From Gordonia otitidis NBRC 100426 (GTDB taxonomy: Bacteria > Actinomycetota > Actinomycetes > Mycobacteriales > Mycobacteriaceae), in contig NZ_BAFB01000005.1 of NCBI RefSeq assembly GCF_000248075.1, positions 1 through 64,000 of the forward strand: a stretch of DNA of 64,000 nt, given 5' to 3'. Below, piece after piece: positions 1 through 64,000 of this stretch. The stretch's first letter is position 1; every line of letters starts with the position of its first letter. The notes below the pieces were generated by a model. The model saw nothing but the letters and a program-made list of their open reading frames with translations, searched no databases and had not been told where the DNA came from. A program made the translations under genes and the position numbers.

Positions 1-206
1 CGCGGGGAAGAGGCGGGAAGTAGGGGAAGGGGCGCACGGCCGGGCGCAGAAAGTAGGGGAAGGGGCTTTTCCGTGGGTTATGTGCGTTTCCGTGGGAAGT
101 TTCGCGGGGAAGGGTCGGGAAGTAGGGGAAGGGGCGCACGGCCGTGCGTGCAGGAAGTGAGGGAGGGGGTCTTTCCGTGGGTTTTGCGCGTTCCCGTGGG
201 AAATTT
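1..206. repeat. Two tandem copies of a ~103-bp G-rich repeat
   Basis: Copy one spans 1-102 and copy two 103-206. Both open with CGCGGGGAAG, continue with GGGAAGTAGGGGAAGG and GGCGCACGGCCG, and end with a TTTCCGTGGG...TTTCGCG block. The copies differ by scattered substitutions and small indels. The next bases (207 on) begin a third CGCG but then switch abruptly to coding sequence. The window edge cuts the array, so more copies may lie to the left. The strong purine bias on this strand is unlike the rest of the window. Confidence 0.8.
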
Positions 207-516
207 CGCGATCTCGTCGCTCGCGGTCACCGCCGGCCACCTCACCTACAACCCGGTCAATCCGCACTCCGACGGCATCGACCTCGACACGGTTGTCGGT
301 TGGCTCGCCGACTCCGGTGAGGAGATCGCCACCGTGGACGACTACGACCACTGGTACCGGCTGTTCTCCGACTCGCTCGCCCACCTACCCGAGATGCAGC
401 GTCGACATTCGTTGATCCTGTTGGTGCACAACTACATCCAGACGATCCCGCCTGTGAACGGCGGTGTCGTGAACGCGCCCCGATTCTTCGAGGCAGTGAG
501 TTGGGCGACGGTGTGA
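207..516 (+). pseudogene. C-terminal remnant of a carboxylic acid reductase (CAR/FadD9-like)
   Basis: The reading frame contains NPHSDGIDLDTVVGWL, then DDYDHWYRLF and a run ending near FFEAVSWATV. From memory these match the C-terminal part of the reductase domain of carboxylic acid reductases (typical NPHDDGISLD...DDYxxW pattern). CAR enzymes reduce carboxylic acids to aldehydes with ATP and NADPH and are about 1170 residues long; only about 100 residues are left here. The frame stays open leftward into the G-rich repeat, to a GTG at 73, but that extension has no resemblance to CAR. The stop also comes roughly 25 residues before the usual CAR end. I read it as a decayed, repeat-truncated gene end rather than a working enzyme. 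Confidence 0.65.
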
Positions 517-676
517 ACTGCGACTGCCGGCTACTCCGACGTCCCCACATCACCGCGCCGGTCGTCGCCAACTGCGCGCGTGGACTGCGGACCCTCGGCG
601 TCATCCGAGTGTGATCGGACTCGCTGCCTCCCGGGCCGGACACTCGCCCCCGGACGCGGGGTGATGAAGTGAAGGT

Positions 677-1604
677 ATGAACGACGACATTCGCGAAGAC
701 ACGACGACGGCGTCGACAGTTGCCGAACCGCGCGATCCCCTCGAGGCGTTCGGTGTAGGTGCCCTGCGACTCGAGGACGACGTCGTCGTCGCGGAGCAGC
801 AACTCGGACCGCGCTTTGCGGACCATCGTGGCCTCATCGACCTTCCCGCGTACGCAGTTCTCCTCGACCACATCGGTGGGATTCCATATCACCGCGAAAC
901 CCGGTCGCCGAGTATGCAGGCTCGCCTGAACTTCTCGACTGTCGGGCGTCCGACATTGACCGAACGGCTCGTCGGCACAGCGCAACTGCTGATGCACGAC
1001 GCCAGGGTCGGCGTCACGGAGATCCGCATCGGCGACGGCACCACCAACTACTGCGTCGGCACTGCGCGCAACGTCGCCGTCGGCCGTGCGATACCGGATG
1101 ATTTCGACGACGCCGAGCTCGCCCACGAGATTCCGGCCGCCGAAACGCTCGACGTGCCGCTGGCACAAGCGATTCCCCCCCGACCTCGACGGAGAGACGA
1201 TCATTGCGCAGATCGTGAGCGGGCAGCGCGAACGCGGCCCGCTCGCGGAACTGCTCAACGCGCGGATCGACCCCGCAGGCCCTTCGACGGGCCTGCGCCT
1301 CGTCGTGGACACGCAGGCCTGGATGGGCAACATGTTCGGGACGATGCACGGCGGAGTGATCGCCACGATCGTGGGTGTGGCGTGCTCGTTCGCCGGGCAG
1401 CGACAGACGCACGCGGGTCAGGACTACCGCGTCGGCGACCTGTCGGTGGCGTTCTTCCGCTCACCGCCGGTCGACGGCAGCCGCGTGAGCGTCGACGTCG
1501 AGGCGGTGAAGGTGGGGCGTCGAATCGCGAGTTTCTCGGCGCGGATGACCGGCCCCGACGGAACACTGCTCGCCGAAGGTGCGGCCGACATCCACTTCGG
1601 CTGA
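677..1604 (+). pseudogene. Tandem-hotdog acyl-CoA thioesterase with a frameshift at a C7 run
   Basis: The first frame starts at ATG 677 and encodes an acyl-CoA thioesterase-like (PaaI/hotdog) half, with PAYAVLLDHIGGIPYH near residue 53. Sensible sequence in this frame stops at AIPPR around 1178. The next frame takes over with PPDLDGETIIAQ and a second hotdog half containing NMFGTMHGGVIATIVG, ending at 1604. Removing one C from the seven Cs at 1175-1181 joins the halves into one protein of about 309 residues. A double-hotdog thioesterase would hydrolyse acyl-CoA to free acid and CoA. Whether this is a true mutation or a sequencing error cannot be told from one sequence. If real, the gene is broken or makes two separate halves. 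Confidence 0.75.
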
Positions 1605-1658
1605 CGTGCACCACCCGGGGGTGATGAGAGGTCGCTAGGCGGGTCGCTCTCAGGGTCG

Positions 1659-2306
1659 CTACGCGACGGAGATACCTAGATGTGCGGCGAACTGGTCGGC
1701 CAGCGCAACGGCCTGTTGAGTGGTGATGGTTGCGCCCGACAGTCCGCCGAGGTTGCGCACCACGTTGACCCGCAGATCACGGAGATCGACGTTGGTGAGT
1801 GTCGCTCGGCGAACGTCGAGGGCGTTCACCGAGCTGTCCTCGAACGAGATCCGGGTCAGATGGGCCTCGGAGACATCGAGCTCGTCGATGACACACGATC
1901 GAAAGAGCACGTCGCGCGCCTCGTTCCCGCTGAGATTGACGAATCCGAGCTTGCAGTTCTCGATGACCACCGACCGCATGCGTCCACCGAACAGGTCGAG
2001 CGCGCCGATCCTGCTGTTCTCGATACGGACGTTGTGCAGAGTCGACCGCGGTGCGAACACACGCGCGCTGCTGACGGCGTCGAGACGGGTGTCGACGGCA
2101 CGTAGTCCGGTGAGGTCGGCGTCGTCGAGTGAACTACGCACCACCTCGCATCCGGTGAGGGAGACGTCGCCGAAATCGGTGCCGGACAGGTCCGCGTCGG
2201 CGATCAGTGCCGATTCGATCGCGTCGCCCGCGGCAATCGATCCCGCGTCGAAGGGATCAAGCGTGGACTTCGGTACCGGGCTGATCCTGGGTGCGCGAAT
2301 ACTCAT
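1659..2306 (-). CDS. Pentapeptide-repeat protein
   Basis: The central part is built of degenerate five-residue repeats of the A(D/N)LXX type, such as [15 protein letters not shown] and VDLRD. This pattern folds into a right-handed quadrilateral beta-helix. The protein has about 215 residues from the ATG at 2306, which begins [11 protein letters not shown] longer frame to 2327 exists but adds only seven residues. No signal peptide or membrane segment is visible, so it is probably cytoplasmic. Some pentapeptide proteins mimic DNA and protect gyrase (MfpA, Qnr); nothing here proves that role. It is divergent from the gene at 2412, with a short shared promoter gap. Confidence 0.75.
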
Positions 2307-2411
2307 CGCCCGAGAGCCTACGCGCACGCCACGACGAGCCCGGGCTGCATCTCAACGGTAAAACAAGCAAGCGTGATTGCTTTTTATCCGTCGGTGTGTG
2401 ACGCTACTGAC

Positions 2412-3224
2412 ATGTCGATCGTGACGGATCTCGTGGCCGATCTGGCCGCCGAAGGTGAAGAGCTCGACGCGCTGGTCGCCCCTCTCGACGAGGGCGGATG
2501 GCGCACCGCAACGCCCGCAGAGGGGTGGAGCGTCGCTCACCAGATCGCCCACCTGTACTGGACGGACAAGGTTGCGCTCCTCTCCGCGACCGACCCCGAG
2601 GCATTCGCCGAGGTCGTTGCGGAGGCAATGCGCAACATCGACGGGTTCACCGACGTGACGGCGGCGGAAGGGGCGGCACGGCCGAAGGCCGAGCTGATCG
2701 ACGACTGGCGTGCAGCGCGTGCCGAACTGGCGAGGGCATTGGTCGATGTCCCAGAGGGCGCGAAGCTCCCGTGGTTCGGACCGCCGATGTCGGCGGCGTC
2801 GATGGCCACAGCACGCATGATGGAGACCTGGGCGCACGGCCTCGACATCGCCGACGCGCTCGGGGTCGAGCTCGCGCCGACCGACCGTATCCGGCACGTC
2901 GCCCACATCGGCGTGCGCACGCGCGACTTCGCCTACGTGGTCAACGGGATGACCCCGCCCCAACGCCCCTTTCGTATCGAGCTCACCGCCCCCTCCGGGC
3001 AGATGTGGACGTGGGGTCCCGACGATCCGGCGGCGGTCGACGGAACAGTGCGCGGCTCGGCCGTCGACTTCTGCCGACTCGTCACCCAGCGTCGGGCCCT
3101 CGCCGATCTCGACCTCGAACTCGACGGCGAGTCGGTGCGCGAATGGTCCTCGATCGCACAGTGTTTCGCCGGTCCGCCCGGATCGGGACGAGCGCCGCGA
3201 AACACGGGTACCCGCGCTTTGTGA
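2412..3224 (+). CDS. TIGR03084-family DinB-like protein
   Basis: About 270 residues from ATG 2412 ([18 protein letters not shown]). The early histidines in [13 protein letters not shown] and the [10 protein letters not shown] segment recall the four-helix, metal-binding DinB/maleylpyruvate isomerase N-terminal fold that actinobacteria often use with mycothiol. Its placement directly before atuA, on the same strand and about 50 bp away, matches the arrangement I recall for acyclic-terpene or branched-acyl clusters. The exact reaction is unknown. An upstream in-frame GTG at 2373 would add 13 non-conserved residues and is less likely. Confidence 0.7.
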
Positions 3225-3274
3225 CCCGTGTGCGAGAACGCGATCACCTTCCACCGTCGACCATCGGAGTAGCG

Positions 3275-5056
3275 ATGACATCCACCACACCCGCACGTTC
3301 GGATCGACCCGTACGCATCGGCAACGCTTCCGGTTTCTATGGTGACCGCTTCAGCGCTATGCGGGAGATGCTCGAGGGCGGTGAACTCGACTACCTCACC
3401 GGTGATTACCTCGCCGAGCTCACCATGCTCATCCTCGGCAGGGACAGGCTGAAGGATCCGGCGCTCGGCTACGCCAAGACCTTCCTGCGCCAGATGGAGG
3501 ACTGTCTCGGACTCGCCATCGACAAGGGCGTACGCATTGTCAGCAACGCGGGCGGCCTCAACCCGCACGGCCTCGCGGTCGCGCTTCGTGAGCTCGCCGA
3601 CAAGCTCGGAATCGACGCATCCGTCGCCTTCGTCGACGGTGACGATCTCGTCGACCGGGCGGACGAGCTCGGACTCGGCACACCCCTGACGGCGAACGCG
3701 TACCTCGGTGCCTTCGGGATCAAGTCGGCTCTCGACTCCGGTGCCGACGTCGTGGTGACCGGACGAATCACCGACGCCTCGCTGACCGTCGGACCTGCCG
3801 CGAGCGCATTCGACTGGGGCTACACCGATCTCGATGCTCTCGCGGGTGCGGTCGTCGCGGGCCACGTGATCGAATGCGGAGCCCAGGCAACTGGCGGAAA
3901 CTACGCATTCTTCACCGATCTGCCCCGTATGGGCCACCTCGGATTCCCGATCGCCGAGGTCGCATCCGACGGTACGTCGGTGATCACCAAGCACCCCGAC
4001 ACCGGGGGCGCGGTGACGGTCGGCACGGTGACCGCGCAACTGCTCTACGAGGTCGGCGGTCCGCGCTACCTCGGACCAGACGTGACCACGCGTCTGGACA
4101 CCATCACGCTGAGCGCCGACGGCGACGACCGGGTGGCCATCAGCGGTGTCAGGGGAGAGGCTCCGCCCGAGACCGTGAAGGTCTCGCTCAACCATCTCGC
4201 GGGTACACGCAACGAGATCACCGTTGCGCTCACCGGACTCGACATCGAGAAGAAGGCCGAGCTCTTCCGCGAACAGTTCCGTGCCGAATTGCGCACCACG
4301 CCTCAGGAAATGAGCTGGGAGCTCTCCCGCATGGAGCGTGCCGACGCCGAGACCGAAGAGCAGGCGACCGCGCTGTTGCGGTGCGTGGCGCGCGATCCCG
4401 ATCCGAAGAAGGTCGGACGTGCATTCAGCAACACCGCGGTCGAACTCGCATTGGCAACGTTCCCCGGCTTCCACATGCTCGCGCCGCCCGGAAACGGCTC
4501 GCCCTACGGCGTTTTCGAACCCGGCTATGTCGACGCCTCGCGCGTGGAGCATCGCGTCTCCTTCGCCGACGGGGTCACCGAGAGCGTCGAGCCGAGTCCG
4601 CTGCGCGCCGAGGTGGCGCCGGATCAACCCGAACAACGCAGCGTCGTCGAGAGCTCCGATCCCGGTCCGACCGCGTCGGCACCGCTCGGACTGGTGGCCG
4701 GGGCACGCAGCGGCGACAAGGGCGGCAGCGCCAACATCGGTGTGTGGGTGCGCAATCCGGAGCACTTCGACTGGCTCGACGCGACGCTCGACGTCGATCT
4801 GATCAAGAAGCTGCTGCCCGAGATCGCCGACCTTGAGGTCAAGCGGTACCGGCTCCCCAACCTGTCGGCGCTGAACTTCGTGATCGAGGGCGTACTCGGT
4901 CGCGGCGTGGCCGACAATGTGCGCTTCGATCCGCAGGCCAAGGGCATGGGGGAGTGGCTGCGATCGCGGCCGATACCCATCCCGGTGAGCTTCGTCGCCG
5001 AGCAGTCGTCCGGGTCCGCGACGGACCGATCATCCGACTCGTCAGAGAGGAACTGA
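3275..5056 (+). CDS. atuA: Acyclic terpene utilisation AtuA-like protein (DUF1446)
   Basis: A protein of 593 residues. Residues ~12-455 match the AtuA/DUF1446 domain (VRIGNASGFYGDR near the start, NAGGLNPHGLA, DVVVTGRITDASLTVGPA, ECGAQATGGNY). The last ~120 residues form the smaller ferredoxin-fold-like domain with GARSGDKGGSANIG. AtuA is needed for growth on citronellol and geraniol in Pseudomonas, but its chemistry is not settled. The start was set at ATG 3275, although the frame is open far upstream inside the preceding gene; the conserved start and the in-cluster spacing support this choice. The gene ends 3 bp before the next acyl-CoA dehydrogenase, so the two are surely co-transcribed. 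Confidence 0.85.
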   Translation: MTSTTPARSDRPVRIGNASGFYGDRFSAMREMLEGGELDYLTGDYLAELTMLILGRDRLKDPALGYAKTFLRQMEDCLGLAIDKGVRIVSNAGGLNPHGLAVALRELADKLGIDASVAFVDGDDLVDRADELGLGTPLTANAYLGAFGIKSALDSGADVVVTGRITDASLTVGPAASAFDWGYTDLDALAGAVVAGHVIECGAQATGGNYAFFTDLPRMGHLGFPIAEVASDGTSVITKHPDTGGAVTVGTVTAQLLYEVGGPRYLGPDVTTRLDTITLSADGDDRVAISGVRGEAPPETVKVSLNHLAGTRNEITVALTGLDIEKKAELFREQFRAELRTTPQEMSWELSRMERADAETEEQATALLRCVARDPDPKKVGRAFSNTAVELALATFPGFHMLAPPGNGSPYGVFEPGYVDASRVEHRVSFADGVTESVEPSPLRAEVAPDQPEQRSVVESSDPGPTASAPLGLVAGARSGDKGGSANIGVWVRNPEHFDWLDATLDVDLIKKLLPEIADLEVKRYRLPNLSALNFVIEGVLGRGVADNVRFDPQAKGMGEWLRSRPIPIPVSFVAEQSSGSATDRSSDSSERN

Positions 5057-5059
5057 ACT

Positions 5060-6235
5060 GTGCCGCTGGTAGACCCGCAATGGGAGACCCCGGAGCGTCG
5101 TGCGCTGCGTGACACCGTCCGTGGTTTCGTCGAACGGCATGTCCTGCCCTACCAGGACGAGTGGGAACGTGAAGGGCTCATCCCACGCGAATTGCACCGC
5201 GAGGCAGCAAAGCTCGGCTTGTTCGGGCTAGGTGTCGACGAGTCTGTCGGTGGTAGCGGAGGCGACCTCATCGACGTGTCGATCCTCGGCGAGGAGTTCC
5301 ACTACGCAGGCGGTGCCGGAGGCGTGTTCGCCTCGCTGTTCACCCACGGGATCGCGCTGCCCCACCTGATCGCCGCCGGCGACCCCGACCAGATCGACCG
5401 CTGGGTGCGGCCGACCCTGGCCGGGGAGAAGATCGGCAGCCTCGCCATCACCGAGCCCGGCGGCGGGAGCGACGTCGGACATCTGACGACGCGCGCCGAG
5501 CGTGACGGCGACGAGTATGTCGTCAACGGGGCCAAGACCTACATCACCTCGGCGGTACGCGCCGACTTCGTCGTCACCGCCGTGCGTACCGGCGGGCCGG
5601 GCGCGTCGGGCGTCTCGCTGCTCGTGATCGAGAAGGACACACCGGGATTCACCGTCGCACGCAAACTCGACAAGATGGGGTGGCGCAGCTCGGACACCGC
5701 TGAACTGTCGTTCGTCGACGTACGAGTACCGGCGAGCAACATCGTGGGCGCCGAGAATTCAGGGTTCGCCCAGATCGCAGCGGCTTTCGTGACGGAACGA
5801 TCCGGGCTGGCCGTGCAGGCGTACGCCAGCGCGCAACGCTGCCTCGACCTCACCCTCGCCTGGACACGCGACCGGGAGACCTTCGGCAAGCCATTGGCTG
5901 CCCGTCAGTCGGTGCAGGACACCCTGACCGACATGGCTCGTCGTATCGACGTGGCACGAACCTATGCGCGCGGCGTCGTCACCAGGAAGGTCACTTCCGG
6001 AGACGATCTCATCGCCGAGGTGTGCTTTGCCAAGAACACCGCCGTCGAGACCGGGGAGTGGGTGGCCGACAAGGCTGTTCAGCTCTTCGGCGGACTCGGC
6101 TACATGACCGGCACCGAGGTCGAGCGGCAGTATCGGGACATGCGCATCCTCGGAATCGGGGGCGGCACCACCGAGATCCTGAGCGGTCTCGCCGCGAAAC
6201 GACTCGGCTACATCGCACAGGGGAGCACACGATGA
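5060..6235 (+). CDS. Acyl-CoA dehydrogenase (FadE13-like)
   Basis: A full-length FAD-dependent acyl-CoA dehydrogenase of 391 residues starting at GTG 5060. It shows ITEPGGGSDVGHL (flavin/substrate loop), FVDVRVPASNIVG and a C-terminal QLFGGLGYMTGTEVER followed by GGGTTEIL. It should introduce the alpha-beta double bond into an acyl-CoA. Together with the carboxylase that follows, it resembles leucine, citronellyl-CoA or other branched-chain routes in which dehydrogenation precedes gamma-carboxylation. The stop overlaps the start of the carboxyltransferase by 4 bp, a sign of translational coupling. Confidence 0.85.
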   Translation: MPLVDPQWETPERRALRDTVRGFVERHVLPYQDEWEREGLIPRELHREAAKLGLFGLGVDESVGGSGGDLIDVSILGEEFHYAGGAGGVFASLFTHGIALPHLIAAGDPDQIDRWVRPTLAGEKIGSLAITEPGGGSDVGHLTTRAERDGDEYVVNGAKTYITSAVRADFVVTAVRTGGPGASGVSLLVIEKDTPGFTVARKLDKMGWRSSDTAELSFVDVRVPASNIVGAENSGFAQIAAAFVTERSGLAVQAYASAQRCLDLTLAWTRDRETFGKPLAARQSVQDTLTDMARRIDVARTYARGVVTRKVTSGDDLIAEVCFAKNTAVETGEWVADKAVQLFGGLGYMTGTEVERQYRDMRILGIGGGTTEILSGLAAKRLGYIAQGSTR

Positions 6236-7830
6236 CGGCATTGCGCTCGACGATCGATCCGACGAGCGCGGAGTTCACCGCAGCACGGGACTCGATGGTG
6301 GAGAAGCTCGATCATCTGCAGGGCGAGCTCGACAAAGCACTCGCAGGCGGAGGTGAGAAGTACGTCGAGCGTCACCGCAAGCGCGGCAAGATGACCGCAC
6401 GTGAACGCATCGAACTCCTACTCGACGAAGACTCCGACTTCCTCGAGCTGTGTCCGCTCGCGGCGTACGGCTCGGACTTCCACGTCGGGGCGTCGGTCGT
6501 CGTCGGCATCGGTGTGGTCGAAGGCGTCGAGTGCCTGGTCGTCGCGAGCGACCCCACGGTCAAGGGCGGCACGTCGAATCCCTGGACGTTGCGCAAGACG
6601 CTGCGCGCCAACGACATCGCGCTGCAGAATCGACTCCCGGTGATCTCGCTCGTCGAGTCCGGCGGGGCGGACCTGCCCACGCAGAAGGAGGTGTTCGTCC
6701 CCGGCGGACGCATGTTCCGCGACCTCACGCGTCTGTCTGCAGCAGGCATCCCCACCATCGCGCTGGTGTTCGGCAACTCGACCGCCGGCGGCGCGTACAT
6801 CCCCGGAATGAGCGACCACGTGGTCATGATCGACGGACGCTCCAAGGTGTTCCTCGGCGGTCCGCCGCTGGTGAAGATGGCCACGGGCGAGGAGAGTGAC
6901 GACGAGTCGCTCGGCGGAGCCCAGATGCACGCGCGCACATCAGGTCTCGCCGACTACTACGCCGCCGACGAGCAGGACGCCATCCGCATCGGGCGGCGCA
7001 TCGTGTCGCGTCTGAACTGGCGCAAGGAGGGCGGGGCGCCCCGCGCCGAGGTGCGCGAACCGCGGTACGACCAGGAAGAGCTACTCGGTATCGTTCCCTC
7101 CGACCTCAAGATCCCGTTCAACCCGCGTGACGTGATCGCGCGGGTCGTCGACGACAGTGACTTCGACGAGTTCAAACCGGAGTACGGCAACTCGCTGTGC
7201 ACGGGCTGGGCCGAGATCCACGGGTACCCGATCGGAATCCTCGCCAATGCGCAGGGCGTGCTCTTCAGCCAGGAAGCCCAGAAGGCGACACAGTTCATCG
7301 AACTCGCCAACCGATCCAACACCCCACTGTTGTTCCTGCACAACACGACCGGCTACATGGTCGGTAAGGAGTACGAACAGAAGGGCATCATCAAACACGG
7401 CGCGATGATGATCAATGCGGTATCGAACTCGAAGGTGCCCCATTTGTCGGTGCTCGTCGGCGCCAGTTACGGTGCCGGACACTACGGCATGTGCGGGCGC
7501 GCCTACGACCCCCGCTTCCTGTTCGCGTGGCCCAGCGCCAAATCGGCGGTGATGGGTGCGGCCCAACTCGCAGGCGTCATCTCGATCGTGTCGCGTGCAG
7601 CCACCGAGGCACGCGGCGGAACGGTCGACGAGGCGGCAGATGCCGGGATGCGGCAGATGATCGAAGCGCAGATCGAAGCCGAGTCGGTACCGGCGTTTCT
7701 GTCGGGCATGCTCTACGACGACGGTGTGATCGACCCGCGGGACACGAGAACCATTCTGGGACTCTGCTTGTCGGCGATCCATAACGGACCGGTCGAGGGG
7801 ACGTCGAGCTTCGGCGTCTTCCGGATGTGA
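6232..7830 (+). CDS. Acyl-CoA carboxylase carboxyltransferase (beta) subunit
   Basis: 532 residues from ATG 6232. Both crotonase-like halves are present: VSLVESGGADLPTQKEVF and FGNSTAGGAYIPGMSD in the N-terminal half, ANAQGVLFSQEAQKATQF and GASYGAGHYGMCGRAYDP in the C-terminal half. These are hallmarks of the methylcrotonyl-CoA/geranyl-CoA carboxylase beta family (AccD2, AtuC, MccB). It transfers carboxyl from biotin to an unsaturated acyl-CoA. It pairs with the biotin carboxylase directly downstream. The frame is open further left, but only through the end of the preceding gene. Substrate choice among 3-methylcrotonyl-, geranyl- or another acyl-CoA cannot be fixed from sequence alone. Confidence 0.85.
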   Translation: MTALRSTIDPTSAEFTAARDSMVEKLDHLQGELDKALAGGGEKYVERHRKRGKMTARERIELLLDEDSDFLELCPLAAYGSDFHVGASVVVGIGVVEGVECLVVASDPTVKGGTSNPWTLRKTLRANDIALQNRLPVISLVESGGADLPTQKEVFVPGGRMFRDLTRLSAAGIPTIALVFGNSTAGGAYIPGMSDHVVMIDGRSKVFLGGPPLVKMATGEESDDESLGGAQMHARTSGLADYYAADEQDAIRIGRRIVSRLNWRKEGGAPRAEVREPRYDQEELLGIVPSDLKIPFNPRDVIARVVDDSDFDEFKPEYGNSLCTGWAEIHGYPIGILANAQGVLFSQEAQKATQFIELANRSNTPLLFLHNTTGYMVGKEYEQKGIIKHGAMMINAVSNSKVPHLSVLVGASYGAGHYGMCGRAYDPRFLFAWPSAKSAVMGAAQLAGVISIVSRAATEARGGTVDEAADAGMRQMIEAQIEAESVPAFLSGMLYDDGVIDPRDTRTILGLCLSAIHNGPVEGTSSFGVFRM

Positions 7831-7838
7831 GGTGTGAG

Positions 7839-9884
7839 ATGACCGAAACCCCTACACAGGGGATCACGTCGGTGCTCGTCGCCAATCGCGGCGAGATCGC
7901 CCGACGCGTGTTCGCGACCTGCCGGGACATGGGTCTTGCGACCGTCGCCGTGTACTCCGACCCGGATGCCGACGCGCCCCACGTTTCAGCAGCCGATGTC
8001 GCGGTGGCGCTGCCGGGTTCGACATCGGCGGAGACCTATCTCCGCGGCGACGCCATCATCGCGGCAGCCCAGCGTTCGGGCGCCGACGCCATCCATCCCG
8101 GCTACGGATTCCTCTCGGAGAACGCGGAGTTCGCACAGGCGGTCATCGACGCCGGACTCACGTGGATCGGTCCGCCGCCCGCGGCGATCGACGCGATGGG
8201 CTCGAAGCTCAACGCCAAGAAGCTCATGGCCGACGCCGGGGTGCCGGTGCTCGGTGACATCGATCCCGCAGCGGTCACGGAGACCGACCTTCCGCTGCTG
8301 ATCAAGGCGTCGGCCGGCGGTGGCGGCCGCGGCATGCGGATCGTCCGGTCGCTCGACGAACTCGCCGACCAGGTTGCCGCGGCCGAACGCGAGGCCGCAT
8401 CGGCATTCGGCGATCCGACAGTGTTCTGCGAGCCGTATGTCGAACGCGGCCATCACATCGAGGTGCAGGTGATGGCGGATAGGCACGGTGAGGTGTGGGC
8501 TGTGGGAGAACGCGAGTGCTCCATCCAGCGCCGTCACCAGAAGGTGATCGAGGAGGCGCCTGCACCACTCGTCGAACGCATCGGCGGTGATCTCCGGGAG
8601 CGCCTGTACGACGCCGCACGTCGTGCGGTGTCGGCCATCGACTACACCGGCGCGGGCACCGTCGAGTTCCTCGCCGACGAGTCCGGCCGGTTCTACTTCC
8701 TCGAGACCAACACCCGGTTGCAGGTGGAGCATCCGGTCACCGAGTTGACCACCGGCACCGACCTCGTCGCGTGGCAGTTGCGTGTGGCCATGGGCGAACA
8801 CCTCGACGTGGCCGAACCGTCGACGTCCGGGCACTCGATCGAGGTGCGTCTCTACGCCGAGAATCCGGCTGCGGGCTGGCAGCCCCAGTCGGGGACGATG
8901 CACCGCATCGACGTCGACGCTGCGACGCATTTCGGACCACTCGACCGGCCCGGGGTCCGAGTGGATGCGGGCATCGAATCCGGTTCGGAGATCTCGACGT
9001 TCTACGACCCGATGCTCGCGAAGGTGATCAGCTGGGCGCCCACGCGTGAGCGTGCTGCCGCGATGCTCGCCAGGACGTTGTCCGACGCCACGCTGCACGG
9101 TCCCGTCACCAACCGCGACATGCTGGTGAACACGCTGCGCGAGCAGACGTTCCGCAGTGGCCGCACCGACACCGGCTATCTCGATGAGATAGGCCTCGAC
9201 GTCTTGTCCGCGCCGCTGGCCGACGACGCGACGGTGACACTTGCCGCGGTGGCCGCGACGATGGCGGAGGTGGCTGCCAACCGTCTCGGCGCCCGGGTGC
9301 AGCGGACCCTGCCCGCAGGGTGGCGAAACATGGCCTCCCAGTATGCGCAGAAGACGTTCCTGGCCGACGATGACATCGACCATGTCGTGCGGTATCAGTG
9401 TGGCCGCGGTAAGAGCGTCGAGCTGCCCGATGTCGCCGACACCGAAGTGGTGACGGTGGGCACGGAGCAGGTCGTTCTGTGCCACAGGGGAATCCGGCGC
9501 ACGTTCGACGTGGCGCGGTACGGCGACGACGTCTACGTCGACACGGCCGGAGCTTCGGTGCACTTCCGTCGTCCACCGCGTTTCGTCGATCCCAGCGCTG
9601 TCGCCCGACCGGGTTCGCTGCTCGCACCGATGCCCGGCTCGGTCATCCGCGTGGCGGTGACCGAGGGTGACAGCGTGACCGCCGGACAACCGTTGATCTG
9701 GCTCGAAGCGATGAAGATGGAACACACCGTGTCGGCCCCGGCCGACGGCGTGGTGAGCATGCTGGCCGTCGAACCGGGACAGCAACTCGCCGTCGGCGAT
9801 GTACTCGCCGTCATCGCCGAGGACGACGCAGCCGTATCCGACGCCCACACCGATACCGAAACTCCTCAGGAGGCATCAGCATGA
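7839..9884 (+). CDS. Acyl-CoA carboxylase alpha subunit (biotin carboxylase + BCCP)
   Basis: About 681 residues. The N-terminal biotin carboxylase has VANRGEIARRVFAT, the ATP-grasp glycine loop SAGGGGRGMRIV, HIEVQVMADRHGEVW and FYFLETNTRLQVEHPVTE. The C-terminal biotinyl domain carries EAMKMEHTV, placing biotin on Lys626. It carboxylates its own biotin with ATP and bicarbonate and hands the group to the carboxyltransferase. Start chosen at ATG 7839 (MTETPTQG) behind GAGGTG; a GTG at 7827 overlapping the previous stop is the alternative. Its stop overlaps the next gene's ATG. Confidence 0.87.
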   Translation: MTETPTQGITSVLVANRGEIARRVFATCRDMGLATVAVYSDPDADAPHVSAADVAVALPGSTSAETYLRGDAIIAAAQRSGADAIHPGYGFLSENAEFAQAVIDAGLTWIGPPPAAIDAMGSKLNAKKLMADAGVPVLGDIDPAAVTETDLPLLIKASAGGGGRGMRIVRSLDELADQVAAAEREAASAFGDPTVFCEPYVERGHHIEVQVMADRHGEVWAVGERECSIQRRHQKVIEEAPAPLVERIGGDLRERLYDAARRAVSAIDYTGAGTVEFLADESGRFYFLETNTRLQVEHPVTELTTGTDLVAWQLRVAMGEHLDVAEPSTSGHSIEVRLYAENPAAGWQPQSGTMHRIDVDAATHFGPLDRPGVRVDAGIESGSEISTFYDPMLAKVISWAPTRERAAAMLARTLSDATLHGPVTNRDMLVNTLREQTFRSGRTDTGYLDEIGLDVLSAPLADDATVTLAAVAATMAEVAANRLGARVQRTLPAGWRNMASQYAQKTFLADDDIDHVVRYQCGRGKSVELPDVADTEVVTVGTEQVVLCHRGIRRTFDVARYGDDVYVDTAGASVHFRRPPRFVDPSAVARPGSLLAPMPGSVIRVAVTEGDSVTAGQPLIWLEAMKMEHTVSAPADGVVSMLAVEPGQQLAVGDVLAVIAEDDAAVSDAHTDTETPQEASA

Positions 9885-11038
9885 GCTTCGTCGAAACAGC
9901 CGAACGGGCCGACCTGCGTGCGTCGGTGGCAGCACTCGCCGAGAAGTACGGGCAGGACTACTTCCGCGAATGCGCACGAGAGGGCCGCAAGACCGACGAA
10001 TTATGGACCGAGGCAGGAAAACTCGGATTCATCGGAGTCAACCTTCCCGAGGCGTATGGCGGCGGGGGAGCGGGCATGTACGAGCTCGCGATCGTGATGG
10101 AGGAGATCGCCGCGGCCGGTACCGGGCTGCTGATGCTGGTGGTCTCGCCTGCCATCTGTGGCAACGTCATCGCACGGTTCGGCACCGACGAGCAGAAGAA
10201 TCGCTGGCTGCCGGGCCTGGCCGACGGGTCGATCACCATGGCCTTCGGCATCACCGAACCCGACGCCGGATCCAATTCGCACCAGATCACGACGACGGCC
10301 GCGCGCGATGGCTCGGACTGGGTTCTCAACGGCCGCAAGGTCTACATCTCCGGCGTCGATCAGGCCGACGCCGTGCTCATCGTCGGGCGTACCGAGGACG
10401 CGAAGACGGGCAAGTTACGCCCGGCGTTGTTCATCGTCCCCACGGATGCGCCCGGGTTCGAGTACAAGATGATCGAGATGGAACTGGTCAACCCGGAGAA
10501 GCAGTTCCAGCTCTACCTCGACGACGTTCGCCTGCCCGCAGATGCTCTGGTCGGTTCGCCCGACGCCGCGCTGAGCCAACTCTTCGCTGGACTCAACCCC
10601 GAGCGCATCATGGCCGCGGCGTCTGCGGTGGGTATGGGACGTTTCGCGCTCGGCAAGGCGGTCGACTACGTGAAGGAGCGCACGGTCTGGAAGACACCGA
10701 TCGGTGCACATCAGGCCATCGCGCATCCGTTGGCGCAGGGCAAGATCGAACTCGAGATGGCGAAACTCATGATGCAGAAGGCCGCGACCCTCTATGACGC
10801 GGGCGACGACTGGGGCGCTGCCGAGCCTGCCAACATGGCCAAGTACGCGGCGGCCGAGGCGTGTGTGAAGATCGTCGATCAGGCAGTCCAGTCGCTCGGT
10901 GGCAACGGTCTGACCACCGAATACGGTGTGGCTCCGCTACTGGCGCTCTCGCGGATCGCGCGCGTCGCGCCGGTGAGCCGCGAGATGGTGCTCAACTTCG
11001 TCGCCCAGACAAGCCTTGGTCTGCCGAAGTCGTACTGA
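9881..11038 (+). CDS. Second acyl-CoA dehydrogenase (FadE12-like)
   Basis: 385 residues from ATG 9881, overlapping the biotin carboxylase stop by 4 bp. It shows GFIGVNLPEAYGGGGAGMYE, GITEPDAGSNSHQI and the C-terminal VQSLGGNGLTTEYGV. The second dehydrogenase in the same operon suggests two successive oxidation steps, or two substrates, in the branched-acyl pathway. It is about 30% shorter in its flavin-loop glycines than the first copy (EPDAGSN versus EPGGGSD), so the two are distant paralogues, not a recent duplication. Confidence 0.83.
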   Translation: MSFVETAERADLRASVAALAEKYGQDYFRECAREGRKTDELWTEAGKLGFIGVNLPEAYGGGGAGMYELAIVMEEIAAAGTGLLMLVVSPAICGNVIARFGTDEQKNRWLPGLADGSITMAFGITEPDAGSNSHQITTTAARDGSDWVLNGRKVYISGVDQADAVLIVGRTEDAKTGKLRPALFIVPTDAPGFEYKMIEMELVNPEKQFQLYLDDVRLPADALVGSPDAALSQLFAGLNPERIMAAASAVGMGRFALGKAVDYVKERTVWKTPIGAHQAIAHPLAQGKIELEMAKLMMQKAATLYDAGDDWGAAEPANMAKYAAAEACVKIVDQAVQSLGGNGLTTEYGVAPLLALSRIARVAPVSREMVLNFVAQTSLGLPKSY

Positions 11039-11095
11039 GCGAACACCCGATGTCACCGTTCGACGAATACCGCGACAGCGCAAGGAGATTCTCCG

Positions 11096-11911
11096 ATGAG
11101 TACACCTGCTGACACCGAGGTCGTCCACTCTGCCGTGGATGCGGGCGTGATGACCCTGACGCTCGATTCTCCCCGGAACCGCAACGCACTCAGCAGGGCG
11201 CTCGTCGGTCAGCTGACGGCTGGTCTGGAGCGTGCCGCGGCAGACGACGGGATACGCGCGGTGGTGTTGACGCACGCCGGTACAACCTTCTGCGCGGGTG
11301 CCGATCTCGGGGAGGCGCTCAAGCGCGGTGCCTCCCCGGATGAGGCATCCGCCGAGGCGACGGCGTCGATGCTCGACCTGATGCGCACGATCCTCGAACT
11401 GCCCAAGCCGGTGATCGCCGTGGTCGACGGCAACGTCAGGGCGGGGGGATTCGGCCTCATCGGTGCCGCCGACATCGCACTGGCGGGACCCCACAGCACG
11501 TTCGCGTTGACCGAATCGCGACTCGGGCTGGCGCCGTCGATGATCTCGCTGGTCCTGCTGCCCAAGATGACCGCGCGAAGTGCCGGTCGGTACTTCGTCT
11601 CCGGCGAGACCTTCGACGCGGCGGTGGCCGCGTCGATCGGTGTGATCACCGAGGCGGCAGACGGTTCCGACGAACTCGGCAAGACGCTCGACGGCATACT
11701 CGACGGCGTCCGGCGTGCGTCACCAGTGGGTCTTGCGGCGTCGAAAGAACTGACCACAGCGGGTATTCGCGAGGAGTTCGATCGCGCTGCGCAACGCCGT
11801 GCGCAGGAGTCCGCAGCACTGTTCGCCGGGCCGGATGCGCAAGCCGGAATGGCTGCGTTCCTGTCCAAGAGCCGTCCGCCGTGGGACCTGACAGCGGCGC
11901 GTGACGCATGA
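11096..11911 (+). CDS. Enoyl-CoA hydratase/isomerase family protein (EchA7-like)
   Basis: 271 residues from ATG 11096, preceded by AAGGAGA. The crotonase fold signs are FCAGADLGEALKRG (oxyanion-hole AGAD) and GNVRAGGFGLIGAADIALAG (second oxyanion glycine). It probably hydrates an unsaturated acyl-CoA made by the upstream carboxylase and dehydrogenases; a methylglutaconyl-CoA-type or isohexenyl-glutaconyl-CoA-type hydratase would fit the context. The catalytic glutamate pair of standard hydratases is not obvious; TESRLG is present at the usual second site. The stop overlaps the TetR start. Confidence 0.8.
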   Translation: MSTPADTEVVHSAVDAGVMTLTLDSPRNRNALSRALVGQLTAGLERAAADDGIRAVVLTHAGTTFCAGADLGEALKRGASPDEASAEATASMLDLMRTILELPKPVIAVVDGNVRAGGFGLIGAADIALAGPHSTFALTESRLGLAPSMISLVLLPKMTARSAGRYFVSGETFDAAVAASIGVITEAADGSDELGKTLDGILDGVRRASPVGLAASKELTTAGIREEFDRAAQRRAQESAALFAGPDAQAGMAAFLSKSRPPWDLTAARDA

Positions 11912-12537
11912 CCACCTCGCGCGCGGCGGCCAATCGCGAGCCGCAGCAGGAACGTTCACGACAGACACGTGAGCGTCTGCTGCGCTCGGCCATACAGGTC
12001 CTGGCACACGAGGGATGGGCATCGGCGACGGTGGCAGCCGTTGCCCAGCGGGCAGGGGTGTCCCGCGGCGCCGCGCAGCACCACTTCCCGACCCGGGAGG
12101 CGCTCATCTCGTCAACGCTCGAGCAGATCTTCGACGATCTCACGCTCAACGCCGACACGCTGGTTCAGCCCGACGTAAACGACCCACGACGTGTGCGCAT
12201 GGCGGTCGAGCGCGCGGTGAGTATCTACACCGGCACCGAGTTCAAAGCGTCACTACAGGTCTGGGCAGCGGCGGCGTCGGATCCGGCACTGCGGGAACTC
12301 ATTCTGCCGATGGAAGCCAGGTTCGCGCGAGCCGCACATCGGGTGACGGTGGCAGCGCTCGACCCCGACGGCTCCAACCCGCGCGCCCACCGGGTCGCAC
12401 AGGTGACGCTCGACCTCGCGCGCGGTCTCGGACTCGCCGACACGTTGTCGGACGATTCCCGCCGTCGCGCGCAGGTTCTCGACACCTGGGTCGAGATGGT
12501 GTCCGACGCGCTCGCCGCCGGTTCCGAGACCGACTGA
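11908..12537 (+). CDS. TetR-family regulator of the AtuA/carboxylase operon
   Basis: 209 residues. The N-terminal helix-turn-helix is plain: ASATVAAVAQRAGVSRGAAQ followed by HHFPTREALIS (about residues 39-70). The C-terminal part is helical and would bind the ligand. It is the last gene of the operon and overlaps the hydratase by 4 bp, so it likely represses its own operon in response to an acyl-CoA or terpene intermediate. Its 3' end nearly touches the convergent gene at 12540. Confidence 0.83.
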   Translation: MTTSRAAANREPQQERSRQTRERLLRSAIQVLAHEGWASATVAAVAQRAGVSRGAAQHHFPTREALISSTLEQIFDDLTLNADTLVQPDVNDPRRVRMAVERAVSIYTGTEFKASLQVWAAAASDPALRELILPMEARFARAAHRVTVAALDPDGSNPRAHRVAQVTLDLARGLGLADTLSDDSRRRAQVLDTWVEMVSDALAAGSETD

Positions 12538-12539
12538 CC

Positions 12540-13172
12540 CTACGGGCGGGGATAGGACGTCTGGTTGTCGCGATGTCCCGACCCGCGAGTGCCCAACCAG
12601 TAAACCCCCGCCGACATCGCCGCCATGCCGACGACGACCACGATCACCGCGATGGTCATCGACAGATATCCCTGCTCGCGCGGATCGATGAACGGGTAGG
12701 GGTACCAGTCGACGAACGGACCCCTCGACAGCGTGTAGACGCCGTACAGCAACGGAAGCAGCAGCCACGTCAGCCATGAGCCCACGGGCAGCGCCCGGGG
12801 CCGGAAGACCGCCCAGTCGATCAGCAACACCAGCGGCATCAGCCTGTGAAGCACGGTGTTGGTCCACTCGTCGTTCAGATTCACGTCGATACCCGCCAGG
12901 AGCAGCGCGTAGACGATCGCCGTGATCAGCATCGCGGTCGTGACGGCGCCGCGGCACCACTGCCACCACGCTGCAGCAGGAGCGAACAACGCACCGACGA
13001 CGAGCACGATCACCGCACCGATGTTGGACAGGATGGTGAAGTAGCTGAAGTAGTTGGCAAAGTCGAAGCCGTCGGACGCCGTGACCGGCACGTAGACGAT
13101 CGCTGCCGCGCCGATCGCGGCGAACACCACTCGAAGGACACGGACCCACCACTGACGATCGCCTCTGGACAC
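12540..13172 (-). CDS. Pr6Pr/FAR-17a-like integral membrane protein
   Basis: About 210 residues with six hydrophobic segments, beginning VLRVVFAAIGAAAIVYVPVT and including YFSYFTILSNIGAVIVLVVG, LMPLVLLIDWAVF and AVIVVVVGMAAMSAGVYWLG. The FSYFTILSN pattern near the first loop and HRLMPLVLLIDW in the middle are typical of the Pr6Pr (androgen-induced/FAR-17a) membrane family of unknown function in actinobacteria. I chose GTG 13172 because the longer ATG at 13241 would overlap the start codon of the divergent gene at 13240 and leave no promoter. The ribosome site for 13172 is close-set, so the start is uncertain. Confidence 0.65.
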   Translation of the reverse strand: MSRGDRQWWVRVLRVVFAAIGAAAIVYVPVTASDGFDFANYFSYFTILSNIGAVIVLVVGALFAPAAAWWQWCRGAVTTAMLITAIVYALLLAGIDVNLNDEWTNTVLHRLMPLVLLIDWAVFRPRALPVGSWLTWLLLPLLYGVYTLSRGPFVDWYPYPFIDPREQGYLSMTIAVIVVVVGMAAMSAGVYWLGTRGSGHRDNQTSYPRP

Positions 13173-13239
13173 CCTCGCATTCTGCCAAGTGGGCTCGACG
13201 AGCTGTGCCGCGCCGCTCGCGCGGCTAGATTCGTAGTCC

Positions 13240-13590
13240 ATGATTCGCAACGTGGTGATGGGACGGTTGCGGCCCGCGGACGGTGAGGCAGCGCTACGCG
13301 ACCGACGACAGCTCGACGAGGGGCTGGCCGGGATAGCCGCACTCCGCCTGCCCGGATTGCTGTCGAACCGGATCGGTCTCGACCTCGGCCTCCGGGAGGG
13401 CGGGTGGAGTTTCGCGATCACCAACGACTGGGTCGACGCCGATGCATACCGCACCTACGATCTCGACCCGGAACACAACCGTTTTCGCGCAATGGTCGTC
13501 GAGGTGTGCGAGCAGGTCGCGCGCGTGCAGTTCGAGGCCTGCTCGTCATCGGAAGTGTGGCTGCCTGGTTCATCCCCAGCGGGGCCGTGA
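13240..13590 (+). CDS. Dabb-like (stress-responsive A/B barrel) small protein
   Basis: 116 residues starting MIRNVVMGRLRPADGEA, the usual opening of Dabb-domain proteins (MIRHVVxFRLKP). The later VDADAYRTYDLDPEHNRFRA matches the helix before the last strand in these ferredoxin-like dimers. Dabb proteins include stress-induced proteins and a few cyclases; no specific role can be given. It is divergent from the Pr6Pr-like gene. Confidence 0.65.
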   Translation: MIRNVVMGRLRPADGEAALRDRRQLDEGLAGIAALRLPGLLSNRIGLDLGLREGGWSFAITNDWVDADAYRTYDLDPEHNRFRAMVVEVCEQVARVQFEACSSSEVWLPGSSPAGP

Positions 13591-13649
13591 CGCGGTCTCG
13601 ACAACGATGGCGGGTGAGGTCGGCTGACGAGCGGTGAACGGACGGGCGA

Positions 13650-14429
13650 TCAGACGATCCAGCGTTCAGCGACGACGCGAGCCGTGGCGAGGGGATCGAC
13701 GCGATGCCCGACGGACTCCGGAACGCGGACGAGTTCTGCCGAGTCGAGTTCATCGGCGACACGCGGTGCCGCAGCCTCCAGCAGCGGGAACGTCTCCGCT
13801 CCCAACAGGACCGTTGTCGGTGTTCGCACGGCACACATCTCCGCAGTCGGGTCTGACAGGTCCCGCGCGATGGTGGCGTCGTAGACGACCGACTGTGCGA
13901 TGGCGACCAGTCCGTCGAACATCGGGCTGGATCGAATCTGCTCGACGATCTCCTTCGGCAGCCCCACGCCCTCGAGTTGGAACGTTGTCACGGCCTCACC
14001 GCGGTGACCGTCGTCGACGAGTTGCTGTAACCGTTCAGGGAGGGTGGGATCGGGTTCGCCCATCCCGAATCGGAAGGGTGGTTCGGACAGGAAGAGATGC
14101 TCGATCGACACCCCGCGCGATGCCGCGAACAGAGCCACTATCGCGCCCGACGAGTGTCCGAGCACCGCGGCACGGCCCCCGGCAGCCTCGATGACCGCCG
14201 CGAGATCCTCGACCTCGCGCTCGGGAACATACGGACGGGTGTCGCCGCTCTCGCCGCGAGCCCGCCGGTCGTAGACCACGCCGGTGAACCCCTGGCCGGC
14301 GAGGGCATCGGCGATACCCCGTGCGTCGGATGCCGTGGACATCGCTCCGTTGACCACGACGACCACGGGCCCGGTCCCCACGGTGCCGCATGCGATCGGC
14401 GTTCCGTCTGCGGACCTGACCAGCTTCAT
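13650..14429 (-). CDS. Alpha/beta-hydrolase
   Basis: 259 residues from ATG 14429 (MKLVRSADGTPIACGTVGTG). The fold is shown by VVVNGAMSTASDARG (oxyanion segment), VYDRRARGESGD and the nucleophile elbow GHSSGA, so Ser in GHSSG is the catalytic base partner. The usual late histidine is in VPESVGHRVDP. The substrate is unknown; small monooxygenase-free esterases of this type are common. An in-frame extension to 14504 has no recognisable sequence. The gene is divergent from the VOC gene at 14525, and the MerR-type promoter lies between them. Confidence 0.75.
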   Translation of the reverse strand: MKLVRSADGTPIACGTVGTGPVVVVVNGAMSTASDARGIADALAGQGFTGVVYDRRARGESGDTRPYVPEREVEDLAAVIEAAGGRAAVLGHSSGAIVALFAASRGVSIEHLFLSEPPFRFGMGEPDPTLPERLQQLVDDGHRGEAVTTFQLEGVGLPKEIVEQIRSSPMFDGLVAIAQSVVYDATIARDLSDPTAEMCAVRTPTTVLLGAETFPLLEAAAPRVADELDSAELVRVPESVGHRVDPLATARVVAERWIV

Positions 14430-14458
14430 ACCGCAATTCAAGCACCCCGGAGCGCCGC

Positions 14459-14489
14459 TTGACCTGAAGTCGACTTGAAGTCCTAGCGT
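14459..14489 (+). promoter_or_regulatory. MerR-family-type promoter with 19-bp spacer and dyad
   Basis: TTGACC (14459-14464) and TAGCGT (14484-14489) are separated by exactly 19 bp, the over-long spacing typical of promoters activated by MerR-family proteins. The spacer holds the imperfect dyad CCTGAAGTCGACTTGAAG, which matches 14 of 18 positions of the SoxR box as I recall it (CCTCAAGTTAACTTGAGG). It would drive the VOC gene at 14525. No MerR gene lies in the window. Confidence 0.65.
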
Positions 14490-14524
14490 CGCTACGACCG
14501 ACAACGAGAGAAAGGTGTGTGCCG

Positions 14525-14890
14525 ATGCCGCTGCCCAACCAATTCCTGGTCCGAGTCTCCGACACCGCCATGGCGGTCGCGTTCTACCGGGAACTCTTCG
14601 GCGCCGAGGCCACGATGCTCAGCGACCGGTACGCGATCTTCGAACTCGGGGACGGCGTGGTGCTGGCCCTGTGGAGCGAGAAGGCGGGCGAACTGTCTCG
14701 AGACGGGTTGGCGCGCTTCGAGATCGGAATCCTCGTCGACGACGACGCGCAGACACGTGCACTGCACGAGGAGTGGGTGGGCAAGGGTGTAGAGATTGTC
14801 GAACCTCCGCGTGAGGAGGTCTTCGGACTGACGTTCGTCGCGCAGGATCTCGACGGCAACCGCATTCGCGTGGCGCCTGCCGATCACTGA
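14525..14890 (+). CDS. VOC/glyoxalase-fold protein
   Basis: 121 residues (MPLPNQFLVRVSDTAMAVAF). The paired beta-alpha-beta-beta-beta units end in TFVAQDLDGNRIRVAP, the DPDGN-type motif of vicinal-oxygen-chelate proteins. FYRELFGAEATMLSDRYAIF is the usual end of the first unit. Such proteins serve as glyoxalases, dioxygenases or drug-binding resistance proteins. The MerR-type promoter just upstream suggests induction by a toxic or electrophilic compound. A GTG six bases upstream (14519) is an alternative start. Confidence 0.75.
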   Translation: MPLPNQFLVRVSDTAMAVAFYRELFGAEATMLSDRYAIFELGDGVVLALWSEKAGELSRDGLARFEIGILVDDDAQTRALHEEWVGKGVEIVEPPREEVFGLTFVAQDLDGNRIRVAPADH

Positions 14891-14895
14891 TCGGC

Positions 14896-15693
14896 TCAGC
14901 CGCGGTCGACGTCGAGCAGGTACTCGCGCAGGCGTTCTCGATGTGAGGCGACCCAACGCACCCCGATGCGATGTGAGAAGTACCAGATCGCAGCAGTGAC
15001 GAGCACGGCAAGGCTCACGCACAGTGCGAACTCGCCGTCGGACAGGGTTGCACTCCACGTCTGCCTGCGCAGCAGACGCCAGAGGCCCACCGGCACGAGC
15101 ACGATCAGGCCGAACGCCACCGGGTATGCCGCGTAGGGCACGACCAGCAGGACGATCCAGCGCACCACCACCTGCCAGATCCGGTGCCGGTTCCGCCACC
15201 GCCAGCGCAGTGACCGCTGATGGTAGGGGAACACGATCCCGACGAGACTGCTCATCGCCAGCGCACCGAAGGGGACCACCGCAACCGCGACGATCACCTC
15301 GGTCACGAAGCGCCAGTGCGTGTGGGTGGTGAGCGCGATCGCGACGGCGATCGCCGTGCACGCGGGTCCGACGAGCAACCAGACACCGAGCGTCTTCGCG
15401 CGTAACAGACTCGTCAACGCTGCCGGGTCATCGAGTGCTGCCAGTGCCCGATCACGGTCGGGCGTCAGGATGTTGGTGGCGCAGACGTCGGCATACATCC
15501 ATCCGGCGAGCGCGTAGGGCAGACCTTCGGGGCCGGTGAAGGTGAAGAACCACGATCGGGGCACCAGATACCAGAGCAGCAATACCAGAACGGCGTTGAA
15601 TGCGAGCACACCCAGCGTGTCCGCGGGACGCCGCACGATGCGCGCGAGCTCGGCGCGGACCGCGGCGCGCGTGGTGGGGCTGACCACCTGCAT
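14896..15693 (-). CDS. Multi-pass membrane protein of unknown function
   Basis: About 265 residues from ATG 15693 (MQVVSPTTRAAVRAELARI). Hydrophobic spans include LGVLAFNAVLVLLLWYLVP, LLVGPACTAIAVAIALTTH, VIVAVAVVPFGALAMSSLVG, AYPVAFGLIVLVPVGLW and LCVSLAVLVTAAIWYFSH, giving five or six helices. The layout (N-terminal cytoplasmic helix, then a large loop with ALDDPAALTSLLRAK) resembles membrane subunits of ABC-2-type exporters in actinobacteria, but no ATPase neighbour is present. The extension to 15768 overlaps a strong terminator hairpin and is not used. Confidence 0.6.
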   Translation of the reverse strand: MQVVSPTTRAAVRAELARIVRRPADTLGVLAFNAVLVLLLWYLVPRSWFFTFTGPEGLPYALAGWMYADVCATNILTPDRDRALAALDDPAALTSLLRAKTLGVWLLVGPACTAIAVAIALTTHTHWRFVTEVIVAVAVVPFGALAMSSLVGIVFPYHQRSLRWRWRNRHRIWQVVVRWIVLLVVPYAAYPVAFGLIVLVPVGLWRLLRRQTWSATLSDGEFALCVSLAVLVTAAIWYFSHRIGVRWVASHRERLREYLLDVDRG

Positions 15694-15745
15694 GCGGTGA
15701 GGATAATCGCTTCGCGACGACCGGGGCGCCATCGTGACATGGAAC

Positions 15746-15780
15746 GGCCCGGATGCGAGGAATTCCATCGCATCCGGGCC
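15746..15780 (-). terminator. 13-bp perfect stem hairpin after the alcohol dehydrogenase gene
   Basis: The arms GGCCCGGATGCGA and TCGCATCCGGGCC pair perfectly around a 9-nt loop that is itself the palindrome-like GGAATTCCA. It lies 22 bp beyond the stop of the alcohol dehydrogenase gene on the minus strand. There is no long T run, as is common for actinobacterial terminators. Confidence 0.75.
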
Positions 15781-15801
15781 GAGTCTGGGAGACAGGTGTG
15801 A

Positions 15802-16914
15802 TCAGGAGTCGTGGATGATCACACCGCGGATGTTCTTGCCGTCGCGCAGATCCTGGTAGCCCTCATTGACCTGCTCGAGTGTGTAGGTCTGGGTGACCAG
15901 TTCGTCGAGCTTGAGCTGACCTGCGTCGTACAGACGCAGCAGGCGGATGATGTCGTACTGCGGGTTGGCCGACCCGAAGAGTGAACCCTTGATGGTCTTC
16001 TCGTTGAGGGTCAGGTCGATGCCCGGCCAGTGGACCGTGAACTTCGCCGGACTCGACAGGCCGACGATCACCACCTGGCCGCCCTTGCCGACGGACCCGA
16101 TCGCCGCGGATACGACGTCCTCGTCGACGGTGCCGACGGTCACGATCGCGGCGTCTGCGCCCTGGCCCCAGGACAGTTCGGTGATCTTCTCCTGCGCCTC
16201 TGCTGCCGATGCGAAGGCGTGTGTGGCGCCGAACTTCACGGCGGTGTCGCGCTTGAACGCCACCGGGTCGACGACGACGACATATTTTGCTCCGGCGTGC
16301 ACCGCGCCCTGGACGGCGTTGATACCGATACCGCCGATGCCGTAGATGACCACGATGTCGCCCGCGCGGACGTTGCCGGAGTAGACCGCTGACCCCCAGC
16401 CGGTCGGCACGCCGCACCCGACGAGCACCGCCTTGTCGAGCGGCAGCCAATCGTCGACCTTGACCACGGAGTGCTGGCTGATGGTCGCGCGTTCGCTGAA
16501 CGTGCCGAGCATGCACATCCCGCCGAAGTCCTGCCCGTTGCCGTGGAAGCGGAAGGTCCCGTCGGGAAGCATGCCCTCGAGGATGGTTGCGCCCATGTCG
16601 CACAGCGACTGTCGGCCCGTCGAGCAGTAGCGGCAGGTTCCGCAGTTGGGGATGAACGAACAGACCACGTGGTCGCCGGGCTTGACCTTCGTCACGCCGG
16701 GACCGATCTCCTCGATGATTCCCGATCCCTCATGCCCGCCGACCATCGGATAGCGCGGCGGCAGGTCGCCGTCGGTGAGGTGCAGGTCGGAGTGGCACAG
16801 ACCCGCGGCGGTGTACTTGATCAGCACCTCGCCTTCCTTGGGTCCGTCGAGGTCGAGTTCCATGATCTCGAACGGCTTGCCCTCGCCCATCAGAACTGCG
16901 GCTTTGGTTTTCAT
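15802..16914 (-). CDS. NDMA-dependent (mycothiol-era) zinc alcohol dehydrogenase
   Basis: 370 residues, full length for the medium-chain zinc dehydrogenases. Catalytic zinc ligands are in AAGLCHSDLHLTDGD and GGHEGSG. The structural zinc is held by CGTCRYCSTGRQSLC. The Rossmann loop is YGIGGIGINAVQGA. The sequence resembles the TIGR03989 group of nicotinoprotein, NDMA-linked alcohol dehydrogenases found in mycolata, which keep NAD(H) tightly bound. It oxidises a primary alcohol to an aldehyde, which the aldehyde dehydrogenase encoded just upstream (16973-18469) can oxidise further. A strong AAGGAGA site precedes ATG 16914. It is probably in the same transcript as that gene. Confidence 0.85.
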   Translation of the reverse strand: MKTKAAVLMGEGKPFEIMELDLDGPKEGEVLIKYTAAGLCHSDLHLTDGDLPPRYPMVGGHEGSGIIEEIGPGVTKVKPGDHVVCSFIPNCGTCRYCSTGRQSLCDMGATILEGMLPDGTFRFHGNGQDFGGMCMLGTFSERATISQHSVVKVDDWLPLDKAVLVGCGVPTGWGSAVYSGNVRAGDIVVIYGIGGIGINAVQGAVHAGAKYVVVVDPVAFKRDTAVKFGATHAFASAAEAQEKITELSWGQGADAAIVTVGTVDEDVVSAAIGSVGKGGQVVIVGLSSPAKFTVHWPGIDLTLNEKTIKGSLFGSANPQYDIIRLLRLYDAGQLKLDELVTQTYTLEQVNEGYQDLRDGKNIRGVIIHDS

Positions 16915-16972
16915 GGTCGTGTCTCCTTGATCGTGCGATTGTTGTGTTGTGTTGCGCTACTGCGGGATACGC

Positions 16973-18469
16973 TCACAGCGCGACGTTGACGGCCTTGGTC
17001 TGGGTGTAGAGTTCGATGGCCGACTGGCCCAGTTCGCGTCCCCACCCGGACTGCTTGTAGCCCCCGAACGGCATGGCGGTGTCGAAGCCGTTGTACTGAT
17101 TGACCCACACCGAACCCGCCTTGAGTTGGCGAGCGGTCTTGTGTGCTTTCGACAGGTCTGTGGTCCAGATGCCTGCGGCGAGGCCGTAGATCGAATCGTT
17201 GGCTGCAGCAGCCACACCGGTGTCGGCATCGAAGGGCAGCGCCGCGACGACGGGTCCGAAGATCTCCTCACGGACGATGGAGAAATCGGGTTCGACGTCG
17301 ACGAAGACGGTGGGTTCGATGAAGAATCCCTCGTCGCCCCAACGCTTTCCGCCGGTCAGAGCGCGGGCGCCGTCGGCCAGCCCCGCGGCGAGATAGCCCG
17401 ATACCCGGTCGAACTGCTCCTGGCTGACCAGTGGGCCGAGTTCGGTTGTGGGGTCGAGTCCCGGCCCGATCTTGGCTTTCGACGCCGCGTCGGCGACTGC
17501 GGCTGTGAAGTCGTCGAAGATGGGTCGCTCGACGAACAGGCGCGTACCCGCCACGCAGCACTGACCGTGGTTGAACATCCACGCCGCGACCGAACCCGCG
17601 ACGGCCTGCTCGAAATCGGCATCGGCGAAGACGATGTTGGGGCTCTTGCCGCCGAGTTCGAGTGAGACCTTCTTGAGGTTGCCCTTCGACGCCTCGACGA
17701 TCTTCTTGCCGACCTCGGTGGAGCCGGTGAACGCGATCTTGTCGACGTCGTCATGGGCTGCGAGTGCCGCACCGGCGTCGCCGAAGCCGGTGACGATGTT
17801 GACCACGCCGGGTGGGAAGCCCGCTTCGCAGAAGACCTCCCCGAGCAGTAGCGCGGTCAGTGGGGTCTGCTCTGCGGGCTTGAGGATCACGGTGTTGCCG
17901 GCGGCCAGCGCGGGAGCCAACTTGAACGACGCCATCAGGAGCGGGAAGTTCCACGGCACGATCAGGCCGCACACCCCGACGGGCTCACGCAATGTGTAGG
18001 CGTGGAACTCGCCGCCAGGTACGAAGGGCATCGACACGTCGACGGTGCTGCCGGTGATCTTGGTGGCCAGACCCGCGTTGTAGCGGAAGATGTCTGCCGA
18101 CCATGCGGTGTCGACGGCGGTCGCGATCGTGGCGGCCTTGCCGTTGTCGAGGGCCTCGAGCTGACCGAACTCCTCGGCGCGCTCGGTCAGGATGTCACCG
18201 ACCCGCCAGAGCAGACGCTCGCGCTCGTTGGGCTTCATCCGCGACCACGGGCCGTCGTCGAACGCCTCGCGTGCTGCTCGCACCGCGCGGTCGATGTCGG
18301 TGCCGTCGCCTCTGGCGACCGAGGTGAGTGTGCGTCCGTTGGCCGGATCGATGGTCTCGAAGGTCTGGCCGGACGCGGCGAACACCCAGTCGCCACCGAT
18401 CAACATCGGTCGGTCGGTGGAGATGAAGTCCCGGACCTTGGTTGCGAGTTCGGGTGCGACAGCCGTCAT
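16973..18469 (-). CDS. NAD-dependent aldehyde dehydrogenase
   Basis: 498 residues from ATG 18469, with AGGAGGAC upstream. Motifs in order: GVCGLIVPWNFPLLMASFKL, KPAEQTPLTALLLG, ITGSTEVGKK-type FTGSTEVGKK, LELGGKSPN (catalytic Glu) and HGQCCVAGTR (catalytic Cys). These mark a typical ALDH1/acetaldehyde-type enzyme that makes an acid from an aldehyde. It precedes the alcohol dehydrogenase on the same strand with a 58-bp gap, so the pair forms an alcohol-to-acid module. The AcoR-like regulator gene lies just upstream and its likely binding site sits in the intervening gap. Confidence 0.87.
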   Translation of the reverse strand: MTAVAPELATKVRDFISTDRPMLIGGDWVFAASGQTFETIDPANGRTLTSVARGDGTDIDRAVRAAREAFDDGPWSRMKPNERERLLWRVGDILTERAEEFGQLEALDNGKAATIATAVDTAWSADIFRYNAGLATKITGSTVDVSMPFVPGGEFHAYTLREPVGVCGLIVPWNFPLLMASFKLAPALAAGNTVILKPAEQTPLTALLLGEVFCEAGFPPGVVNIVTGFGDAGAALAAHDDVDKIAFTGSTEVGKKIVEASKGNLKKVSLELGGKSPNIVFADADFEQAVAGSVAAWMFNHGQCCVAGTRLFVERPIFDDFTAAVADAASKAKIGPGLDPTTELGPLVSQEQFDRVSGYLAAGLADGARALTGGKRWGDEGFFIEPTVFVDVEPDFSIVREEIFGPVVAALPFDADTGVAAAANDSIYGLAAGIWTTDLSKAHKTARQLKAGSVWVNQYNGFDTAMPFGGYKQSGWGRELGQSAIELYTQTKAVNVAL

Positions 18470-18577
18470 GTAGTCCTCCTGCGAGAGCGTCGAGTCGTTG
18501 CGGCCCGCACGACGAAGTGATCTGGGTCATAGATGCGGACCTATCTATAGTTCTGCCATCACCGCGGTGCGGTGAAC

Positions 18578-18594
18578 TGTCCAGAAACTGGACA
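18578..18594. promoter_or_regulatory. 17-bp perfect dyad upstream of the aldehyde dehydrogenase gene
   Basis: TGTCCAG and CTGGACA flank the triplet AAA (plus strand) as a perfect 7-3-7 inverted repeat. It lies 109 bp upstream of the aldehyde dehydrogenase start and 42 bp after the stop of the regulator at 18636. The position suits a binding site for that AcoR/Fis-type activator. A related dyad with the same 17-bp length occurs at 23366-23382. Confidence 0.65.
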
Positions 18595-18635
18595 CCGGCC
18601 CTGAACACGGCAGCCGCCCGCTCGACGAGGCCTGA

Positions 18636-20330
18636 CTAGATCCCCAGCGCGCGGATGCGGGCATACAGGGTGGTCCGGCTGATGCCGAGGTCGCGCGCCG
18701 CGTGCACCTTGTTTCCGCAGTGGCGTTCGAGTGCTTCGAGAATGGCGCCGCGCTCGGCCTGCTCGCGTCCGGACAGATGTGCGGCACGACTAGTCGTGCG
18801 GTACTCGGCAGGCAGATCCTTCGGTTCGATCGCACGTGCGGCGCGTGCCTCACAGGAACGCACGGCGCGCCGCAGCACCGAGCGCAGTTCGACGAGGTTG
18901 CCCGGCCACTCCTGGCACACGAGGGCCTCGAGCGTCGCCGCGCTGACCGAACACACGGTGGGCGAATCGATCTCGACGAGCATCTCGTCGAGCACGGTCG
19001 ACAACTCGGGCGTTCGATGGCGAAGCGCCGGCACGTCGACTCTGCTGGTGCAGCGTGCCAGCAGTGCCGCGACCGCTGTCCGTGCCTGGTCGGGTGGTCC
19101 GGAGACGAGGACGAGCGGTTCGGCCTCGGTGGCCAGTCGGCACGCGGTGGCCAGCAATGTGATCGATCGCTCGTCGAGCAGGTCGACGCCGTCGACGATC
19201 AGCGGCACGGACCGTCGCCGCGCGCTCCCGATCAGCGCGCCGACATCCGGTTGTTCGCCGGTGATCAGTAGTTCGGCGACGTCGGCGACCGCTGCGTCGT
19301 CACCGGCGAGGCTTCGCGCCAGTGTGCTCCGCCCGGTTCCGGGCTCGCCGGTGATCGCGGTCGTCGCCGCCCTCGTCGGCAGCACGCCCGGGTGTGACGG
19401 TCGGTGCGCCGTCGTCGTTCGGTGCCTCGCCGTAGTGCCGGGGCGCAGTCCGAACAGTGCCGCTCCACGAGCCCCGGCGATCGGTGTGGCGAGCACCTCG
19501 ACGTCGATACCGGACGCGAGAGTCAGCGGCAGAGTGGTCTCCCGCAGGTAGGGGTCGGCGGCAACGGCACGCAGCGCCGCGATGTCGGTCGGTGAGAGAA
19601 GCTCGGCGGCACGGGAATTGGTGAGCTGGAGATCGTCGCTGATGGCCGCCACGGCGACGTCGCGGCGTGGTGCCGCGCGCTGGAAGGCATCGAGCACACG
19701 GCGCTGCTGGGCGCGAGAGCGGTCGAGGAGCCTGTCGGCGATGTCGTTGACGATCGTCGTCACCAGCGGCACGGCGAGCGGGTTCATCCTGTCGGCGATC
19801 TCGGTCATGCACAGGGTGCCGGTGAGTCGACGCGTCGCGGGATGGATGATCGGTGCGCCGAAACAACTGAGCGACTTGAACTGCTCGAGGTAGTGCTCAC
19901 GCCCATTGACGGCGAGTCCCCGTCTGATCTCGGCGGGCGTGCCCAGCGCCGTGGTGCCCACGGCCTCCTCGCCGAGGTCGGCACCGGGTGCTGCGCCCAT
20001 CTTGTCGAGTGCCCGTTCGACCGTCGAACCGAGAGCCACCCGCGAGACCATGCGGCATTCGTGGTCGACGAGCAGCAGCGACGTTCCGGTGTCGGCGAGT
20101 CGTCGGGCTGCGTCATCGAGAACCGGGCGCGCGGCGTCGAGGAGGGCGTCGGAACGCGTGGTGTCGTCGACGGGATCGGGAAGCGGACTGTCGGGCTGCA
20201 GCCCGGACAACGCCGATCGACGCCACGACTGCGCTATCACCGCTCGCTGTGGCGCGCTCTCCGATGAGGCCAATTGTGTGTCGATGATCACAGAATCATA
20301 CCGAATCGGTACGTGCGACAGGGAGTGCAT
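18636..20330 (-). CDS. AcoR/Fis-type activator with degenerate AAA+ domain
   Basis: 564 residues from ATG 20330 behind AAGGGGCG. Residues ~50-210 form a GAF sensor with EEAVGTTALGTPAEI, typical of AcoR-type acetoin/alcohol sensors. The middle AAA-like region starts with TGEPGTGRSTLARSL, where the Walker-A lysine is Arg, and no GAFTGA loop for sigma-54 contact is visible. The C-terminus carries a Fis-type helix-turn-helix, GNKVHAARDLGISRTTLYAR. Family members annotated sigma-54-dependent in actinobacteria often lack these parts. It probably activates the alcohol/aldehyde dehydrogenase genes beside it. The frame is open to 20612, but the start at 20330 fits the family. Confidence 0.8.
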   Translation of the reverse strand: MHSLSHVPIRYDSVIIDTQLASSESAPQRAVIAQSWRRSALSGLQPDSPLPDPVDDTTRSDALLDAARPVLDDAARRLADTGTSLLLVDHECRMVSRVALGSTVERALDKMGAAPGADLGEEAVGTTALGTPAEIRRGLAVNGREHYLEQFKSLSCFGAPIIHPATRRLTGTLCMTEIADRMNPLAVPLVTTIVNDIADRLLDRSRAQQRRVLDAFQRAAPRRDVAVAAISDDLQLTNSRAAELLSPTDIAALRAVAADPYLRETTLPLTLASGIDVEVLATPIAGARGAALFGLRPGTTARHRTTTAHRPSHPGVLPTRAATTAITGEPGTGRSTLARSLAGDDAAVADVAELLITGEQPDVGALIGSARRRSVPLIVDGVDLLDERSITLLATACRLATEAEPLVLVSGPPDQARTAVAALLARCTSRVDVPALRHRTPELSTVLDEMLVEIDSPTVCSVSAATLEALVCQEWPGNLVELRSVLRRAVRSCEARAARAIEPKDLPAEYRTTSRAAHLSGREQAERGAILEALERHCGNKVHAARDLGISRTTLYARIRALGI

Positions 20331-20389
20331 TCGCCCCTTGGCCGTTGCCTGCCGAGACCTACCGGTGGTCCGTTCATTACGGTGGGGCG

Positions 20390-21757
20390 ATGGGGACACG
20401 GGCACGTGACGACGAAGAGGCCACCGACCTGCGCACATTCCACCCGTCCTGCGGGCCGGTCGTCGGGGTCGTGGACGGGCCGGTCGTACGCGCGTGGGCA
20501 ATTCCGTACGCGCATGCCGATCGATTCGCGGCCCCGGAACGGGTGGCGCCCTGGACGGCCCCACTGTGTAATGACGAGCCCGCACCCGCATGCCCGCAAC
20601 TGCCGAGTCCACTCGTGGCGGCGATGCTCGGCGGACCGCCCACAGCCCTCGTCGCCGACGAGGACTGTCAGCGGTTGACCATCACCCGACCTTCCGTTGA
20701 GAATGATTCGCCGCTGCCGGTCATGGTGTGGGTCCACGGCGGCTCATACGTGCTCGGCGCCGGCGACGAACCCCACCACGATCCGACCGTGCTGGTCGCC
20801 GAACAGAATGTGATCGTCGTCGCCGTCACCTTTCGGCTCGGGGTGCTCGGATTCCTGGGCGATGGTTCGGCGCAGCGGCCCGCGAATCTTGGCCTGCTCG
20901 ATCTCATCGCCGCACTCGACTGGGTACACGAGAACATCGAGGCGTTCGGCGGGGATCCCGGTCAGGTCACGTGCGTCGGCCAGTCCGCGGGCGCCGATGC
21001 TGTGTCGCATCTGATGGCCGTGCCGAACGCCACACGCCGCTTTCGCCGTGCGATCCTGCAGAGTGCGCCCTTCGGTATCAGGTGGAACCGCAGCGCGATG
21101 GTCAGTGGAATGTTCGCCCACACAGCGGGATTCGATGCACATACCTCGCTCCGTGACATGCTCGCGACGCAACAGAAACTGATCGTCGACGGCCCGCGAC
21201 ACGGACTGACCGGCGCCATGCCGTTCGGCGTGCAGTACGGGATGGAGCCGCTGCCCGCAGAATCCGACGTCGAGGAGGCATGGGCGGCAACGGCGTCGGA
21301 CATCGATCTCCTCGTCGGCTGCAACCGCGACGAGATCGAGTTCTTCGTGCCGGGCGTGCCCATCGCCGAGACGGCCTCACACTTCCCCGTCCTGGGTAGA
21401 CCGATCCGACGCGTGGTCACGTCGGCGATCACCCGCAAGGTGTATTCGGCGCCGACTGCGGACTTTGCCCGCAAACACGCTGCGGCGGGTGGGAACGTCG
21501 TGGACTACCGGCTGCACTGGCATGCGCCGGGTAATCCACTCGGGGCCGCGCACTGTATCGAATTGCCACTGCTGTTCGGCATCGAAGAGCAGTGGGAGGG
21601 AGCGCAATTGCTCCAGGGTGCGACGTGGGAGCAGGTCGAGGAGGCCGGACGCGTGCTGCGTGACATCTGGGGCCGATTTCTGCGCGGCGTGGACCTCGGC
21701 GAGCGTGAGCCCCGCGAGGCTCGATCGGTGCTGCGGTATCGGCGGGTGTCCGCGTGA
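20390..21757 (+). CDS. Type-B carboxylesterase
   Basis: 455 residues from ATG 20390 behind GGTGGGG. The oxyanion hole is VWVHGGSYVLGAGDE, the nucleophile elbow is CVGQSAGADAVSHLM (Ser near residue 200), the acid may be in GCNRDEIEFF, and the histidine probably in AHCIELPLLFG. This is the para-nitrobenzyl-esterase-like family, about 10% shorter than many members. It hydrolyses esters to an alcohol and an acid; placed among alcohol and aldehyde dehydrogenases it could release the alcohol they oxidise. It is divergent from the AcoR-like regulator, with only 59 bp between the starts. Confidence 0.8.
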   Translation: MGTRARDDEEATDLRTFHPSCGPVVGVVDGPVVRAWAIPYAHADRFAAPERVAPWTAPLCNDEPAPACPQLPSPLVAAMLGGPPTALVADEDCQRLTITRPSVENDSPLPVMVWVHGGSYVLGAGDEPHHDPTVLVAEQNVIVVAVTFRLGVLGFLGDGSAQRPANLGLLDLIAALDWVHENIEAFGGDPGQVTCVGQSAGADAVSHLMAVPNATRRFRRAILQSAPFGIRWNRSAMVSGMFAHTAGFDAHTSLRDMLATQQKLIVDGPRHGLTGAMPFGVQYGMEPLPAESDVEEAWAATASDIDLLVGCNRDEIEFFVPGVPIAETASHFPVLGRPIRRVVTSAITRKVYSAPTADFARKHAAAGGNVVDYRLHWHAPGNPLGAAHCIELPLLFGIEEQWEGAQLLQGATWEQVEEAGRVLRDIWGRFLRGVDLGEREPREARSVLRYRRVSA

Positions 21758-21790
21758 CCGGTGGACGACGGGTGCCCGCCCACCGGTCAC
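21754..21790. terminator. Hairpin between convergent esterase and aldehyde dehydrogenase genes
   Basis: GTGACCGGTGG and CCACCGGTCAC form a perfect 11-bp stem around a 15-nt loop that can pair again (CGGG/CCCG). It covers the stop codon of the esterase and ends 12 bp before the aldehyde dehydrogenase stop, so it can end transcription from both sides. Confidence 0.7.
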
Positions 21791-21802
21791 GATGTCGGCT
21801 GG

Positions 21803-23281
21803 TCAGCAGTAGACGGACTTGAGATTCTGATAGGCGGCCAGCCCCTCCGGACCCAGCTCGCGGCCCATGCCACTGTGCTTGACTCCGCCGAAGGGGGCGA
21901 CCGGATCGGGGATGTACCGGTTGATTCCGATGGTTCCGGTCCGGACGGCTGCGGCTACGGCGCGTGCTCGATCTTCGTTCGAACTCCACACGGTGCCACC
22001 GAGGCCGAACTCCGAGTCGTTCGCGATGGCGACGGCGTCGGCATCGTCCTCGTAGCCGATCACGGTGAGCACCGGGCCGAAGATCTCTTCGCGCGCGATC
22101 GTCGCGGAGTTGTCCAGACCGGCGAAGACCGTCGGTTGTACGAACCATCCGGCGTCCACCCCGCTCGGGCGTCCTCCACCTGTGGTGATTCGGCCGCCCT
22201 CGGCCCTGCCCTTGCTGATGTAGCCCTCGACCCGCTCGCGGTGCCGCTCGCTGGCCATCGGGCCGATCTGTGTCGTCGCGTCCAGTGAGTCGCCGATCTG
22301 CATCGACGAGGCGAAAGCGGTCAACACGTCGACCACCTCGTCGTAGCGCGATCGAGGCGCCAACACGCGGGTGCCCAGGAAGCAGGTCTGTCCGTTGTTG
22401 GCCAGGGTTGCGACGAACAGTTCGTTGCCGATGGTCGCCAGGTCGAGTTCCGCGTCGTCGAGGACGATGGTCGCCGACTTGCCGCCGAGTTCGAGGGTGA
22501 CCGGTCGGAGTAACCGACCGCATGTCTCGGCGATCGACGTGCCGGCAGCGGTGGAGCCGGTGAAGGCCACCTTGTCGATGTCGGGGTGCGAGACGAGGTA
22601 CGCACCCACCTCGCGCCCCCCGGGCACGATGTTGATGACTCCTGCGGGTAATCCCGCGGCCTCTGCCGCCTCGGCGAGCAGGTGCGAATCGAGCACCGTC
22701 TCGGGCGAGGGCTTGATCACCAGCGTGCAGCCGGCGGCGAGCGCCGGGGCGAACTTGAACGCGGCCAGTGTCTGAGGAAAGTTCCACGGGACGATCGCCC
22801 CGACCACGCCTATCGGTTCGCGGCGCACGTCGACCTTGCCACCGAACATGCCGTCGCGGACATCGGGGCCCTGCGCCTCGACGAGGTCGGCGTAGTAGCG
22901 CAACAGGGTTGCCGGGTACACGGCTTCCAGTTGTGCGGCAACACCGATGGGCATTCCGTTCTGCGCCGACACCAGGGTCGCGAAATCATCTTTGCGAGCG
23001 TCGATTTCGTCGGCGAAGCGCCTCAGGTGTGCGGCGCGCTGTGCTGCCGGCAGCCCCGACCAGATACGTGGGTCGTCGAATGCGGCGCGAGCCGCGCGCA
23101 CGGCGGCGTCGATGTCGCCCGCGGTGCCGTCGGGGACCGCTCCGATGGGGTCGCCCGTGTTCGGGGAGATCACGGTGATCTGTCCCGTGCCCTGCGGCAC
23201 AACCCATTCGCCGCCGATGAACAACGAATCGAGTGGCTTGTCGCCCGTGGGCAAGGTGTTCTGCGTCGTCGCGGTACTCAT
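21803..23281 (-). CDS. Aldehyde dehydrogenase family protein
   Basis: 492 residues from ATG 23281. It contains GVVGAIVPWNFPQTLAAFKF, KPSPETVLDSHLL, FTGSTAAGTSIAE, LELGGKSATI (Glu) and NNGQTCFLGTR (Cys). A different subgroup from the 16973 gene, with YIPDPVAPFGGVKHSGMGRE near the end. It makes an acid from an aldehyde. In the box pathway an aldehyde dehydrogenase (BoxD) oxidises 3,4-dehydroadipyl-CoA semialdehyde, and none is found inside the box operon here. This gene, 9.5 kb away, is a possible but unproven candidate for it. The AcoR-like activator at 23402 lies directly upstream. Confidence 0.85.
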   Translation of the reverse strand: MSTATTQNTLPTGDKPLDSLFIGGEWVVPQGTGQITVISPNTGDPIGAVPDGTAGDIDAAVRAARAAFDDPRIWSGLPAAQRAAHLRRFADEIDARKDDFATLVSAQNGMPIGVAAQLEAVYPATLLRYYADLVEAQGPDVRDGMFGGKVDVRREPIGVVGAIVPWNFPQTLAAFKFAPALAAGCTLVIKPSPETVLDSHLLAEAAEAAGLPAGVINIVPGGREVGAYLVSHPDIDKVAFTGSTAAGTSIAETCGRLLRPVTLELGGKSATIVLDDAELDLATIGNELFVATLANNGQTCFLGTRVLAPRSRYDEVVDVLTAFASSMQIGDSLDATTQIGPMASERHRERVEGYISKGRAEGGRITTGGGRPSGVDAGWFVQPTVFAGLDNSATIAREEIFGPVLTVIGYEDDADAVAIANDSEFGLGGTVWSSNEDRARAVAAAVRTGTIGINRYIPDPVAPFGGVKHSGMGRELGPEGLAAYQNLKSVYC

Positions 23282-23365
23282 GGTGGACTGTCCCTCCAGA
23301 TGTCGTGCTCATCGATCACGATTGACTGTGTGGGGACATGGTCACACCGATCGTGTGCGGCGAAC

Positions 23366-23382
23366 TGTGCGGAATTCAGACA
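23366..23382. promoter_or_regulatory. 17-bp imperfect dyad upstream of the second aldehyde dehydrogenase gene
   Basis: On the minus strand the site reads TGTCTGAATTCCGCACA, with outer TGT/ACA arms and a shared inner G/C pair. It is the same length as the perfect dyad at 18578-18594 (TGTC-N9-GACA type) and also sits between an AcoR-like regulator gene and an aldehyde dehydrogenase gene. Its symmetry is weaker, so confidence is moderate. Confidence 0.45.
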
Positions 23383-23401
23383 CCCGACGGACGGGACGAG
23401 G

Positions 23402-25057
23402 TCACAGCTCGATCGCCAGTGATCGGATCCTGGCGTACAACGTGCTCCTGCTGATGCCGAGCTGCTTTGCTGCGTGAACCTTGTTGCCATCGCAGTCGGC
23501 AAGGGCATCGATGATCCCTTGACGTTCGACGCGTTCGTGCAAGGTCAGCCGAGCCGGACGGCCGGACACGCGTAGGTGTCGCGGGAGATCGGTCAGTTCG
23601 ATCAGATTCTCGTGCCCGCAGGACGCGGCATGCTCGACCGCGCGCTCGACGACACGGTCGAGTTCGGTGTAGTTCGCGGGCCAGCTGTGCGCGACCAATG
23701 CGTCGAGGGCAGCCGCGTGTAGCCGCGCGCCTGCCGGCGAATGCTGCCGCAGAAAGTGGTTGCTCGCCGCGGCGATGTGTTTCGGTCGGTGTCTGATCGG
23801 TGCGAGGTCTACCCGGTCGGTGCACAGCGCGCACAGTGCGGCCACCGATGCAGAGGAGTCGGCGGCCGGACCCGTGACCACCACCACCGGTTGCTTTCGC
23901 TGTGCGATCACGTGGCGCAGCGTCGTCGCGTCGCCGTCGGTCAGCGCATCCGCGTTGTCGACGACCAGTACCGAACCCGAGGCCCGCGCCGCGCCGGTCG
24001 CGCCGAGGATGTCCGGACGTGAACCTGCCGCGAGACACCCTGAGGCGTCGATGATCTCAGCTCGTGCCCCGTTGATTGCGAGTCGTGCATAGCTCGATCG
24101 CCCCGTGCCCGGTGCGCCCGTGACGGCCAACGACCTGTCCGCGGACACGACGAACGACGGGACGTCGAAGACGCAGGAATTCCCACGATGATACGACGAT
24201 CGTCGAGGCGGGTGGATTCGATCGTCGGAGGGGACCAGTGCGAAAACCATTCCGCGACAAGCCGGAACCCGTTCGCCATGCAGTTCGACGGTCCTGCCGG
24301 AACTGAGTGTCACCGTCGGCGGCATCGCCAGAGACGACGCCGCGATGGAGCGAAGCACCGCGATATCGGTGGGGTCGGTCTGATCGACCGCCGCGTTGTT
24401 CAGCAACTGCACGTCATCGCCGAGGGCCACGACCGCGATCTGACGTCGGGTGGCGATCCTGTGATAGGTGTCCACGAGTTGCTGATGGGCCGAGCGGGAG
24501 TGCTCGAGTAGTCCTGCTCGGATCTCCGACGCGATGCGTTGCACGAACGGGCGGAACAGTGGGTGGGCTTCCACACCGACCGACGTCATGCAGAGGACAC
24601 ATTCGAGCCGATTGGTCACCGGGTGCAGGATCGGGAAGCCGTAGCAGCTCAGGTGTTTGTAGACGTCGAGGAAGTGCTCGTCGCCGTTGACCTCGATCGG
24701 TTGCCGGGTCTCGGTCGGGGTGCCGAGTGCGGTGGTGCCCACCGCATCTTCTGGCATGTAGGAACCGTGAACCGCGCCAAGTCGGTCGAGGTTCCTCTCC
24801 ACGGCGGTACCCCCGAACACCCTCGAGATCAGGCGTGACTCCCTGTCGGTGAGAAGCAGCGCAACGTCGGTATCGGCGAGTTGGTCGGCCGCCACCTCCA
24901 GGATGGGGCGGGAAATGCGCAGGAGCTGTGCGCAATTGGACACATCTTCGTCCACCGCGACTTCGGGCACGGCATCGGGCATCAGTCCGTTCAACGCCGA
25001 TCGATGCCACGAGGTGTCGATTTCGGGCCGAGTGGCTGTGCTCAATGCCGCACTCAT
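23402..25057 (-). CDS. Second AcoR/Fis-type activator, paralogue of 18636
   Basis: 551 residues from ATG 25057. The same three-part design: a GAF-like sensor with EDAVGTTALGTPTET, an AAA-like centre with TGAPGTGRSSYARLA (Arg in place of the Walker-A lysine; no GAFTGA seen), and a C-terminal Fis helix-turn-helix GNKVHAAKQLGISRSTLYAR. The shared motifs and layout show it is a paralogue of the 18636 gene. It probably controls the aldehyde dehydrogenase gene next to it (21803-23281). Its inducer is unknown. Confidence 0.8.
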   Translation of the reverse strand: MSAALSTATRPEIDTSWHRSALNGLMPDAVPEVAVDEDVSNCAQLLRISRPILEVAADQLADTDVALLLTDRESRLISRVFGGTAVERNLDRLGAVHGSYMPEDAVGTTALGTPTETRQPIEVNGDEHFLDVYKHLSCYGFPILHPVTNRLECVLCMTSVGVEAHPLFRPFVQRIASEIRAGLLEHSRSAHQQLVDTYHRIATRRQIAVVALGDDVQLLNNAAVDQTDPTDIAVLRSIAASSLAMPPTVTLSSGRTVELHGERVPACRGMVFALVPSDDRIHPPRRSSYHRGNSCVFDVPSFVVSADRSLAVTGAPGTGRSSYARLAINGARAEIIDASGCLAAGSRPDILGATGAARASGSVLVVDNADALTDGDATTLRHVIAQRKQPVVVVTGPAADSSASVAALCALCTDRVDLAPIRHRPKHIAAASNHFLRQHSPAGARLHAAALDALVAHSWPANYTELDRVVERAVEHAASCGHENLIELTDLPRHLRVSGRPARLTLHERVERQGIIDALADCDGNKVHAAKQLGISRSTLYARIRSLAIEL

Positions 25058-25110
25058 GGTGATCCTTCGTGTCGTGGTGCCGCACGGCTACGGCCTGCGG
25101 AGTGGTCGGC

Positions 25111-25980
25111 TCATTCCAGGGCCGTGAGATCGGTCCAATGCTGTTGTGCGCGTGTGTGCCACTGGCGGTGCTTCCGATGGAACAACTCGACGGCCTGCGT
25201 CCCCGGCCAAGCATGGTCGAGGAGTTCGGCAGGCAGGTTCGGGTCCAGGAATGGGAAGCGTCGCCATTCGCCCACGAGCTTGATCTGCGACGTGAACGCC
25301 GCGGATCGCGTGGTGGCCTCCATCGTCGAGAACGTCTCGATGAAGCCTCGGTATGCGTCCTCCACGTCGCCGAGCGCCCAGGCGTCGGAAATGAGCTTCT
25401 GCGGCGAACCGATCGCGGTGAGCGGTCCGACCCACGCGAACGCGCGATCGTCGAGTCCCAGTTCGTCGACCACGCGCCGTACCTCGGATTCGTGTCCGGC
25501 ATCCGGTGTTATCCAGAGACCGGGGCTCGGTGAGCCCAGGCCGACCCAGGTGAGCTGGGCACGAAGTCGGTGACGGAGCCGCCGCTGAGTCTCGGGGATC
25601 GCCAGTGACAGGATCAGCCAGCGCCCGTCCCAAGAACGCGTGTCGGTCAGGAACGAGTAGATGCGCTCGGTACCCTCGGCGAGCAGACGCTTGCCGGGGT
25701 CGGTGATCACCCACTGCACCCGGCGGCCGAGACGGGTCGAGTCGAGCAGCCCCTCGTTGGCCGACCGCGCGATCGCTTGGCGAGCGGTCTTCTCCTCGAC
25801 GCCGAGTTCGCCGAGGGCCACGGTGAGGGTCGAGGTCCAGACCGGCTCGTCGCGCGGGTAGACGAACTCACCCAGAACGGTCAGCAGCAGGGCTCGGGCG
25901 CTGCTTGCAGACACCTGGCGGCGGCGAGACCCCGCTGCCGCGAGCGTCTCGGGTAGGTCCGCAGTGGCAGCTGACGTCAT
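25111..25980 (-). CDS. PaaX-family transcriptional regulator
   Basis: About 289 residues from ATG 25980 (MTSAATADLPETLAAAGSRR). The N-terminal winged helix is seen in SARALLLTVLGEFVYPRDEP and GVEEKTARQAIARSANEGLL. The middle WDGRWLILSLAIPETQRRLR and the C-terminal WRRFPFLDPNLPAELL are strong PaaX marks. PaaX represses phenylacetate and related aromatic degradation in response to an aryl-CoA. In this window it may sense benzoyl-CoA or another aryl-CoA, which would fit its place 6.8 kb before boxB. Alternative start at 26022 (MTVPNSN) has a weaker ribosome site. Confidence 0.82.
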   Translation of the reverse strand: MTSAATADLPETLAAAGSRRRQVSASSARALLLTVLGEFVYPRDEPVWTSTLTVALGELGVEEKTARQAIARSANEGLLDSTRLGRRVQWVITDPGKRLLAEGTERIYSFLTDTRSWDGRWLILSLAIPETQRRLRHRLRAQLTWVGLGSPSPGLWITPDAGHESEVRRVVDELGLDDRAFAWVGPLTAIGSPQKLISDAWALGDVEDAYRGFIETFSTMEATTRSAAFTSQIKLVGEWRRFPFLDPNLPAELLDHAWPGTQAVELFHRKHRQWHTRAQQHWTDLTALE

Positions 25981-26154
25981 CGCTTCATTTCGCTTCCGCA
26001 CATTCGAATTCGGCACGGTCATCAAACTTACTGACCGGCGGCTGAGAACCTGCTCTCGATTCTGTGACACTACATCTACGTGCCGTCCAATTTATGTCGA
26101 ATCTCGAAGTGGTCGACGGTCGGCCGGCCACACGTTCTCGTCGCACCCGTGCTC

Positions 26155-27207
26155 TCAGGGCCGGTGTGCGGACGCGGTGGGGATCGCCGCATGCGCCAAC
26201 GTGCGATTCCGGTACTCCTTCGGGCTCTCACCGAATTCCTTACGGAACATCTGGCTGAAATGCGAGGCATTGAGAAGTCCGTTGCGGGCGGCGATCTCTC
26301 CGACCGTCCTGCCGACGAGCAGCGGATCGATCAGATCGCGTCGACACTGCTCCATACGATGATGGCGTATCCATCGCGCGACGGTCATGTCGTCGTTCTC
26401 GAACACGCGGTGGAGGTAGCGAACCGACACGAAGTGCGCCGCGGCGATCGATTCCACCGAGAGGTCCGGATCGAAGAGATGGTCTTCGATATAGGCCTTC
26501 ACCCGCGTCAGGAGGGTGCGTTGGGCCGCTTCGGACGCCGGGAGGTCGGGGTCGAGTCTGCAGCTGTAGACGGTGGCGAGGAGGTCGAGGAACGTCGAGG
26601 CGACGCGGTTGGCCGCCAATCCGCCGTATGCATCCGGGGTGCGGGAGAGTTGACCGAGCATCGACCGCACGAGCGTCGCCGTGCCCTCCGACCCCGACAC
26701 GGGCGTCGACGTCACCCGGGCGACCTCGTCAGGGCGCAGTTCGAACAGGGAGCGGTCGAACATGGCCACGATCGTGCTGTGCTGGGCGTGCCATTCGACG
26801 TCGAATGTCCTGGTGCAGTCGTAGATGGTGAATTCTCCCGGCTGGATCTCCACGTCACGTCCATCCTGGCGGAATCGGCACGACCCACGGATCTGCAGCG
26901 CGACGAGATAGTGATCGTTGTCGTCCGACGCCGCCTGCTTGGGGGTGCGGATCACGAGTTCGGGATCGGCATCGGCACGCGTCACCTGCAGCGGCCCGAT
27001 GTATCCGGTCCGCAGCCCCCAGGCGAAGCGCGACGACTCCGACGCATTCACCTCCAGCGGGAAAAAGGTGGTGTTCACCGCGTGCTTCCACGCATCGAGC
27101 TGTTCGCGGGGGGCTATCTGGATTCCCGATTCGGTCGCACGTACCGCAGCTTCCGGTACGCCGCCGGATGAGCGGGTCTCGTGATCGGTCGTCAGTGTGC
27201 TCGTCAT
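26155..27207 (-). CDS. AraC-family regulator of the P450 operon
   Basis: 350 residues from ATG 27207 (MTSTLTTDHETRSSGG). The first ~200 residues form the AraC_binding_2-type sensor, with QIRGSCRFRQDGRDVEIQPG and FTIYDCTRTFDVEWHA. The C-terminal double helix-turn-helix is in SVESIAAAHFVSVRYLHRVF and GEIAARNGLLNASHFSQMFR. Regulators of this layout often control P450 or dioxygenase operons in rhodococci. It is divergent from the SRPBCC-P450 run, with a 393-bp shared gap. Confidence 0.82.
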   Translation of the reverse strand: MTSTLTTDHETRSSGGVPEAAVRATESGIQIAPREQLDAWKHAVNTTFFPLEVNASESSRFAWGLRTGYIGPLQVTRADADPELVIRTPKQAASDDNDHYLVALQIRGSCRFRQDGRDVEIQPGEFTIYDCTRTFDVEWHAQHSTIVAMFDRSLFELRPDEVARVTSTPVSGSEGTATLVRSMLGQLSRTPDAYGGLAANRVASTFLDLLATVYSCRLDPDLPASEAAQRTLLTRVKAYIEDHLFDPDLSVESIAAAHFVSVRYLHRVFENDDMTVARWIRHHRMEQCRRDLIDPLLVGRTVGEIAARNGLLNASHFSQMFRKEFGESPKEYRNRTLAHAAIPTASAHRP

Positions 27208-27600
27208 CGTGTGCCTCGATGGTGGGTGCCTCGCTACGCCGGCGGACACCGCTGGGCTGGTTCAGACATGTCCCCGGCACGTCGCCGACAGTGCGGCAGT
27301 GTGATGCACGTTACACGTAGCGCGGTTGCCGATTGTCACCTGTGTGCCAGACGACTGTCGAAAACGTGCACGCTCTGCTCCGTACGCGGGCGTCAGGCCA
27401 TGTGGGGGCCAAGGGGACGTCGCACGTGTGCACGGAAGTGACAGCGCCCGGGCGCATCGTCGACAACATCGACGTGATCGCCGCACTTCAATGGGACGTG
27501 CTCCACATCACACCTGAGGGTCTCTGGGTGGAGCAACCACGTTCCGTACGGGGCGTCCATCAGTCCCCAGCATCTTCCCCAGCATCTTCGAGGAGCCGTC
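27208..27600. other. Divergent regulatory gap with a 12-bp tandem repeat
   Basis: This 393-bp stretch holds no convincing gene. It should carry the AraC-type operator and promoters for both sides. A patch near 27303-27320 (GATGCACGTTACACGT) has overlapping ACGT half-palindromes. Just before the ribosome site, CCCCAGCATCTT occurs twice, end to end, at 27565-27576 and 27577-27588. No clean promoter was picked out. Confidence 0.5.
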
Positions 27601-27987
27601 ATGGCCACACTGCGGTCAGAACTCGCCATCGCCAAGCCCGCCGACGTCGTCTGGAGCGTCGTCGTCGACGATCCCATCGAGAGCTGGTTTCCGTTGATCG
27701 CCTCGTCGGCTGTCGAGGGAACCAGCCGGACCATCGTCCTCCAGGACGGAACGAAGGTGGAGGAGCGGATCGTCACCCGCGATTCGACGCTGCGGCGATT
27801 CCAGTATCAGATCGTCGGTGGTGACCTTCCGGTCGAGAGTCACCTGGGCACTGTCGATGTCATCGAAACGAGTCCGACGTCGAGCCTGGTCGTCTACAGC
27901 ACCGAGATCGCTCCCGACGCGATCGGCGACGTGATGGGCCCCGCGATCGCTGAATCGTTGTCGGGCATCCGCGACCGTCTCGAGTGA
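27601..27987 (+). CDS. SRPBCC/polyketide-cyclase-like small protein
   Basis: 128 residues from ATG 27601, with GAGGAG upstream. The pattern ELAIAKPADVVWSVVVDDP followed by W-F, then VEERIVTRDSTLRRFQYQIV, is the START-like SRPBCC fold (Polyketide_cyc2 or AhsA-like), which binds hydrophobic ligands. It is the first gene of the P450 run; a role in carrying or shaping an aromatic or terpenoid substrate is possible but unproven. Confidence 0.7.
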   Translation: MATLRSELAIAKPADVVWSVVVDDPIESWFPLIASSAVEGTSRTIVLQDGTKVEERIVTRDSTLRRFQYQIVGGDLPVESHLGTVDVIETSPTSSLVVYSTEIAPDAIGDVMGPAIAESLSGIRDRLE

Positions 27988-28070
27988 ATCCAGCCGCGAC
28001 GTGATCATGCGTCGTACCCGGGTTCGCTTTCCCTCCGCCGGACACTTCACTCACGAGAGGACTCATCCCC

Positions 28071-29276
28071 ATGACCACATCGACATCCATCGACCCCCGC
28101 ATCGAGTACGGCACCGACATCGACCTGTTCAGCCGGGCGTCGCTGATGGATCCCTACGCCGACTACAAGGCGCTGCAGGACATCGGAGAGATCGCGTATC
28201 TCCGCCGATACGACATGTGGGCGGTGACCCGCTACGACGGGGTCAAGCGCGTTCTCGGCGCTCCGGAGATCTTCAAATCCGGCGACGGTATCGGCATGAA
28301 CGACACGCTCAACACCGCATGGGCCCCATTCGCGCCGTGTCTCGACGGACAAGACCACGCACCACTACGTCGGGTGATGATGCAGACCATCGGCCCCAAG
28401 GCCGCGTCGCAGTACACGGGCACGATCGAAGCCGCGGCCGGGCGTCTGGTCGACGAAGTGGTGGAAAAGGGTGAATTCGACGCCGTCACGGAGTTCGCGC
28501 AGATCCTCCCGACCCGGGTCATCCTCGACCTGATCGGTCTGGATCCCGACCCCGCGCTGCGAATCGACCTGCTGCACTGGGCAACTGACTCCTACAACTG
28601 CTGCGGACCCGACGGTTCGTTCGACGACACCCTGCCGAGTATGCAGAAGCTCTACGGGTACGTGCTGGAGAACATGGGCGAAGAGGGATTCCGGCCCGGC
28701 AGCATCGGTGCGCAGACCTGGGAAGCCGCGCACAAGGGGATGATCACGCCGGAGCAGGCGTTCGGGATCCTCGGCGGGTACGCCACAGCGGGCCTCGACA
28801 CCACCGCCAGCGCCATCGGCAGTCTGATGATGCTGTTCTCACAGCATCCTGATCAGTGGGAGTTGGTGCGTGACGACCCGTCGTTGATTCCCTCGGCAGT
28901 TCTGGAAGGTGTGCGCGTCGAATCACCTGCGCAATGGTTCACCCGGGTCACCACCGCTGACGTCGATTTCGGTGATGTCACCGTCGATGCCGGCACGCGG
29001 ATGTATCACTCCTACGGTGCCGCGAACAGGGACCCGCGCAAGTATCCGGACCCCGAGCGCTTCGACGTACGACGGAACCCTGCCGACAGCCTGGCCTTCG
29101 GATTCGGCGTACACACCTGCATGGGCAAGTCGTTGTCGAATCTCGAGATCTTCTCGCTGATGAGTGAACTCGTGCGCAAGGTGGATCGGATAGAGCCGAC
29201 CGGTGAGCCGGTCCGGCACGTCAACAACCTCATCCGCAGCCTCGAATCGCAGCCGGTGCGTGTTCATCCGCGCTGA
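28071..29276 (+). CDS. Cytochrome P450, CYP199-like
   Basis: 401 residues. The I-helix AGLDTTAS is at about residue 240, the K-helix ExxR in LEGVRVESP near 278, and the heme loop FGFGVHTCMGKSL at about 343-355 (Cys351). From memory, RVESPAQWFTRVTT, GAANRDPRKYPDPERFDV and the C-terminal NNLIRSLESQPV resemble CYP199A enzymes, which oxidise para-substituted benzoic acids. The CYP199A Ser-Arg carboxylate patch is not clearly kept (KSGDGIG here), so the substrate may differ. Electrons would come from the ferredoxin and reductase encoded next. The leader ACTCACGAGAGGAC (28049-28062) is identical to one before boxB. Confidence 0.85.
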   Translation: MTTSTSIDPRIEYGTDIDLFSRASLMDPYADYKALQDIGEIAYLRRYDMWAVTRYDGVKRVLGAPEIFKSGDGIGMNDTLNTAWAPFAPCLDGQDHAPLRRVMMQTIGPKAASQYTGTIEAAAGRLVDEVVEKGEFDAVTEFAQILPTRVILDLIGLDPDPALRIDLLHWATDSYNCCGPDGSFDDTLPSMQKLYGYVLENMGEEGFRPGSIGAQTWEAAHKGMITPEQAFGILGGYATAGLDTTASAIGSLMMLFSQHPDQWELVRDDPSLIPSAVLEGVRVESPAQWFTRVTTADVDFGDVTVDAGTRMYHSYGAANRDPRKYPDPERFDVRRNPADSLAFGFGVHTCMGKSLSNLEIFSLMSELVRKVDRIEPTGEPVRHVNNLIRSLESQPVRVHPR

Positions 29277-29284
29277 GTCGTACG

Positions 29285-29318
29285 GGTGTGGTCGGTGACG
29301 AGAGCAACCGACCACACC
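29285..29318 (+). terminator. 12-bp stem-loop between P450 and ferredoxin genes
   Basis: GGTGTGGTCGGT and ACCGACCACACC pair perfectly around a 10-nt loop, 9 bp after the P450 stop. It may be a partial terminator or an RNA processing/stability element, so that less ferredoxin and reductase than P450 is made. There is no T run, and the ferredoxin start is 83 bp further on. Confidence 0.6.
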
Positions 29319-29400
29319 GTGCCGGCACTCGCACCGCCGTGCGCGGCGACAGCTCGTGATCAGCCCATGGCCCAACGGCCCACAGCTTCAGAGGAGCGCA

Positions 29401-29721
29401 ATGCCCAAGATCATCTACCGGTCATCCGACGGCACCGAGGACTACGTCGACGCATCCGTCGGGAGTTCTGTCATGCAGGCTGCGATCTCGGCCGGGATCG
29501 ACGGGATCGTCGCCGAATGCGGCGGTAACGCGATGTGCGCTACGTGTCATGTCTTCGTCGATGCCGAGAGCCCCGCGGACTTTCCCGAGATGGCTGCAGA
29601 CGAGGACGAGATGCTCGACTGCGCGGTGACCGAACGCGAGCCCAACAGTCGGCTGTCGTGCCAACTCTTCGTCACCGCAGACCACGACGGTCTCGTGGTG
29701 GACCTGCCAGCGGCCCAGTGA
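29401..29721 (+). CDS. [2Fe-2S] ferredoxin (adrenodoxin/putidaredoxin type)
   Basis: 106 residues from ATG 29401, preceded by AGAGGAG. The cluster cysteines are Cys40, Cys46, Cys49 and Cys87 in the pattern C-x5-C-x2-C...C (AECGGNAMCATCH and RLSCQLF), standard for P450 ferredoxins. It passes electrons from the reductase encoded 1 bp downstream to the P450 at 28071. An upstream in-frame start at 29356 is possible but adds a non-conserved tail. Confidence 0.87.
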   Translation: MPKIIYRSSDGTEDYVDASVGSSVMQAAISAGIDGIVAECGGNAMCATCHVFVDAESPADFPEMAADEDEMLDCAVTEREPNSRLSCQLFVTADHDGLVVDLPAAQ

Positions 29722-30977
29722 TGGACGCGGACGCGGGTGTCGTCGTCGTCGGCGGGGGACAGGCGGGGTTCCAAACCGCGGTGTCGTTGCGGCAGAACGG
29801 GTTCGCCGGACCTGTCACCATCGTCGAGGCGGGCACGGCGAGACCGTATCAGCGACCGCCGTTGTCGAAGGCCTATCTGGATCTCACCAACGAGGCCGAC
29901 GACGCGGTGCTCGAGTTCCGGCCCGACAGCTTCTACGAGCGTCACGGCGTGCAGGTGCGCGTCGGCACCCGGGTCTCGTCGATCGACCGTCGGGCAGGCG
30001 CCGTCCGCCTCGACTCCGCCGAGGTCCTTCGCTACGGCCATCTGGTGCTTGCTCTCGGTGCCCGTCCGAGACAACTGTCGCTGCCCGCGATCGATGTGGC
30101 CGGAGTTCACGTACTGCACGACCTCGACGACGCGCGCGCGTTGCGGACCGCGCTCGGTGCGGCCACCACGGTGGTCGTGATCGGCGGGGGCTTCATCGGG
30201 CTGGAGGTCGCCGCGGCAGCCAGAAGGTCGGGTTGTGCGGTGACCGTCGTCGAGGCCGCCCCTCGCGTCATGGGGCGTGTCGTATCGCGTGAGCTGTCCG
30301 AGTTCGTCGCCAGCGCTCATCGATCGAAGGGCGCAGTGGTGCGCGTCGGCAGCGGCGTCGCCCGACTCCACGACTCGAACGGGCGGGTGGCAGGGGTGGA
30401 GCTGACCTCCGGTGAGGTGTTGCCCGCCGACCTGGTGGTGATAGGTGTGGGCGTCGAACCGGTCACCGATGTCGCCGAGAGCGCTGGACTGGCTGTCCGG
30501 AACGGAATCCTGGTCGACGAGACCTTGCTTACGGTCGATCCGAGGATCAGTGCGATCGGGGATTGCGCGGCGTATCCCAGCGTGCACGCGCCAGGAATGG
30601 TCCGCCTCGAATCGGTCCAGAACGCGACCGATCAGGCGCGCTGTGTTGCCGCGCGAATCGCAGGCGGCTCCGTCGACCGGTACGCGGCGCTTCCCTGGTT
30701 CTGGACGCATCAGTTCGACCTGAACGTCCAGATCGCCGGCCTCGGCGGGGAACAGGACGACACGGTGACCGTCGGTGATGTCGCGGGGGAGAAGTTCTCC
30801 GTCCTCAGATTCCGCGCGGGCCGGCTGGCTTGCGTCGAGTCGGTGAACTCGCCCGCAGATCACATGGCGGCACGAAAGATACTGGCGGACAACGTGTTCC
30901 TCGGTCCGGCCGAGGCCGGACGGCGGGGATTCACGCTGAAGGAGTTCGCTCGCGGCGCGTCGGCCGCCAACGCATAG
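29721..30977 (+). CDS. NAD(P)H-dependent ferredoxin reductase (rubredoxin-reductase-like)
   Basis: 418 residues. It has the FAD-binding VVVVGGGQAGFQTAVSL, RPYQRPPLSKAYL, the NAD loop VVVIGGGFIGLEVAAAARR and ISAIGDCAAYPS. The ATG overlaps the ferredoxin stop by one base (TGATG), a strong sign of coupled translation. It should reduce the [2Fe-2S] ferredoxin with NADH or NADPH and complete a class-I three-component P450 system. Confidence 0.87.
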   Translation: MDADAGVVVVGGGQAGFQTAVSLRQNGFAGPVTIVEAGTARPYQRPPLSKAYLDLTNEADDAVLEFRPDSFYERHGVQVRVGTRVSSIDRRAGAVRLDSAEVLRYGHLVLALGARPRQLSLPAIDVAGVHVLHDLDDARALRTALGAATTVVVIGGGFIGLEVAAAARRSGCAVTVVEAAPRVMGRVVSRELSEFVASAHRSKGAVVRVGSGVARLHDSNGRVAGVELTSGEVLPADLVVIGVGVEPVTDVAESAGLAVRNGILVDETLLTVDPRISAIGDCAAYPSVHAPGMVRLESVQNATDQARCVAARIAGGSVDRYAALPWFWTHQFDLNVQIAGLGGEQDDTVTVGDVAGEKFSVLRFRAGRLACVESVNSPADHMAARKILADNVFLGPAEAGRRGFTLKEFARGASAANA

Positions 30978-31023
30978 TGCTACTTATGGCTTGCGATCCG
31001 ACAAATATCAGTAGTGTGAGGGC

Positions 31024-31899
31024 ATGATCGGTGACCGCCTACTGGTGGATTCGCACGTCCACGCACCTCTCCTCGACAGCCTGGCTCCCGCATGGTTGGA
31101 GTGGGCGGACGAGTTCTCCGGGAGACATCCGTGGCGTCGCGGGTATGACACGTCCGGACAGCCGGATCCCTGTGCGCTCGACGCGCTCTTCGACGAGGAG
31201 GGTGTCGACCACGCGCTTCTGTTCTGCGAGTACAGCCCCAAGGCGACCGGCATTCAACGCATCGACGATGTGGTTCCGCTCGTCGAAGCGTATCCGCACA
31301 GGTTCTCGCTGGTCGCCAATCTGAATCCGCATCTGCACTTTCCGCTGGTCGACGAACTGATGCGGCAGGTGGACCTCGGGGCGGTCGCGCTCAAACTCCA
31401 CCCTGTGCACGGCGGATTCGATCCGGGTGATCGTGACCTGTATCCGGTGTACGCACGGTGCGCCGACCTCGGTCTGCCGGTGATATTGCATTCGGGTACC
31501 TCGACCTTTCCCGGGTCGCGGACGAGCATGGGCAACCCGGAGTTGCTGCTCGATCCCGTCGACTACTTCCGAGAGGTCCAGTTCGTCTTCGCGCACGGTG
31601 GTCGTGGATGGTGGTACGACGTCGCGGCATTCATGGCGCAGGCGAAGCCGAATGTCTGGGTGGATCTCGCCGGCCTCCCTCCCCGGAAACTGCCCGAATA
31701 CTATGCCCGATTCGACCTCGACCGGCTTGCCCGCAAGATGATCTTCGGAACCGACTGGCCCGGGGTGCCGGGGATTCGACGCAACGCCGAAGCCCTTGCC
31801 GGGCTTGGTCTCTCGTCCGCGGCTCTCGATGGCGTCCTCGGCGGTAATGCGCTGCGGGTATTCACACGGATCGCAGGCAAGGTGGAGGTTCCGGCGTGA
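31024..31899 (+). CDS. Amidohydrolase-2 (ACMSD-like) TIM-barrel protein
   Basis: 291 residues. The metal ligand signs are in order: DSHVHAP (HxH, near residue 11), LKLHPVHGGF, VILHSGTSTFP, FVFAHGGRGWW and FGTDWPG (Asp). This is the amidohydrolase_2/aminocarboxymuconate-semialdehyde decarboxylase group, whose members decarboxylate or hydrolyse aromatic acids and lactones. In this operon it could act on a ring-oxidation product. It overlaps the SDR gene by 4 bp and is 46 bp after the reductase. Confidence 0.78.
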   Translation: MIGDRLLVDSHVHAPLLDSLAPAWLEWADEFSGRHPWRRGYDTSGQPDPCALDALFDEEGVDHALLFCEYSPKATGIQRIDDVVPLVEAYPHRFSLVANLNPHLHFPLVDELMRQVDLGAVALKLHPVHGGFDPGDRDLYPVYARCADLGLPVILHSGTSTFPGSRTSMGNPELLLDPVDYFREVQFVFAHGGRGWWYDVAAFMAQAKPNVWVDLAGLPPRKLPEYYARFDLDRLARKMIFGTDWPGVPGIRRNAEALAGLGLSSAALDGVLGGNALRVFTRIAGKVEVPA

Positions 31900-32621
31900 G
31901 TATGCCGAGTGCGCTCGTCATCGGCGGCGGTGGTGGAATCGGATCCGCGGTGTGTCGTCGGCTGGCCACCACGCACGCGGTCGCGGTCGGATACCGACGC
32001 AACGCCGGGCGTGCGGCCTCGGTGGTCGACGCGATCGCCGCAGAGGGAGGCGCGGCGGTCGCCGTCGGTGCCGACGTGGCCACGGACGAGGGTGCCGCAC
32101 ACGCGGTGGCTGCCGCTGCAGAACTCGGCGAGCTCCGCGCCGTGGTGCACTGTGCCGGCGCCTGGGACTACACCAGAATCGACGGGTTGACCGCGGACAT
32201 CGTCGAACGCGATTTCGCGGTGAATCTGAAGTCGGTGTTGTTGACGCTGTCGGCGTGCGGACGCGAGGTCGCGGACGACGGGCGGGTGGTTGTGCTCTCG
32301 AGCGCCGCGGCGTATCTCGCGCCGGCGAGGCAGTCGTCGTATGCCGCGATGAAAGCCGGTGTGGAGGCGGCCACGCGCGTCGCAGCAAAAGAACTCGGCC
32401 GCAGGGGGGTTGCTGTCAACGTCGTGCGCCCCGGCGCGACCGACACCGACCGGTTGCGTGAATCGACCGCCGATGCGGCCATCGAGGCGATGGCATCGGC
32501 AAATGCTTTCCGGCGATTGGGAACCGCGGACGACGTCGCTCGCGTCGTCGAGTGGCTCGTCGGTCCCGACTCGGGTTGGGTGACCGGTTCTGTCATCGAC
32601 GCCAACGGCGGCTTGTTCTGA
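31896..32621 (+). CDS. Short-chain dehydrogenase/reductase
   Basis: 241 residues from GTG 31896. Cofactor motif ALVIGGGGGIGSAVCRRL, catalytic Ser in VVVLSSAAAYLAPAR and the Y-x3-K pair in SSYAAMKAGVEAAT are all present. The C-terminus has GSVIDANGG. It is likely an oxidoreductase acting on a hydroxyl made by the upstream P450 or on an opened ring. It is the last gene of the P450 run; boxB starts 145 bp later. Confidence 0.83.
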   Translation: MSMPSALVIGGGGGIGSAVCRRLATTHAVAVGYRRNAGRAASVVDAIAAEGGAAVAVGADVATDEGAAHAVAAAAELGELRAVVHCAGAWDYTRIDGLTADIVERDFAVNLKSVLLTLSACGREVADDGRVVVLSSAAAYLAPARQSSYAAMKAGVEAATRVAAKELGRRGVAVNVVRPGATDTDRLRESTADAAIEAMASANAFRRLGTADDVARVVEWLVGPDSGWVTGSVIDANGGLF

Positions 32622-32691
32622 GCGAGACATCTGATGGCGTGCGGGCCCTGCTCGACCGTCTCGGATCGTGCACGAATTCGACAACTTTTAT

Positions 32692-32732
32692 TCTACAAAC
32701 GCATAGACGCGACGCGCGAAAATTGTAGAGTT
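32692..32732 (+). promoter_or_regulatory. boxB promoter with overlapping inverted repeat
   Basis: A -35-like TAGACG (32704-32709) and a -10-like TAGAGT (32727-32732) are 17 bp apart. Perfect 7-bp arms TCTACAA (32692-32698) and TTGTAGA (32723-32729) flank and overlap them, so a bound repressor would cover the -10. Outer CGACAA (32679-32684) and TTTGTCG (32731-32737) extend the symmetry. A regulator binding here would control the box operon; the PaaX-like protein is one candidate. Confidence 0.6.
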
Positions 32733-32766
32733 TGTCGAGACAGCCCGACTCACGAGAGGACCCGCC

Positions 32767-34260
32767 GTGACTGTGGAAGACCGCACGGGTGCCGCCCCGG
32801 CACCCACCGGACCGCTCAGCCCGATCGACTACTCCGAACGCATCCCGAACAACGTCAACCTCGCAGAGGACCGTCGACTGCAACGTGCGTTGGAACGCTG
32901 GCAGCCCAAGTTCCTCGAGTGGTGGACGACGCTCGGCCCCGCTCTGCCGACGAAAGACGTGTATCTGCGCACGGCGATCGCAGTCGGTCGTGACGGCTGG
33001 GCACACTTCGACCACGTGCCGATGGAGCAGTACCGCTGGGGCATCTTCCTGGCCGAGCGCAATCCGGACCGGATCATCCCGTTCGGCAAACACAAGGGCC
33101 AGCCGGCGTGGCAGGAGGTGCCCGGCGAGTATCGCGCTGAGTTGATGCGGCTCATCACCGTCCAGGGCGACACCGAACCCGCCTCCGTCGAGCAGCAGCG
33201 AGTGCTCGGCAACACCGCGCCGAGCATCTACGATCTCCGAAATCTCTTCCAGGTCAACGTCGAAGAGGGCCGACATCTGTGGGCCATGGTCTATCTGCTG
33301 CAGGCATACTTCGGCCGCGAGGGCCGCGACGAAGCCGAACAGTTGCTCAAACGCAATTCCGGTGATCTCGACTCCCCGCGCATTCTCGGAGCATTCAACG
33401 AGGAGACCACCGACTGGCTGCAGTTCTTCATGTTCACCTACTTCACCGACCGCGACGGCAAGTACCAGCTGGGCACCCTCAAGGAGTCGGCCTTCGACCC
33501 GCTGGCACGCACCTGTGAGTTCATGTTGAAGGAGGAAGCGCACCACATGTTCGTCGGGACCACGGGCGTTCAGCGCACCGTGGAACGTACCGCCGAACTC
33601 ATGGTGGAGCACAACGTGTCCGGGTCCGACGACGACATCCTGTTCGAGCATGGCGGGATCCCGCTGTCGGTGATCCAGAAGTACCTCAACTTCCAGTTCT
33701 CGGTGTCCATGGATCTGTTCGGTTCCGAACAGTCCACGAACGCCGCGGCCTACTTCACGGGCGGTCTCAAAGGCCGTTGGCAGGAGACCCGACGCAAGGA
33801 CGACCACGTGCTGACCGATGCGACCTATCCGATGCGCTCGGTGCGCGACGGGCAGATCGTCGAAGAGCAGGTGCCCTACCTGACCGCGCTCAACCTCGAC
33901 CTGCGAGACGAGTACGTCGCCGACTGTGAGAACGGCGTGCGACGGTGGAACCAGGCCCTCGAGGACGCCGGTCTCGAGGAGCGGCTGTACCTGCCGCACG
34001 AAGGATTCCATCGCAAGGTCGGCACTTACGCCGAGCACTTCATCTCACCCGACGGCCGGGTCATCTCCCAACAGGAGTGGGACGACAACGTCGCCGACTG
34101 GCTGCCGCTGGAGAAGGATCGCTCGCGGGTCGCCGCTCTGATGATCCCGCACTACGAGTACGGCGAGTTCGCCGGCTGGATCGCACCGCCGAGTACCGGA
34201 ATCAACGACCAGCCCGTCGAATTCGACTACGTGCACCTCCGTGAGGAGGCACTGCTCTGA
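32767..34260 (+). CDS. boxB: Benzoyl-CoA 2,3-epoxidase oxygenase component BoxB
   Basis: 497 residues from GTG 32767. The di-iron sites are seen in NVEEGRHLWAMVY (about residue 160) and LKEEAHHMFVG (about residue 256), with the conserved RNLFQVNVEEGR and FSVSMDLFGSEQS. BoxB uses O2 and electrons from BoxA or its substitute to turn benzoyl-CoA into the 2,3-epoxide, the first step of the aerobic hybrid (box) route. It heads an operon ending at 40017. The leader ACTCACGAGAGGAC (32748-32761) holds the ribosome site. Confidence 0.92.
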   Translation: MTVEDRTGAAPAPTGPLSPIDYSERIPNNVNLAEDRRLQRALERWQPKFLEWWTTLGPALPTKDVYLRTAIAVGRDGWAHFDHVPMEQYRWGIFLAERNPDRIIPFGKHKGQPAWQEVPGEYRAELMRLITVQGDTEPASVEQQRVLGNTAPSIYDLRNLFQVNVEEGRHLWAMVYLLQAYFGREGRDEAEQLLKRNSGDLDSPRILGAFNEETTDWLQFFMFTYFTDRDGKYQLGTLKESAFDPLARTCEFMLKEEAHHMFVGTTGVQRTVERTAELMVEHNVSGSDDDILFEHGGIPLSVIQKYLNFQFSVSMDLFGSEQSTNAAAYFTGGLKGRWQETRRKDDHVLTDATYPMRSVRDGQIVEEQVPYLTALNLDLRDEYVADCENGVRRWNQALEDAGLEERLYLPHEGFHRKVGTYAEHFISPDGRVISQQEWDDNVADWLPLEKDRSRVAALMIPHYEYGEFAGWIAPPSTGINDQPVEFDYVHLREEALL

Positions 34261-34327
34261 ATCGCGTCCGATGCCGTCGCCCATACCGCCTTGTTCGTCC
34301 ACCAGCACAGCCCGAAGGTGAATTCCG

Positions 34328-36061
34328 ATGACTGCTACCACTGCCTCGCCGGTTGACACGACGTCGCCGGACGCGTCGAGCCCCGATCGGCCGGCGACCC
34401 CTCCACGGGTCGACTTCGACACCGAACCCGCCCGATACCGACACTGGACACTCGACATCGACGGCCCCGTGGCCAGCTTGATCCTGTCGGTCGACCCGAC
34501 GGGCGGGCTGGTCGGGGGCTACGAACTGAAGATGAACTCGTACGATCTCGGCGTCGACATCGAACTCTATGATGCCGTGCAGCGCTTACGATTCGAGCAT
34601 CCCGAGGTGAAGGCGGTGGTCATCACCAGCGGACTCGACCGGATGTTCTGTGCAGGTGCCAACATCAAGATGCTCGCAGCATCGCCCCATGCGTGGAAGG
34701 TGAACTTCTGCAAGTTCACCAACGAGACGCGCAACGGTATCGAAGACGCCACTGCCAACTCGGGCCAAACCTATATCGCGGCGGTGAACGGAACTTCCGC
34801 GGGCGGCGGATACGAGCTCGCGGCCGCATGCGAGGAGATCGTGCTCGTCGACGACGGGTCGTCGGCGGTGTCGCTGCCCGAGGTACCTCTCCTCGGTGTG
34901 CTTCCCGGCACCGGGGGCCTGACCCGCGTGGTGGACAAACGCCATGTACGCAAGGACCGTGCGGACGTGTTCGCCACCCGTGCGGAGGGCGTTCGAGGTG
35001 CGACGGCCGTGCAGTGGGGGCTCGTGGACGAGACGGTTGCCCGATCCGAGTTCGACGCAGCCGTCACCCGACGAGCCACTGCGGCGGTCGAGGCGTCGAC
35101 GCGACCATCGGATGCGGTCGGTGTCGTGCTCACGCCGCTCGATCGTCGCGAGAGCGACGATCAAATCGAATACACCTATGTCACAGCCGAACTCGACCGT
35201 GCCGCACGACGTGTAGACATCACGATCAACGTCGCCGACAACGATCCGCCCGCCGACGCGGCGGGCGTCGCCGCACAGGGTGTCGACTACTTCCCGCTGG
35301 CGCTCGCGCGCGAACTCGACGACGTGATCCTGCGTCTGCGAACCAACGAGAACGACCTGGGCACCTGGGTGTTCAGAGTGGTCGGCGACACCGAGGCGGC
35401 CCGTGCGTATGACCAGCAGCTCGAGGATCTCGCCTCCGACTGGCTCGTCAACGAGATCCGCCACTACCTGAAGCGAACGTTCAAGCGACTCGACGTGACC
35501 AGCCGCAGCCTGATCAGCGTGATCGAACCCGGTAGCGCCTTCGTCGGATTCCTTGCCGAGATCGCCTACGCGAGCGATCGCCAGTACATGCTCGAAGGCG
35601 TATACGAGGATGTCGATCCCGACGCCGAACCGGCGGTGATCGTCCTGACACAGTCGAACTTCGGCAGCTATCCGATGGGCAACGGTCTGACCCGACTGGC
35701 CTCGAGGTTCTATGGTCACGACGACGAATACGATGCGGTCGTCCGCGCGACCGGCATTCCATTGGATGCACCGACCGCCGACGAACTCGGGCTGGTGACC
35801 TTCGCGCTCGACGACATCGACTTCGCCGACGAATTGAGGATCGTCCTCGAGGAACGTGCCTCGCTGTCGCCGGACGCACTCACCGGGATGGAGGCCAATC
35901 ACCGGTTCGTCGGACCGGAAACCGTGGAGACCAAGATCTTCGGGCGACTGACCGCGTGGCAGAACTGGATCTTCATACGGCCCAACGCCGCCGGCGCGGA
36001 GGGGGCGTTACGCCGCTACGGAACCGGTCAGCGTGCCGAGTTCGACACCGGGAGGGTCTAG
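34328..36061 (+). CDS. boxC: Benzoyl-CoA-dihydrodiol lyase / epoxide hydrolase BoxC
   Basis: 577 residues, much longer than a simple crotonase, as expected for BoxC. It has MNSYDLGVDIELYDAVQRLR, SGLDRMFCAGANIKMLA and VNGTSAGGGYELAAACEEI in the first part and QSNFGSYPMGNGLTRLA in the second. BoxC hydrolyses and cleaves 2,3-epoxybenzoyl-CoA to 3,4-dehydroadipyl-CoA semialdehyde and formate. It follows boxB by 67 bp. The N-terminal ~30 residues are Pro/Ser/Thr-rich and poorly conserved. Confidence 0.9.
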   Translation: MTATTASPVDTTSPDASSPDRPATPPRVDFDTEPARYRHWTLDIDGPVASLILSVDPTGGLVGGYELKMNSYDLGVDIELYDAVQRLRFEHPEVKAVVITSGLDRMFCAGANIKMLAASPHAWKVNFCKFTNETRNGIEDATANSGQTYIAAVNGTSAGGGYELAAACEEIVLVDDGSSAVSLPEVPLLGVLPGTGGLTRVVDKRHVRKDRADVFATRAEGVRGATAVQWGLVDETVARSEFDAAVTRRATAAVEASTRPSDAVGVVLTPLDRRESDDQIEYTYVTAELDRAARRVDITINVADNDPPADAAGVAAQGVDYFPLALARELDDVILRLRTNENDLGTWVFRVVGDTEAARAYDQQLEDLASDWLVNEIRHYLKRTFKRLDVTSRSLISVIEPGSAFVGFLAEIAYASDRQYMLEGVYEDVDPDAEPAVIVLTQSNFGSYPMGNGLTRLASRFYGHDDEYDAVVRATGIPLDAPTADELGLVTFALDDIDFADELRIVLEERASLSPDALTGMEANHRFVGPETVETKIFGRLTAWQNWIFIRPNAAGAEGALRRYGTGQRAEFDTGRV

Positions 36062-36065
36062 CACG

Positions 36066-37640
36066 ATGACGTCCACAGCCCCGGCGAGCTTCAACGCAGC
36101 CGACTATCTCGTACACGCCCGCGTGGCCGAAGGCCTCGGTGACAAGACCGCGCTGATCGGCACCCGCTCGGTGACGTACGCAGAACTCTCCGATGAGGTC
36201 TCCAGGGTTGCCGCGGGTCTGCGACACCTCGGCCTGCACTCCGACGACCGCGTTCTGCTGGTGATGAGCGACGACGTCGAGATGGCCGTCACCATCCTGG
36301 CGGCCTTCCATGCCGGACTCGTCGCCGTGCCGGTCTCGACGATGCTGAACGCAGAAGAACTCTGCAAGCTCGTCGTCGACTCGGGTGCGAGGGCGGTGAT
36401 CGCGAGCGCCGAATTCGTCGACACCGCGACGCAAGCCGTCGCCGGTGCCGCCGAGGTCGACCACTTCGTCGTCACCGGTGCGCCCCCGCCGTCACCGCAC
36501 TCGGACGTGACCACTCATTCCTGGGATGACCTGGCGCGCAGCCCGATCGGCGTCGCCGCGACCAACCCGGACTCGTGGGCGTTGTGGTTGTACACCTCCG
36601 GCACGACCGGCACGCCCAAGGCGGCGATGCACCGCCACGAGAACATCAAGTGGGTGTACGAGACCTACGGTCGGCAGACACTCGGGATCCGGGCCGACGA
36701 CACCTGTTTCTCGGTGGCCAAGCTGTTCTTCGCCTACGGGATAGGGAACAGTCTGTTCTTCCCTCTCGCCGCGGGCGCGACGTCGCTGCTGATGCCGCTG
36801 CGACCGACCGTCGAATCCGTAGCCGATCGATTGGCGCAGGGGAAGCCCACACTGTTCTTCGGCGTGCCGACGTTTTATGCGACGCTGCTGAACTCGACAC
36901 TTCCCGACGATGCATTCGCCTCGGTGCGGTGGGGAGTCTCAGCTGGTGAGGCATTGCCGCCGACCCTGATGGCGAAGTTCCACGATCGTTTCGGCATCGA
37001 CATCCTCGACGGCATCGGTTCGACCGAAGCGTTGCACATCTTCCTGTCGAACAGCCCGACTGACATCAAGCCGGGAACAACCGGAAAGCCGGTTCCCGGT
37101 TACGAATTGGAGATACGTGACGGCGACGGGGCCCTCGTCCCGATCGGAACCCCGGGCCGGCTCTACGTGCGCGGGGAGTCCATCGCACTCGGTTACTGGC
37201 ACCGCACCGAGGCGACGCGCAGCGTGTTCGAGGGCTCGTGGCTGTCGACGGGTGACACTTACCTGCAGGACGACGAGGGCTACTTCCAGTGTCTCGGTAG
37301 GTCGAACGATCTGCTGAAGGCGGGCGGTATCTGGGTGTCGCCCTCGGAGGTCGAATCACGACTCCTGGCCCACCCGGCCGTCGCGGAAGCCGCGGTCGTC
37401 GGTCTGCCGGACGAGGCAGGACTGGACAAGCCGATCGCGGCGGTCGTCCTGACCGACGATGCGCCGTCGACGTTGACAGCGGCTGAGCTGATCGATTGGT
37501 GCAGAGAAGGTCTGGCGTCGTTCAAGCGTCCGCGCGACGTCGTCTTCGTCGAGGATCTACCCAAGACGGCGACCGGGAAGCTGCAGCGGTTCCGGGTCCG
37601 CCAGCAGATGCTGCCGACCGCGACGACGACGGGGGTGTGA
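36066..37640 (+). CDS. Benzoate-CoA ligase (BclA-type)
   Basis: 524 residues from ATG 36066, 4 bp after boxC. It carries the AMP-binding YTSGTTGTPKAAMHRHENI, the GIGSTEALHIFLSN adenine-side loop, LSTGDTYLQDDEGY, and PKTATGKLQRF with the catalytic Lys. The FFGVPTFYATLL and GIGSTEALHIF segments resemble benzoate and aryl-acid ligases. It activates benzoate to benzoyl-CoA with ATP. A longer in-frame start at 36033 overlaps boxC and is not used. Confidence 0.88.
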   Translation: MTSTAPASFNAADYLVHARVAEGLGDKTALIGTRSVTYAELSDEVSRVAAGLRHLGLHSDDRVLLVMSDDVEMAVTILAAFHAGLVAVPVSTMLNAEELCKLVVDSGARAVIASAEFVDTATQAVAGAAEVDHFVVTGAPPPSPHSDVTTHSWDDLARSPIGVAATNPDSWALWLYTSGTTGTPKAAMHRHENIKWVYETYGRQTLGIRADDTCFSVAKLFFAYGIGNSLFFPLAAGATSLLMPLRPTVESVADRLAQGKPTLFFGVPTFYATLLNSTLPDDAFASVRWGVSAGEALPPTLMAKFHDRFGIDILDGIGSTEALHIFLSNSPTDIKPGTTGKPVPGYELEIRDGDGALVPIGTPGRLYVRGESIALGYWHRTEATRSVFEGSWLSTGDTYLQDDEGYFQCLGRSNDLLKAGGIWVSPSEVESRLLAHPAVAEAAVVGLPDEAGLDKPIAAVVLTDDAPSTLTAAELIDWCREGLASFKRPRDVVFVEDLPKTATGKLQRFRVRQQMLPTATTTGV

Positions 37641-37645
37641 CAGGA

Positions 37646-38659
37646 ATGATTTCTGCGAACCCGCGCACTCGCGTGGATCTCGTGATCGTCGGAGCCGGAC
37701 CCGTGGGTCTCTACGGCGCCTACTACGCAGGCGCGCGGGGACTGAGCACCATCGTCGTGGACTCGCTCTCCCAGATCGGGGGACAGATCACCGCCATGTA
37801 CCCGGAGAAGCTCATCTTCGACGTCGCCGGTTTCCCTGCGATCAAGGGCCGCGACCTCGTTGCCGGTCTCCAGGCGCAGGCAGCCGGACATGACGTGGAG
37901 TATCTACTCGGTCGGGAGGTGCAGGGCTGCGTGACCCACGCCGACGGTCGGCACACGATCACCACCTCGGTGGGGGAGGAGATCGACTGTGGCGCTGTCG
38001 TCGTGACCGGTGGCATCGGCACCTTCACACCGCGCAAACTGCCTGCGGGAGAAGATTTTCTCGGCCGAGGTCTGGAGTACTTCGTGCCCGACGCCGAGCC
38101 GTACCGCGGTGCCGACGTCGTCATCGTGGGCGGTGGCGACTCCGCGCTCGACTGGGCATCGATGCTCGAACCGATCGCGGGTTCGGTCACCCTCGTGCAC
38201 CGGCGCAGCGCATTTCGCGCGCATCAGGCAACGGTCGATCAGGTGATGGCGTCGAGCGTCGAGATCGTCACCGACGCGGAGGTCACCGCACTGACCGGCG
38301 ACACCGAGTTGCGTGCCGCGCACATCACCCACAAGGCCGATGGCGCCGGACGCGAGGTCCGCTGTCAGCGCGTAGTCGCAGCCCTGGGTTTCCTGGCGAA
38401 TCTCGGTCCGCTACGTGACTGGGAACTCGAACTGCACGACAACCGCCACATCGTCGTCGACTCGGCGATGCGTACAGCACGCCCGGGCATCTACGCGGCA
38501 GGCGACATCACCGACTACCCGGGAAAGGTCCGGCTGATCTCCGTGGGATTCGGCGAAGTCGCCACCGCGGTCAACAACGCAGCGGTTCATCTCGACCCCG
38601 ATGCGCAACTGTTCCCAGGACATTCGACCGACGCCCAGCCCGCGCCGGTCACCGCTTGA
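37646..38659 (+). CDS. Ferredoxin-NADP+ reductase, thioredoxin-reductase-like type
   Basis: 337 residues from ATG 37646. The FAD site VIVGAGPVGLYGAYYAGARG, SQIGGQITAMYPEKLIFDVA (typical of type-2 FNR), the NADPH loop VVIVGGGDSALDWASM and the late IYAAGDITDYPGKVR are all present. There is no CxxC redox pair, so it is an FNR and not a thioredoxin reductase. In the box operon it likely passes NADPH electrons to the seven-iron ferredoxin at 38669 and then to BoxB, replacing the fused BoxA. Confidence 0.85.
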   Translation: MISANPRTRVDLVIVGAGPVGLYGAYYAGARGLSTIVVDSLSQIGGQITAMYPEKLIFDVAGFPAIKGRDLVAGLQAQAAGHDVEYLLGREVQGCVTHADGRHTITTSVGEEIDCGAVVVTGGIGTFTPRKLPAGEDFLGRGLEYFVPDAEPYRGADVVIVGGGDSALDWASMLEPIAGSVTLVHRRSAFRAHQATVDQVMASSVEIVTDAEVTALTGDTELRAAHITHKADGAGREVRCQRVVAALGFLANLGPLRDWELELHDNRHIVVDSAMRTARPGIYAAGDITDYPGKVRLISVGFGEVATAVNNAAVHLDPDAQLFPGHSTDAQPAPVTA

Positions 38660-38668
38660 GGAGGCGTC

Positions 38669-38998
38669 ATGCCCTATGTGATCGCAAGTCCGTGCATCGA
38701 CGTGATGGACAAATCCTGCACCGAGGAATGTCCGGTCGACTGCATCTACGAGGGCGAGCGCAAGCTCTACATCAACCCGAAGGAGTGCATCGATTGCGGG
38801 GCCTGTGAGCCGGTGTGCCCGGTGGAGGCGATCAGTCAGGACCGTCGGGTCGCGCCGGAGGACGAGGAGTTCGTCGAGGACGGCCGACGGTTCTTCACCG
38901 AGCTGCTGCCCGGTCGGTCCGAGCCCGTGGGTGCGCCGGGCGGTTCTCACAAGACCGGACCGATCGGCGTCGACACCCCGATGGTGGCGGACAAATGA
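38669..38998 (+). CDS. Seven-iron ([3Fe-4S][4Fe-4S]) ferredoxin, FdxA-like
   Basis: 109 residues from ATG 38669, 9 bp after the reductase stop with GAGGAG between. Cysteines at 9, 17, 21, 25, 40, 43, 46 and 50 (SPCIDVM, CTEECPVDCIYEGE, ECIDCGACEPVCP) match the layout of mycobacterial FdxA. It can supply low-potential electrons. The last ~50 residues are a less ordered tail. Its place right after the reductase marks it as the link between reductase and BoxB. Confidence 0.87.
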   Translation: MPYVIASPCIDVMDKSCTEECPVDCIYEGERKLYINPKECIDCGACEPVCPVEAISQDRRVAPEDEEFVEDGRRFFTELLPGRSEPVGAPGGSHKTGPIGVDTPMVADK

Positions 38999-40017
38999 GC
39001 ATCACAACAGACCGCGCGGACAAGGGACTCGGCCGACCTGTCGAAGAACTCTCCGACGCCGAACTCGAGTTACAGGGCAAGCAGTCCCACGACACCCGCA
39101 ACTGGGTGTTCCTCCACGGCACCGCCGAACAGTTCGCGAACCACACCCGGCGGATGCTCGCGCTCGAACAGGAGTATCTGCGTCGTCATCCCAAACGGAC
39201 CTGGCAGGGACACGATCCGGTTCCACCCGACCGGGCGACCGGCGACCCGGTGACCGCGCTACTCGCAGCAGTCGACGCTGCCGGCGGCCGGGTGCACAAA
39301 CTCGAACTGCACCAGATCGCTCGCGAATGCCAGGTGCCGCGCGAGGTGCTCGCCTCGCTGTACGGCGAGCGCGGCTATCTCGACGCCGACCGGGCCGACC
39401 GAGTGCTCACACCCGCCGGTCGGGAGGTGGCGCGCGGCAATCGCGATGCGGGACAGGGCGGCTCCGGGCCGCACAGTGTCCCCGACCTCACCTGGGTCTA
39501 CGATCCGCAGCCACGATGGGACGCTGATCGCGAACGCATCGTCGGCTATGCGCCCGACGGCGTGTTCGATATCGCCCCGACGACGGGAGATACAGCACTC
39601 ACGGGACAGTGGTGGCGCGCCGAGGACGACAACGGCGTCGTCGGGTACGGGTGGATGGACAGCGCGTGGGGCGACGCCGAGATATTGCTCGCGGTGGAGC
39701 CACACCGGCAGGCCCATGGCATCGGTGGATTCATCCTCGACCATCTCGAGAGTGAGGCTGCGGCACGTGGAGTGAACTACGTGTACAACACCGTGCGCGG
39801 TGATCGTGGTCATCGGGCGAAGGTCAGTGCCTGGCTCATCGGTCGCGGTTACGTCGCCGACGAGGCGGGGGAGACCTTGCGAAAAAGGGTCGGTGGCCGG
39901 GTCATCCGAGATCCGGATCACCCGCTCTATGCTCCCGTCTTCGACGACGCCGTCGACCGGGGCCCCGGCGCGGAGGAAGAAGGCGGATACGTCGACCCGG
40001 AGTTTCAACGCTACTGA
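38995..40017 (+). CDS. DUF6158-like domain fused to a GNAT acetyltransferase domain
   Basis: 340 residues from ATG 38995, overlapping the ferredoxin stop by 4 bp. Residues ~10-65 (LGRPVEELSDAELELQGKQS, NWVFLHGTAEQFANH) look like DUF6158, a short conserved actinobacterial domain that I recall from other oxygenase or reductase clusters. A winged-helix-like stretch (~90-135, LHQIARECQVPREVLASLYG) follows. The C-terminal part (about 190-300) has the GNAT layout with HGIGGFILDHLESEAAARGV, the acetyl-CoA loop. It is the last gene of the box operon. Its task is unknown: regulation, enzyme modification or handling of a toxic CoA epoxide are options. Confidence 0.65.
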   Translation: MSITTDRADKGLGRPVEELSDAELELQGKQSHDTRNWVFLHGTAEQFANHTRRMLALEQEYLRRHPKRTWQGHDPVPPDRATGDPVTALLAAVDAAGGRVHKLELHQIARECQVPREVLASLYGERGYLDADRADRVLTPAGREVARGNRDAGQGGSGPHSVPDLTWVYDPQPRWDADRERIVGYAPDGVFDIAPTTGDTALTGQWWRAEDDNGVVGYGWMDSAWGDAEILLAVEPHRQAHGIGGFILDHLESEAAARGVNYVYNTVRGDRGHRAKVSAWLIGRGYVADEAGETLRKRVGGRVIRDPDHPLYAPVFDDAVDRGPGAEEEGGYVDPEFQRY

Positions 40018-40056
40018 CGTTCCACCGCAGTCGAGCACCTGACTACCGTGGTTTGC

Positions 40057-40947
40057 ATGCGCGTGGCGACCTGGAACGTGAACTCTGTCAAGCAACGCAT
40101 CCCGAGACTGCTGCCGTGGCTCGACGAACGTTCACCCGACGTCGTCTGCCTGCAGGAGACCAAACTCTCCGACGACGTCTTCGACACGGTCCTCGGCCCC
40201 GAATTCGCCGAGCGCGGTTATGAATTCGCGCACGTCGGGCAGGGACAGTGGAACGGCGTGGCGATCCTGTCGAAGGTGGGACTCGACGACGTCGTCGACA
40301 ACTTCGACGGCGCGCCCGGCTTTCCCGACCCGACGACTGACCCGGAGGCGCGCGCCGTGTCCGCCGTCTGCGGTGGTGTGCGTATCTACTCGCTCTACGT
40401 ACCCAACGGGCGTGAGCCCGACTCCGATCACTACAACTACAAGCTCGCGTGGCTGGAGCGGTTGCGCGAGGTCGTCGCTGCGGGAACCGGCGTCGATGCC
40501 CCGTCGAACACCATGCTGTGCGGCGACATGAACATCGCGCCGGCCAACGCCGACGTCTACGACCCCGCCGCGTTCGCCGGACACACCCACGTGACCGTCG
40601 CCGAGCGGTCGGCGCTCGAGGACATCGAGGGACTCGGCCTGCACGACGTGGTCCGGGATCGATGGCCCGACGACCGCGTCTTCAGCTACTGGGACTATCG
40701 GGCGGGCATGTTCCACAAGGACCTCGGCATGCGGATCGATCTGATACTCGCCGGTGCCGACGTCGCCGGACGGGTGAAGGCCGCATGGGTCGATCGCGCG
40801 GCGCGCAAGGGGACCAAACCCAGCGATCACGCGCCGGTCGTCGTCGACCTCGACACAGCTCCCGACGGCGACATCGGACCGATGGTGCCTCCTCCGTCGA
40901 ACCCCGCGCGTCGTGGCGCGACAGCACGGCTGCCGCAGGCCAAGTAG
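40057..40947 (+). CDS. xthA: Exodeoxyribonuclease III (AP endonuclease)
   Basis: 296 residues from ATG 40057 (MRVATWNVNSVKQRIPRLLP). The metal and catalytic signs are VVCLQETKLSDD (Glu), LYVPNGREPDS, MLCGDMNIAPANADVYDP (Asp, Asn) and KPSDHAPVVVDL (Asp-His). It nicks DNA at abasic sites and trims 3' ends. It is a common housekeeping gene with no clear link to the box operon. A GTG at 40048 is a less likely start. Confidence 0.87.
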   Translation: MRVATWNVNSVKQRIPRLLPWLDERSPDVVCLQETKLSDDVFDTVLGPEFAERGYEFAHVGQGQWNGVAILSKVGLDDVVDNFDGAPGFPDPTTDPEARAVSAVCGGVRIYSLYVPNGREPDSDHYNYKLAWLERLREVVAAGTGVDAPSNTMLCGDMNIAPANADVYDPAAFAGHTHVTVAERSALEDIEGLGLHDVVRDRWPDDRVFSYWDYRAGMFHKDLGMRIDLILAGADVAGRVKAAWVDRAARKGTKPSDHAPVVVDLDTAPDGDIGPMVPPPSNPARRGATARLPQAK

Positions 40948-41096
40948 GGACCGGTAGTCCGTCGACGCCACCGTGCGATTCCGGTTGCCCAGAGGTGCGG
41001 AAACCGCACTCCTGGGCAACCGCAACGTGAGGGTCATCCCCGGGCGGGTGAGGGTTACACCGCATTGCTGCGGCCGGGACGTGACAGCATCAGGCC

Positions 41097-41756
41097 ATGA
41101 CCTCACAGGTCCCGCCCGCCCGAACCCCGCCCGTCCGAACCCCGCGCGCCGAATGGCGCGGAATCCTCACGCGACGTCGAGGCGGGCCGCTCGCACCGGA
41201 CCGTGCGGCATCTCGGCTGTCGGCGTACGTCTACGGGAACATCATGGTGCTCGCCGCCCTGGTGACGGCGTCGGCGCATGCGGTCGAGAACGGTGAGGCC
41301 GTCTGGTTGGTCCTCGGGACCGGGCTGACGACCTACATCGCGCACGTCTTCGCCGACCTCGTCGCCGGGAGCAGCATTCCCGAGGCGCACGGTCACAGTG
41401 GGTCGTCGGCGCAGGATGGCGGCGCGCACGACGAAGGACACCCCGGGAGTGAGCATCCGCCCGCGGACGACGGTGCGCGGGCCCATGTGCGCCACGAACT
41501 CCGTGATGCGACGCCCATCATCTCGTCGGCGATCCTTCCCGCGATCGCGTTGGCCCTCGGCTGGGCCGATGTGCTGCCAACGGCATGGGCGCACGGGCTG
41601 GCGGGGGCGGTCGTCGTGCTACGTATCGCGAGCGTGCCGATCGTCGTCGAGCGTGTACGCGGAAACCGGGTGAGCATGAGAGTGATCGTGGCGGGCGTTG
41701 CCACCGCAGGGCTCGCCGCGGTGGTCGTGCTGCTCAAGGTTCTGCTCGCTCACTGA
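41097..41756 (+). CDS. Five-helix membrane protein, unknown function
   Basis: 219 residues. A cytoplasmic, Pro/Arg-rich N-terminus is followed by spans such as YGNIMVLAALVTASAHAV, LVLGTGLTTYIAHVFADL, IISSAILPAIALALGWADVL, HGLAGAVVVLRIASVPIV and VAGVATAGLAAVVVLLKVLL. A His/Asp/Glu-rich loop (residues ~97-135) sits in the middle, possibly metal-binding. No known family was recognised. It precedes the 488-bp leader of the ribosomal operon. Confidence 0.6.
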   Translation: MTSQVPPARTPPVRTPRAEWRGILTRRRGGPLAPDRAASRLSAYVYGNIMVLAALVTASAHAVENGEAVWLVLGTGLTTYIAHVFADLVAGSSIPEAHGHSGSSAQDGGAHDEGHPGSEHPPADDGARAHVRHELRDATPIISSAILPAIALALGWADVLPTAWAHGLAGAVVVLRIASVPIVVERVRGNRVSMRVIVAGVATAGLAAVVVLLKVLLAH

Positions 41757-41908
41757 TTCGGCGGTCACGCATGGCCACGCATCGAGATCAGGCCGTCGAC
41801 CAGGCACGACGTCGGGAACACGACGGCGCGCTCCGCCGTTGACAACCCGTACGCGACACCACGTGTTCACCCGGCGGTGAGCTGCGAGTAGGACAGTGGA
41901 TCCGTTTT

Positions 41909-41937
41909 TTGACCTGTGGAAATCGGGTCGGTAGAGT
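41909..41937 (+). promoter_or_regulatory. Promoter of the rpsL-rpsG-fusA-tuf operon
   Basis: TTGACC (41909-41914) and TAGAGT (41932-41937) are 17 bp apart, the consensus layout of a housekeeping (SigA) promoter. It lies 308 bp before the rpsL start. A second -35-like TTGACA (42087-42092) sits closer to rpsL but without a good -10. The region 41757-42244 holds no convincing gene; it is a long leader with a Shine-Dalgarno GAGGAAAG at its end. Confidence 0.8.
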
Positions 41938-42244
41938 GGATCGTCGGTGCCCGGCTGCCCGGGCGACGTCCGCATGCCCTCGCCGGGATACCGGTGGTGA
42001 TCGGATCGGGTTCATTCTCTCGCAGAGAACGTCCCGACACGTCCCAGGCGCGCCGGACCACACCAAGCGAGTCCGCTGTCGGGTGTTTGACACGCCCGAC
42101 CTCGGGGTAGCAATAACTGTACTGACCAGCACAGAAGTGCCGGTGGGGCGAGTTGTGGAAGCAACCAGAATCGGAACTTCGGCTCTGTGTGTTTGCCCGG
42201 AGCACAAACCACGACACGACGACAACGAGGAAAGAAACTCACCA

Positions 42245-42616
42245 GTGCCAACGATTAACCAACTGGTCCGCAAGGGCCGTCACGACAAGGCCGCCAAGAA
42301 GAAGACGGCAGCCCTCAAGGGGAGCCCGCAGCGTCGCGGCGTGTGCACCCGCGTCTACACCACCACCCCGAAGAAGCCGAACTCCGCGCTCCGTAAGGTC
42401 GCCCGTGTGCGCCTGACGAGCTCCGTCGAGGTCACCGCTTACATCCCGGGTGAGGGTCACAACCTGCAGGAGCACTCGATGGTGCTCGTCCGCGGCGGTC
42501 GCGTGAAGGACCTCCCCGGTGTTCGCTACCGAATCATCCGCGGCTCGCTCGACACCCAGGGTGTCAAGGACCGCAAGCAGGCTCGCAGCCGCTACGGCGC
42601 CAAGAAGGGAAGCTGA
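42245..42616 (+). CDS. rpsL: 30S ribosomal protein S12
   Basis: 123 residues from GTG 42245 (the frame is open upstream, but S12 begins [15 protein letters not shown]). The strongly kept [20 protein letters not shown] and [18 protein letters not shown] are present. The Lys43- and Lys88-type positions linked to streptomycin resistance keep their wild-type lysines (PKKPN; VKDLPG). S12 sits at the decoding centre. It is the first gene of the str operon and is followed by rpsG after 6 bp. Confidence 0.97.
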
Positions 42617-42622
42617 TAAGCG

Positions 42623-43093
42623 ATGCCACGTAAAGGACCCGCACCCAAGCGTCCCCTCGTCAACGACCCGGTCTACGGCTCGACGCTGGTCACCCAGCTC
42701 GTGAACAAGATCCTGCTCGACGGCAAGAAGTCGACCGCCGAGCGCATCGTGTACCAGGCCCTCGAACAGGCGCGTGAGAACACCGGTACCGATCCGGTCA
42801 TCACGCTCAAGCGCGCGCTCGACAACGTGAAGCCGACCCTCGAGGTCAAGAGCCGTCGCGTCGGTGGCGCCACCTACCAGGTGCCCGTCGAGGTCAAGCC
42901 GAACCGCGCCAACACGCTCGCGCTGCGCTGGCTGGTGACCTTCAGCCGTCAGCGTCGTGAGAAGACCATGGTCGAACGTCTGGCCAACGAGCTGCTCGAT
43001 GCCTCCAACGGCCTCGGCGCGTCGGTCAAGCGTCGCGAGGACACCCACAAGATGGCTGAGGCCAACCGGGCGTTCGCGCACTACCGCTGGTGA
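42623..43093 (+). CDS. rpsG: 30S ribosomal protein S7
   Basis: 156 residues, [20 protein letters not shown]. The RNA-binding and P-site segments are kept: [28 protein letters not shown] and [20 protein letters not shown] at the end. S7 nucleates assembly of the 30S head. It lies 6 bp after rpsL and 89 bp before fusA, as in other Mycobacteriales. Confidence 0.97.
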
Positions 43094-43182
43094 TTTCGTC
43101 CGGGTCGGTGGCTCCGTTTCGGACCACCGGCTCGGTCGGCACCCAACACAACCACCTCTTAGCGAAATTGCGAGGCGATTAA

Positions 43183-45288
43183 GTGGCACAGGAAGTGCTC
43201 AACGACCTGAATAAGGTTCGCAACATCGGCATCATGGCCCACATCGATGCCGGCAAGACCACCACGACCGAGCGAATCCTCTTCTACACCGGTGTGAACT
43301 ACAAGATCGGTGAAACCCACGACGGTGCCTCGACCACCGACTGGATGGAGCAGGAGAAAGAGCGGGGTATCACCATCACCTCCGCTGCCGTGACCTGCTT
43401 CTGGAACGGCAACCAGATCAACATCATCGACACCCCCGGGCACGTCGACTTCACCGTCGAGGTGGAGCGCAGCCTGCGTGTGCTCGACGGTGCCGTAGCC
43501 GTCTTCGACGGCAAGGAGGGTGTCGAGCCCCAGTCCGAGCAGGTCTGGCGTCAGGCCGAGAAGTACGACGTCCCGCGTATCTGCTTCGTCAACAAGATGG
43601 ACAAGCTGGGCGCCGACTTCTACTTCACCGTGCGCACCATCGAGGAGCGTCTCGGTGCCAAGCCGCTGGTTCTGCAGCTGCCGATCGGCGCCGAGGACAA
43701 CTTCGACGGTGTCGTCGACCTGATCGAGCAGAAGGCGATCACCTGGCGCGGCACGGTCGAGATCGGCGCGGAGCCGACCATCGAGGAGATCCCCGAGGAT
43801 CTCAAGGAGAAGGCGGCCGAGTACCGCGAGAAGCTGCTCGAGACCATCGCCGAGAGTGACGAGGAGCTGCTGGAGAAGTACTTCGGCGGCGAAGAGCTCA
43901 CCGTCGACGAGATCAAGGGCGCCATCCGCAAGCTCACCATCGCACGTGAGTACTACCCGGTGCTGTGCGGCTCGGCCTTCAAGAACAAGGGCGTGCAGCC
44001 GATGCTGGACGCGGTCATCGACTACCTGCCGTCGCCGCTTGACGTGCCGAGCGTCGAGGGCCACGCGGTCGGCAACGAGGAGGAGATCCTCTCCCGTAAG
44101 CCCAGCCGTGACGAGCCGTTCTCGGCTCTGGCGTTCAAGATCGCTGCCCACCCGTTCTTCGGCAAGCTGACGTTCGTGCGTGTGTACTCCGGCCACATCG
44201 CGGCGGGCACCCAGGTGCTCAACGCGACCAAGGGCAAGAAGGAGCGCATCGGCAAGCTGTTCCAGATGCACGCCAACAAGGAGAACCCGGTCGAGGAGGC
44301 AACCGCGGGCCACATCTACGCGATGATCGGCCTCAAGGACACCACCACCGGTGACACCCTGTGCGATCCGAGCGCACCGATTGTGCTCGAGTCGATGAGC
44401 TTCCCGGACCCGGTCATCAACGTCTCGATCGAGCCGAAGACCAAGTCCGACCAGGAGAAGCTCGGCACCGCGATCCAGAAGCTCGCCGAAGAGGACCCGA
44501 CGTTCTCCGTGCAGCTCGACGACGAGACCGGCCAGACCGTCATCGGCGGTATGGGCGAGCTCCATCTCGACATCCTCGTCGACCGCATGAAGCGCGAGTT
44601 CAAGGTCGAGGCCAACGTGGGCAAGCCACAGGTCGCCTACCGCGAGACCATCCGCAAGACGGTCGACAAGCACGAGTACACGCACAAGAAGCAGACCGGC
44701 GGTTCCGGCCAGTTCGCGAAGGTCATCATCAAGCTCGAGCCCCTCACGGATGCCGAGGACGGTGCGACCTACGAGTTCGAGAACGCCGTCACCGGTGGTC
44801 GCGTCCCGCGCGAGTACATCCCGTCGGTGGATGCCGGTGCGCAGGACGCCATGCAGTACGGTGTGCTCGCCGGTTATCCGCTGGTCAACCTGAAGGTCAC
44901 GCTGCTCGACGGTCAGTACCACGACGTCGACTCGTCGGAAATGGCCTTCAAGATCGCCGGTTCGCAGGCTCTCAAAGAGGCAGCGAAGATGGCGAGCCCG
45001 GTCATCCTGGAGCCGATCATGGCCGTCGAGGTCACGACTCCGGAGGATTACATGGGTGACGTGATCGGCGACCTGAACTCCCGCCGTGGCCAGATCCAGG
45101 CCATGGAGGAGCGCAGTGGTGCCCGTGTCGTCAAGGCACAGGTCCCGCTGTCGGAGATGTTCGGCTACATCGGCGACCTCCGGTCGCGGACCCAGGGCCG
45201 GGCTAACTACTCCATGGTGTTCGACTCGTACGCCGAGGTTCCGGCGAACGTGTCGAAGGAGATCATCGCCAAGGCCACCGGCGAGTAA
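43183..45288 (+). CDS. fusA: Translation elongation factor G
   Basis: 701 residues from GTG 43183. The GTPase signs are [15 protein letters not shown] (P-loop), [12 protein letters not shown] (switch II) and [10 protein letters not shown]. The long fold continues to the end with [19 protein letters not shown] and [20 protein letters not shown] moves the ribosome along the mRNA using GTP. Codon use is strongly biased (frequent GAG, AAG, CTC), as expected of a highly expressed gene. Confidence 0.97.
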
Positions 45289-45399
45289 TTCGCCGGCCGG
45301 TCCACGGCTTTGACCGCGCGCCAACGGCGCGGACAACGTAAGAGAAAACCCCTGCTGGGATCCGCCCAGTAGAGCAACACAGTCCAGGAGGACATACAA

Positions 45400-46590
45400 G
45401 TGGCGAAGGCGAAGTTCGAGCGGACCAAGCCGCACGTGAACATCGGCACCATCGGTCACGTCGACCACGGCAAGACCACCCTGACCGCGGCTATCACCAA
45501 GGTCCTGCACGACAAGTATCCGGAGCTCAACAAGGCATCGGCCTTCGACGAGATCGATAAGGCTCCGGAGGAGAAGGCTCGTGGTATCACGATCAACATC
45601 TCCCACGTCGAGTACGAGACCGAGAAGCGTCACTACGCGCACGTCGATGCCCCGGGTCACGCCGACTACATCAAGAACATGATCACCGGTGCTGCTCAGA
45701 TGGACGGCGCGATCCTCGTGGTCGCCGCCACTGACGGCCCGATGCCGCAGACCCGCGAGCACGTGCTGCTGGCCCGTCAGGTCGGTGTGCCTTACATCCT
45801 GGTCGCCCTGAACAAGGCCGACATGGTCGACGACGAGGAGATCATCGAGCTCGTCGAGATGGAGGTCCGCGAACTGCTGGCCGCCCAGGACTTCGACGAG
45901 GACGCACCGGTTGTCAAGGTGTCGGCGCTGAAGGCTCTCGAGGGCGACGCCGAGTGGGTCAAGTCCGTCGAGGACCTGATGGACGCTGTCGACGAGTCGA
46001 TCCCGGACCCGGTCCGCGAGACCGACAAGCCGTTCCTGATGCCCGTCGAGGACGTCTTCACGATCACCGGCCGCGGCACCGTGGTCACCGGTCGTGTGGA
46101 GCGCGGCGAGGTCAACGTGAACGAGGAAGTCGAGATCGTCGGCATCCGCGACAAGTCGACCAAGACCACCGTCACCGGCATCGAGATGTTCCACAAGCTC
46201 CTCGATTCGGCTCAGGCAGGCGACAACGCCGGTCTGCTGCTCCGCGGCCTCAAGCGTGAGGACGTCGAGCGTGGCCAGGTCATCGTGAAGCCGGGCACCA
46301 CGACCCCGCACACCGAGTTCGAGGGCCAGGCGTACATCCTGTCCAAGGACGAGGGCGGCCGTCACACCCCGTTCTTCAACAACTACCGTCCGCAGTTCTA
46401 CTTCCGTACCACGGACGTGACCGGCGTCGTGACCCTCCCCGAGGGCACCGAGATGGTCATGCCGGGCGACAACACCGAGATGAGCGTCAAGCTCATCCAG
46501 CCTGTCGCCATGGACGAGGGCCTGCGCTTCGCCATCCGCGAGGGTGGCCGCACGGTCGGTGCGGGTCGAGTCACCAAGATCATCAAGTGA
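45400..46590 (+). CDS. tuf: Translation elongation factor Tu
   Basis: 396 residues from GTG 45400, behind AGGAGGAC. It has [43 protein letters not shown] and, in domain [24 protein letters not shown]. The [17 protein letters not shown] switch-I region is intact. EF-Tu brings aminoacyl-tRNA to the ribosome. It ends the str operon; the hairpin at 46627-46662 follows. Confidence 0.97.
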
Positions 46591-46626
46591 TTTCGCTTCA
46601 CTGATGCTCTGACTCACTGAGTCGAC

Positions 46627-46662
46627 AAGGGCGCCCGGTCACGACAGTGACCGGGCGCCCTT
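46627..46662. terminator. Strong hairpin after tuf
   Basis: AAGGGCGCCCGGTCAC and GTGACCGGGCGCCCTT form a perfect 16-bp stem with a GACA tetraloop, 36 bp after the tuf stop. It also ends 77 bp before the stop of the convergent operon, so it can serve both strands. Confidence 0.88.
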
Positions 46663-46739
46663 GCTATGTCCGGCGTACGTCGTGCGCCGGGCCGCCGATG
46701 GCCGCGCCGGCGATGTCAGCGGTGTCTTCCGCGCCAGTA

Positions 46740-47225
46740 TCAGTCGCGTCGCTCTCGTGGTAGTCCACGGTGTCGTCGACGTCCGAACCTGCTCCGCCGC
46801 GGAGGGGTCCAGATCCCCTCGCGCATCAGATGCTCGACGAAATCGTGAGCATCGTGTGCGGACCCGTGTCGGGGCCGGGTGCGCGCCCACGCGACGAACT
46901 CTGTGCTGAACTGCTCGCCGAGCTCTGCGCACACTAACAGTAGGTGACGTGCCACCTCGCCACACCTCTTGCGTAGCAGTGCTTCTCGGGTTGCGTGTAG
47001 GCGAGTTGCGTCGAACGACGGTGGTAGCGGGGCGTCGGCGACAAGCGCGAGCACCAATGCGAGCTGTCTGTCGGCGAGTGTATGGCCGCCGACGGACGGG
47101 GTAGTGACACCGGCAGCGTCGCTGTCCGTGAAGCCGCTGTCTCTCAAGTCCCTGTCCGTCACACCCTTGTCCGTAGTGCCCTTGTCCGTAGGGCCCTTGG
47201 CGGCAATGTCTTTGTGCGCGTTCAT
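46740..47225 (-). CDS. Small partner protein of the DUF692 operon (SCO6045-like)
   Basis: 161 residues. The first ~40 residues are low-complexity with repeats of the TDKG/TDRD kind. The folded part (~45-140) has LADRQLALVLALVADAPLPP, SFDATRLHATREALLRKRCG and LGEQFSTEFVAWARTR. That layout (a helical domain rich in LxALRxxR) recalls the C-terminal SCO6045-type domain, seen beside DUF692 proteins in actinobacteria. The ATG overlaps the DUF692 stop by 4 bp, so the two are likely made together. It may be a substrate-binding partner, similar in place to MbnC in methanobactin systems. Confidence 0.6.
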   Translation of the reverse strand: MNAHKDIAAKGPTDKGTTDKGVTDRDLRDSGFTDSDAAGVTTPSVGGHTLADRQLALVLALVADAPLPPSFDATRLHATREALLRKRCGEVARHLLLVCAELGEQFSTEFVAWARTRPRHGSAHDAHDFVEHLMREGIWTPPRRSRFGRRRHRGLPRERRD

Positions 47226-48091
47226 GATGCGTTTCTTACGCCGGGACTACACGACGGGCGGGTCATCCCCGCGGCGTCGGCGATGGCATCGAGCTCGGCC
47301 ATCAGCTCGGCTGCGGGTGGGTATCGACCGTCACGCTCGAGAATGAAGGCGTCGACGCGATCGGTCCCCGCGAGCTGGTTGACCAGTGCGAGGACGTCGT
47401 CGCTGACCGGCGCGGTGTGCGTGTCGTGGTAGAGGACGCCGTCCGACTCGCCGCCCGCAACGTGGCAGTAGGCGATCCTCTCCAGTGGCAGTCGCGCGAG
47501 GTCGGCTGCGGGGTCGGTACCACGGTTGAGTGCGCAGGCGTACACGTTGGCCACGTCGACAAGCAGGTGGACGCCGGTTCGTTCGACAAGCTCGGCGAGG
47601 AACTCGCCGTCGCTGTACTCGTCGTCGGGCCACTCGAAGAGAGATGCGATGTTCTCCACGGCGAGCGGGACGGGTAGGAAATCCTGGGTGCGTCGGATGT
47701 TGTCGCTCAGCACGGCCAATGCCTCATGGCTGCGCGGCACCGGAAGGAGGTGTCCCACCTCGACGCCGCCTGCGCGGACGAACGCGATGTGTTCGCTGAC
47801 GAGCGGGGCGTCGAGTATCTGCGCGCAGCGTGTGAGCACCGAGATGCGTTCGGCCGACACGGGTTCGGCTCCACCGAGGGAGAGTCCGACGCCGTGCGGG
47901 ATGATCGGGACATCGACGGCGAGAAGATCCGGTAGCCAACTCTCTGCGGTCTCGACGGCCGGGACCGACTCGGCGATGACCTCGCAGAAGCCGAGGCCTG
48001 GTAGCGCTGCGACGACGCCGGCGATATCCGGACGCCACCCGATGCCGATCCCACTCGGCCACACCGTGGGTGTCAGATTCTTGTTGTTCAT
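47222..48091 (-). CDS. DUF692 multinuclear iron oxidase-like (MNIO) protein
   Basis: 289 residues from ATG 48091 behind GGAGGA. Family signs in order: GIGWRPDIAGVV, PIIPHGVGLSLGG, VSEHIAFVRAGGVEVGHL, LAVENIASLFEW, HLLVDVANVYACAL and IAYCHVAGG. The His, Glu, Asp and Asn in these blocks are the expected metal ligands of the TIM-barrel MbnB/DUF692 family. Known members modify cysteine, asparagine or aspartate in ribosomally made peptides. It is flanked by a TIGR04222 protein with a Cys/Gly tail and a small partner protein, so a peptide- or tail-modifying role is likely. Confidence 0.85.
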   Translation of the reverse strand: MNNKNLTPTVWPSGIGIGWRPDIAGVVAALPGLGFCEVIAESVPAVETAESWLPDLLAVDVPIIPHGVGLSLGGAEPVSAERISVLTRCAQILDAPLVSEHIAFVRAGGVEVGHLLPVPRSHEALAVLSDNIRRTQDFLPVPLAVENIASLFEWPDDEYSDGEFLAELVERTGVHLLVDVANVYACALNRGTDPAADLARLPLERIAYCHVAGGESDGVLYHDTHTAPVSDDVLALVNQLAGTDRVDAFILERDGRYPPAAELMAELDAIADAAGMTRPSCSPGVRNAS

Positions 48092-48146
48092 GCGGGTCCT
48101 CCGTTCCGGGGGAGTGTCGTGGATGAATTCGCTTGACGCGTATCGC

Positions 48147-49040
48147 TCAGCCACCGCAACCGCCTCCTCCACCACATCCGCCGCCACCGCCGCAGCTGCT
48201 GCCACAACTGGAACTGCCGGAACTGCAACTGCTGCCGGAGAAACCGGCTCCGCCGATGCCCGCACCGACAGCGAAGTATCGGGTCGACACTGCTGCGTTC
48301 GCGGCGAACACCGGATCTACGAGTTCGATGATTCCGACCCCGAAGAGGGCAGCTCCGACGGCGGCGGCAGCCGGGCCATAGGTGCGCATCGCCGGCCGCA
48401 GCTGCGGTCGCAGATGACGGTTTTTGGTCTGAGCGCTGGCAAGGGCCCGCTCGCCGCGGGCGGTACGTCGTTGACGCAGGCTCACCAGCATCAGAAGAAG
48501 CCCTAGGTCGACGAAGAGGAACACGACGAGAATGGAGACGGGTTTGCCGTTGACCGTGCCCGCGATCACGCGGACCATACCCAACACCATGACCAGCATC
48601 AGTGCCACGACACCTCCCGGCGACGGCAGCGCGGCGAGATATCTGCGGGTCTCGAGCGCGCTGCGCAGGTCGTCGTAGGCGTCGAGCAGCGAGGTGTCCC
48701 GACGGCTCGACCGGCGTGTGGGTGAGTCGAGTCGCGCGTGCACCTCTCGTGAGAGGTGGTCGATGCCGCGGTCGGTCGGCAGGAGCGCTCGCACGGGGCG
48801 AGCGTCTTCGTCGATCAGTCCGGCGGTCCGCAACTGGATGAGCGCCGCGAGATAGGCGTTGCGATCGGAGATCAGCATGCCGATCTCGGTCGGTGTCAAT
48901 TTGTCGAGAGGGGCGGTGCCGCCCGCATTGCGGGCGCGGTGCAGATTCCGCAGGCCCCAGGCGACGCACGTTGCGGACAGCACCGCGAACAGAACGAGGA
49001 AGACAGGTCCGGGGATACCCCAGGTGTTGTGGGTACGCAT
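48147..49040 (-). CDS. TIGR04222-type membrane protein with Cys/Gly-rich tail
   Basis: 297 residues from ATG 49040. An N-terminal helix (VFLVLFAVLSATCVAWGL) is followed by a soluble, regulator-like part with LTPTEIGMLISDRNAYLAAL and TAGLIDEDARPV. Further helices are at VVALMLVMVLGMVRVIAG, ILVVFLFVDLGLLLMLVSL and YGPAAAAVGAALFGVGIIEL. The last ~35 residues are only Gly, Ser and Cys, with five cysteines in CSSGSSSCGSSCGGGGGC and on to the end. TIGR04222 proteins often end this way and often sit by DUF692 genes. The tail is the most likely modification target of the DUF692 enzyme. It begins a 55-bp gap before that gene. Confidence 0.78.
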   Translation of the reverse strand: MRTHNTWGIPGPVFLVLFAVLSATCVAWGLRNLHRARNAGGTAPLDKLTPTEIGMLISDRNAYLAALIQLRTAGLIDEDARPVRALLPTDRGIDHLSREVHARLDSPTRRSSRRDTSLLDAYDDLRSALETRRYLAALPSPGGVVALMLVMVLGMVRVIAGTVNGKPVSILVVFLFVDLGLLLMLVSLRQRRTARGERALASAQTKNRHLRPQLRPAMRTYGPAAAAVGAALFGVGIIELVDPVFAANAAVSTRYFAVGAGIGGAGFSGSSCSSGSSSCGSSCGGGGGCGGGGGCGG

Positions 49041-49239
49041 GTGTGACACCACCTTTCGTGGCCGAATCGGGGTTGATTCGAGAACCGACCCTCGTCGTCG
49101 TGAGAACGTCGAGGGTGCGGTCGATGAGACGGATACCCGCCGACCCCGATGCCGGGGAGCGGGTGCCAGGTGAGAATTCGGGGGTCTCGGTGGACGCATG
49201 ACGGATTCGTCGACCGGAGAAAGCCGTGGACCGAGAGGG

Positions 49240-49302
49240 TCAGAAGAGAGTCACGGCGAGGTGATCATGTGCACCGTCAGTTGCTTCGGCGTCGTTGTTC
49301 AT
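49240..49302 (-). CDS. 20-residue small ORF with strong Shine-Dalgarno
   Basis: The ORF reads MNNDAEATDGAHDHLAVTLF and ends TGA. It follows an AAGGAGGTG ribosome site, one of the strongest in the window, with good spacing. It lies 199 bp upstream of the TIGR04222 start on the same strand, with palindromic DNA just ahead of it. It is too short to be seen by standard gene callers. It could be a leader peptide, a short secreted signal or a precursor; it has no Cys. Translation is inferred from the ribosome site only. Confidence 0.5.
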   Translation of the reverse strand: MNNDAEATDGAHDHLAVTLF

Positions 49303-49315
49303 GACCACCTCCTTC

Positions 49316-49335
49316 ATCTTCGAATCGAAGATTCG
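49316..49335. promoter_or_regulatory. Overlapping palindromes upstream of the small ORF
   Basis: ATCTTCGA-A-TCGAAGAT (49316-49332) is a perfect 8-bp-arm palindrome. CGAATC-GAA-GATTCG (49321-49335) is a second one overlapping it. They lie 14 to 33 bp before the small ORF start on the minus strand, directly next to its Shine-Dalgarno, so they may be an operator or an RNA hairpin that hides the ribosome site. Confidence 0.6.
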
Positions 49336-49626
49336 TGAGGCGCGGAAGGTATACCGCGCCAGGTGATCTCAGTATCGGCGAGGGGGCGGAAAAGTCCACC
49401 CGGCGGCAGGGTTCGTGGCCGAGTCGTGACCGGGGACTCGCACTTCTCGCGTGCGGGCGAGGTCTGGGGTCGGTTGAACGAATCGGCGCGAAGGTGGTGA
49501 ATAACTCTAGTTAACAATTGTCACATGCGCCACTTTGGTAACTGACGGATCTCAATGTCGGAGACCTGTGGTCACGACGCCTCTATGGGCTGGCCCGGGC
49601 GTCGGTGACCGCAATACGGTTCACCG
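49336..49626. other. Intergenic region between the MNIO operon and the mycolyltransferase-like gene
   Basis: This stretch holds promoters for both sides but no gene. GGTATACC (49348-49355) is a small palindrome. An AT-rich patch at 49500-49525 (AACTCTAGTTAACAATTGT) stands out in this GC-rich window and probably marks a promoter; its exact elements were not resolved. Confidence 0.4.
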
Positions 49627-50592
49627 GTGCGTAAGAGATCGTGGTGGTCTGCCATGCCCGTGCGGCGCGTGATCGTTCTGGTGGTGCTGGTCGCGACAGC
49701 GCTGTGCGTCGGACTCGTCAATGCGGGCTCGGCGAATGCCGCCTCCTTCGGACGTTTCTACGTTGGAGGATGCGGTATGCCCGCGAGCCCCGTCGACATG
49801 TGGACGCGCGCAGGCAATTACAAGACCGTCATCGCGCTCGACGGTCTGCGTGCGACCAGTGACATGAGCGGTTGGCGGCACGAGACGCACATCCAACGCA
49901 TGGCGGATTCCGGGGTCAACGTCGTCGAACCCGTCGGGGGACTCGCGAGCTTCTACTCCGACTGGGAGACGAAGAGTCCCGGCAGCAAGATCGCCTACCG
50001 CTACCGGTGGACCTGTCGGCTCGACGCGATCATCCGCGCACTCGACGCCCGCGGCCTCGCAGTGGGTCCGAAGCAGAAATACGCCATGATGGGCATCTCG
50101 ATGGGCGGAAACGCCGCCATGATCTACGGCGCCTACCACCGCAACCGCATCTCGAGCGTCTTCTCTATGTCGGGGTACCTCAATCTGTCGGCCCCGACGA
50201 TGCGCGAGGCCATCCGCGTCGCGCTGATCGACGCGGGAGTGCAGGCAGGCGTCGGTCCGCTGAGCGCGGACGCGATGTGGGGGCCGCCGTGGGGTGCGCG
50301 ATGGCAGGCCAACGATCCGCTCGTACAGCTACCCCGTATGCGCGGCATGAAGATCCGCATCGCATCCGGCTCGGCGACCTGGGGGCGCTACAACACCGAC
50401 GCCGTGTCGTCGATCCAGGGGACCCCGCTCGAGGTTGCGGCACTGGCGCAGACGCGAGCCTTCGAGGTCGCCGCGGCTCTGCAGAAGATTCCGGTCAGCA
50501 CCGACTTCCCGAACACCGGCACCCACACGTGGGGTTACTGGGAGGACATGGTGTGGCGGGCCAAGAACAGCAGGTGGTTCCACGACAGCTGA
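49627..50592 (+). CDS. Secreted mycolyltransferase-like esterase (Ag85 family)
   Basis: 321 residues. A signal peptide is seen: charged start, then VIVLVVLVATALCVGLVNA and a likely cut after GSANA. The mature part has the antigen-85-like NVVEPVGGLASFYSDW, the nucleophile elbow MGISMGGNAAMIYG (Ser) and the late GTHTWGYWEDM, with the catalytic His. Ag85-type enzymes transfer mycolic acids to trehalose and arabinogalactan outside the membrane, and only mycolic-acid bacteria use them. GTG 49627 was kept as start; ATG 49654 (MPVRRV) is a shorter option. Confidence 0.8.
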   Translation: MRKRSWWSAMPVRRVIVLVVLVATALCVGLVNAGSANAASFGRFYVGGCGMPASPVDMWTRAGNYKTVIALDGLRATSDMSGWRHETHIQRMADSGVNVVEPVGGLASFYSDWETKSPGSKIAYRYRWTCRLDAIIRALDARGLAVGPKQKYAMMGISMGGNAAMIYGAYHRNRISSVFSMSGYLNLSAPTMREAIRVALIDAGVQAGVGPLSADAMWGPPWGARWQANDPLVQLPRMRGMKIRIASGSATWGRYNTDAVSSIQGTPLEVAALAQTRAFEVAAALQKIPVSTDFPNTGTHTWGYWEDMVWRAKNSRWFHDS

Positions 50593-50823
50593 CCCGGTTC
50601 ACGCGTGTCTTCAGGGGATGCGGCACGCGAGAAACGACAACTGGCGTTGGACTTCCTTTGCGACGCCGATGTCACGCCCGTGACCGAGGATGGGGAGCGG
50701 TTGCCCGTCACACCAACGCGGCCGCGGGCGTGACATCGACTTCGATCACCTCAACTGCTCCGACCGCCGAGATCGACGTCAGGAGCCGCCTCGCTGGCGG
50801 GTGGTTCGGACGCTGCTGCGGCG

Positions 50824-51126
50824 TCACCAATCGGAGAGCTCGACGTATCCGTCCTGAATCGCGCGGACGAACAGCGCGGCCTTCGACGGCGCAGGGCGTC
50901 CCACCGCGTTGTACTTCGCGCGGATACGGGAGATGTGGGTGCTGACGGTCGTGGCACCGAGGAACAAGCTCTTGGCCGCTTCTTCCTTGGACTCCGAATG
51001 CAGCCACGCGACGAGTACCTCGACCTCGCGCGCGGACAATCGTGCGCGCACCGGACCCTGCCCGACGGTATCGATGCGATGCAGGTGTGTGGGGCGGAGC
51101 CGGGCTACCGGTGGTGTCTCGTTCAT
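50824..51126 (-). CDS. Orphan LuxR-type DNA-binding protein
   Basis: 100 residues. The only recognised part is a LuxR helix-turn-helix: LSAREVEVLVAWLHSESKEE and GATTVSTHISRIRAKY, with a short N-terminal lead and no receiver domain. It resembles the DNA-binding end of response regulators standing alone. It is divergent from the STAND-ATPase gene at 51317, with about 190 bp between the starts, so it may regulate that gene. Confidence 0.72.
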   Translation of the reverse strand: MNETPPVARLRPTHLHRIDTVGQGPVRARLSAREVEVLVAWLHSESKEEAAKSLFLGATTVSTHISRIRAKYNAVGRPAPSKAALFVRAIQDGYVELSDW

Positions 51127-51316
51127 TGAGCTCCCTGTGTTGACGCCGAGCGTGGACGGGCGCCGCGAGACCGACTGTGGTCGGGCGACCAGGTTGTCGT
51201 CTCATCGGTGGAAATATCTTCTAGGTCCCGCGTTCGACGTGGTGTCTCTGGCGCGTTCGGACAGCAAGTCGATACGACTGTCGATACGCTGACCTGCACA
51301 AAGAGCAGGAGGCTTG

Positions 51317-54300
51317 ATGAGGCCGGAGTCGGTGAGCACGCGTGAAGAACTCGGGCGTGCACTCACAGAACTACGCGTTCAGGCGGGACTGAGTGTGCGG
51401 GATGTCGCCGCCGACGCAGACGCATTACTCGGAACCGTTGCGGGCTGGTTCGCCGGACAGCACGCCCCGACCCGTGCGAGCCGGGCCATGTTCACCAGGG
51501 TGCTCGGGGTCTGCGGCGTGACCGAATCCGACGACGTGGCCAGGTGGTGGGAGGCGGTAGAGCGCAGCGCGCGCCGGACGGGTCGGCGGCGTACTCGCCC
51601 GGAATCCCCCTATCGCGGATTCGCCGCGTTCGGGCCGGCCGACAATCAGCTCTTCTTCGGACGTGACGATCTCGTCGCACGACTCGTCGATCTGATCGGT
51701 GCGACCCGCAGTCCGGATCGTGAGGCCAACGACATGGCTCGCGGCGTGATGGTCGTCGGTATGTCGGGCGTCGGGAAATCGTCACTCGTGCGCGCGGGGC
51801 TGCTCGCCCAGGTCACCCACGAGGGTCCGCTGGCCGGCTGGCGGCACGCGGTGATGACCCCGGGAGACGATGCCCTCGCCGCACTCGACGCTGCGATGAA
51901 CGAGTTGGATGCCGACGAGCACCCGGAGCGGCCCGCACTGCTGATCATCGATCAACTCGAGGAGATGTGGACGCAGAACTCCGACGACGCGCGCAAGCTC
52001 GCGATCACGCGAATTCTCGACGCCGCAACGGCGCCGGGATCCGACGTCGTGCCGGTCGGTGTGTTGCGCGCGGACTTCTACGGACGCGTCGTCCCATGGG
52101 TTCCGAAGACACTGGAGAACGCGCAGTTGGTGGTTCCGCCGATGCAGCGTGATCAGCTACGCGAGATCATCGTCGGCCCCGCGCGCGTCTCCGACGTCGA
52201 GGTCGAGCCCGAACTGGTGGAGATGCTCCTCGACGACGCCGTGCCCGCGGCAGGGTCCACGGCGGCGGGTGATCTCCCGCTGCTGTCCTACGCGCTGTTG
52301 GCGACCTGGGAGCTCTCCGACGGTCGACGCATGACCGTGCGCGACTACCTCGCCACCGGCCGCATCGGCGGGGCGGTCGAGCAGGCAGCGGAGAAGGTCT
52401 ACCGGGAACTGACACCCGATGAGCAGCAGATCGCGCGACGCATGCTGCTCGCGATGGTGAACGTCGACGAGGATGCGGTGACCCGACGACGTGTTCCGCT
52501 CGACGAACTGACCGTCGACGGTGACGACCGGGCCGCGCACGTGCTGGAGAACTACGCTGCGTCGCGTCTGGTCACCGTGTCGTCGTCGCACGCTCAGGTC
52601 ACCCACGAGGCGCTGCTGACCGCCTGGCCTCGGCTGCGCGAGTGGATCGACGACGATCGTGAGCAGCTGTTGTTGCGCCGCAGGTTGCGCGCGTACTCCG
52701 AACCGTGGGATGCCGACGGCAGGCCCGACGACATGCTGATCGGCGGATCCCGACTCGAGGTCTTCGATCAGCTGGCGCAGGGGGCCGGGGACGACCCGAT
52801 CGATCCGGTCAGTCGCGAATTCCTCAACTCCGCGAACGCACGTCGCGCCGCACTCGTCGACCGTGAGCGCCGTCGTTCGGCACAGTTGCGTCGGGTCGCG
52901 CTGTTCGCCGCGGTGTTCGCGGTCGTCGCCCTGCTCGCTGCGGTGTTCGCGGTCGTCGCCGGTGTGAATGCGGTTCACCAGCGTGAGGACGCCGAGGACG
53001 CACGGAACGAGGCGTTGAGCCGACAGCTCGCCGTGCAGTCGGCAGACCTCGGGACGCGTGACCCGTTCATGTCGGCCCAGCTCGCCATGGTTGCGTACGA
53101 GTCGTCGCCCACACTCGAGGCGCGATCGCGTCTCATCGATGCCACAGGTCGTGGTGTTCCGGTCCGCTATCTCGGCGATCCCGGGTCGGTGCTGATGTCG
53201 CGCGCGGGGTCGTTGATCGCCGCGGCGGGCGCGGGCGGCCAGGTGCGGCTGTTCAGAGTCGACGACGGTGGCATCGCGTCGCGGATCGCCGACTTCCGTG
53301 CGCCCGGCGGAGGCGGCAGGCTGGCCGGTGTGGCGCTGATGCCCGATGCCAGGACGCTACTGCTCGGGGGACGTGGAACGATCACCGCCTGGAACATCGC
53401 CGACCCCGCACGTCCGACGCGCCAGTACGATTTTCCCGAGGTGAGCGGAGACATCAACCGGATCACCGTCAGCCCCGACGGTCGGATGGTCATCGCATCC
53501 GTCCCCGACGCGGGCGTCGCGGCGTGGGTGGCAGCCGACGGCACGTGGCGGCGAATCCCGCTGCCACCGAAGGTCGCAGGTGTGGCCGGTGCGGCCGCGT
53601 TCAGTCCGGACGGGAAGTCGCTGGCCACCAGCAGCGCGAATCGGCGCATCGATCTGTGGCGGGTCGATGGTGACGCACTCGTCCCGACCGGGGAGATCCC
53701 GCTCGATCAGTGGCGCGACAACGAACTCGCGCAGGGGCTCGTCTACAGTCCGGACGGATCGCGTCTACTCGCCGGATTGCGCAGCCGCGTGATCGACGAG
53801 TTCGACGTCGCCGATCCCGGGGCGCCGCGGTCGGTGGCGCGTTTCACCGGCTTCAACAGCTACGTGAACGCCGTCGCACTCAGCACGGACGGGACGAAGG
53901 TCGTCGGGGCCGGCGCGGACAACACCATCCGGGTGTTCGATCGTAGTGATCCCGCCGCGGCGCCACAGGTCATGACCGGATCGTCGAACGCGGTGTCGGT
54001 GATGTTCGCAGGCGACCACGTGGTTGCCTCCAGTGAGGACGGTCGGGTCCAGGACTGGCCGCCGGTGCGCGGCATGTCGTCGGTGGGCACCAACAGCGTC
54101 TATCAGATTCCCGCGAACCGCGATGCGACGGCGATCGTCGCCGCAGACACCGGAACCGACGGTCGTATCACCCAGTGGCGCGTCGGGCGCGACGGGCTCG
54201 TGCGTAGCGGGCCCGATCTCGTTCCGGCCCCGGGAACGGTCTACTCGGGGGCAGTGGTGATGACCCCGTCGGGTCGCGTCGTCACGACTGGAACCGTCAC

Positions 54301-55102
54301 CGGCACCGTGCAATTCGCCGACTACAGCGATCCGCAGAAACCGCATGTGGTCGGCAGTGTGGCAGCCCAGCCGACGTTGAACGAAACCGTCGACTACAGC
54401 GAACGCTCCGGACTCGCCGTCACCGGCGCCACCGACGGCAACAACCTCACCGTCATCGACGCATCGACACTCTCGGCCCCTCGGGTCGTCTCCCGCTTCG
54501 ATGCAGGCGGCGGCATCGCGTGGGCGTCGTTGAGTCCGGATGGCCGCACCGCAGCGGTGGCGACCGTCACGGGACCGGTGCGTCTCCTGGATCTGTCGAA
54601 CCCCGCGGCACCGCGCGCCTATCCGGACCCGATCGCGTTCAAGGCATCGGCGCTCTCGGTGCGCTTCGACCCAGCAGGCAGCAGACTCGTCGCGACGTCG
54701 GAGGAACGCAACGTCGAGGTGGTCGACATCTCCGATAAGGAGCACCCCCGCAGAACCGCTGAGCTCTCCGGGCCCGCGGGACAGTTGTACAGCGCAGGCT
54801 TCTCCGCGGACGGCACACGGGTGATCGCAGGCGGGAGCAACTCCGAGGTGTGGGTGTGGGACCTCACCGACGGCGCCGCCGACGTGGTGCTCCGGTCGTA
54901 TCCCGGGCGGGTCTACGACGTCCGGTTCCTGCCTGACGATCGCATCCTCGCGGCAGGTCAGGGCGGGTTCATGGAGAGCTGGAACCTGGGCCCCGACAGG
55001 ATCATCGACGAGCTGTGTGCACAGGGTGGTGACCCGATCACGGCCGACGAGTGGCGCACTTACGTCCACGGCATCGACTACCGATCCCCGTGTCGTGAAT
55101 GA
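51317..55102 (+). CDS. HTH - STAND ATPase - transmembrane - beta-propeller protein
   Basis: 1261 residues from ATG 51317 (GCAGGAGGC upstream). Domains in order: an XRE-like helix-turn-helix (about 8-65, LRVQAGLSVRDVAADADALL); an nSTAND1-type NTPase with Walker A VVGMSGVGKSS (147-157) and Walker B LLIIDQLEEM (208-217); a helical arm ending VTHEALLTAWPRLREWI; a hydrophobic segment (about 530-556); and a C-terminal WD40-like beta-propeller (about 610-1255, repeats such as FSPDGKSLATSSANRRIDLW). STAND proteins assemble on sensing a ligand. Proteins of this layout act in signalling or as antiphage sensors. No obvious effector domain is attached. Confidence 0.8.
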   Translation: MRPESVSTREELGRALTELRVQAGLSVRDVAADADALLGTVAGWFAGQHAPTRASRAMFTRVLGVCGVTESDDVARWWEAVERSARRTGRRRTRPESPYRGFAAFGPADNQLFFGRDDLVARLVDLIGATRSPDREANDMARGVMVVGMSGVGKSSLVRAGLLAQVTHEGPLAGWRHAVMTPGDDALAALDAAMNELDADEHPERPALLIIDQLEEMWTQNSDDARKLAITRILDAATAPGSDVVPVGVLRADFYGRVVPWVPKTLENAQLVVPPMQRDQLREIIVGPARVSDVEVEPELVEMLLDDAVPAAGSTAAGDLPLLSYALLATWELSDGRRMTVRDYLATGRIGGAVEQAAEKVYRELTPDEQQIARRMLLAMVNVDEDAVTRRRVPLDELTVDGDDRAAHVLENYAASRLVTVSSSHAQVTHEALLTAWPRLREWIDDDREQLLLRRRLRAYSEPWDADGRPDDMLIGGSRLEVFDQLAQGAGDDPIDPVSREFLNSANARRAALVDRERRRSAQLRRVALFAAVFAVVALLAAVFAVVAGVNAVHQREDAEDARNEALSRQLAVQSADLGTRDPFMSAQLAMVAYESSPTLEARSRLIDATGRGVPVRYLGDPGSVLMSRAGSLIAAAGAGGQVRLFRVDDGGIASRIADFRAPGGGGRLAGVALMPDARTLLLGGRGTITAWNIADPARPTRQYDFPEVSGDINRITVSPDGRMVIASVPDAGVAAWVAADGTWRRIPLPPKVAGVAGAAAFSPDGKSLATSSANRRIDLWRVDGDALVPTGEIPLDQWRDNELAQGLVYSPDGSRLLAGLRSRVIDEFDVADPGAPRSVARFTGFNSYVNAVALSTDGTKVVGAGADNTIRVFDRSDPAAAPQVMTGSSNAVSVMFAGDHVVASSEDGRVQDWPPVRGMSSVGTNSVYQIPANRDATAIVAADTGTDGRITQWRVGRDGLVRSGPDLVPAPGTVYSGAVVMTPSGRVVTTGTVTGTVQFADYSDPQKPHVVGSVAAQPTLNETVDYSERSGLAVTGATDGNNLTVIDASTLSAPRVVSRFDAGGGIAWASLSPDGRTAAVATVTGPVRLLDLSNPAAPRAYPDPIAFKASALSVRFDPAGSRLVATSEERNVEVVDISDKEHPRRTAELSGPAGQLYSAGFSADGTRVIAGGSNSEVWVWDLTDGAADVVLRSYPGRVYDVRFLPDDRILAAGQGGFMESWNLGPDRIIDELCAQGGDPITADEWRTYVHGIDYRSPCRE

Positions 55103-55191
55103 TCGCAGCACCCGACGAACAGAGCGGTCGACCCGGGACTCGGCGTAGCGCTGACAGGAGGCAAACGGCGTCGCGACTACCCTCGGAAGGC

Positions 55192-55962
55192 GTGCGTATT
55201 CTCCATCGTCAGCGGACCGGCACCGACGAAGCGCCCACGCAGTCGCTCGGCGTCGAGGTGTCAGGGCCGATCGACACCGACGTCCCGGTGGTTCTCCTGC
55301 ACGGTATGGCCTCGGATCACACCACATGGCGGTCGTTCGCGAGATCGCTGCGTCGGCGTGGACGTTCCGTGGTGTCGGTGGACATGCGCGGGCACGGTGT
55401 CAGCAGTCGGGAGAAGCGCTACGGGCTCGACGATTTCAGCGGCGACGTGCGGTTCGTGCTCGACGAACTCGACCTCGATACCGTCGATCTCGCCGGTCAC
55501 TCGCTCGGTGCGCACACAGCGTTGCGGGTCGCGATGGACCAGCCCGACCGCGTCCGGCGGTTGGTACTCGAGGAGGTCCCCCCGATGCCGCGCGACAAGG
55601 CCGACCTCGATGAGGAGATCGCGGTGGACGCGACCCTCGGTGAGCGACTGCGCGGGCTCGGGCAGTTGATCATCGACCCGCGTCCGTTCCTCCGCTACGA
55701 CAGGTCTGTCACAGATCAGGTCAACGCCGAGTTCGCGGTGGCGGCGCCGCAGTGGTGGTCGGCACTCGAGGACGTGCGTGCACGCACGCTGGTGATCTCC
55801 GGCGGACGGCGGAGCTTTCTTCCGCCGCACCACCTTCGGACACTCAGTGAGCGGCTGCCCGACGGCTCGTTCGAGATCATCGACGCCGGTCACTCCGTGC
55901 ACCGTGACCAGAGAGCCCGATTCGCCGGTCTCGCAGGCGATTTCCTCTCGGCGCGGGTGTGA
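55192..55962 (+). CDS. Alpha/beta-hydrolase next to menC
   Basis: 256 residues from GTG 55192 (VRILHRQRTGTDEAP). It shows VVLLHGMASDHTTWRSF, VDMRGHGVSSREKRYGL, the elbow LAGHSLGAHTAL (Ser) and IIDAGHSVHRDQ (His). The M. tuberculosis menC region has an alpha/beta hydrolase (bpoC) beside menC, so this may be the equivalent gene, possibly with MenH-like function; the sequence does not prove it. ATG 55099 overlaps the STAND gene stop by 4 bp and is a possible earlier start. Confidence 0.72.
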   Translation: MRILHRQRTGTDEAPTQSLGVEVSGPIDTDVPVVLLHGMASDHTTWRSFARSLRRRGRSVVSVDMRGHGVSSREKRYGLDDFSGDVRFVLDELDLDTVDLAGHSLGAHTALRVAMDQPDRVRRLVLEEVPPMPRDKADLDEEIAVDATLGERLRGLGQLIIDPRPFLRYDRSVTDQVNAEFAVAAPQWWSALEDVRARTLVISGGRRSFLPPHHLRTLSERLPDGSFEIIDAGHSVHRDQRARFAGLAGDFLSARV

Positions 55963-56003
55963 GGATGACGAGAAGCTCCGGCGGCGGGCCAGGGGGCCCG
56001 ATA

Positions 56004-56984
56004 ATGCCTCCGGTCGAGGAGATCCTGGAGGCGGCGAAGGTCGTCGCGCTACCGATGCGCACCAGATTCCGTTCGATCACGCGCCGCGAGGCGCTGATCT
56101 TCCGTGGGCCGGCGGGGTGGGGCGAGTTCGCGCCCTTCGTCGAATACGACGACGAGGAGTCGGCGCCGTGGCTGGCCGCGGGAATCGAGGCGGCCTATCT
56201 CGGACCGCCTGTCGCACAACGTGACGCGGTGCCCCTCAACGCAACGGTTCCCGCCGTAGCGGCCGATCAGGTGGCCGAGATACTCGCCCGTTATCCCGGA
56301 GCGACGACCGCCAAGGTGAAGGTGGCCGAGCCCGGACAGTCACTGTCGGACGATGTCGACCGTGTGGCTGCGGCGCGCGCCGTGATACCCCGCGTGCGGA
56401 TCGATGCCAACGGCAAGTGGACTGTACCGCAAGCAATTTCGTCGATTAGTGCAATCGGGGAGGTGGAATACGCGGAGCAGCCGTGTGCCACCGTCGACGA
56501 ACTGGCACAGGTGCGGCGTGCCGTGGACGTTCCGATCGCCGCGGACGAGTCGATCCGCAAGGCCGCAGACCCGATGCGCGTGGTCGCGGCCGACGCAGCC
56601 GATGTCGCGATCCTCAAAGTGGCGCCGCTCGGGGGCATGCGATCGGTGTTGGCGTTGTCCGATCGGATCGGTCTGCCCGTTGTCGTGTCGAGTGCGCTCG
56701 ACACCGCGGTCGGCATGGCAGCGGGGGTCGCCGCAGCAGCAGCCCTTCCACGCCTCGACCTCGCGTGCGGCCTCGGTACCGGCTCGTTGTTCACCGTCGA
56801 CGTCGCCGAGCCGTTCCTGCCCGAGCACGGCGTCGTCACCCCGCGGTGGTTCGGCCCCGACGTCGACCTCGCACCCGCCACGCTCGCCGACCCGGCGACC
56901 ACAGCGTGGTGGCACGACCGTCTGCGTCGGTGCCATGACGTGCTGCGTCGACGTGGCCACGGCGCGGAGTTCGGCAAATCATAG
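56004..56984 (+). CDS. menC: o-Succinylbenzoate synthase
   Basis: 326 residues from ATG 56004 behind AGGGGG. It belongs to the enolase superfamily: the lysine pair in TTAKVKVAEP, the metal ligands in RIDANGKW, VEYAEQPC and IAADESIRKA, and the last catalytic lysine in VAILKVAPLGGMRS. VVALPMRTRFRSITRREALI and GPAGWGEFAPF match MenC starts. It forms o-succinylbenzoate in menaquinone synthesis. Earlier in-frame starts (55959, 55965) are less likely. Confidence 0.88.
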   Translation: MPPVEEILEAAKVVALPMRTRFRSITRREALIFRGPAGWGEFAPFVEYDDEESAPWLAAGIEAAYLGPPVAQRDAVPLNATVPAVAADQVAEILARYPGATTAKVKVAEPGQSLSDDVDRVAAARAVIPRVRIDANGKWTVPQAISSISAIGEVEYAEQPCATVDELAQVRRAVDVPIAADESIRKAADPMRVVAADAADVAILKVAPLGGMRSVLALSDRIGLPVVVSSALDTAVGMAAGVAAAAALPRLDLACGLGTGSLFTVDVAEPFLPEHGVVTPRWFGPDVDLAPATLADPATTAWWHDRLRRCHDVLRRRGHGAEFGKS

Positions 56985-57124
56985 AGACATTTCTGTCGAT
57001 CTGTTCCAATAAGGGGAGATGTGGATCACATATCGGCCTGCAGGCCGTCCTGATCCGATCGACGCCGTACCGCTGTTGAGCACGTGCTCCGATCGAGAGC
57101 TCTGCCGGAACAGAAAGGCCGAAC

Positions 57125-58459
57125 ATGACGATCATCGCCCCCGCGCCCCCGGGAAGCGGGTTACGCGCCGTGCAGTGTGCCGACCGCAACGGAATGCTCG
57201 AAGTGCTGTCGATGCGGCGCGACCCGTTCGGTTTCGCGGCGGACCGTCGCGCGAGGTTCGGCCAGCTGTACGGGATCAATGCGCTCGGCAAGAGGATCGT
57301 CGTCGCCTCCGGAGTCGACGCCGCCGACACGATCCTGCGCAACCGCGATCGCGCGTTCGCGAACGGCCCCGCGTGGGGCTATCTGATCGGCCCGTTCTTC
57401 AATCGGGGGCTCATGCTCCTCGATTTCGAGGAACACCGTCACCATCGGCTGATCATGCAGCAGGTCTTCGCCAACACCGCGCTCAAGGGCTACATGCAGG
57501 AGATGTCGCCCATGATCGCCGACCGCATGCAGCGCTTCGCGACCGGAAAGGTACTGCTGGCCGACGAGTTCAAGGCGCTGACGCTCGACGTCGCGCTCGA
57601 GGTATTCCTCGGCGTCGCCCTACCCCGCGAGGAGGCGGACCGGCTCAACAAGGCCTTCATCGAGACCGTCCGCGCGGGAGTCGCACTGGTACGCAGACCC
57701 GTGCCCGGCGGACGCTGGTGGAAAGGACTGCGGTCACGCCGCGTCCTCGAAGAGTTCTTCGCCTCCGCCATCGATGACAAACGTGCGCGCGAGACACCCG
57801 ACCTGTTCTCGGTTCTCTGCCACGCCGAAAGTGAAGAGGGACAACGCTTCACCGACGACGACGTGGTCAACCACATGATCTTCGTGTTGATGGCCGCACA
57901 CGACACCTCGACCATCACCATGACCCAGATGGCCTATCACCTCGCCCGACACCCCGAATGGCAGCAGCGCGCTCGCGACGAATCCGACGACCTGGCCGGC
58001 GAACTCGGCTACGACGACCTGGGGCACCTCGGCACACTCGATCTCGTGATGCGTGAGTCCCTGCGCCTGTGTCCGCCGGTGCCGTCCCAGCCGCGCACCG
58101 CGGTCGTCGACACCTCGATCGGCGACTACTTCATTCCCGCAGGCACGATGGTCTCGGTACCCCAGTTGGCCAATCATCGCGATCCGGAGATCTATTCGGA
58201 GCCCGATCGCTTCGATCCAGAACGGTTCATGCCCGAACGTGCGGAGGACAAGCGGCACCGTATGGCGTGGGCGCCGTTCGGGGGTGGTGTGCACAAATGC
58301 ATCGGACTGTACTTCGGGCAGATGGAGATCAAGACGATCATGCATCACCTTCTGCGTGACTACGAATGGTCGGTGCCGCGGGGCTACGAGATGCCGATGG
58401 ATTACAGCGCACTGCCGGTTCCCAAGGATCGATTGCCGGTCACACTGTGGCGTCGATGA
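57125..58459 (+). CDS. Cytochrome P450, CYP136-like
   Basis: 444 residues. The I-helix MAAHDTSTITM is near residue 255, ExxR is in VMRESLRL near 310, and the heme loop is PFGGGVHKCIGLYFGQMEIK (about 383-402). IGPFFNRGLMLLDFEEHRHH closely matches M. tuberculosis CYP136 (Rv3059) as I recall it. Substrates of CYP136 are not known; sterol-like or lipid substrates have been guessed. The next gene is a TetR that overlaps it by 4 bp, as in mycobacteria where a TetR gene is nearby. Confidence 0.83.
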   Translation: MTIIAPAPPGSGLRAVQCADRNGMLEVLSMRRDPFGFAADRRARFGQLYGINALGKRIVVASGVDAADTILRNRDRAFANGPAWGYLIGPFFNRGLMLLDFEEHRHHRLIMQQVFANTALKGYMQEMSPMIADRMQRFATGKVLLADEFKALTLDVALEVFLGVALPREEADRLNKAFIETVRAGVALVRRPVPGGRWWKGLRSRRVLEEFFASAIDDKRARETPDLFSVLCHAESEEGQRFTDDDVVNHMIFVLMAAHDTSTITMTQMAYHLARHPEWQQRARDESDDLAGELGYDDLGHLGTLDLVMRESLRLCPPVPSQPRTAVVDTSIGDYFIPAGTMVSVPQLANHRDPEIYSEPDRFDPERFMPERAEDKRHRMAWAPFGGGVHKCIGLYFGQMEIKTIMHHLLRDYEWSVPRGYEMPMDYSALPVPKDRLPVTLWRR

Positions 58460-59106
58460 GCCATCGCGGTCGGTCGAGCAGAGGCGCCACATCGGGCACA
58501 GCGGAACCGCCGGCACCTGCCGGGGCGCGCAAACGGCGCAACACCCGGAGTCCCGCGGATCAGGAAGCGGCGATACTCGCTGCAGCGGCAGAGGAGTTCA
58601 CGGCCGCCGGCGTCGCGCAGGCCAACGTCGACGCGGTGGCAGCGAGAGCCGGGGTGAGCAGGAGCACGCTCTACCGCCGGTTCCCGAACAAAGACGCCCT
58701 CCTGCACGCTGTCGCAACCGACCGTTACGAACGCGGCATGCGCACGCTCGACGCCGCAGTTTTCGGTCTCGGGCCAGCGGATGCGGTGATCGAGGCATTC
58801 TTCCAGGGCGCACAGATGATCTCCGACGATCCGCTGGTGAACCGGCTGATTCTCGCCGACCACGGAATGAGGCGTCTCACCACAGGGCTCGGCGCACTGT
58901 TCGTCGAGATGGCCACCGCACGTATCGCGGCGGTGCTACGCACCGCAGGTGCGCAGATGCCCGACAAGGATCTGTTCGACGCCGTGGAAATTCATGTGCG
59001 ACTGGTCATCTCGTTTCTGGAAATGCCCTCGTCGGACGAATCGCGGCGCGAGCCGAGAAGTGTCCGGGACTTCGCGGCGACGTTCCTGGCGCCGATGATC
59101 TGGTGA
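58456..59106 (+). CDS. TetR-family regulator next to CYP136
   Basis: 216 residues from ATG 58456. The N-terminal 30 residues are rich in Arg, Ser and Pro; the helix-turn-helix is VDAVAARAGVSRSTLYRRF then PNKDALLHAV. The C-terminal part is helical. It overlaps the P450 stop by 4 bp and probably controls that gene. A GACA-TTTC-TGTC patch before the P450 (about 56986-57000) could be its site, but the match is weak. Confidence 0.8.
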   Translation: MSHRGRSSRGATSGTAEPPAPAGARKRRNTRSPADQEAAILAAAAEEFTAAGVAQANVDAVAARAGVSRSTLYRRFPNKDALLHAVATDRYERGMRTLDAAVFGLGPADAVIEAFFQGAQMISDDPLVNRLILADHGMRRLTTGLGALFVEMATARIAAVLRTAGAQMPDKDLFDAVEIHVRLVISFLEMPSSDESRREPRSVRDFAATFLAPMIW

Positions 59107-59194
59107 GAGTTCGCCGAGACGCCCTAGGGTGGATGCGTGGTGGCGCCGCGAGGCCCACGTACACCCGAGCGTCGACACGAGGAGGGCTGGCGTC

Positions 59195-59797
59195 ATGAGG
59201 GGGCGCGCAGAAGCCGAATCCGCGTCGAGCGATCGCGCATTGCTCGACAACGAGCGCGCCGCTCGCGCGCAGTTGCGCAGGGCCGTCGACGATCTGGTTG
59301 ACGCAGAAGTCCACGCCGGTCTCCGGCCGGGTGTGCGGCGGATCTGGTGGGTCGTCATCGGCATCGCGGTGATCGGCGCCGTCCTCGCCGCGGCTCTGGG
59401 CGTCGCCGCGTGGGCGCGGTCCGCACATGCCTACACCGACGACGACTATCGACACACAGCGAGCGAGCTCACGTCGCTGCTGTTGTCCGCCGATCCGTCC
59501 GATCCCGACCGCGCACGACGCATACTCGACCGTGCCACGGGCGCGTTCCACGACGAGTTCGCGCAATCGGCAACCAGTTACATTGACTACGTGCGACGGA
59601 CCGGAACCGTCGGTGAGGCGACGGTCGAAGGCAGTGGCGTATCCGGGCGCTCGGGCGACGACGCCACGGTTCTCGTCGTCGCCGCCGTCGCCTATCGCGG
59701 GCAAACGCCGGCGCCCGTGCGGGAGTTCCGGTTACGCATGCTCGTCGTGCCCGACGACGGAGCGCTCAGGGTGAGCGCCGTCCAGTACCTGCCGTGA
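59195..59797 (+). CDS. Mce-associated membrane protein 1 of 4
   Basis: 200 residues from ATG 59195, with GAGGAGGG upstream. A charged, helical N-terminus (ALLDNERAARAQLRRAVDDL) leads to one membrane span, IWWVVIGIAVIGAVLAAALG, then an extracytoplasmic NTF2/VirB8-like domain with DDDYRHTASELTSLLLSADP. This is the Mas/OmamA pattern. Such proteins stabilise Mce lipid importers. The frame opens upstream to 59129, but only with non-conserved sequence. No mce genes are in the window. Confidence 0.68.
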   Translation: MRGRAEAESASSDRALLDNERAARAQLRRAVDDLVDAEVHAGLRPGVRRIWWVVIGIAVIGAVLAAALGVAAWARSAHAYTDDDYRHTASELTSLLLSADPSDPDRARRILDRATGAFHDEFAQSATSYIDYVRRTGTVGEATVEGSGVSGRSGDDATVLVVAAVAYRGQTPAPVREFRLRMLVVPDDGALRVSAVQYLP

Positions 59798-60324
59798 GCG
59801 CGACGCCCACGGCGGACCGGGGCGCCGATCGACGTCGGACGACGATAATCCGGACGCGGCGTGCCGTCGTGCTCGCGGTGTGCGCTGTGGTCGCCCTCGT
59901 CGTCGTGGCCTTCGGTGTGGTCGGGGCGGCGCGCGCCGTGGCGCACAACGGTGCCGTTGCGCAGACCCGCGACGACCTGCGCGCGCACGCCGGGCCGACG
60001 ATCGCTGCCGTCTTCACCGTGCATGCCGCGACGTGGCAGGCCGAACGTGCACACGCTCGTGCACTCGTCGGCGGCGACTTCGCGCGTGGCTTCGCCGCGC
60101 AACTCGATCGCGAGCCCGCACGCGGTGTCAGCAGTGTCGAATGGCGTCCCCGTGATACGGCCGTCACGAGTGCGGAAAGGGGCAGCGGAACCGTGCTGAT
60201 GACCGCGACCGTCACGACGACGCGCGCCGACGCCGCGCCGCTCATCGAACAGCGAACGGTGAGTGCGTCATTCACCGACGCCGGCGGTCGCTGGTTGCTG
60301 ACACACGTGGAGGTGCTCGCGTGA
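59794..60324 (+). CDS. Mce-associated membrane protein 2 of 4
   Basis: 176 residues. One membrane span, AVVLAVCAVVALVVVAFGVV, follows an Arg-rich start; an outside domain follows with TIAAVFTVHAATWQAERAHA and, at the end, GGRWLLTHVEVLA. It starts inside the stop of the previous gene. The short final strand WLLTHVEV matches W-hydrophobic ends of the same family in the other three. Confidence 0.66.
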   Translation: MSATPTADRGADRRRTTIIRTRRAVVLAVCAVVALVVVAFGVVGAARAVAHNGAVAQTRDDLRAHAGPTIAAVFTVHAATWQAERAHARALVGGDFARGFAAQLDREPARGVSSVEWRPRDTAVTSAERGSGTVLMTATVTTTRADAAPLIEQRTVSASFTDAGGRWLLTHVEVLA

Positions 60325-60947
60325 GCGGCGTGGAACAGACATCGCCCGACCGCGTCGACGCGGCGGTCGCGCGCGTCGAGGAAGCGACCCGGGCGGCCCG
60401 GATCGCCCGGGTCGCCGCCGCCCGCCCGTTGCGTGAACGGGCAGCCCGCCGGTCGCGGTGGCTGCGCATCACCATGGTCTGCGCGGCACTTCTCGTCGTG
60501 TGCGGGCTGGTGTCGATCATCTGGCTCGTCGTCGTCGGTGGCCGTCAGGAAGCGCGAGTCGACGAACAGCGCGGCGCATTGGAGGCGGCACGCGGTGCGG
60601 TCGACACGATGCTCACCGCGACGCCGGGCGATGCGAGCGGCTACGCCGACCGCGTGATCGCGAGGAGCACCGGCGCCGAACACGATCGACTCAGCGCGGC
60701 GCGCGATGCGCTCGTCGCCGCGGTGTCGTCCGCACGGACCGGAACGTCGGGGCGTGTCGTGGCGGCCGGACTGATCAGCGATCCCACATCGACTTCCGAC
60801 GGTGCGCGCGCCGAGGCGCTCGTCACCGCGCAGGCCTCGGATCCGGCGCTGGTGGGCGCCGACCCGGACGCCGACGTCGTCACGGTACGACTGTCGCTGG
60901 AACGGGTGGATGGAGCGTGGAAGATCGCCAGGTTGGTGCCGGTATGA
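60321..60947 (+). CDS. Mce-associated membrane protein 3 of 4
   Basis: 208 residues. A coiled-coil-like start (VDAAVARVEEATRAARIARV) is followed by one membrane span, ITMVCAALLVVCGLVSIIWL, and an outside domain that ends RVDGAWKIARLVPV. The final W-K-I-A-R-L pattern is typical of Mce-associated proteins. The ATG overlaps gene 2 by 4 bp. Confidence 0.66.
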   Translation: MSGVEQTSPDRVDAAVARVEEATRAARIARVAAARPLRERAARRSRWLRITMVCAALLVVCGLVSIIWLVVVGGRQEARVDEQRGALEAARGAVDTMLTATPGDASGYADRVIARSTGAEHDRLSAARDALVAAVSSARTGTSGRVVAAGLISDPTSTSDGARAEALVTAQASDPALVGADPDADVVTVRLSLERVDGAWKIARLVPV

Positions 60948-61474
60948 GCGCACTGGTCGTCCACCACCGGGTGCCACGGCGCACGCGTGGAGTGCTGGTC
61001 GCGGTGTCGGTGCTTCTCGTCGTGGCCATCGTCGTTGCCGCGACGTCATGGCTCGGCGTGCGCGCCACCAGGCCGTCGCCCGACGCAGCGGCGCGTTCGG
61101 CGCTGCTCGGCGCAACCGAGCGGATCGTCGCGCAGACCCTGCGCACCACGCCCGACATGACCCGGGCGCAGCGCCTCTCGGTGGCCGCAGGCCTCACCGA
61201 CCCGCTCGGCACCAGATACGCGCTCGATGGTGCCGACGCCGTGCTGCCCGGTGCCGTCGCAGGCAGATTGACGGTCGACGCGAATGTCGTCGGCGCAGGC
61301 GTCGCCGAGTACTCGCCGCCGGATGCGCGCGTCCTCGTCCTCGTCGACGAGGTGCTGGCGGGCGATACGAAGTCGGACACCAGAACCCCTATTGCTCGGT
61401 GGGCCCACATGCGTAATGTCGACGGGAACTGGTTACTGGCCGACCTCACCCCTGTCGGCGATGTCACCCGTTGA
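60944..61474 (+). CDS. Mce-associated membrane protein 4 of 4
   Basis: 176 residues from ATG 60944, overlapping gene 3 by 4 bp. Start MSALVVHHRVPRRTRG is followed by one membrane span, VLVAVSVLLVVAIVVAATSW, and an outside domain that ends DGNWLLADLTPVGD. It closes the four-gene run. The four proteins differ strongly in sequence but share length and layout, so they are old paralogues. Confidence 0.66.
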   Translation: MSALVVHHRVPRRTRGVLVAVSVLLVVAIVVAATSWLGVRATRPSPDAAARSALLGATERIVAQTLRTTPDMTRAQRLSVAAGLTDPLGTRYALDGADAVLPGAVAGRLTVDANVVGAGVAEYSPPDARVLVLVDEVLAGDTKSDTRTPIARWAHMRNVDGNWLLADLTPVGDVTR

Positions 61475-61568
61475 TCGCGGACAGCACGTGACGACCGGGG
61501 CCGTCACCCGACACTCGGGGCGAGCCACGTCGCGTAGGGGTGGTCGGGGCGTCGAGCGAGAGGATCTC

Positions 61569-62780
61569 ATGCAATCAACACCCGGTGTTGTCGTCGTCGG
61601 AGCCGGTCTGGCTGCTGTTCGGGTGGCAGAGAACCTGCGTGCCGATTCCTACGACAAGCCGATCACACTGATCGGCGCCGAACCACATCCGCCCTATGAC
61701 CGTCCGCCGCTGTCGAAGTCGGTGTTGCTCGGCAAGGATGACCGCGTCGACCTCAAACCCGAGAGCTTCTACACCGAAGCCGATGTCGAGTTACGGCTCG
61801 GATGCACGGTCACCTCGATCGACACCGGCGCCAAGGCGGTGACCGTCGTCGACACCGCGGGCGACGCCACAGTGGTCGACTACGACACGCTCGTGCTGGC
61901 GACCGGCCTCCGGCCACGCACTTTCCCGGGTACCGACGGGATGTCGGGGGTGTACACCCTGCGCACGTTCGCCGACGCACTCGCGGTGCGGTCCGCGATC
62001 GACTCGGCCCAGAACGCGGTCGTGATCGGAGCAGGATTCATCGGATGCGAGGTCGCCGCGAGTCTCTCGTCGCAGGGTGTCTCCGTCACGATCGTCGAAC
62101 CGGCTCCGACGCCGCTTGCGCTTGCTCTCGGCCCGCGGATCGGTGAGCTCGTCACCCGGATGCACGAAGCCAACGGTGTCAGGGTGCTGACCGGTGTCGG
62201 GGTGTCGGAGATCGTCGCGGGAGACGGTGACGTGGTCCGCGAGGTCAGACTCGACGACGGGACCGTCCTACCCGCGGACCTCGTCGTCGCGGGGATCGGC
62301 TCGGTACCTGTCACCGACTATCTCGACGGTTCGGGTATCGAGCTCGCACCGCGTGAGGTGGGTGGTGGAATAGCCTGTGACGCAACGGGACATACATCGG
62401 TACCGGACGTGTACGCCGTCGGGGACGTCGCCAACTGGCTCGACGGCGCCGGCTCGCCGAGGCGTGTGGAGCACTGGAACCACACGGTCGAGCAGGCAGC
62501 GGTCGTGGCGGCAGACATCACCGGGGGCGAGGGGGTCGCGGCTGCGGTGCCGTACTTCTGGAGCGACCAGTTCGATCTCAAGATCCAGGTCCTCGGCGAC
62601 CCGAGAGCCGACGACGACGTACACATCGTCTCCGACGACGGCAAGAAGTTCCTCGCCTACTACAGCAGGGACGGTGTGCTCACCGCGGTCGTGGGCGCTG
62701 GCAAGGTCGGCGCGGTGATGAAGACCCGGCCGAAACTGCAGACGCCGACCCCGATCTCGGAGCTCGTGCCCGACGCATGA
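61569..62780 (+). CDS. NAD(P)H-ferredoxin reductase, second copy
   Basis: 403 residues from ATG 61569, preceded by GAGAGGA. It has VVVVGAGLAAVRVAENLRAD, HPPYDRPPLSKSVLLG, VVIGAGFIGCEVAASLSS and VYAVGDVANWLDG. It is the same family as the reductase at 29721 but clearly different. Placed 3.1 kb after CYP136, it may be the electron donor path for that P450. No ferredoxin gene lies near. Confidence 0.83.
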   Translation: MQSTPGVVVVGAGLAAVRVAENLRADSYDKPITLIGAEPHPPYDRPPLSKSVLLGKDDRVDLKPESFYTEADVELRLGCTVTSIDTGAKAVTVVDTAGDATVVDYDTLVLATGLRPRTFPGTDGMSGVYTLRTFADALAVRSAIDSAQNAVVIGAGFIGCEVAASLSSQGVSVTIVEPAPTPLALALGPRIGELVTRMHEANGVRVLTGVGVSEIVAGDGDVVREVRLDDGTVLPADLVVAGIGSVPVTDYLDGSGIELAPREVGGGIACDATGHTSVPDVYAVGDVANWLDGAGSPRRVEHWNHTVEQAAVVAADITGGEGVAAAVPYFWSDQFDLKIQVLGDPRADDDVHIVSDDGKKFLAYYSRDGVLTAVVGAGKVGAVMKTRPKLQTPTPISELVPDA

Positions 62781-63535
62781 ACTCGACGTCGCGTGGGGCG
62801 GGCCCGGGTCGAACCGAGGGCATCTCGGCCGAGAGCGTGCGCGCGGCTATCGAGCGGATCGCCGATCCAGACAGAGCAGAGTCCGCGGCGCGCTATTTCC
62901 AGGCAGGTCCCGGCGGCTACGGCGGCGACGATCGGTTCCTGGGCGTCCGCGTACCGCAGTTGCGTGCGATCGCGCGGACAGCGCGCGGTCTCGACCGCAC
63001 ACAGGTGGCCGAGTTGGTCGACTCGGCCGCCCACGAGGTACGGCTCGCGGGCCTGTTCTGCCTACGCGACGGGTTCGAGCGGGCCGCGCCCGACGACGTC
63101 GACGCGTGGGCAAAGGTGTACCTCGCCGCCGTTGCCGCGGGCAGGGTGAACAACTGGGATCTCGTCGATTCGTCTGCCGATCCGGTCCTCGGGGAATGGT
63201 CATGGCAGCGAGCCGATCCCGGTGTGCTGACCGACTTCGCTCGGCGAGATGACCTGTGGGAACGACGAATCGGCATCATCGGCACCTTCGCATGGCTCAA
63301 ACACGGTGACGCACAGGCGTTGCAGCTGGTGGCCCCGCTGGTGGTCGACGACCGGCGGCCATTGATCCAGAAGGCTTTCGGCTGGATGCTGCGGGAGATG
63401 GGCAAACGCGTCGACGGCTCATTACTGTTGTCCTACCTCGACGCCCACGCAGCGCAGATGGGGCGAACCGCACTCGGTTACGCCGTCGAACACCTCGAAC
63501 CGGATACACGAGCGCACTATCGGTCGCTGCGCTGA
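62777..63535 (+). CDS. DNA alkylation repair protein (AlkD-like)
   Basis: 252 residues, overlapping the reductase stop by 4 bp. The HEAT-like repeats are in FLGVRVPQLRAIARTAR, EVRLAGLFCLRDGFER, RVNNWDLVDSSADPVLGEW, WERRIGIIGTFAWLKHG and RPLIQKAFGWMLREMGKR. The Trp and Asp of NNWDLVD and the Arg in WERRIG are the known AlkD base-contact positions. It removes alkylated purines from DNA. Confidence 0.84.
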   Translation: MNSTSRGAGPGRTEGISAESVRAAIERIADPDRAESAARYFQAGPGGYGGDDRFLGVRVPQLRAIARTARGLDRTQVAELVDSAAHEVRLAGLFCLRDGFERAAPDDVDAWAKVYLAAVAAGRVNNWDLVDSSADPVLGEWSWQRADPGVLTDFARRDDLWERRIGIIGTFAWLKHGDAQALQLVAPLVVDDRRPLIQKAFGWMLREMGKRVDGSLLLSYLDAHAAQMGRTALGYAVEHLEPDTRAHYRSLR

Positions 63536-63539
63536 GCCG

Positions 63540-63557
63540 GGTCACGGCACCGTGACC
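63540..63557. terminator. 18-bp palindrome between convergent alkD-like and ClC genes
   Basis: GGTCACGG and CCGTGACC form a perfect 8-bp stem around CA, in the 22-bp gap between the two stops. As an RNA it would be a tight hairpin for both directions; as DNA it could be a protein site. The stem is short, so the terminator role is not certain. Confidence 0.45.
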
Positions 63558-64000
63558 TCAGGCCGGGTGACCCGCGCGGAGCATCCGTTCACGGAGTGCG
63601 TCGTAGATAGGTGGACTGCGTAGTAGTGACGCGACGATCACCGCCGCGGCGCCGGCCGCGAGGAGGGGGACGGTCACGCTCGTGATGGTCGTCATCTCGA
63701 TGACCAACACGATGCCGGTGAACGGTGCCCTGACCACCGAGGCGAACAGGCTCGACATGCCGACGAGCACCAGCGACAACACCAGCCGCCGCCCCAGATC
63801 GTCGGAGAACAGCTCGACGAACCGCGCGAACAGCAGACCGAGCAGTGCGCCGAGTGCCAACATCGGCGCGAAGATGCCGCCCGGGGTACCGACGGAATAG
63901 GACAACGGTCCGCCGATGAACCGCACGGCGAGAAAAACGATGAGGCTGAGAAGCGCGAACCGCTGACCGTCGAAGATCTTCTGCGACAGCGCGTCCCCGC
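63558..64000 (-). CDS. ClC-family chloride channel/transporter, partial
   Basis: Only the C-terminal part is in the window; the frame stays open to the right edge. The ClC sign SVGTPGGIFAPMLALGALLG is clear, followed by membrane segments and a short tail ending RERMLRAGHPA. There is no CBS-domain extension after the last span, as in bacterial ClcA. ClC proteins exchange chloride for protons, or conduct chloride. The start lies beyond base 64000. Confidence 0.82.
   Translation of the reverse strand, partial: GDALSQKIFDGQRFALLSLIVFLAVRFIGGPLSYSVGTPGGIFAPMLALGALLGLLFARFVELFSDDLGRRLVLSLVLVGMSSLFASVVRAPFTGIVLVIEMTTITSVTVPLLAAGAAAVIVASLLRSPPIYDALRERMLRAGHPA

Follow-up and report, generated by a model that had tools for sequence, protein, structure and literature searches.

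A three-gene MNIO cassette in Gordonia otitidis with a candidate membrane-tethered cysteine tail

Gene organisation and flanking signals

The window analysed here is a 64,000-nucleotide stretch of Gordonia otitidis DNA, in which the first-pass annotation had claimed four linked minus-strand ORFs; all four were found, with coordinates and family matches in agreement. In the direction of transcription these are a 20-aa ORF, MNNDAEATDGAHDHLAVTLF (49240-49302, with its ATG at 49302), which is probably a translated leader, a 297-aa TIGR04222 membrane protein (48147-49040), the proposed anchor and substrate, the 289-aa MNIO (DUF692) enzyme (47222-48091) and a 161-aa partner protein (46740-47225). 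The overlap described between the last two is present, the partner ATG lying on the MNIO TGA (47225-47222). The tight linkage claimed for the whole group stands for TIGR04222 and MNIO, which are 55 nt apart, but 199 nt separate the stop of the 20-aa ORF from the TIGR04222 ATG and this ORF is thus less tightly linked than the earlier wording implied.

The 20-aa ORF has a ribosome site, AAGGAGGTG (49306..49314, minus strand), that had been called strong, and with reason: it precedes the ATG, is near-perfect and matches the anti-Shine-Dalgarno complement over nine bases. The nine-base match recurs in two other loci (L083 and L084), in which the ORF has the same length as in the window, with zero indels, and differs from it by 0.53-0.63 synonymous and 0.16 nonsynonymous changes per site. 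The site and start are exact in just 3 of 59 Gordonia genomes, so the four-gene system first proposed was rejected and the core taken as three genes. MNIO is present in 8 of the 59, and no such 20-aa ORF was found in the remaining five Gordonia MNIO loci scanned. The pattern search, which tolerated three mismatches and which a strongly diverged ORF would escape, gave matches in 21 of the 59 genomes, all except three of these with three mismatches and at other positions. Elsewhere, none of the scanned loci with TIGR04222 showed a similar leader ORF.

Further upstream on the minus strand, direct reading identified an imperfect direct repeat with an 11-nt period, GTCACGACTCGGCCACGA (49413..49430), which is possibly a response-regulator site. 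Of 69 loci, 4 match a strict pattern for this repeat and 6 a looser pattern, all from Gordonia, while 50 shuffles gave on average 0.0 and 0.14 matches, respectively, both patterns having been drawn up after sight of these same sequences; a third, very loose pattern matched 7 of 69 loci versus 0.92 in shuffles. Starting 37 nt past the repeat is GATACTGAGAT (49366..49376, minus strand), a conserved and probable -10 region. Four Gordonia and four Rhodococcus loci among the 68 named ones carry it unchanged, and GATACT is present in 28 of the 68. The palindrome ATCTTCGA-T-TCGAAGAT (49316..49332, minus strand) lies just upstream of AAGGAGGTG; its five-base arms are intact in L170, and we rate it as weak because it was read by eye and its arms are disrupted in L169. 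Downstream, a long G+C-rich inverted repeat (46626..46663, no strand assigned), also found by direct reading, separates the partner gene from a convergent tuf-like gene and may possibly mark the end of both transcripts; it has no T run and received no terminator score. Scoring of 46560-49660 gave no consensus sigma-70 promoter, GATACTGAGAT included, and no T-run terminator. An RNA-element scan returned a single sub-threshold miRNA match, on the opposite strand within the partner gene, and PADLOC gave no match for a defence role.

The MNIO enzyme and its partner protein

MNIO enzymes are iron oxidases known chiefly for the modification of small precursors, several of them metal-binding. The enzyme in the window matches PF05114 with 261.8 bits (curated cut-off 25). 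Its His/Asp/Asn/Glu set, H66, H101, E146, D179, N182, H210, H222, D223, H225 and E252, which we take to be iron ligands, is invariant in 21 aligned rows. The best solved structure by sequence is 3bww (E 2.7e-26), in which all of these residues except H222 have an identical counterpart; H222 lies opposite a Val there, within a second stretch that is weak alone, and is kept in 8hci. Invariant residues of this kind are described as binding iron (PMC13419390).

The 161-aa protein encoded next to the enzyme had no match in Pfam or NCBIfam at E values up to 1 and none among solved structures by sequence. Comparison by hhalign with 11 DUF2063 proteins, every one of which matches DUF2063, gave a probability of 75% and an E value of 2.5e-5 over residues 49-134 (46824..47081, minus strand), with no RRE-sized part after them. 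Among 68 partner homologues, one touches DUF2063 (E 0.025), and a match to just the first half of the model was obtained in 18 of 76 family loci and 9 of 80 named loci. By profile comparison the partner looks like DUF2063 with the RRE missing. That this small protein is the enzyme's partner, as first suggested, gains support from its presence in every one of the 80 named loci, from the DUF2063-like profile and from a reading frame in common with MNIO in three loci, support that is comparative rather than chemical.

The TIGR04222 protein and its cysteine tail

The membrane protein matches its NCBIfam family with 91.7 bits (cut-off 43). Positive charges come after its first hydrophobic segment. 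As to whether the tail lies outside the cytoplasm, its fourth hydrophobic segment has a value of 1.92, with 1.6 reached in 33 of 65 proteins. The cytosolic part has what we assume to be a winged-helix-like look. A search of solved structures by sequence gave 78 matches up to E 10, and these were dismissed as chance low-complexity matches (best E 0.029). Comparison with DUF2207 proteins gave a profile probability of 98.8% and an E value of 6.8e-17, which identifies TIGR04222, at the level of sequence profiles, as a remote DUF2207_C homologue. The stretch common to both runs from before the hairpin to just past it, and both kinds of protein have a Gly-rich C-terminal tail. Unlike TIGR04222, the two DUF2207 proteins scanned carry an N-terminal DUF2207 domain, and the DUF2207 tails have no Cys or one, in host genomes without MNIO.

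The Cys/Gly tail that had been described was confirmed as a Gly/Ser/Cys tail next to the MNIO gene, across the 55-nt gap. It spans residues 246-297 (48150..48305, minus strand), has five Cys, the proposed modification sites, and ends in CGG. Across 65 homologues, the residue after a tail Cys is Gly, Ser or Ala in 282 of 282 cases, and Cys295 and Gly296 are two among four invariant columns of the homologue alignment. The tail ends in CG plus small residues in all 68 copies of TIGR04222 that lie directly upstream of MNIO by rule, and in exactly CGG in 52 of them. The residue rule fits the preference of FonB for a small residue at position five; according to the same account, residues around the Cys are diverse in other clusters (PMC12668002). 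The related FonBC removed 8 Da from a peptide with two repeats (PMC12668002), and thiooxazole formation would be expected to cost 4 Da for each Cys and to bring absorbance near 305 nm.

Tails from genomes without MNIO are different. In the three family genomes with TIGR04222 over the cut-off and no MNIO, the last 60 residues contain no Cys; among 17 Gly-tailed, sub-cut-off relatives from MNIO-free genomes, 15 have no Cys in this region and two have one. TIGR04222 matches without Cys in the last 60 residues number 2 of 95 in MNIO-holding family loci, with one further Cys-free tail in a named locus (L181). All three Cys-free proteins at MNIO loci are extra copies.

Conservation, gene order and fusions

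Among 301 genomes of the family, MNIO is present in 65 of 68 with TIGR04222 over the cut-off versus 20 of 233 others (Fisher p about 6e-44), and phylum-wide in 7 of 8 versus 5 of 190 (p about 3e-9), values that are uncorrected for kinship of the genomes, with the family counts tallied by hand. Among 85 MNIO-bearing and TIGR04222-bearing comparisons at the level of the phylum or family, the two failed to pair in 12, to be compared with the 20 and 5 genomes that hold MNIO alone.

TIGR04222 lies directly upstream of MNIO in 70 of the 80 named MNIO loci, of which 68 were counted by rule (L174 having a mere tail remnant) and two, L201 and L225, fall outside it. In L225, from a Nocardia carnea draft, TIGR04222, its Cys tail and MNIO are in one reading frame, and MNIO and the partner are in one frame in L222, L137 and L283. 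Separation also occurs: 6.5 kb lie between TIGR04222 and MNIO in the R. erythropolis group, the two are on separate contigs in one genome (G042), L196 has no TIGR04222 match, and G. desulfuricans (L062 and L174) keeps MNIO and the partner with TIGR04222 reduced to a tail remnant.

In a related MNIO group, single-helix anchors with the same kind of tail were found in 22 of 22 loci, with the partner in all. In the tree this group is part of one branch of 91 rows, with support of 100/100, apart from five bufferin-type enzymes and two others. The tail on the single-helix anchor is predicted to face the cytosol, in contrast to the periplasmic location that Antoine et al. 2025 (PMC12452194) published for TIGR04222 tails.

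Discussion

The association of TIGR04222 with MNIO, and TIGR04222 tails as MNIO substrates, were proposed by Antoine et al. 2025 (PMC12452194). The pairing is thus previously published, and our comparison of many genomes strengthens and refines the proposal as far as sequences can. As here, the clusters in that account have TIGR04222 with a C-proximal Cys in a Gly/Ser tail, an adjoining MNIO and a small partner without the DUF2063 signature (PME-type 2), and are mostly from Actinomycetota; that account puts the share of TIGR04222 clusters with PME-type 2 at 10% or more, and here a partner occurs in 80 of 80 loci located through their MNIO. The word CGG is absent from the main text of that paper, and the parts covered, supplements apart, contain no DUF2207 link, 20-aa ORF, gene fusions or single-helix anchors, although its adjamnio-V small proteins could include such anchors.

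The bufferins and captophorins (BufA, HvfA and FonA) likewise combine an MNIO with a partner and have a Cys followed by a small residue, and MNIO_BufB is the best NCBIfam match of the enzyme in the window (184.7 bits, under the cut-off of 310). They differ in carrying DUF2282 or an EGKCG motif, none of which was seen here in family scans or by reading the protein, and a Sec signal peptide, where the first hydrophobic segment here reads as an anchor. Their PME-type 1 partner has DUF2063 and an RRE, whereas only the DUF2063 half aligned with the 161-aa protein, and the substrate here would be a multi-helix membrane protein.

We favour, with a probability of roughly 60%, a three-gene maturation cassette in which MNIO and its small DUF2063-like partner would act in the cytosol on the Gly/Ser/Cys tail of TIGR04222. 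Several tail Cys would be oxidised, most likely to thiooxazole-type ligands, and the modified protein would remain in the membrane with a tail that probably binds metal, perhaps copper; retention of the product is what would make this a tethered tail and not a peptide set free. Helping the enzyme to recognise its substrate may fall to the cytosolic part of TIGR04222, a role we propose because the partner has no counterpart of the RRE half of bufferin partners. Modification of a membrane-anchored tail had been suggested from the window, and comparison now adds the Cys-poor tails of MNIO-free relatives, the small residue after each Cys, the two anchors and one TIGR04222-MNIO fusion. More tentatively, actinobacteria may use a family of MNIOs with truncated partners on Cys tails that stay fixed to the inner face of the cell membrane after oxidation and do not leave it. 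The tail module being common to a DUF2207-type anchor and a one-helix mini-protein, the conserved unit would in that case be the tethered, modified tail, a cytosolic field of metal ligands bound to the membrane, in contrast to the exported bufferins.

Cleavage of the modified tail and its release as a peptide, with TIGR04222 merely a large leader, would agree with the described MNIO substrates, mostly peptide precursors in the account of PMC12452194, and with a tail modular enough to occur on two anchors. We consider it unlikely, as the tail is joined to a membrane helix in both anchor types and no recurrent peptidase neighbour was noticed in the loci read, by reading rather than systematic clustering. 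A Cys-rich tail might also bind metal unmodified, with MNIO acting elsewhere or simply maintaining the state of the Cys, and the separate contigs in G042 would suit this. Yet MNIO-free relatives have at most one Cys, the enzyme is fused to TIGR04222 at one locus and the residue-after-Cys rule is more in keeping with what an enzyme requires than with a plain chelator, which together render this explanation improbable.

The true substrate in this Gordonia clade might instead be the Asp/His-rich 20-aa peptide, given its conservation in three genomes, its strong ribosome site and the excess of synonymous over nonsynonymous change, and certain MNIOs are described as modifying Asp, Asn or Phe (PMC12452194). 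The peptide has no Cys, though, and its exact start occurs in 3 of 59 Gordonia genomes against 8 of 59 for MNIO, the ORF not being found at the other five MNIO loci; we regard this as very improbable.

Should the tethered-tail reading be correct, with MNIOs acting on tails of proteins that reside in the membrane as well, post-translational modification in bacteria would be wider than has been assumed, and a function could be assigned to a membrane protein that is widespread in actinobacteria. Tail modification is directly testable, given the exchange of anchors, the naturally occurring fusions and the residue-after-Cys rule. The 20-aa ORF, located within the 5' leader, would act as a clade-specific regulatory leader. 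Separately, by-eye reading of the G. rhizosphera locus (L172) revealed a candidate 25-aa ORF with a GTG start.

Organization and distribution of the cassette

The cassette occupies the minus strand in the order of transcription 20-aa ORF (49240-49302), TIGR04222 membrane protein (48147-49040; family scan, 91.7 bits), MNIO/DUF692 enzyme (47222-48091; PF05114, 261.8 bits) and a 161-aa partner (46740-47225), whose ATG overlaps the MNIO TGA and for which family scans found no family. The first-pass annotation, which had described these four ORFs as a tightly linked operon, was right in substance, except that the 20-aa ORF stops 199 nt upstream of TIGR04222. TIGR04222 and MNIO are each present in a single copy in the genome. 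A divergent esterase-like gene (PF00756, 85.9 bits; 49627-50592, plus strand) starts from the same intergenic region as the operon.

The cassette is of the TIGR04222-MNIO-PME2 kind described in passages of Antoine et al. (PMC12452194). As far as the published passages go, the new points are that the partner is nearly universal, that tail Cys obeys a rule, that TIGR04222 appears to stem from DUF2207-type proteins, that Cys is lost along with MNIO, that fusions occur and that a similar tail sits on a second anchor.

Among 301 genomes of the same family, this one included, MNIO was found in 85, TIGR04222 over the cut-off in 68 and both in 65 (overlap counted by hand); 8 of the 59 Gordonia genomes carry MNIO. 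In a phylum sample of 198 genomes, MNIO was present in 7 of the 8 with TIGR04222 over the cut-off, the remaining one being a 960-contig assembly, and 5 genomes held MNIO without TIGR04222. The partner accompanied all 68 family loci holding MNIO plus a TIGR04222 match, and was not found in 3 of 79 family MNIO loci (L085, L140, L141), none of which has TIGR04222. In a named-genome set, the best 80 of 276 loci found via MNIO alignment, the partner was matched in 80/80 and TIGR04222 lay directly upstream in 68/80 by a distance rule, L174 counting through a tail remnant only. L201 and L225, overlooked by the rule, also have TIGR04222 directly upstream; of the 12 loci outside it, 5 start at a contig edge, 4 are from the R. 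erythropolis group, with TIGR04222 6.5 kb off (seen in matching loci), and a search of L196 gave no TIGR04222 match.

Several loci depart from this layout. L133 (R. erythropolis group) has three TIGR04222 genes 6.5 kb before MNIO; in between lie an Lrp-like gene in the orientation of MNIO and, on the opposite strand, a block resembling keto acid dehydrogenase genes (both named by eye). Gordonia desulfuricans (L062/L174) keeps MNIO and partner, with TIGR04222 surviving only as the final hydrophobic segment plus Cys tail and a LuxR-like coding stretch (by eye) in place of its front part. Tsukamurella tyrosinosolvens 'plasmid 20' (L261), near mshC, encodes a 643-aa protein in which TIGR04222 occurs twice; MNIO and a 61-aa protein come next. 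L085, from a genome 75% complete, carries another MNIO type (MNIO strand, about 4008-5976), with a Cys-rich 61-codon ORF just upstream and a 293-codon frame downstream.

The Cys tail and its association with MNIO

Aligned with MAFFT, which placed the tail columns partly arbitrarily, 65 TIGR04222 proteins average 30% column identity and have four invariant columns, two of them the last Cys-Gly. The tail ends in CG plus small residues in 68/68 copies upstream of MNIO by the distance rule, exactly CGG in 52, and in CGG in 56/79 copies of a wider count. Every tail Cys in the 65 proteins (282/282) precedes a small residue, Gly in 242 cases, Ser in 35 and Ala in 5, these residues making up 70% of the tails; Cys outside the tail averages 1.15 per protein.

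Judged from sequence, tail Cys is missing or rare where MNIO is absent. The three family genomes with TIGR04222 over the cut-off and no MNIO all lack it. MNIO-free genomes supplied 22 relatives below the cut-off, for which our script chose a Gly-tailed protein in 17 cases and unrelated ORFs in 5; the last 60 residues of the 17 contain no Cys in 15 and one in 2. Exceptions in MNIO-holding family loci are 2 of 95 TIGR04222 matches without Cys, both extra copies; the named set, its count excluding the L201 and L225 frames, adds a Cys-free extra copy in L181.

Profile comparison of TIGR04222 with 15 DUF2207-type proteins (2 of the 15 were checked, each matching both DUF2207 domains) gave a probability of 98.8% (E 6.8e-17). 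The match spans residues 44-211 of our protein, ending ahead of the fourth hydrophobic segment, and it is because of this match that we propose a DUF2207-type origin. TIGR04222 thus looks like a DUF2207-type protein minus the N-terminal domain, whose Gly tail bears Cys where MNIO is near.

Fusions and the partner protein

A single open frame in a Nocardia carnea draft (L225:1075-2865) covers TIGR04222, its Cys tail and MNIO, and three further loci, L137, L283 and L222 (Nocardia stercoris), have MNIO and partner in one reading frame. Since these four cases span both joints, they point to TIGR04222, MNIO and partner being one working unit; the fused loci are single drafts, in which a stop may have been lost through sequencing error. 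In four loci of one genus (L067, L110, L118, L123), the partner extends in frame into about 400 aa of multi-helix membrane sequence, which we take to be oxidoreductase-like.

Over one domain, the partner profile matched 11 proteins that accompany bufferin-type MNIOs and were each checked as DUF2063 (probability 75%, E 2.5e-5). By sequence, the partner fits the published PME-type 2 class, small partners without the DUF2063 signature. In 18/76 family and 9/80 named loci (best 80 of 276), the partner match covers no more than the model's first half, and thus the second half cannot be essential everywhere. Passages of a 2026 preprint (PMC13419390) state that HvfB needs its partner HvfC to have its iron in the active state. 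By analogy with bufferins and captophorins, in passages of PMC12452194 and PMC12668002, we infer that thiooxazole and copper may apply to the TIGR04222 tail.

A second MNIO cassette with single-helix anchors

A second cassette (L273:2992-4570; also L081, L135-L139, L274-L289) combines MNIO, one or two single-helix proteins with Cys/Gly/Ser/His tails and a DUF2063-like partner. It lies behind fdxA/dapC-like genes in L273 and several other loci, an annotated example being the Tsukamurella tyrosinosolvens cassette downstream of fdxA and dapC. The L273 tail protein matched no Pfam or NCBIfam family. In our tree, 22 family MNIOs scoring 182-203 bits, L137 and L283 on a long branch, group (59/85) beside the 68 TIGR04222-linked enzymes (99/96); both groups plus L086 form a clade (100/100) that leaves out 5 bufferin-type enzymes and 2 others. 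All 22 loci have a partner match and one or two tail proteins.

Across the 34 tail ORFs picked, 2 of them spurious and without a helix, Lys+Arg averages 0.06 before the helix versus 5.53 over the 25 residues that follow, a pile-up that predicts a cytosolic tail. TIGR04222 tails of some Gordonia (L171, L173) resemble these (GGSDGGSHH), and GGSDGG occurs in 6/65 TIGR04222 and 9/34 single-helix-group tails.

Which side of the membrane the TIGR04222 tail faces

Passages of Antoine et al. (PMC12452194) put TIGR04222 tails outside; we consider inside and outside about evenly balanced. By its charges, the protein begins outside, with residues 31-48 and the linker at 188-222 on the inner side. A hydropathy of 1.6, the customary limit, is attained by the fourth segment of 33/65 proteins (1.92 in our protein); of 20 DUF2207-type proteins, 3 (L306, L310, L312) attain it in the post-hairpin stretch and 17 fall short (by eye). 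No hydrophobic start was seen on MNIO by eye, and thus the enzyme should act before, or without, tail export.

The 20-aa ORF and its upstream region

The pattern MNND-x-E-x-TD-xx-HDHL-x-VT-xx is common to our ORF, L083 and L084, which also agree in their ribosome site and show no indels. Identity to L169 in 30-nt bins is 0.73-0.90 from -70 to +80, then 0.37 in the next bin. Because synonymous change (0.53-0.63, on about 12 synonymous sites) exceeds nonsynonymous change (0.16), the ORF is likely, though not proven, to be coding, and we read it as a translated leader. Upstream of it, GATACTGAGAT is conserved, and in Gordonia a TCACGA repeat is present as well.
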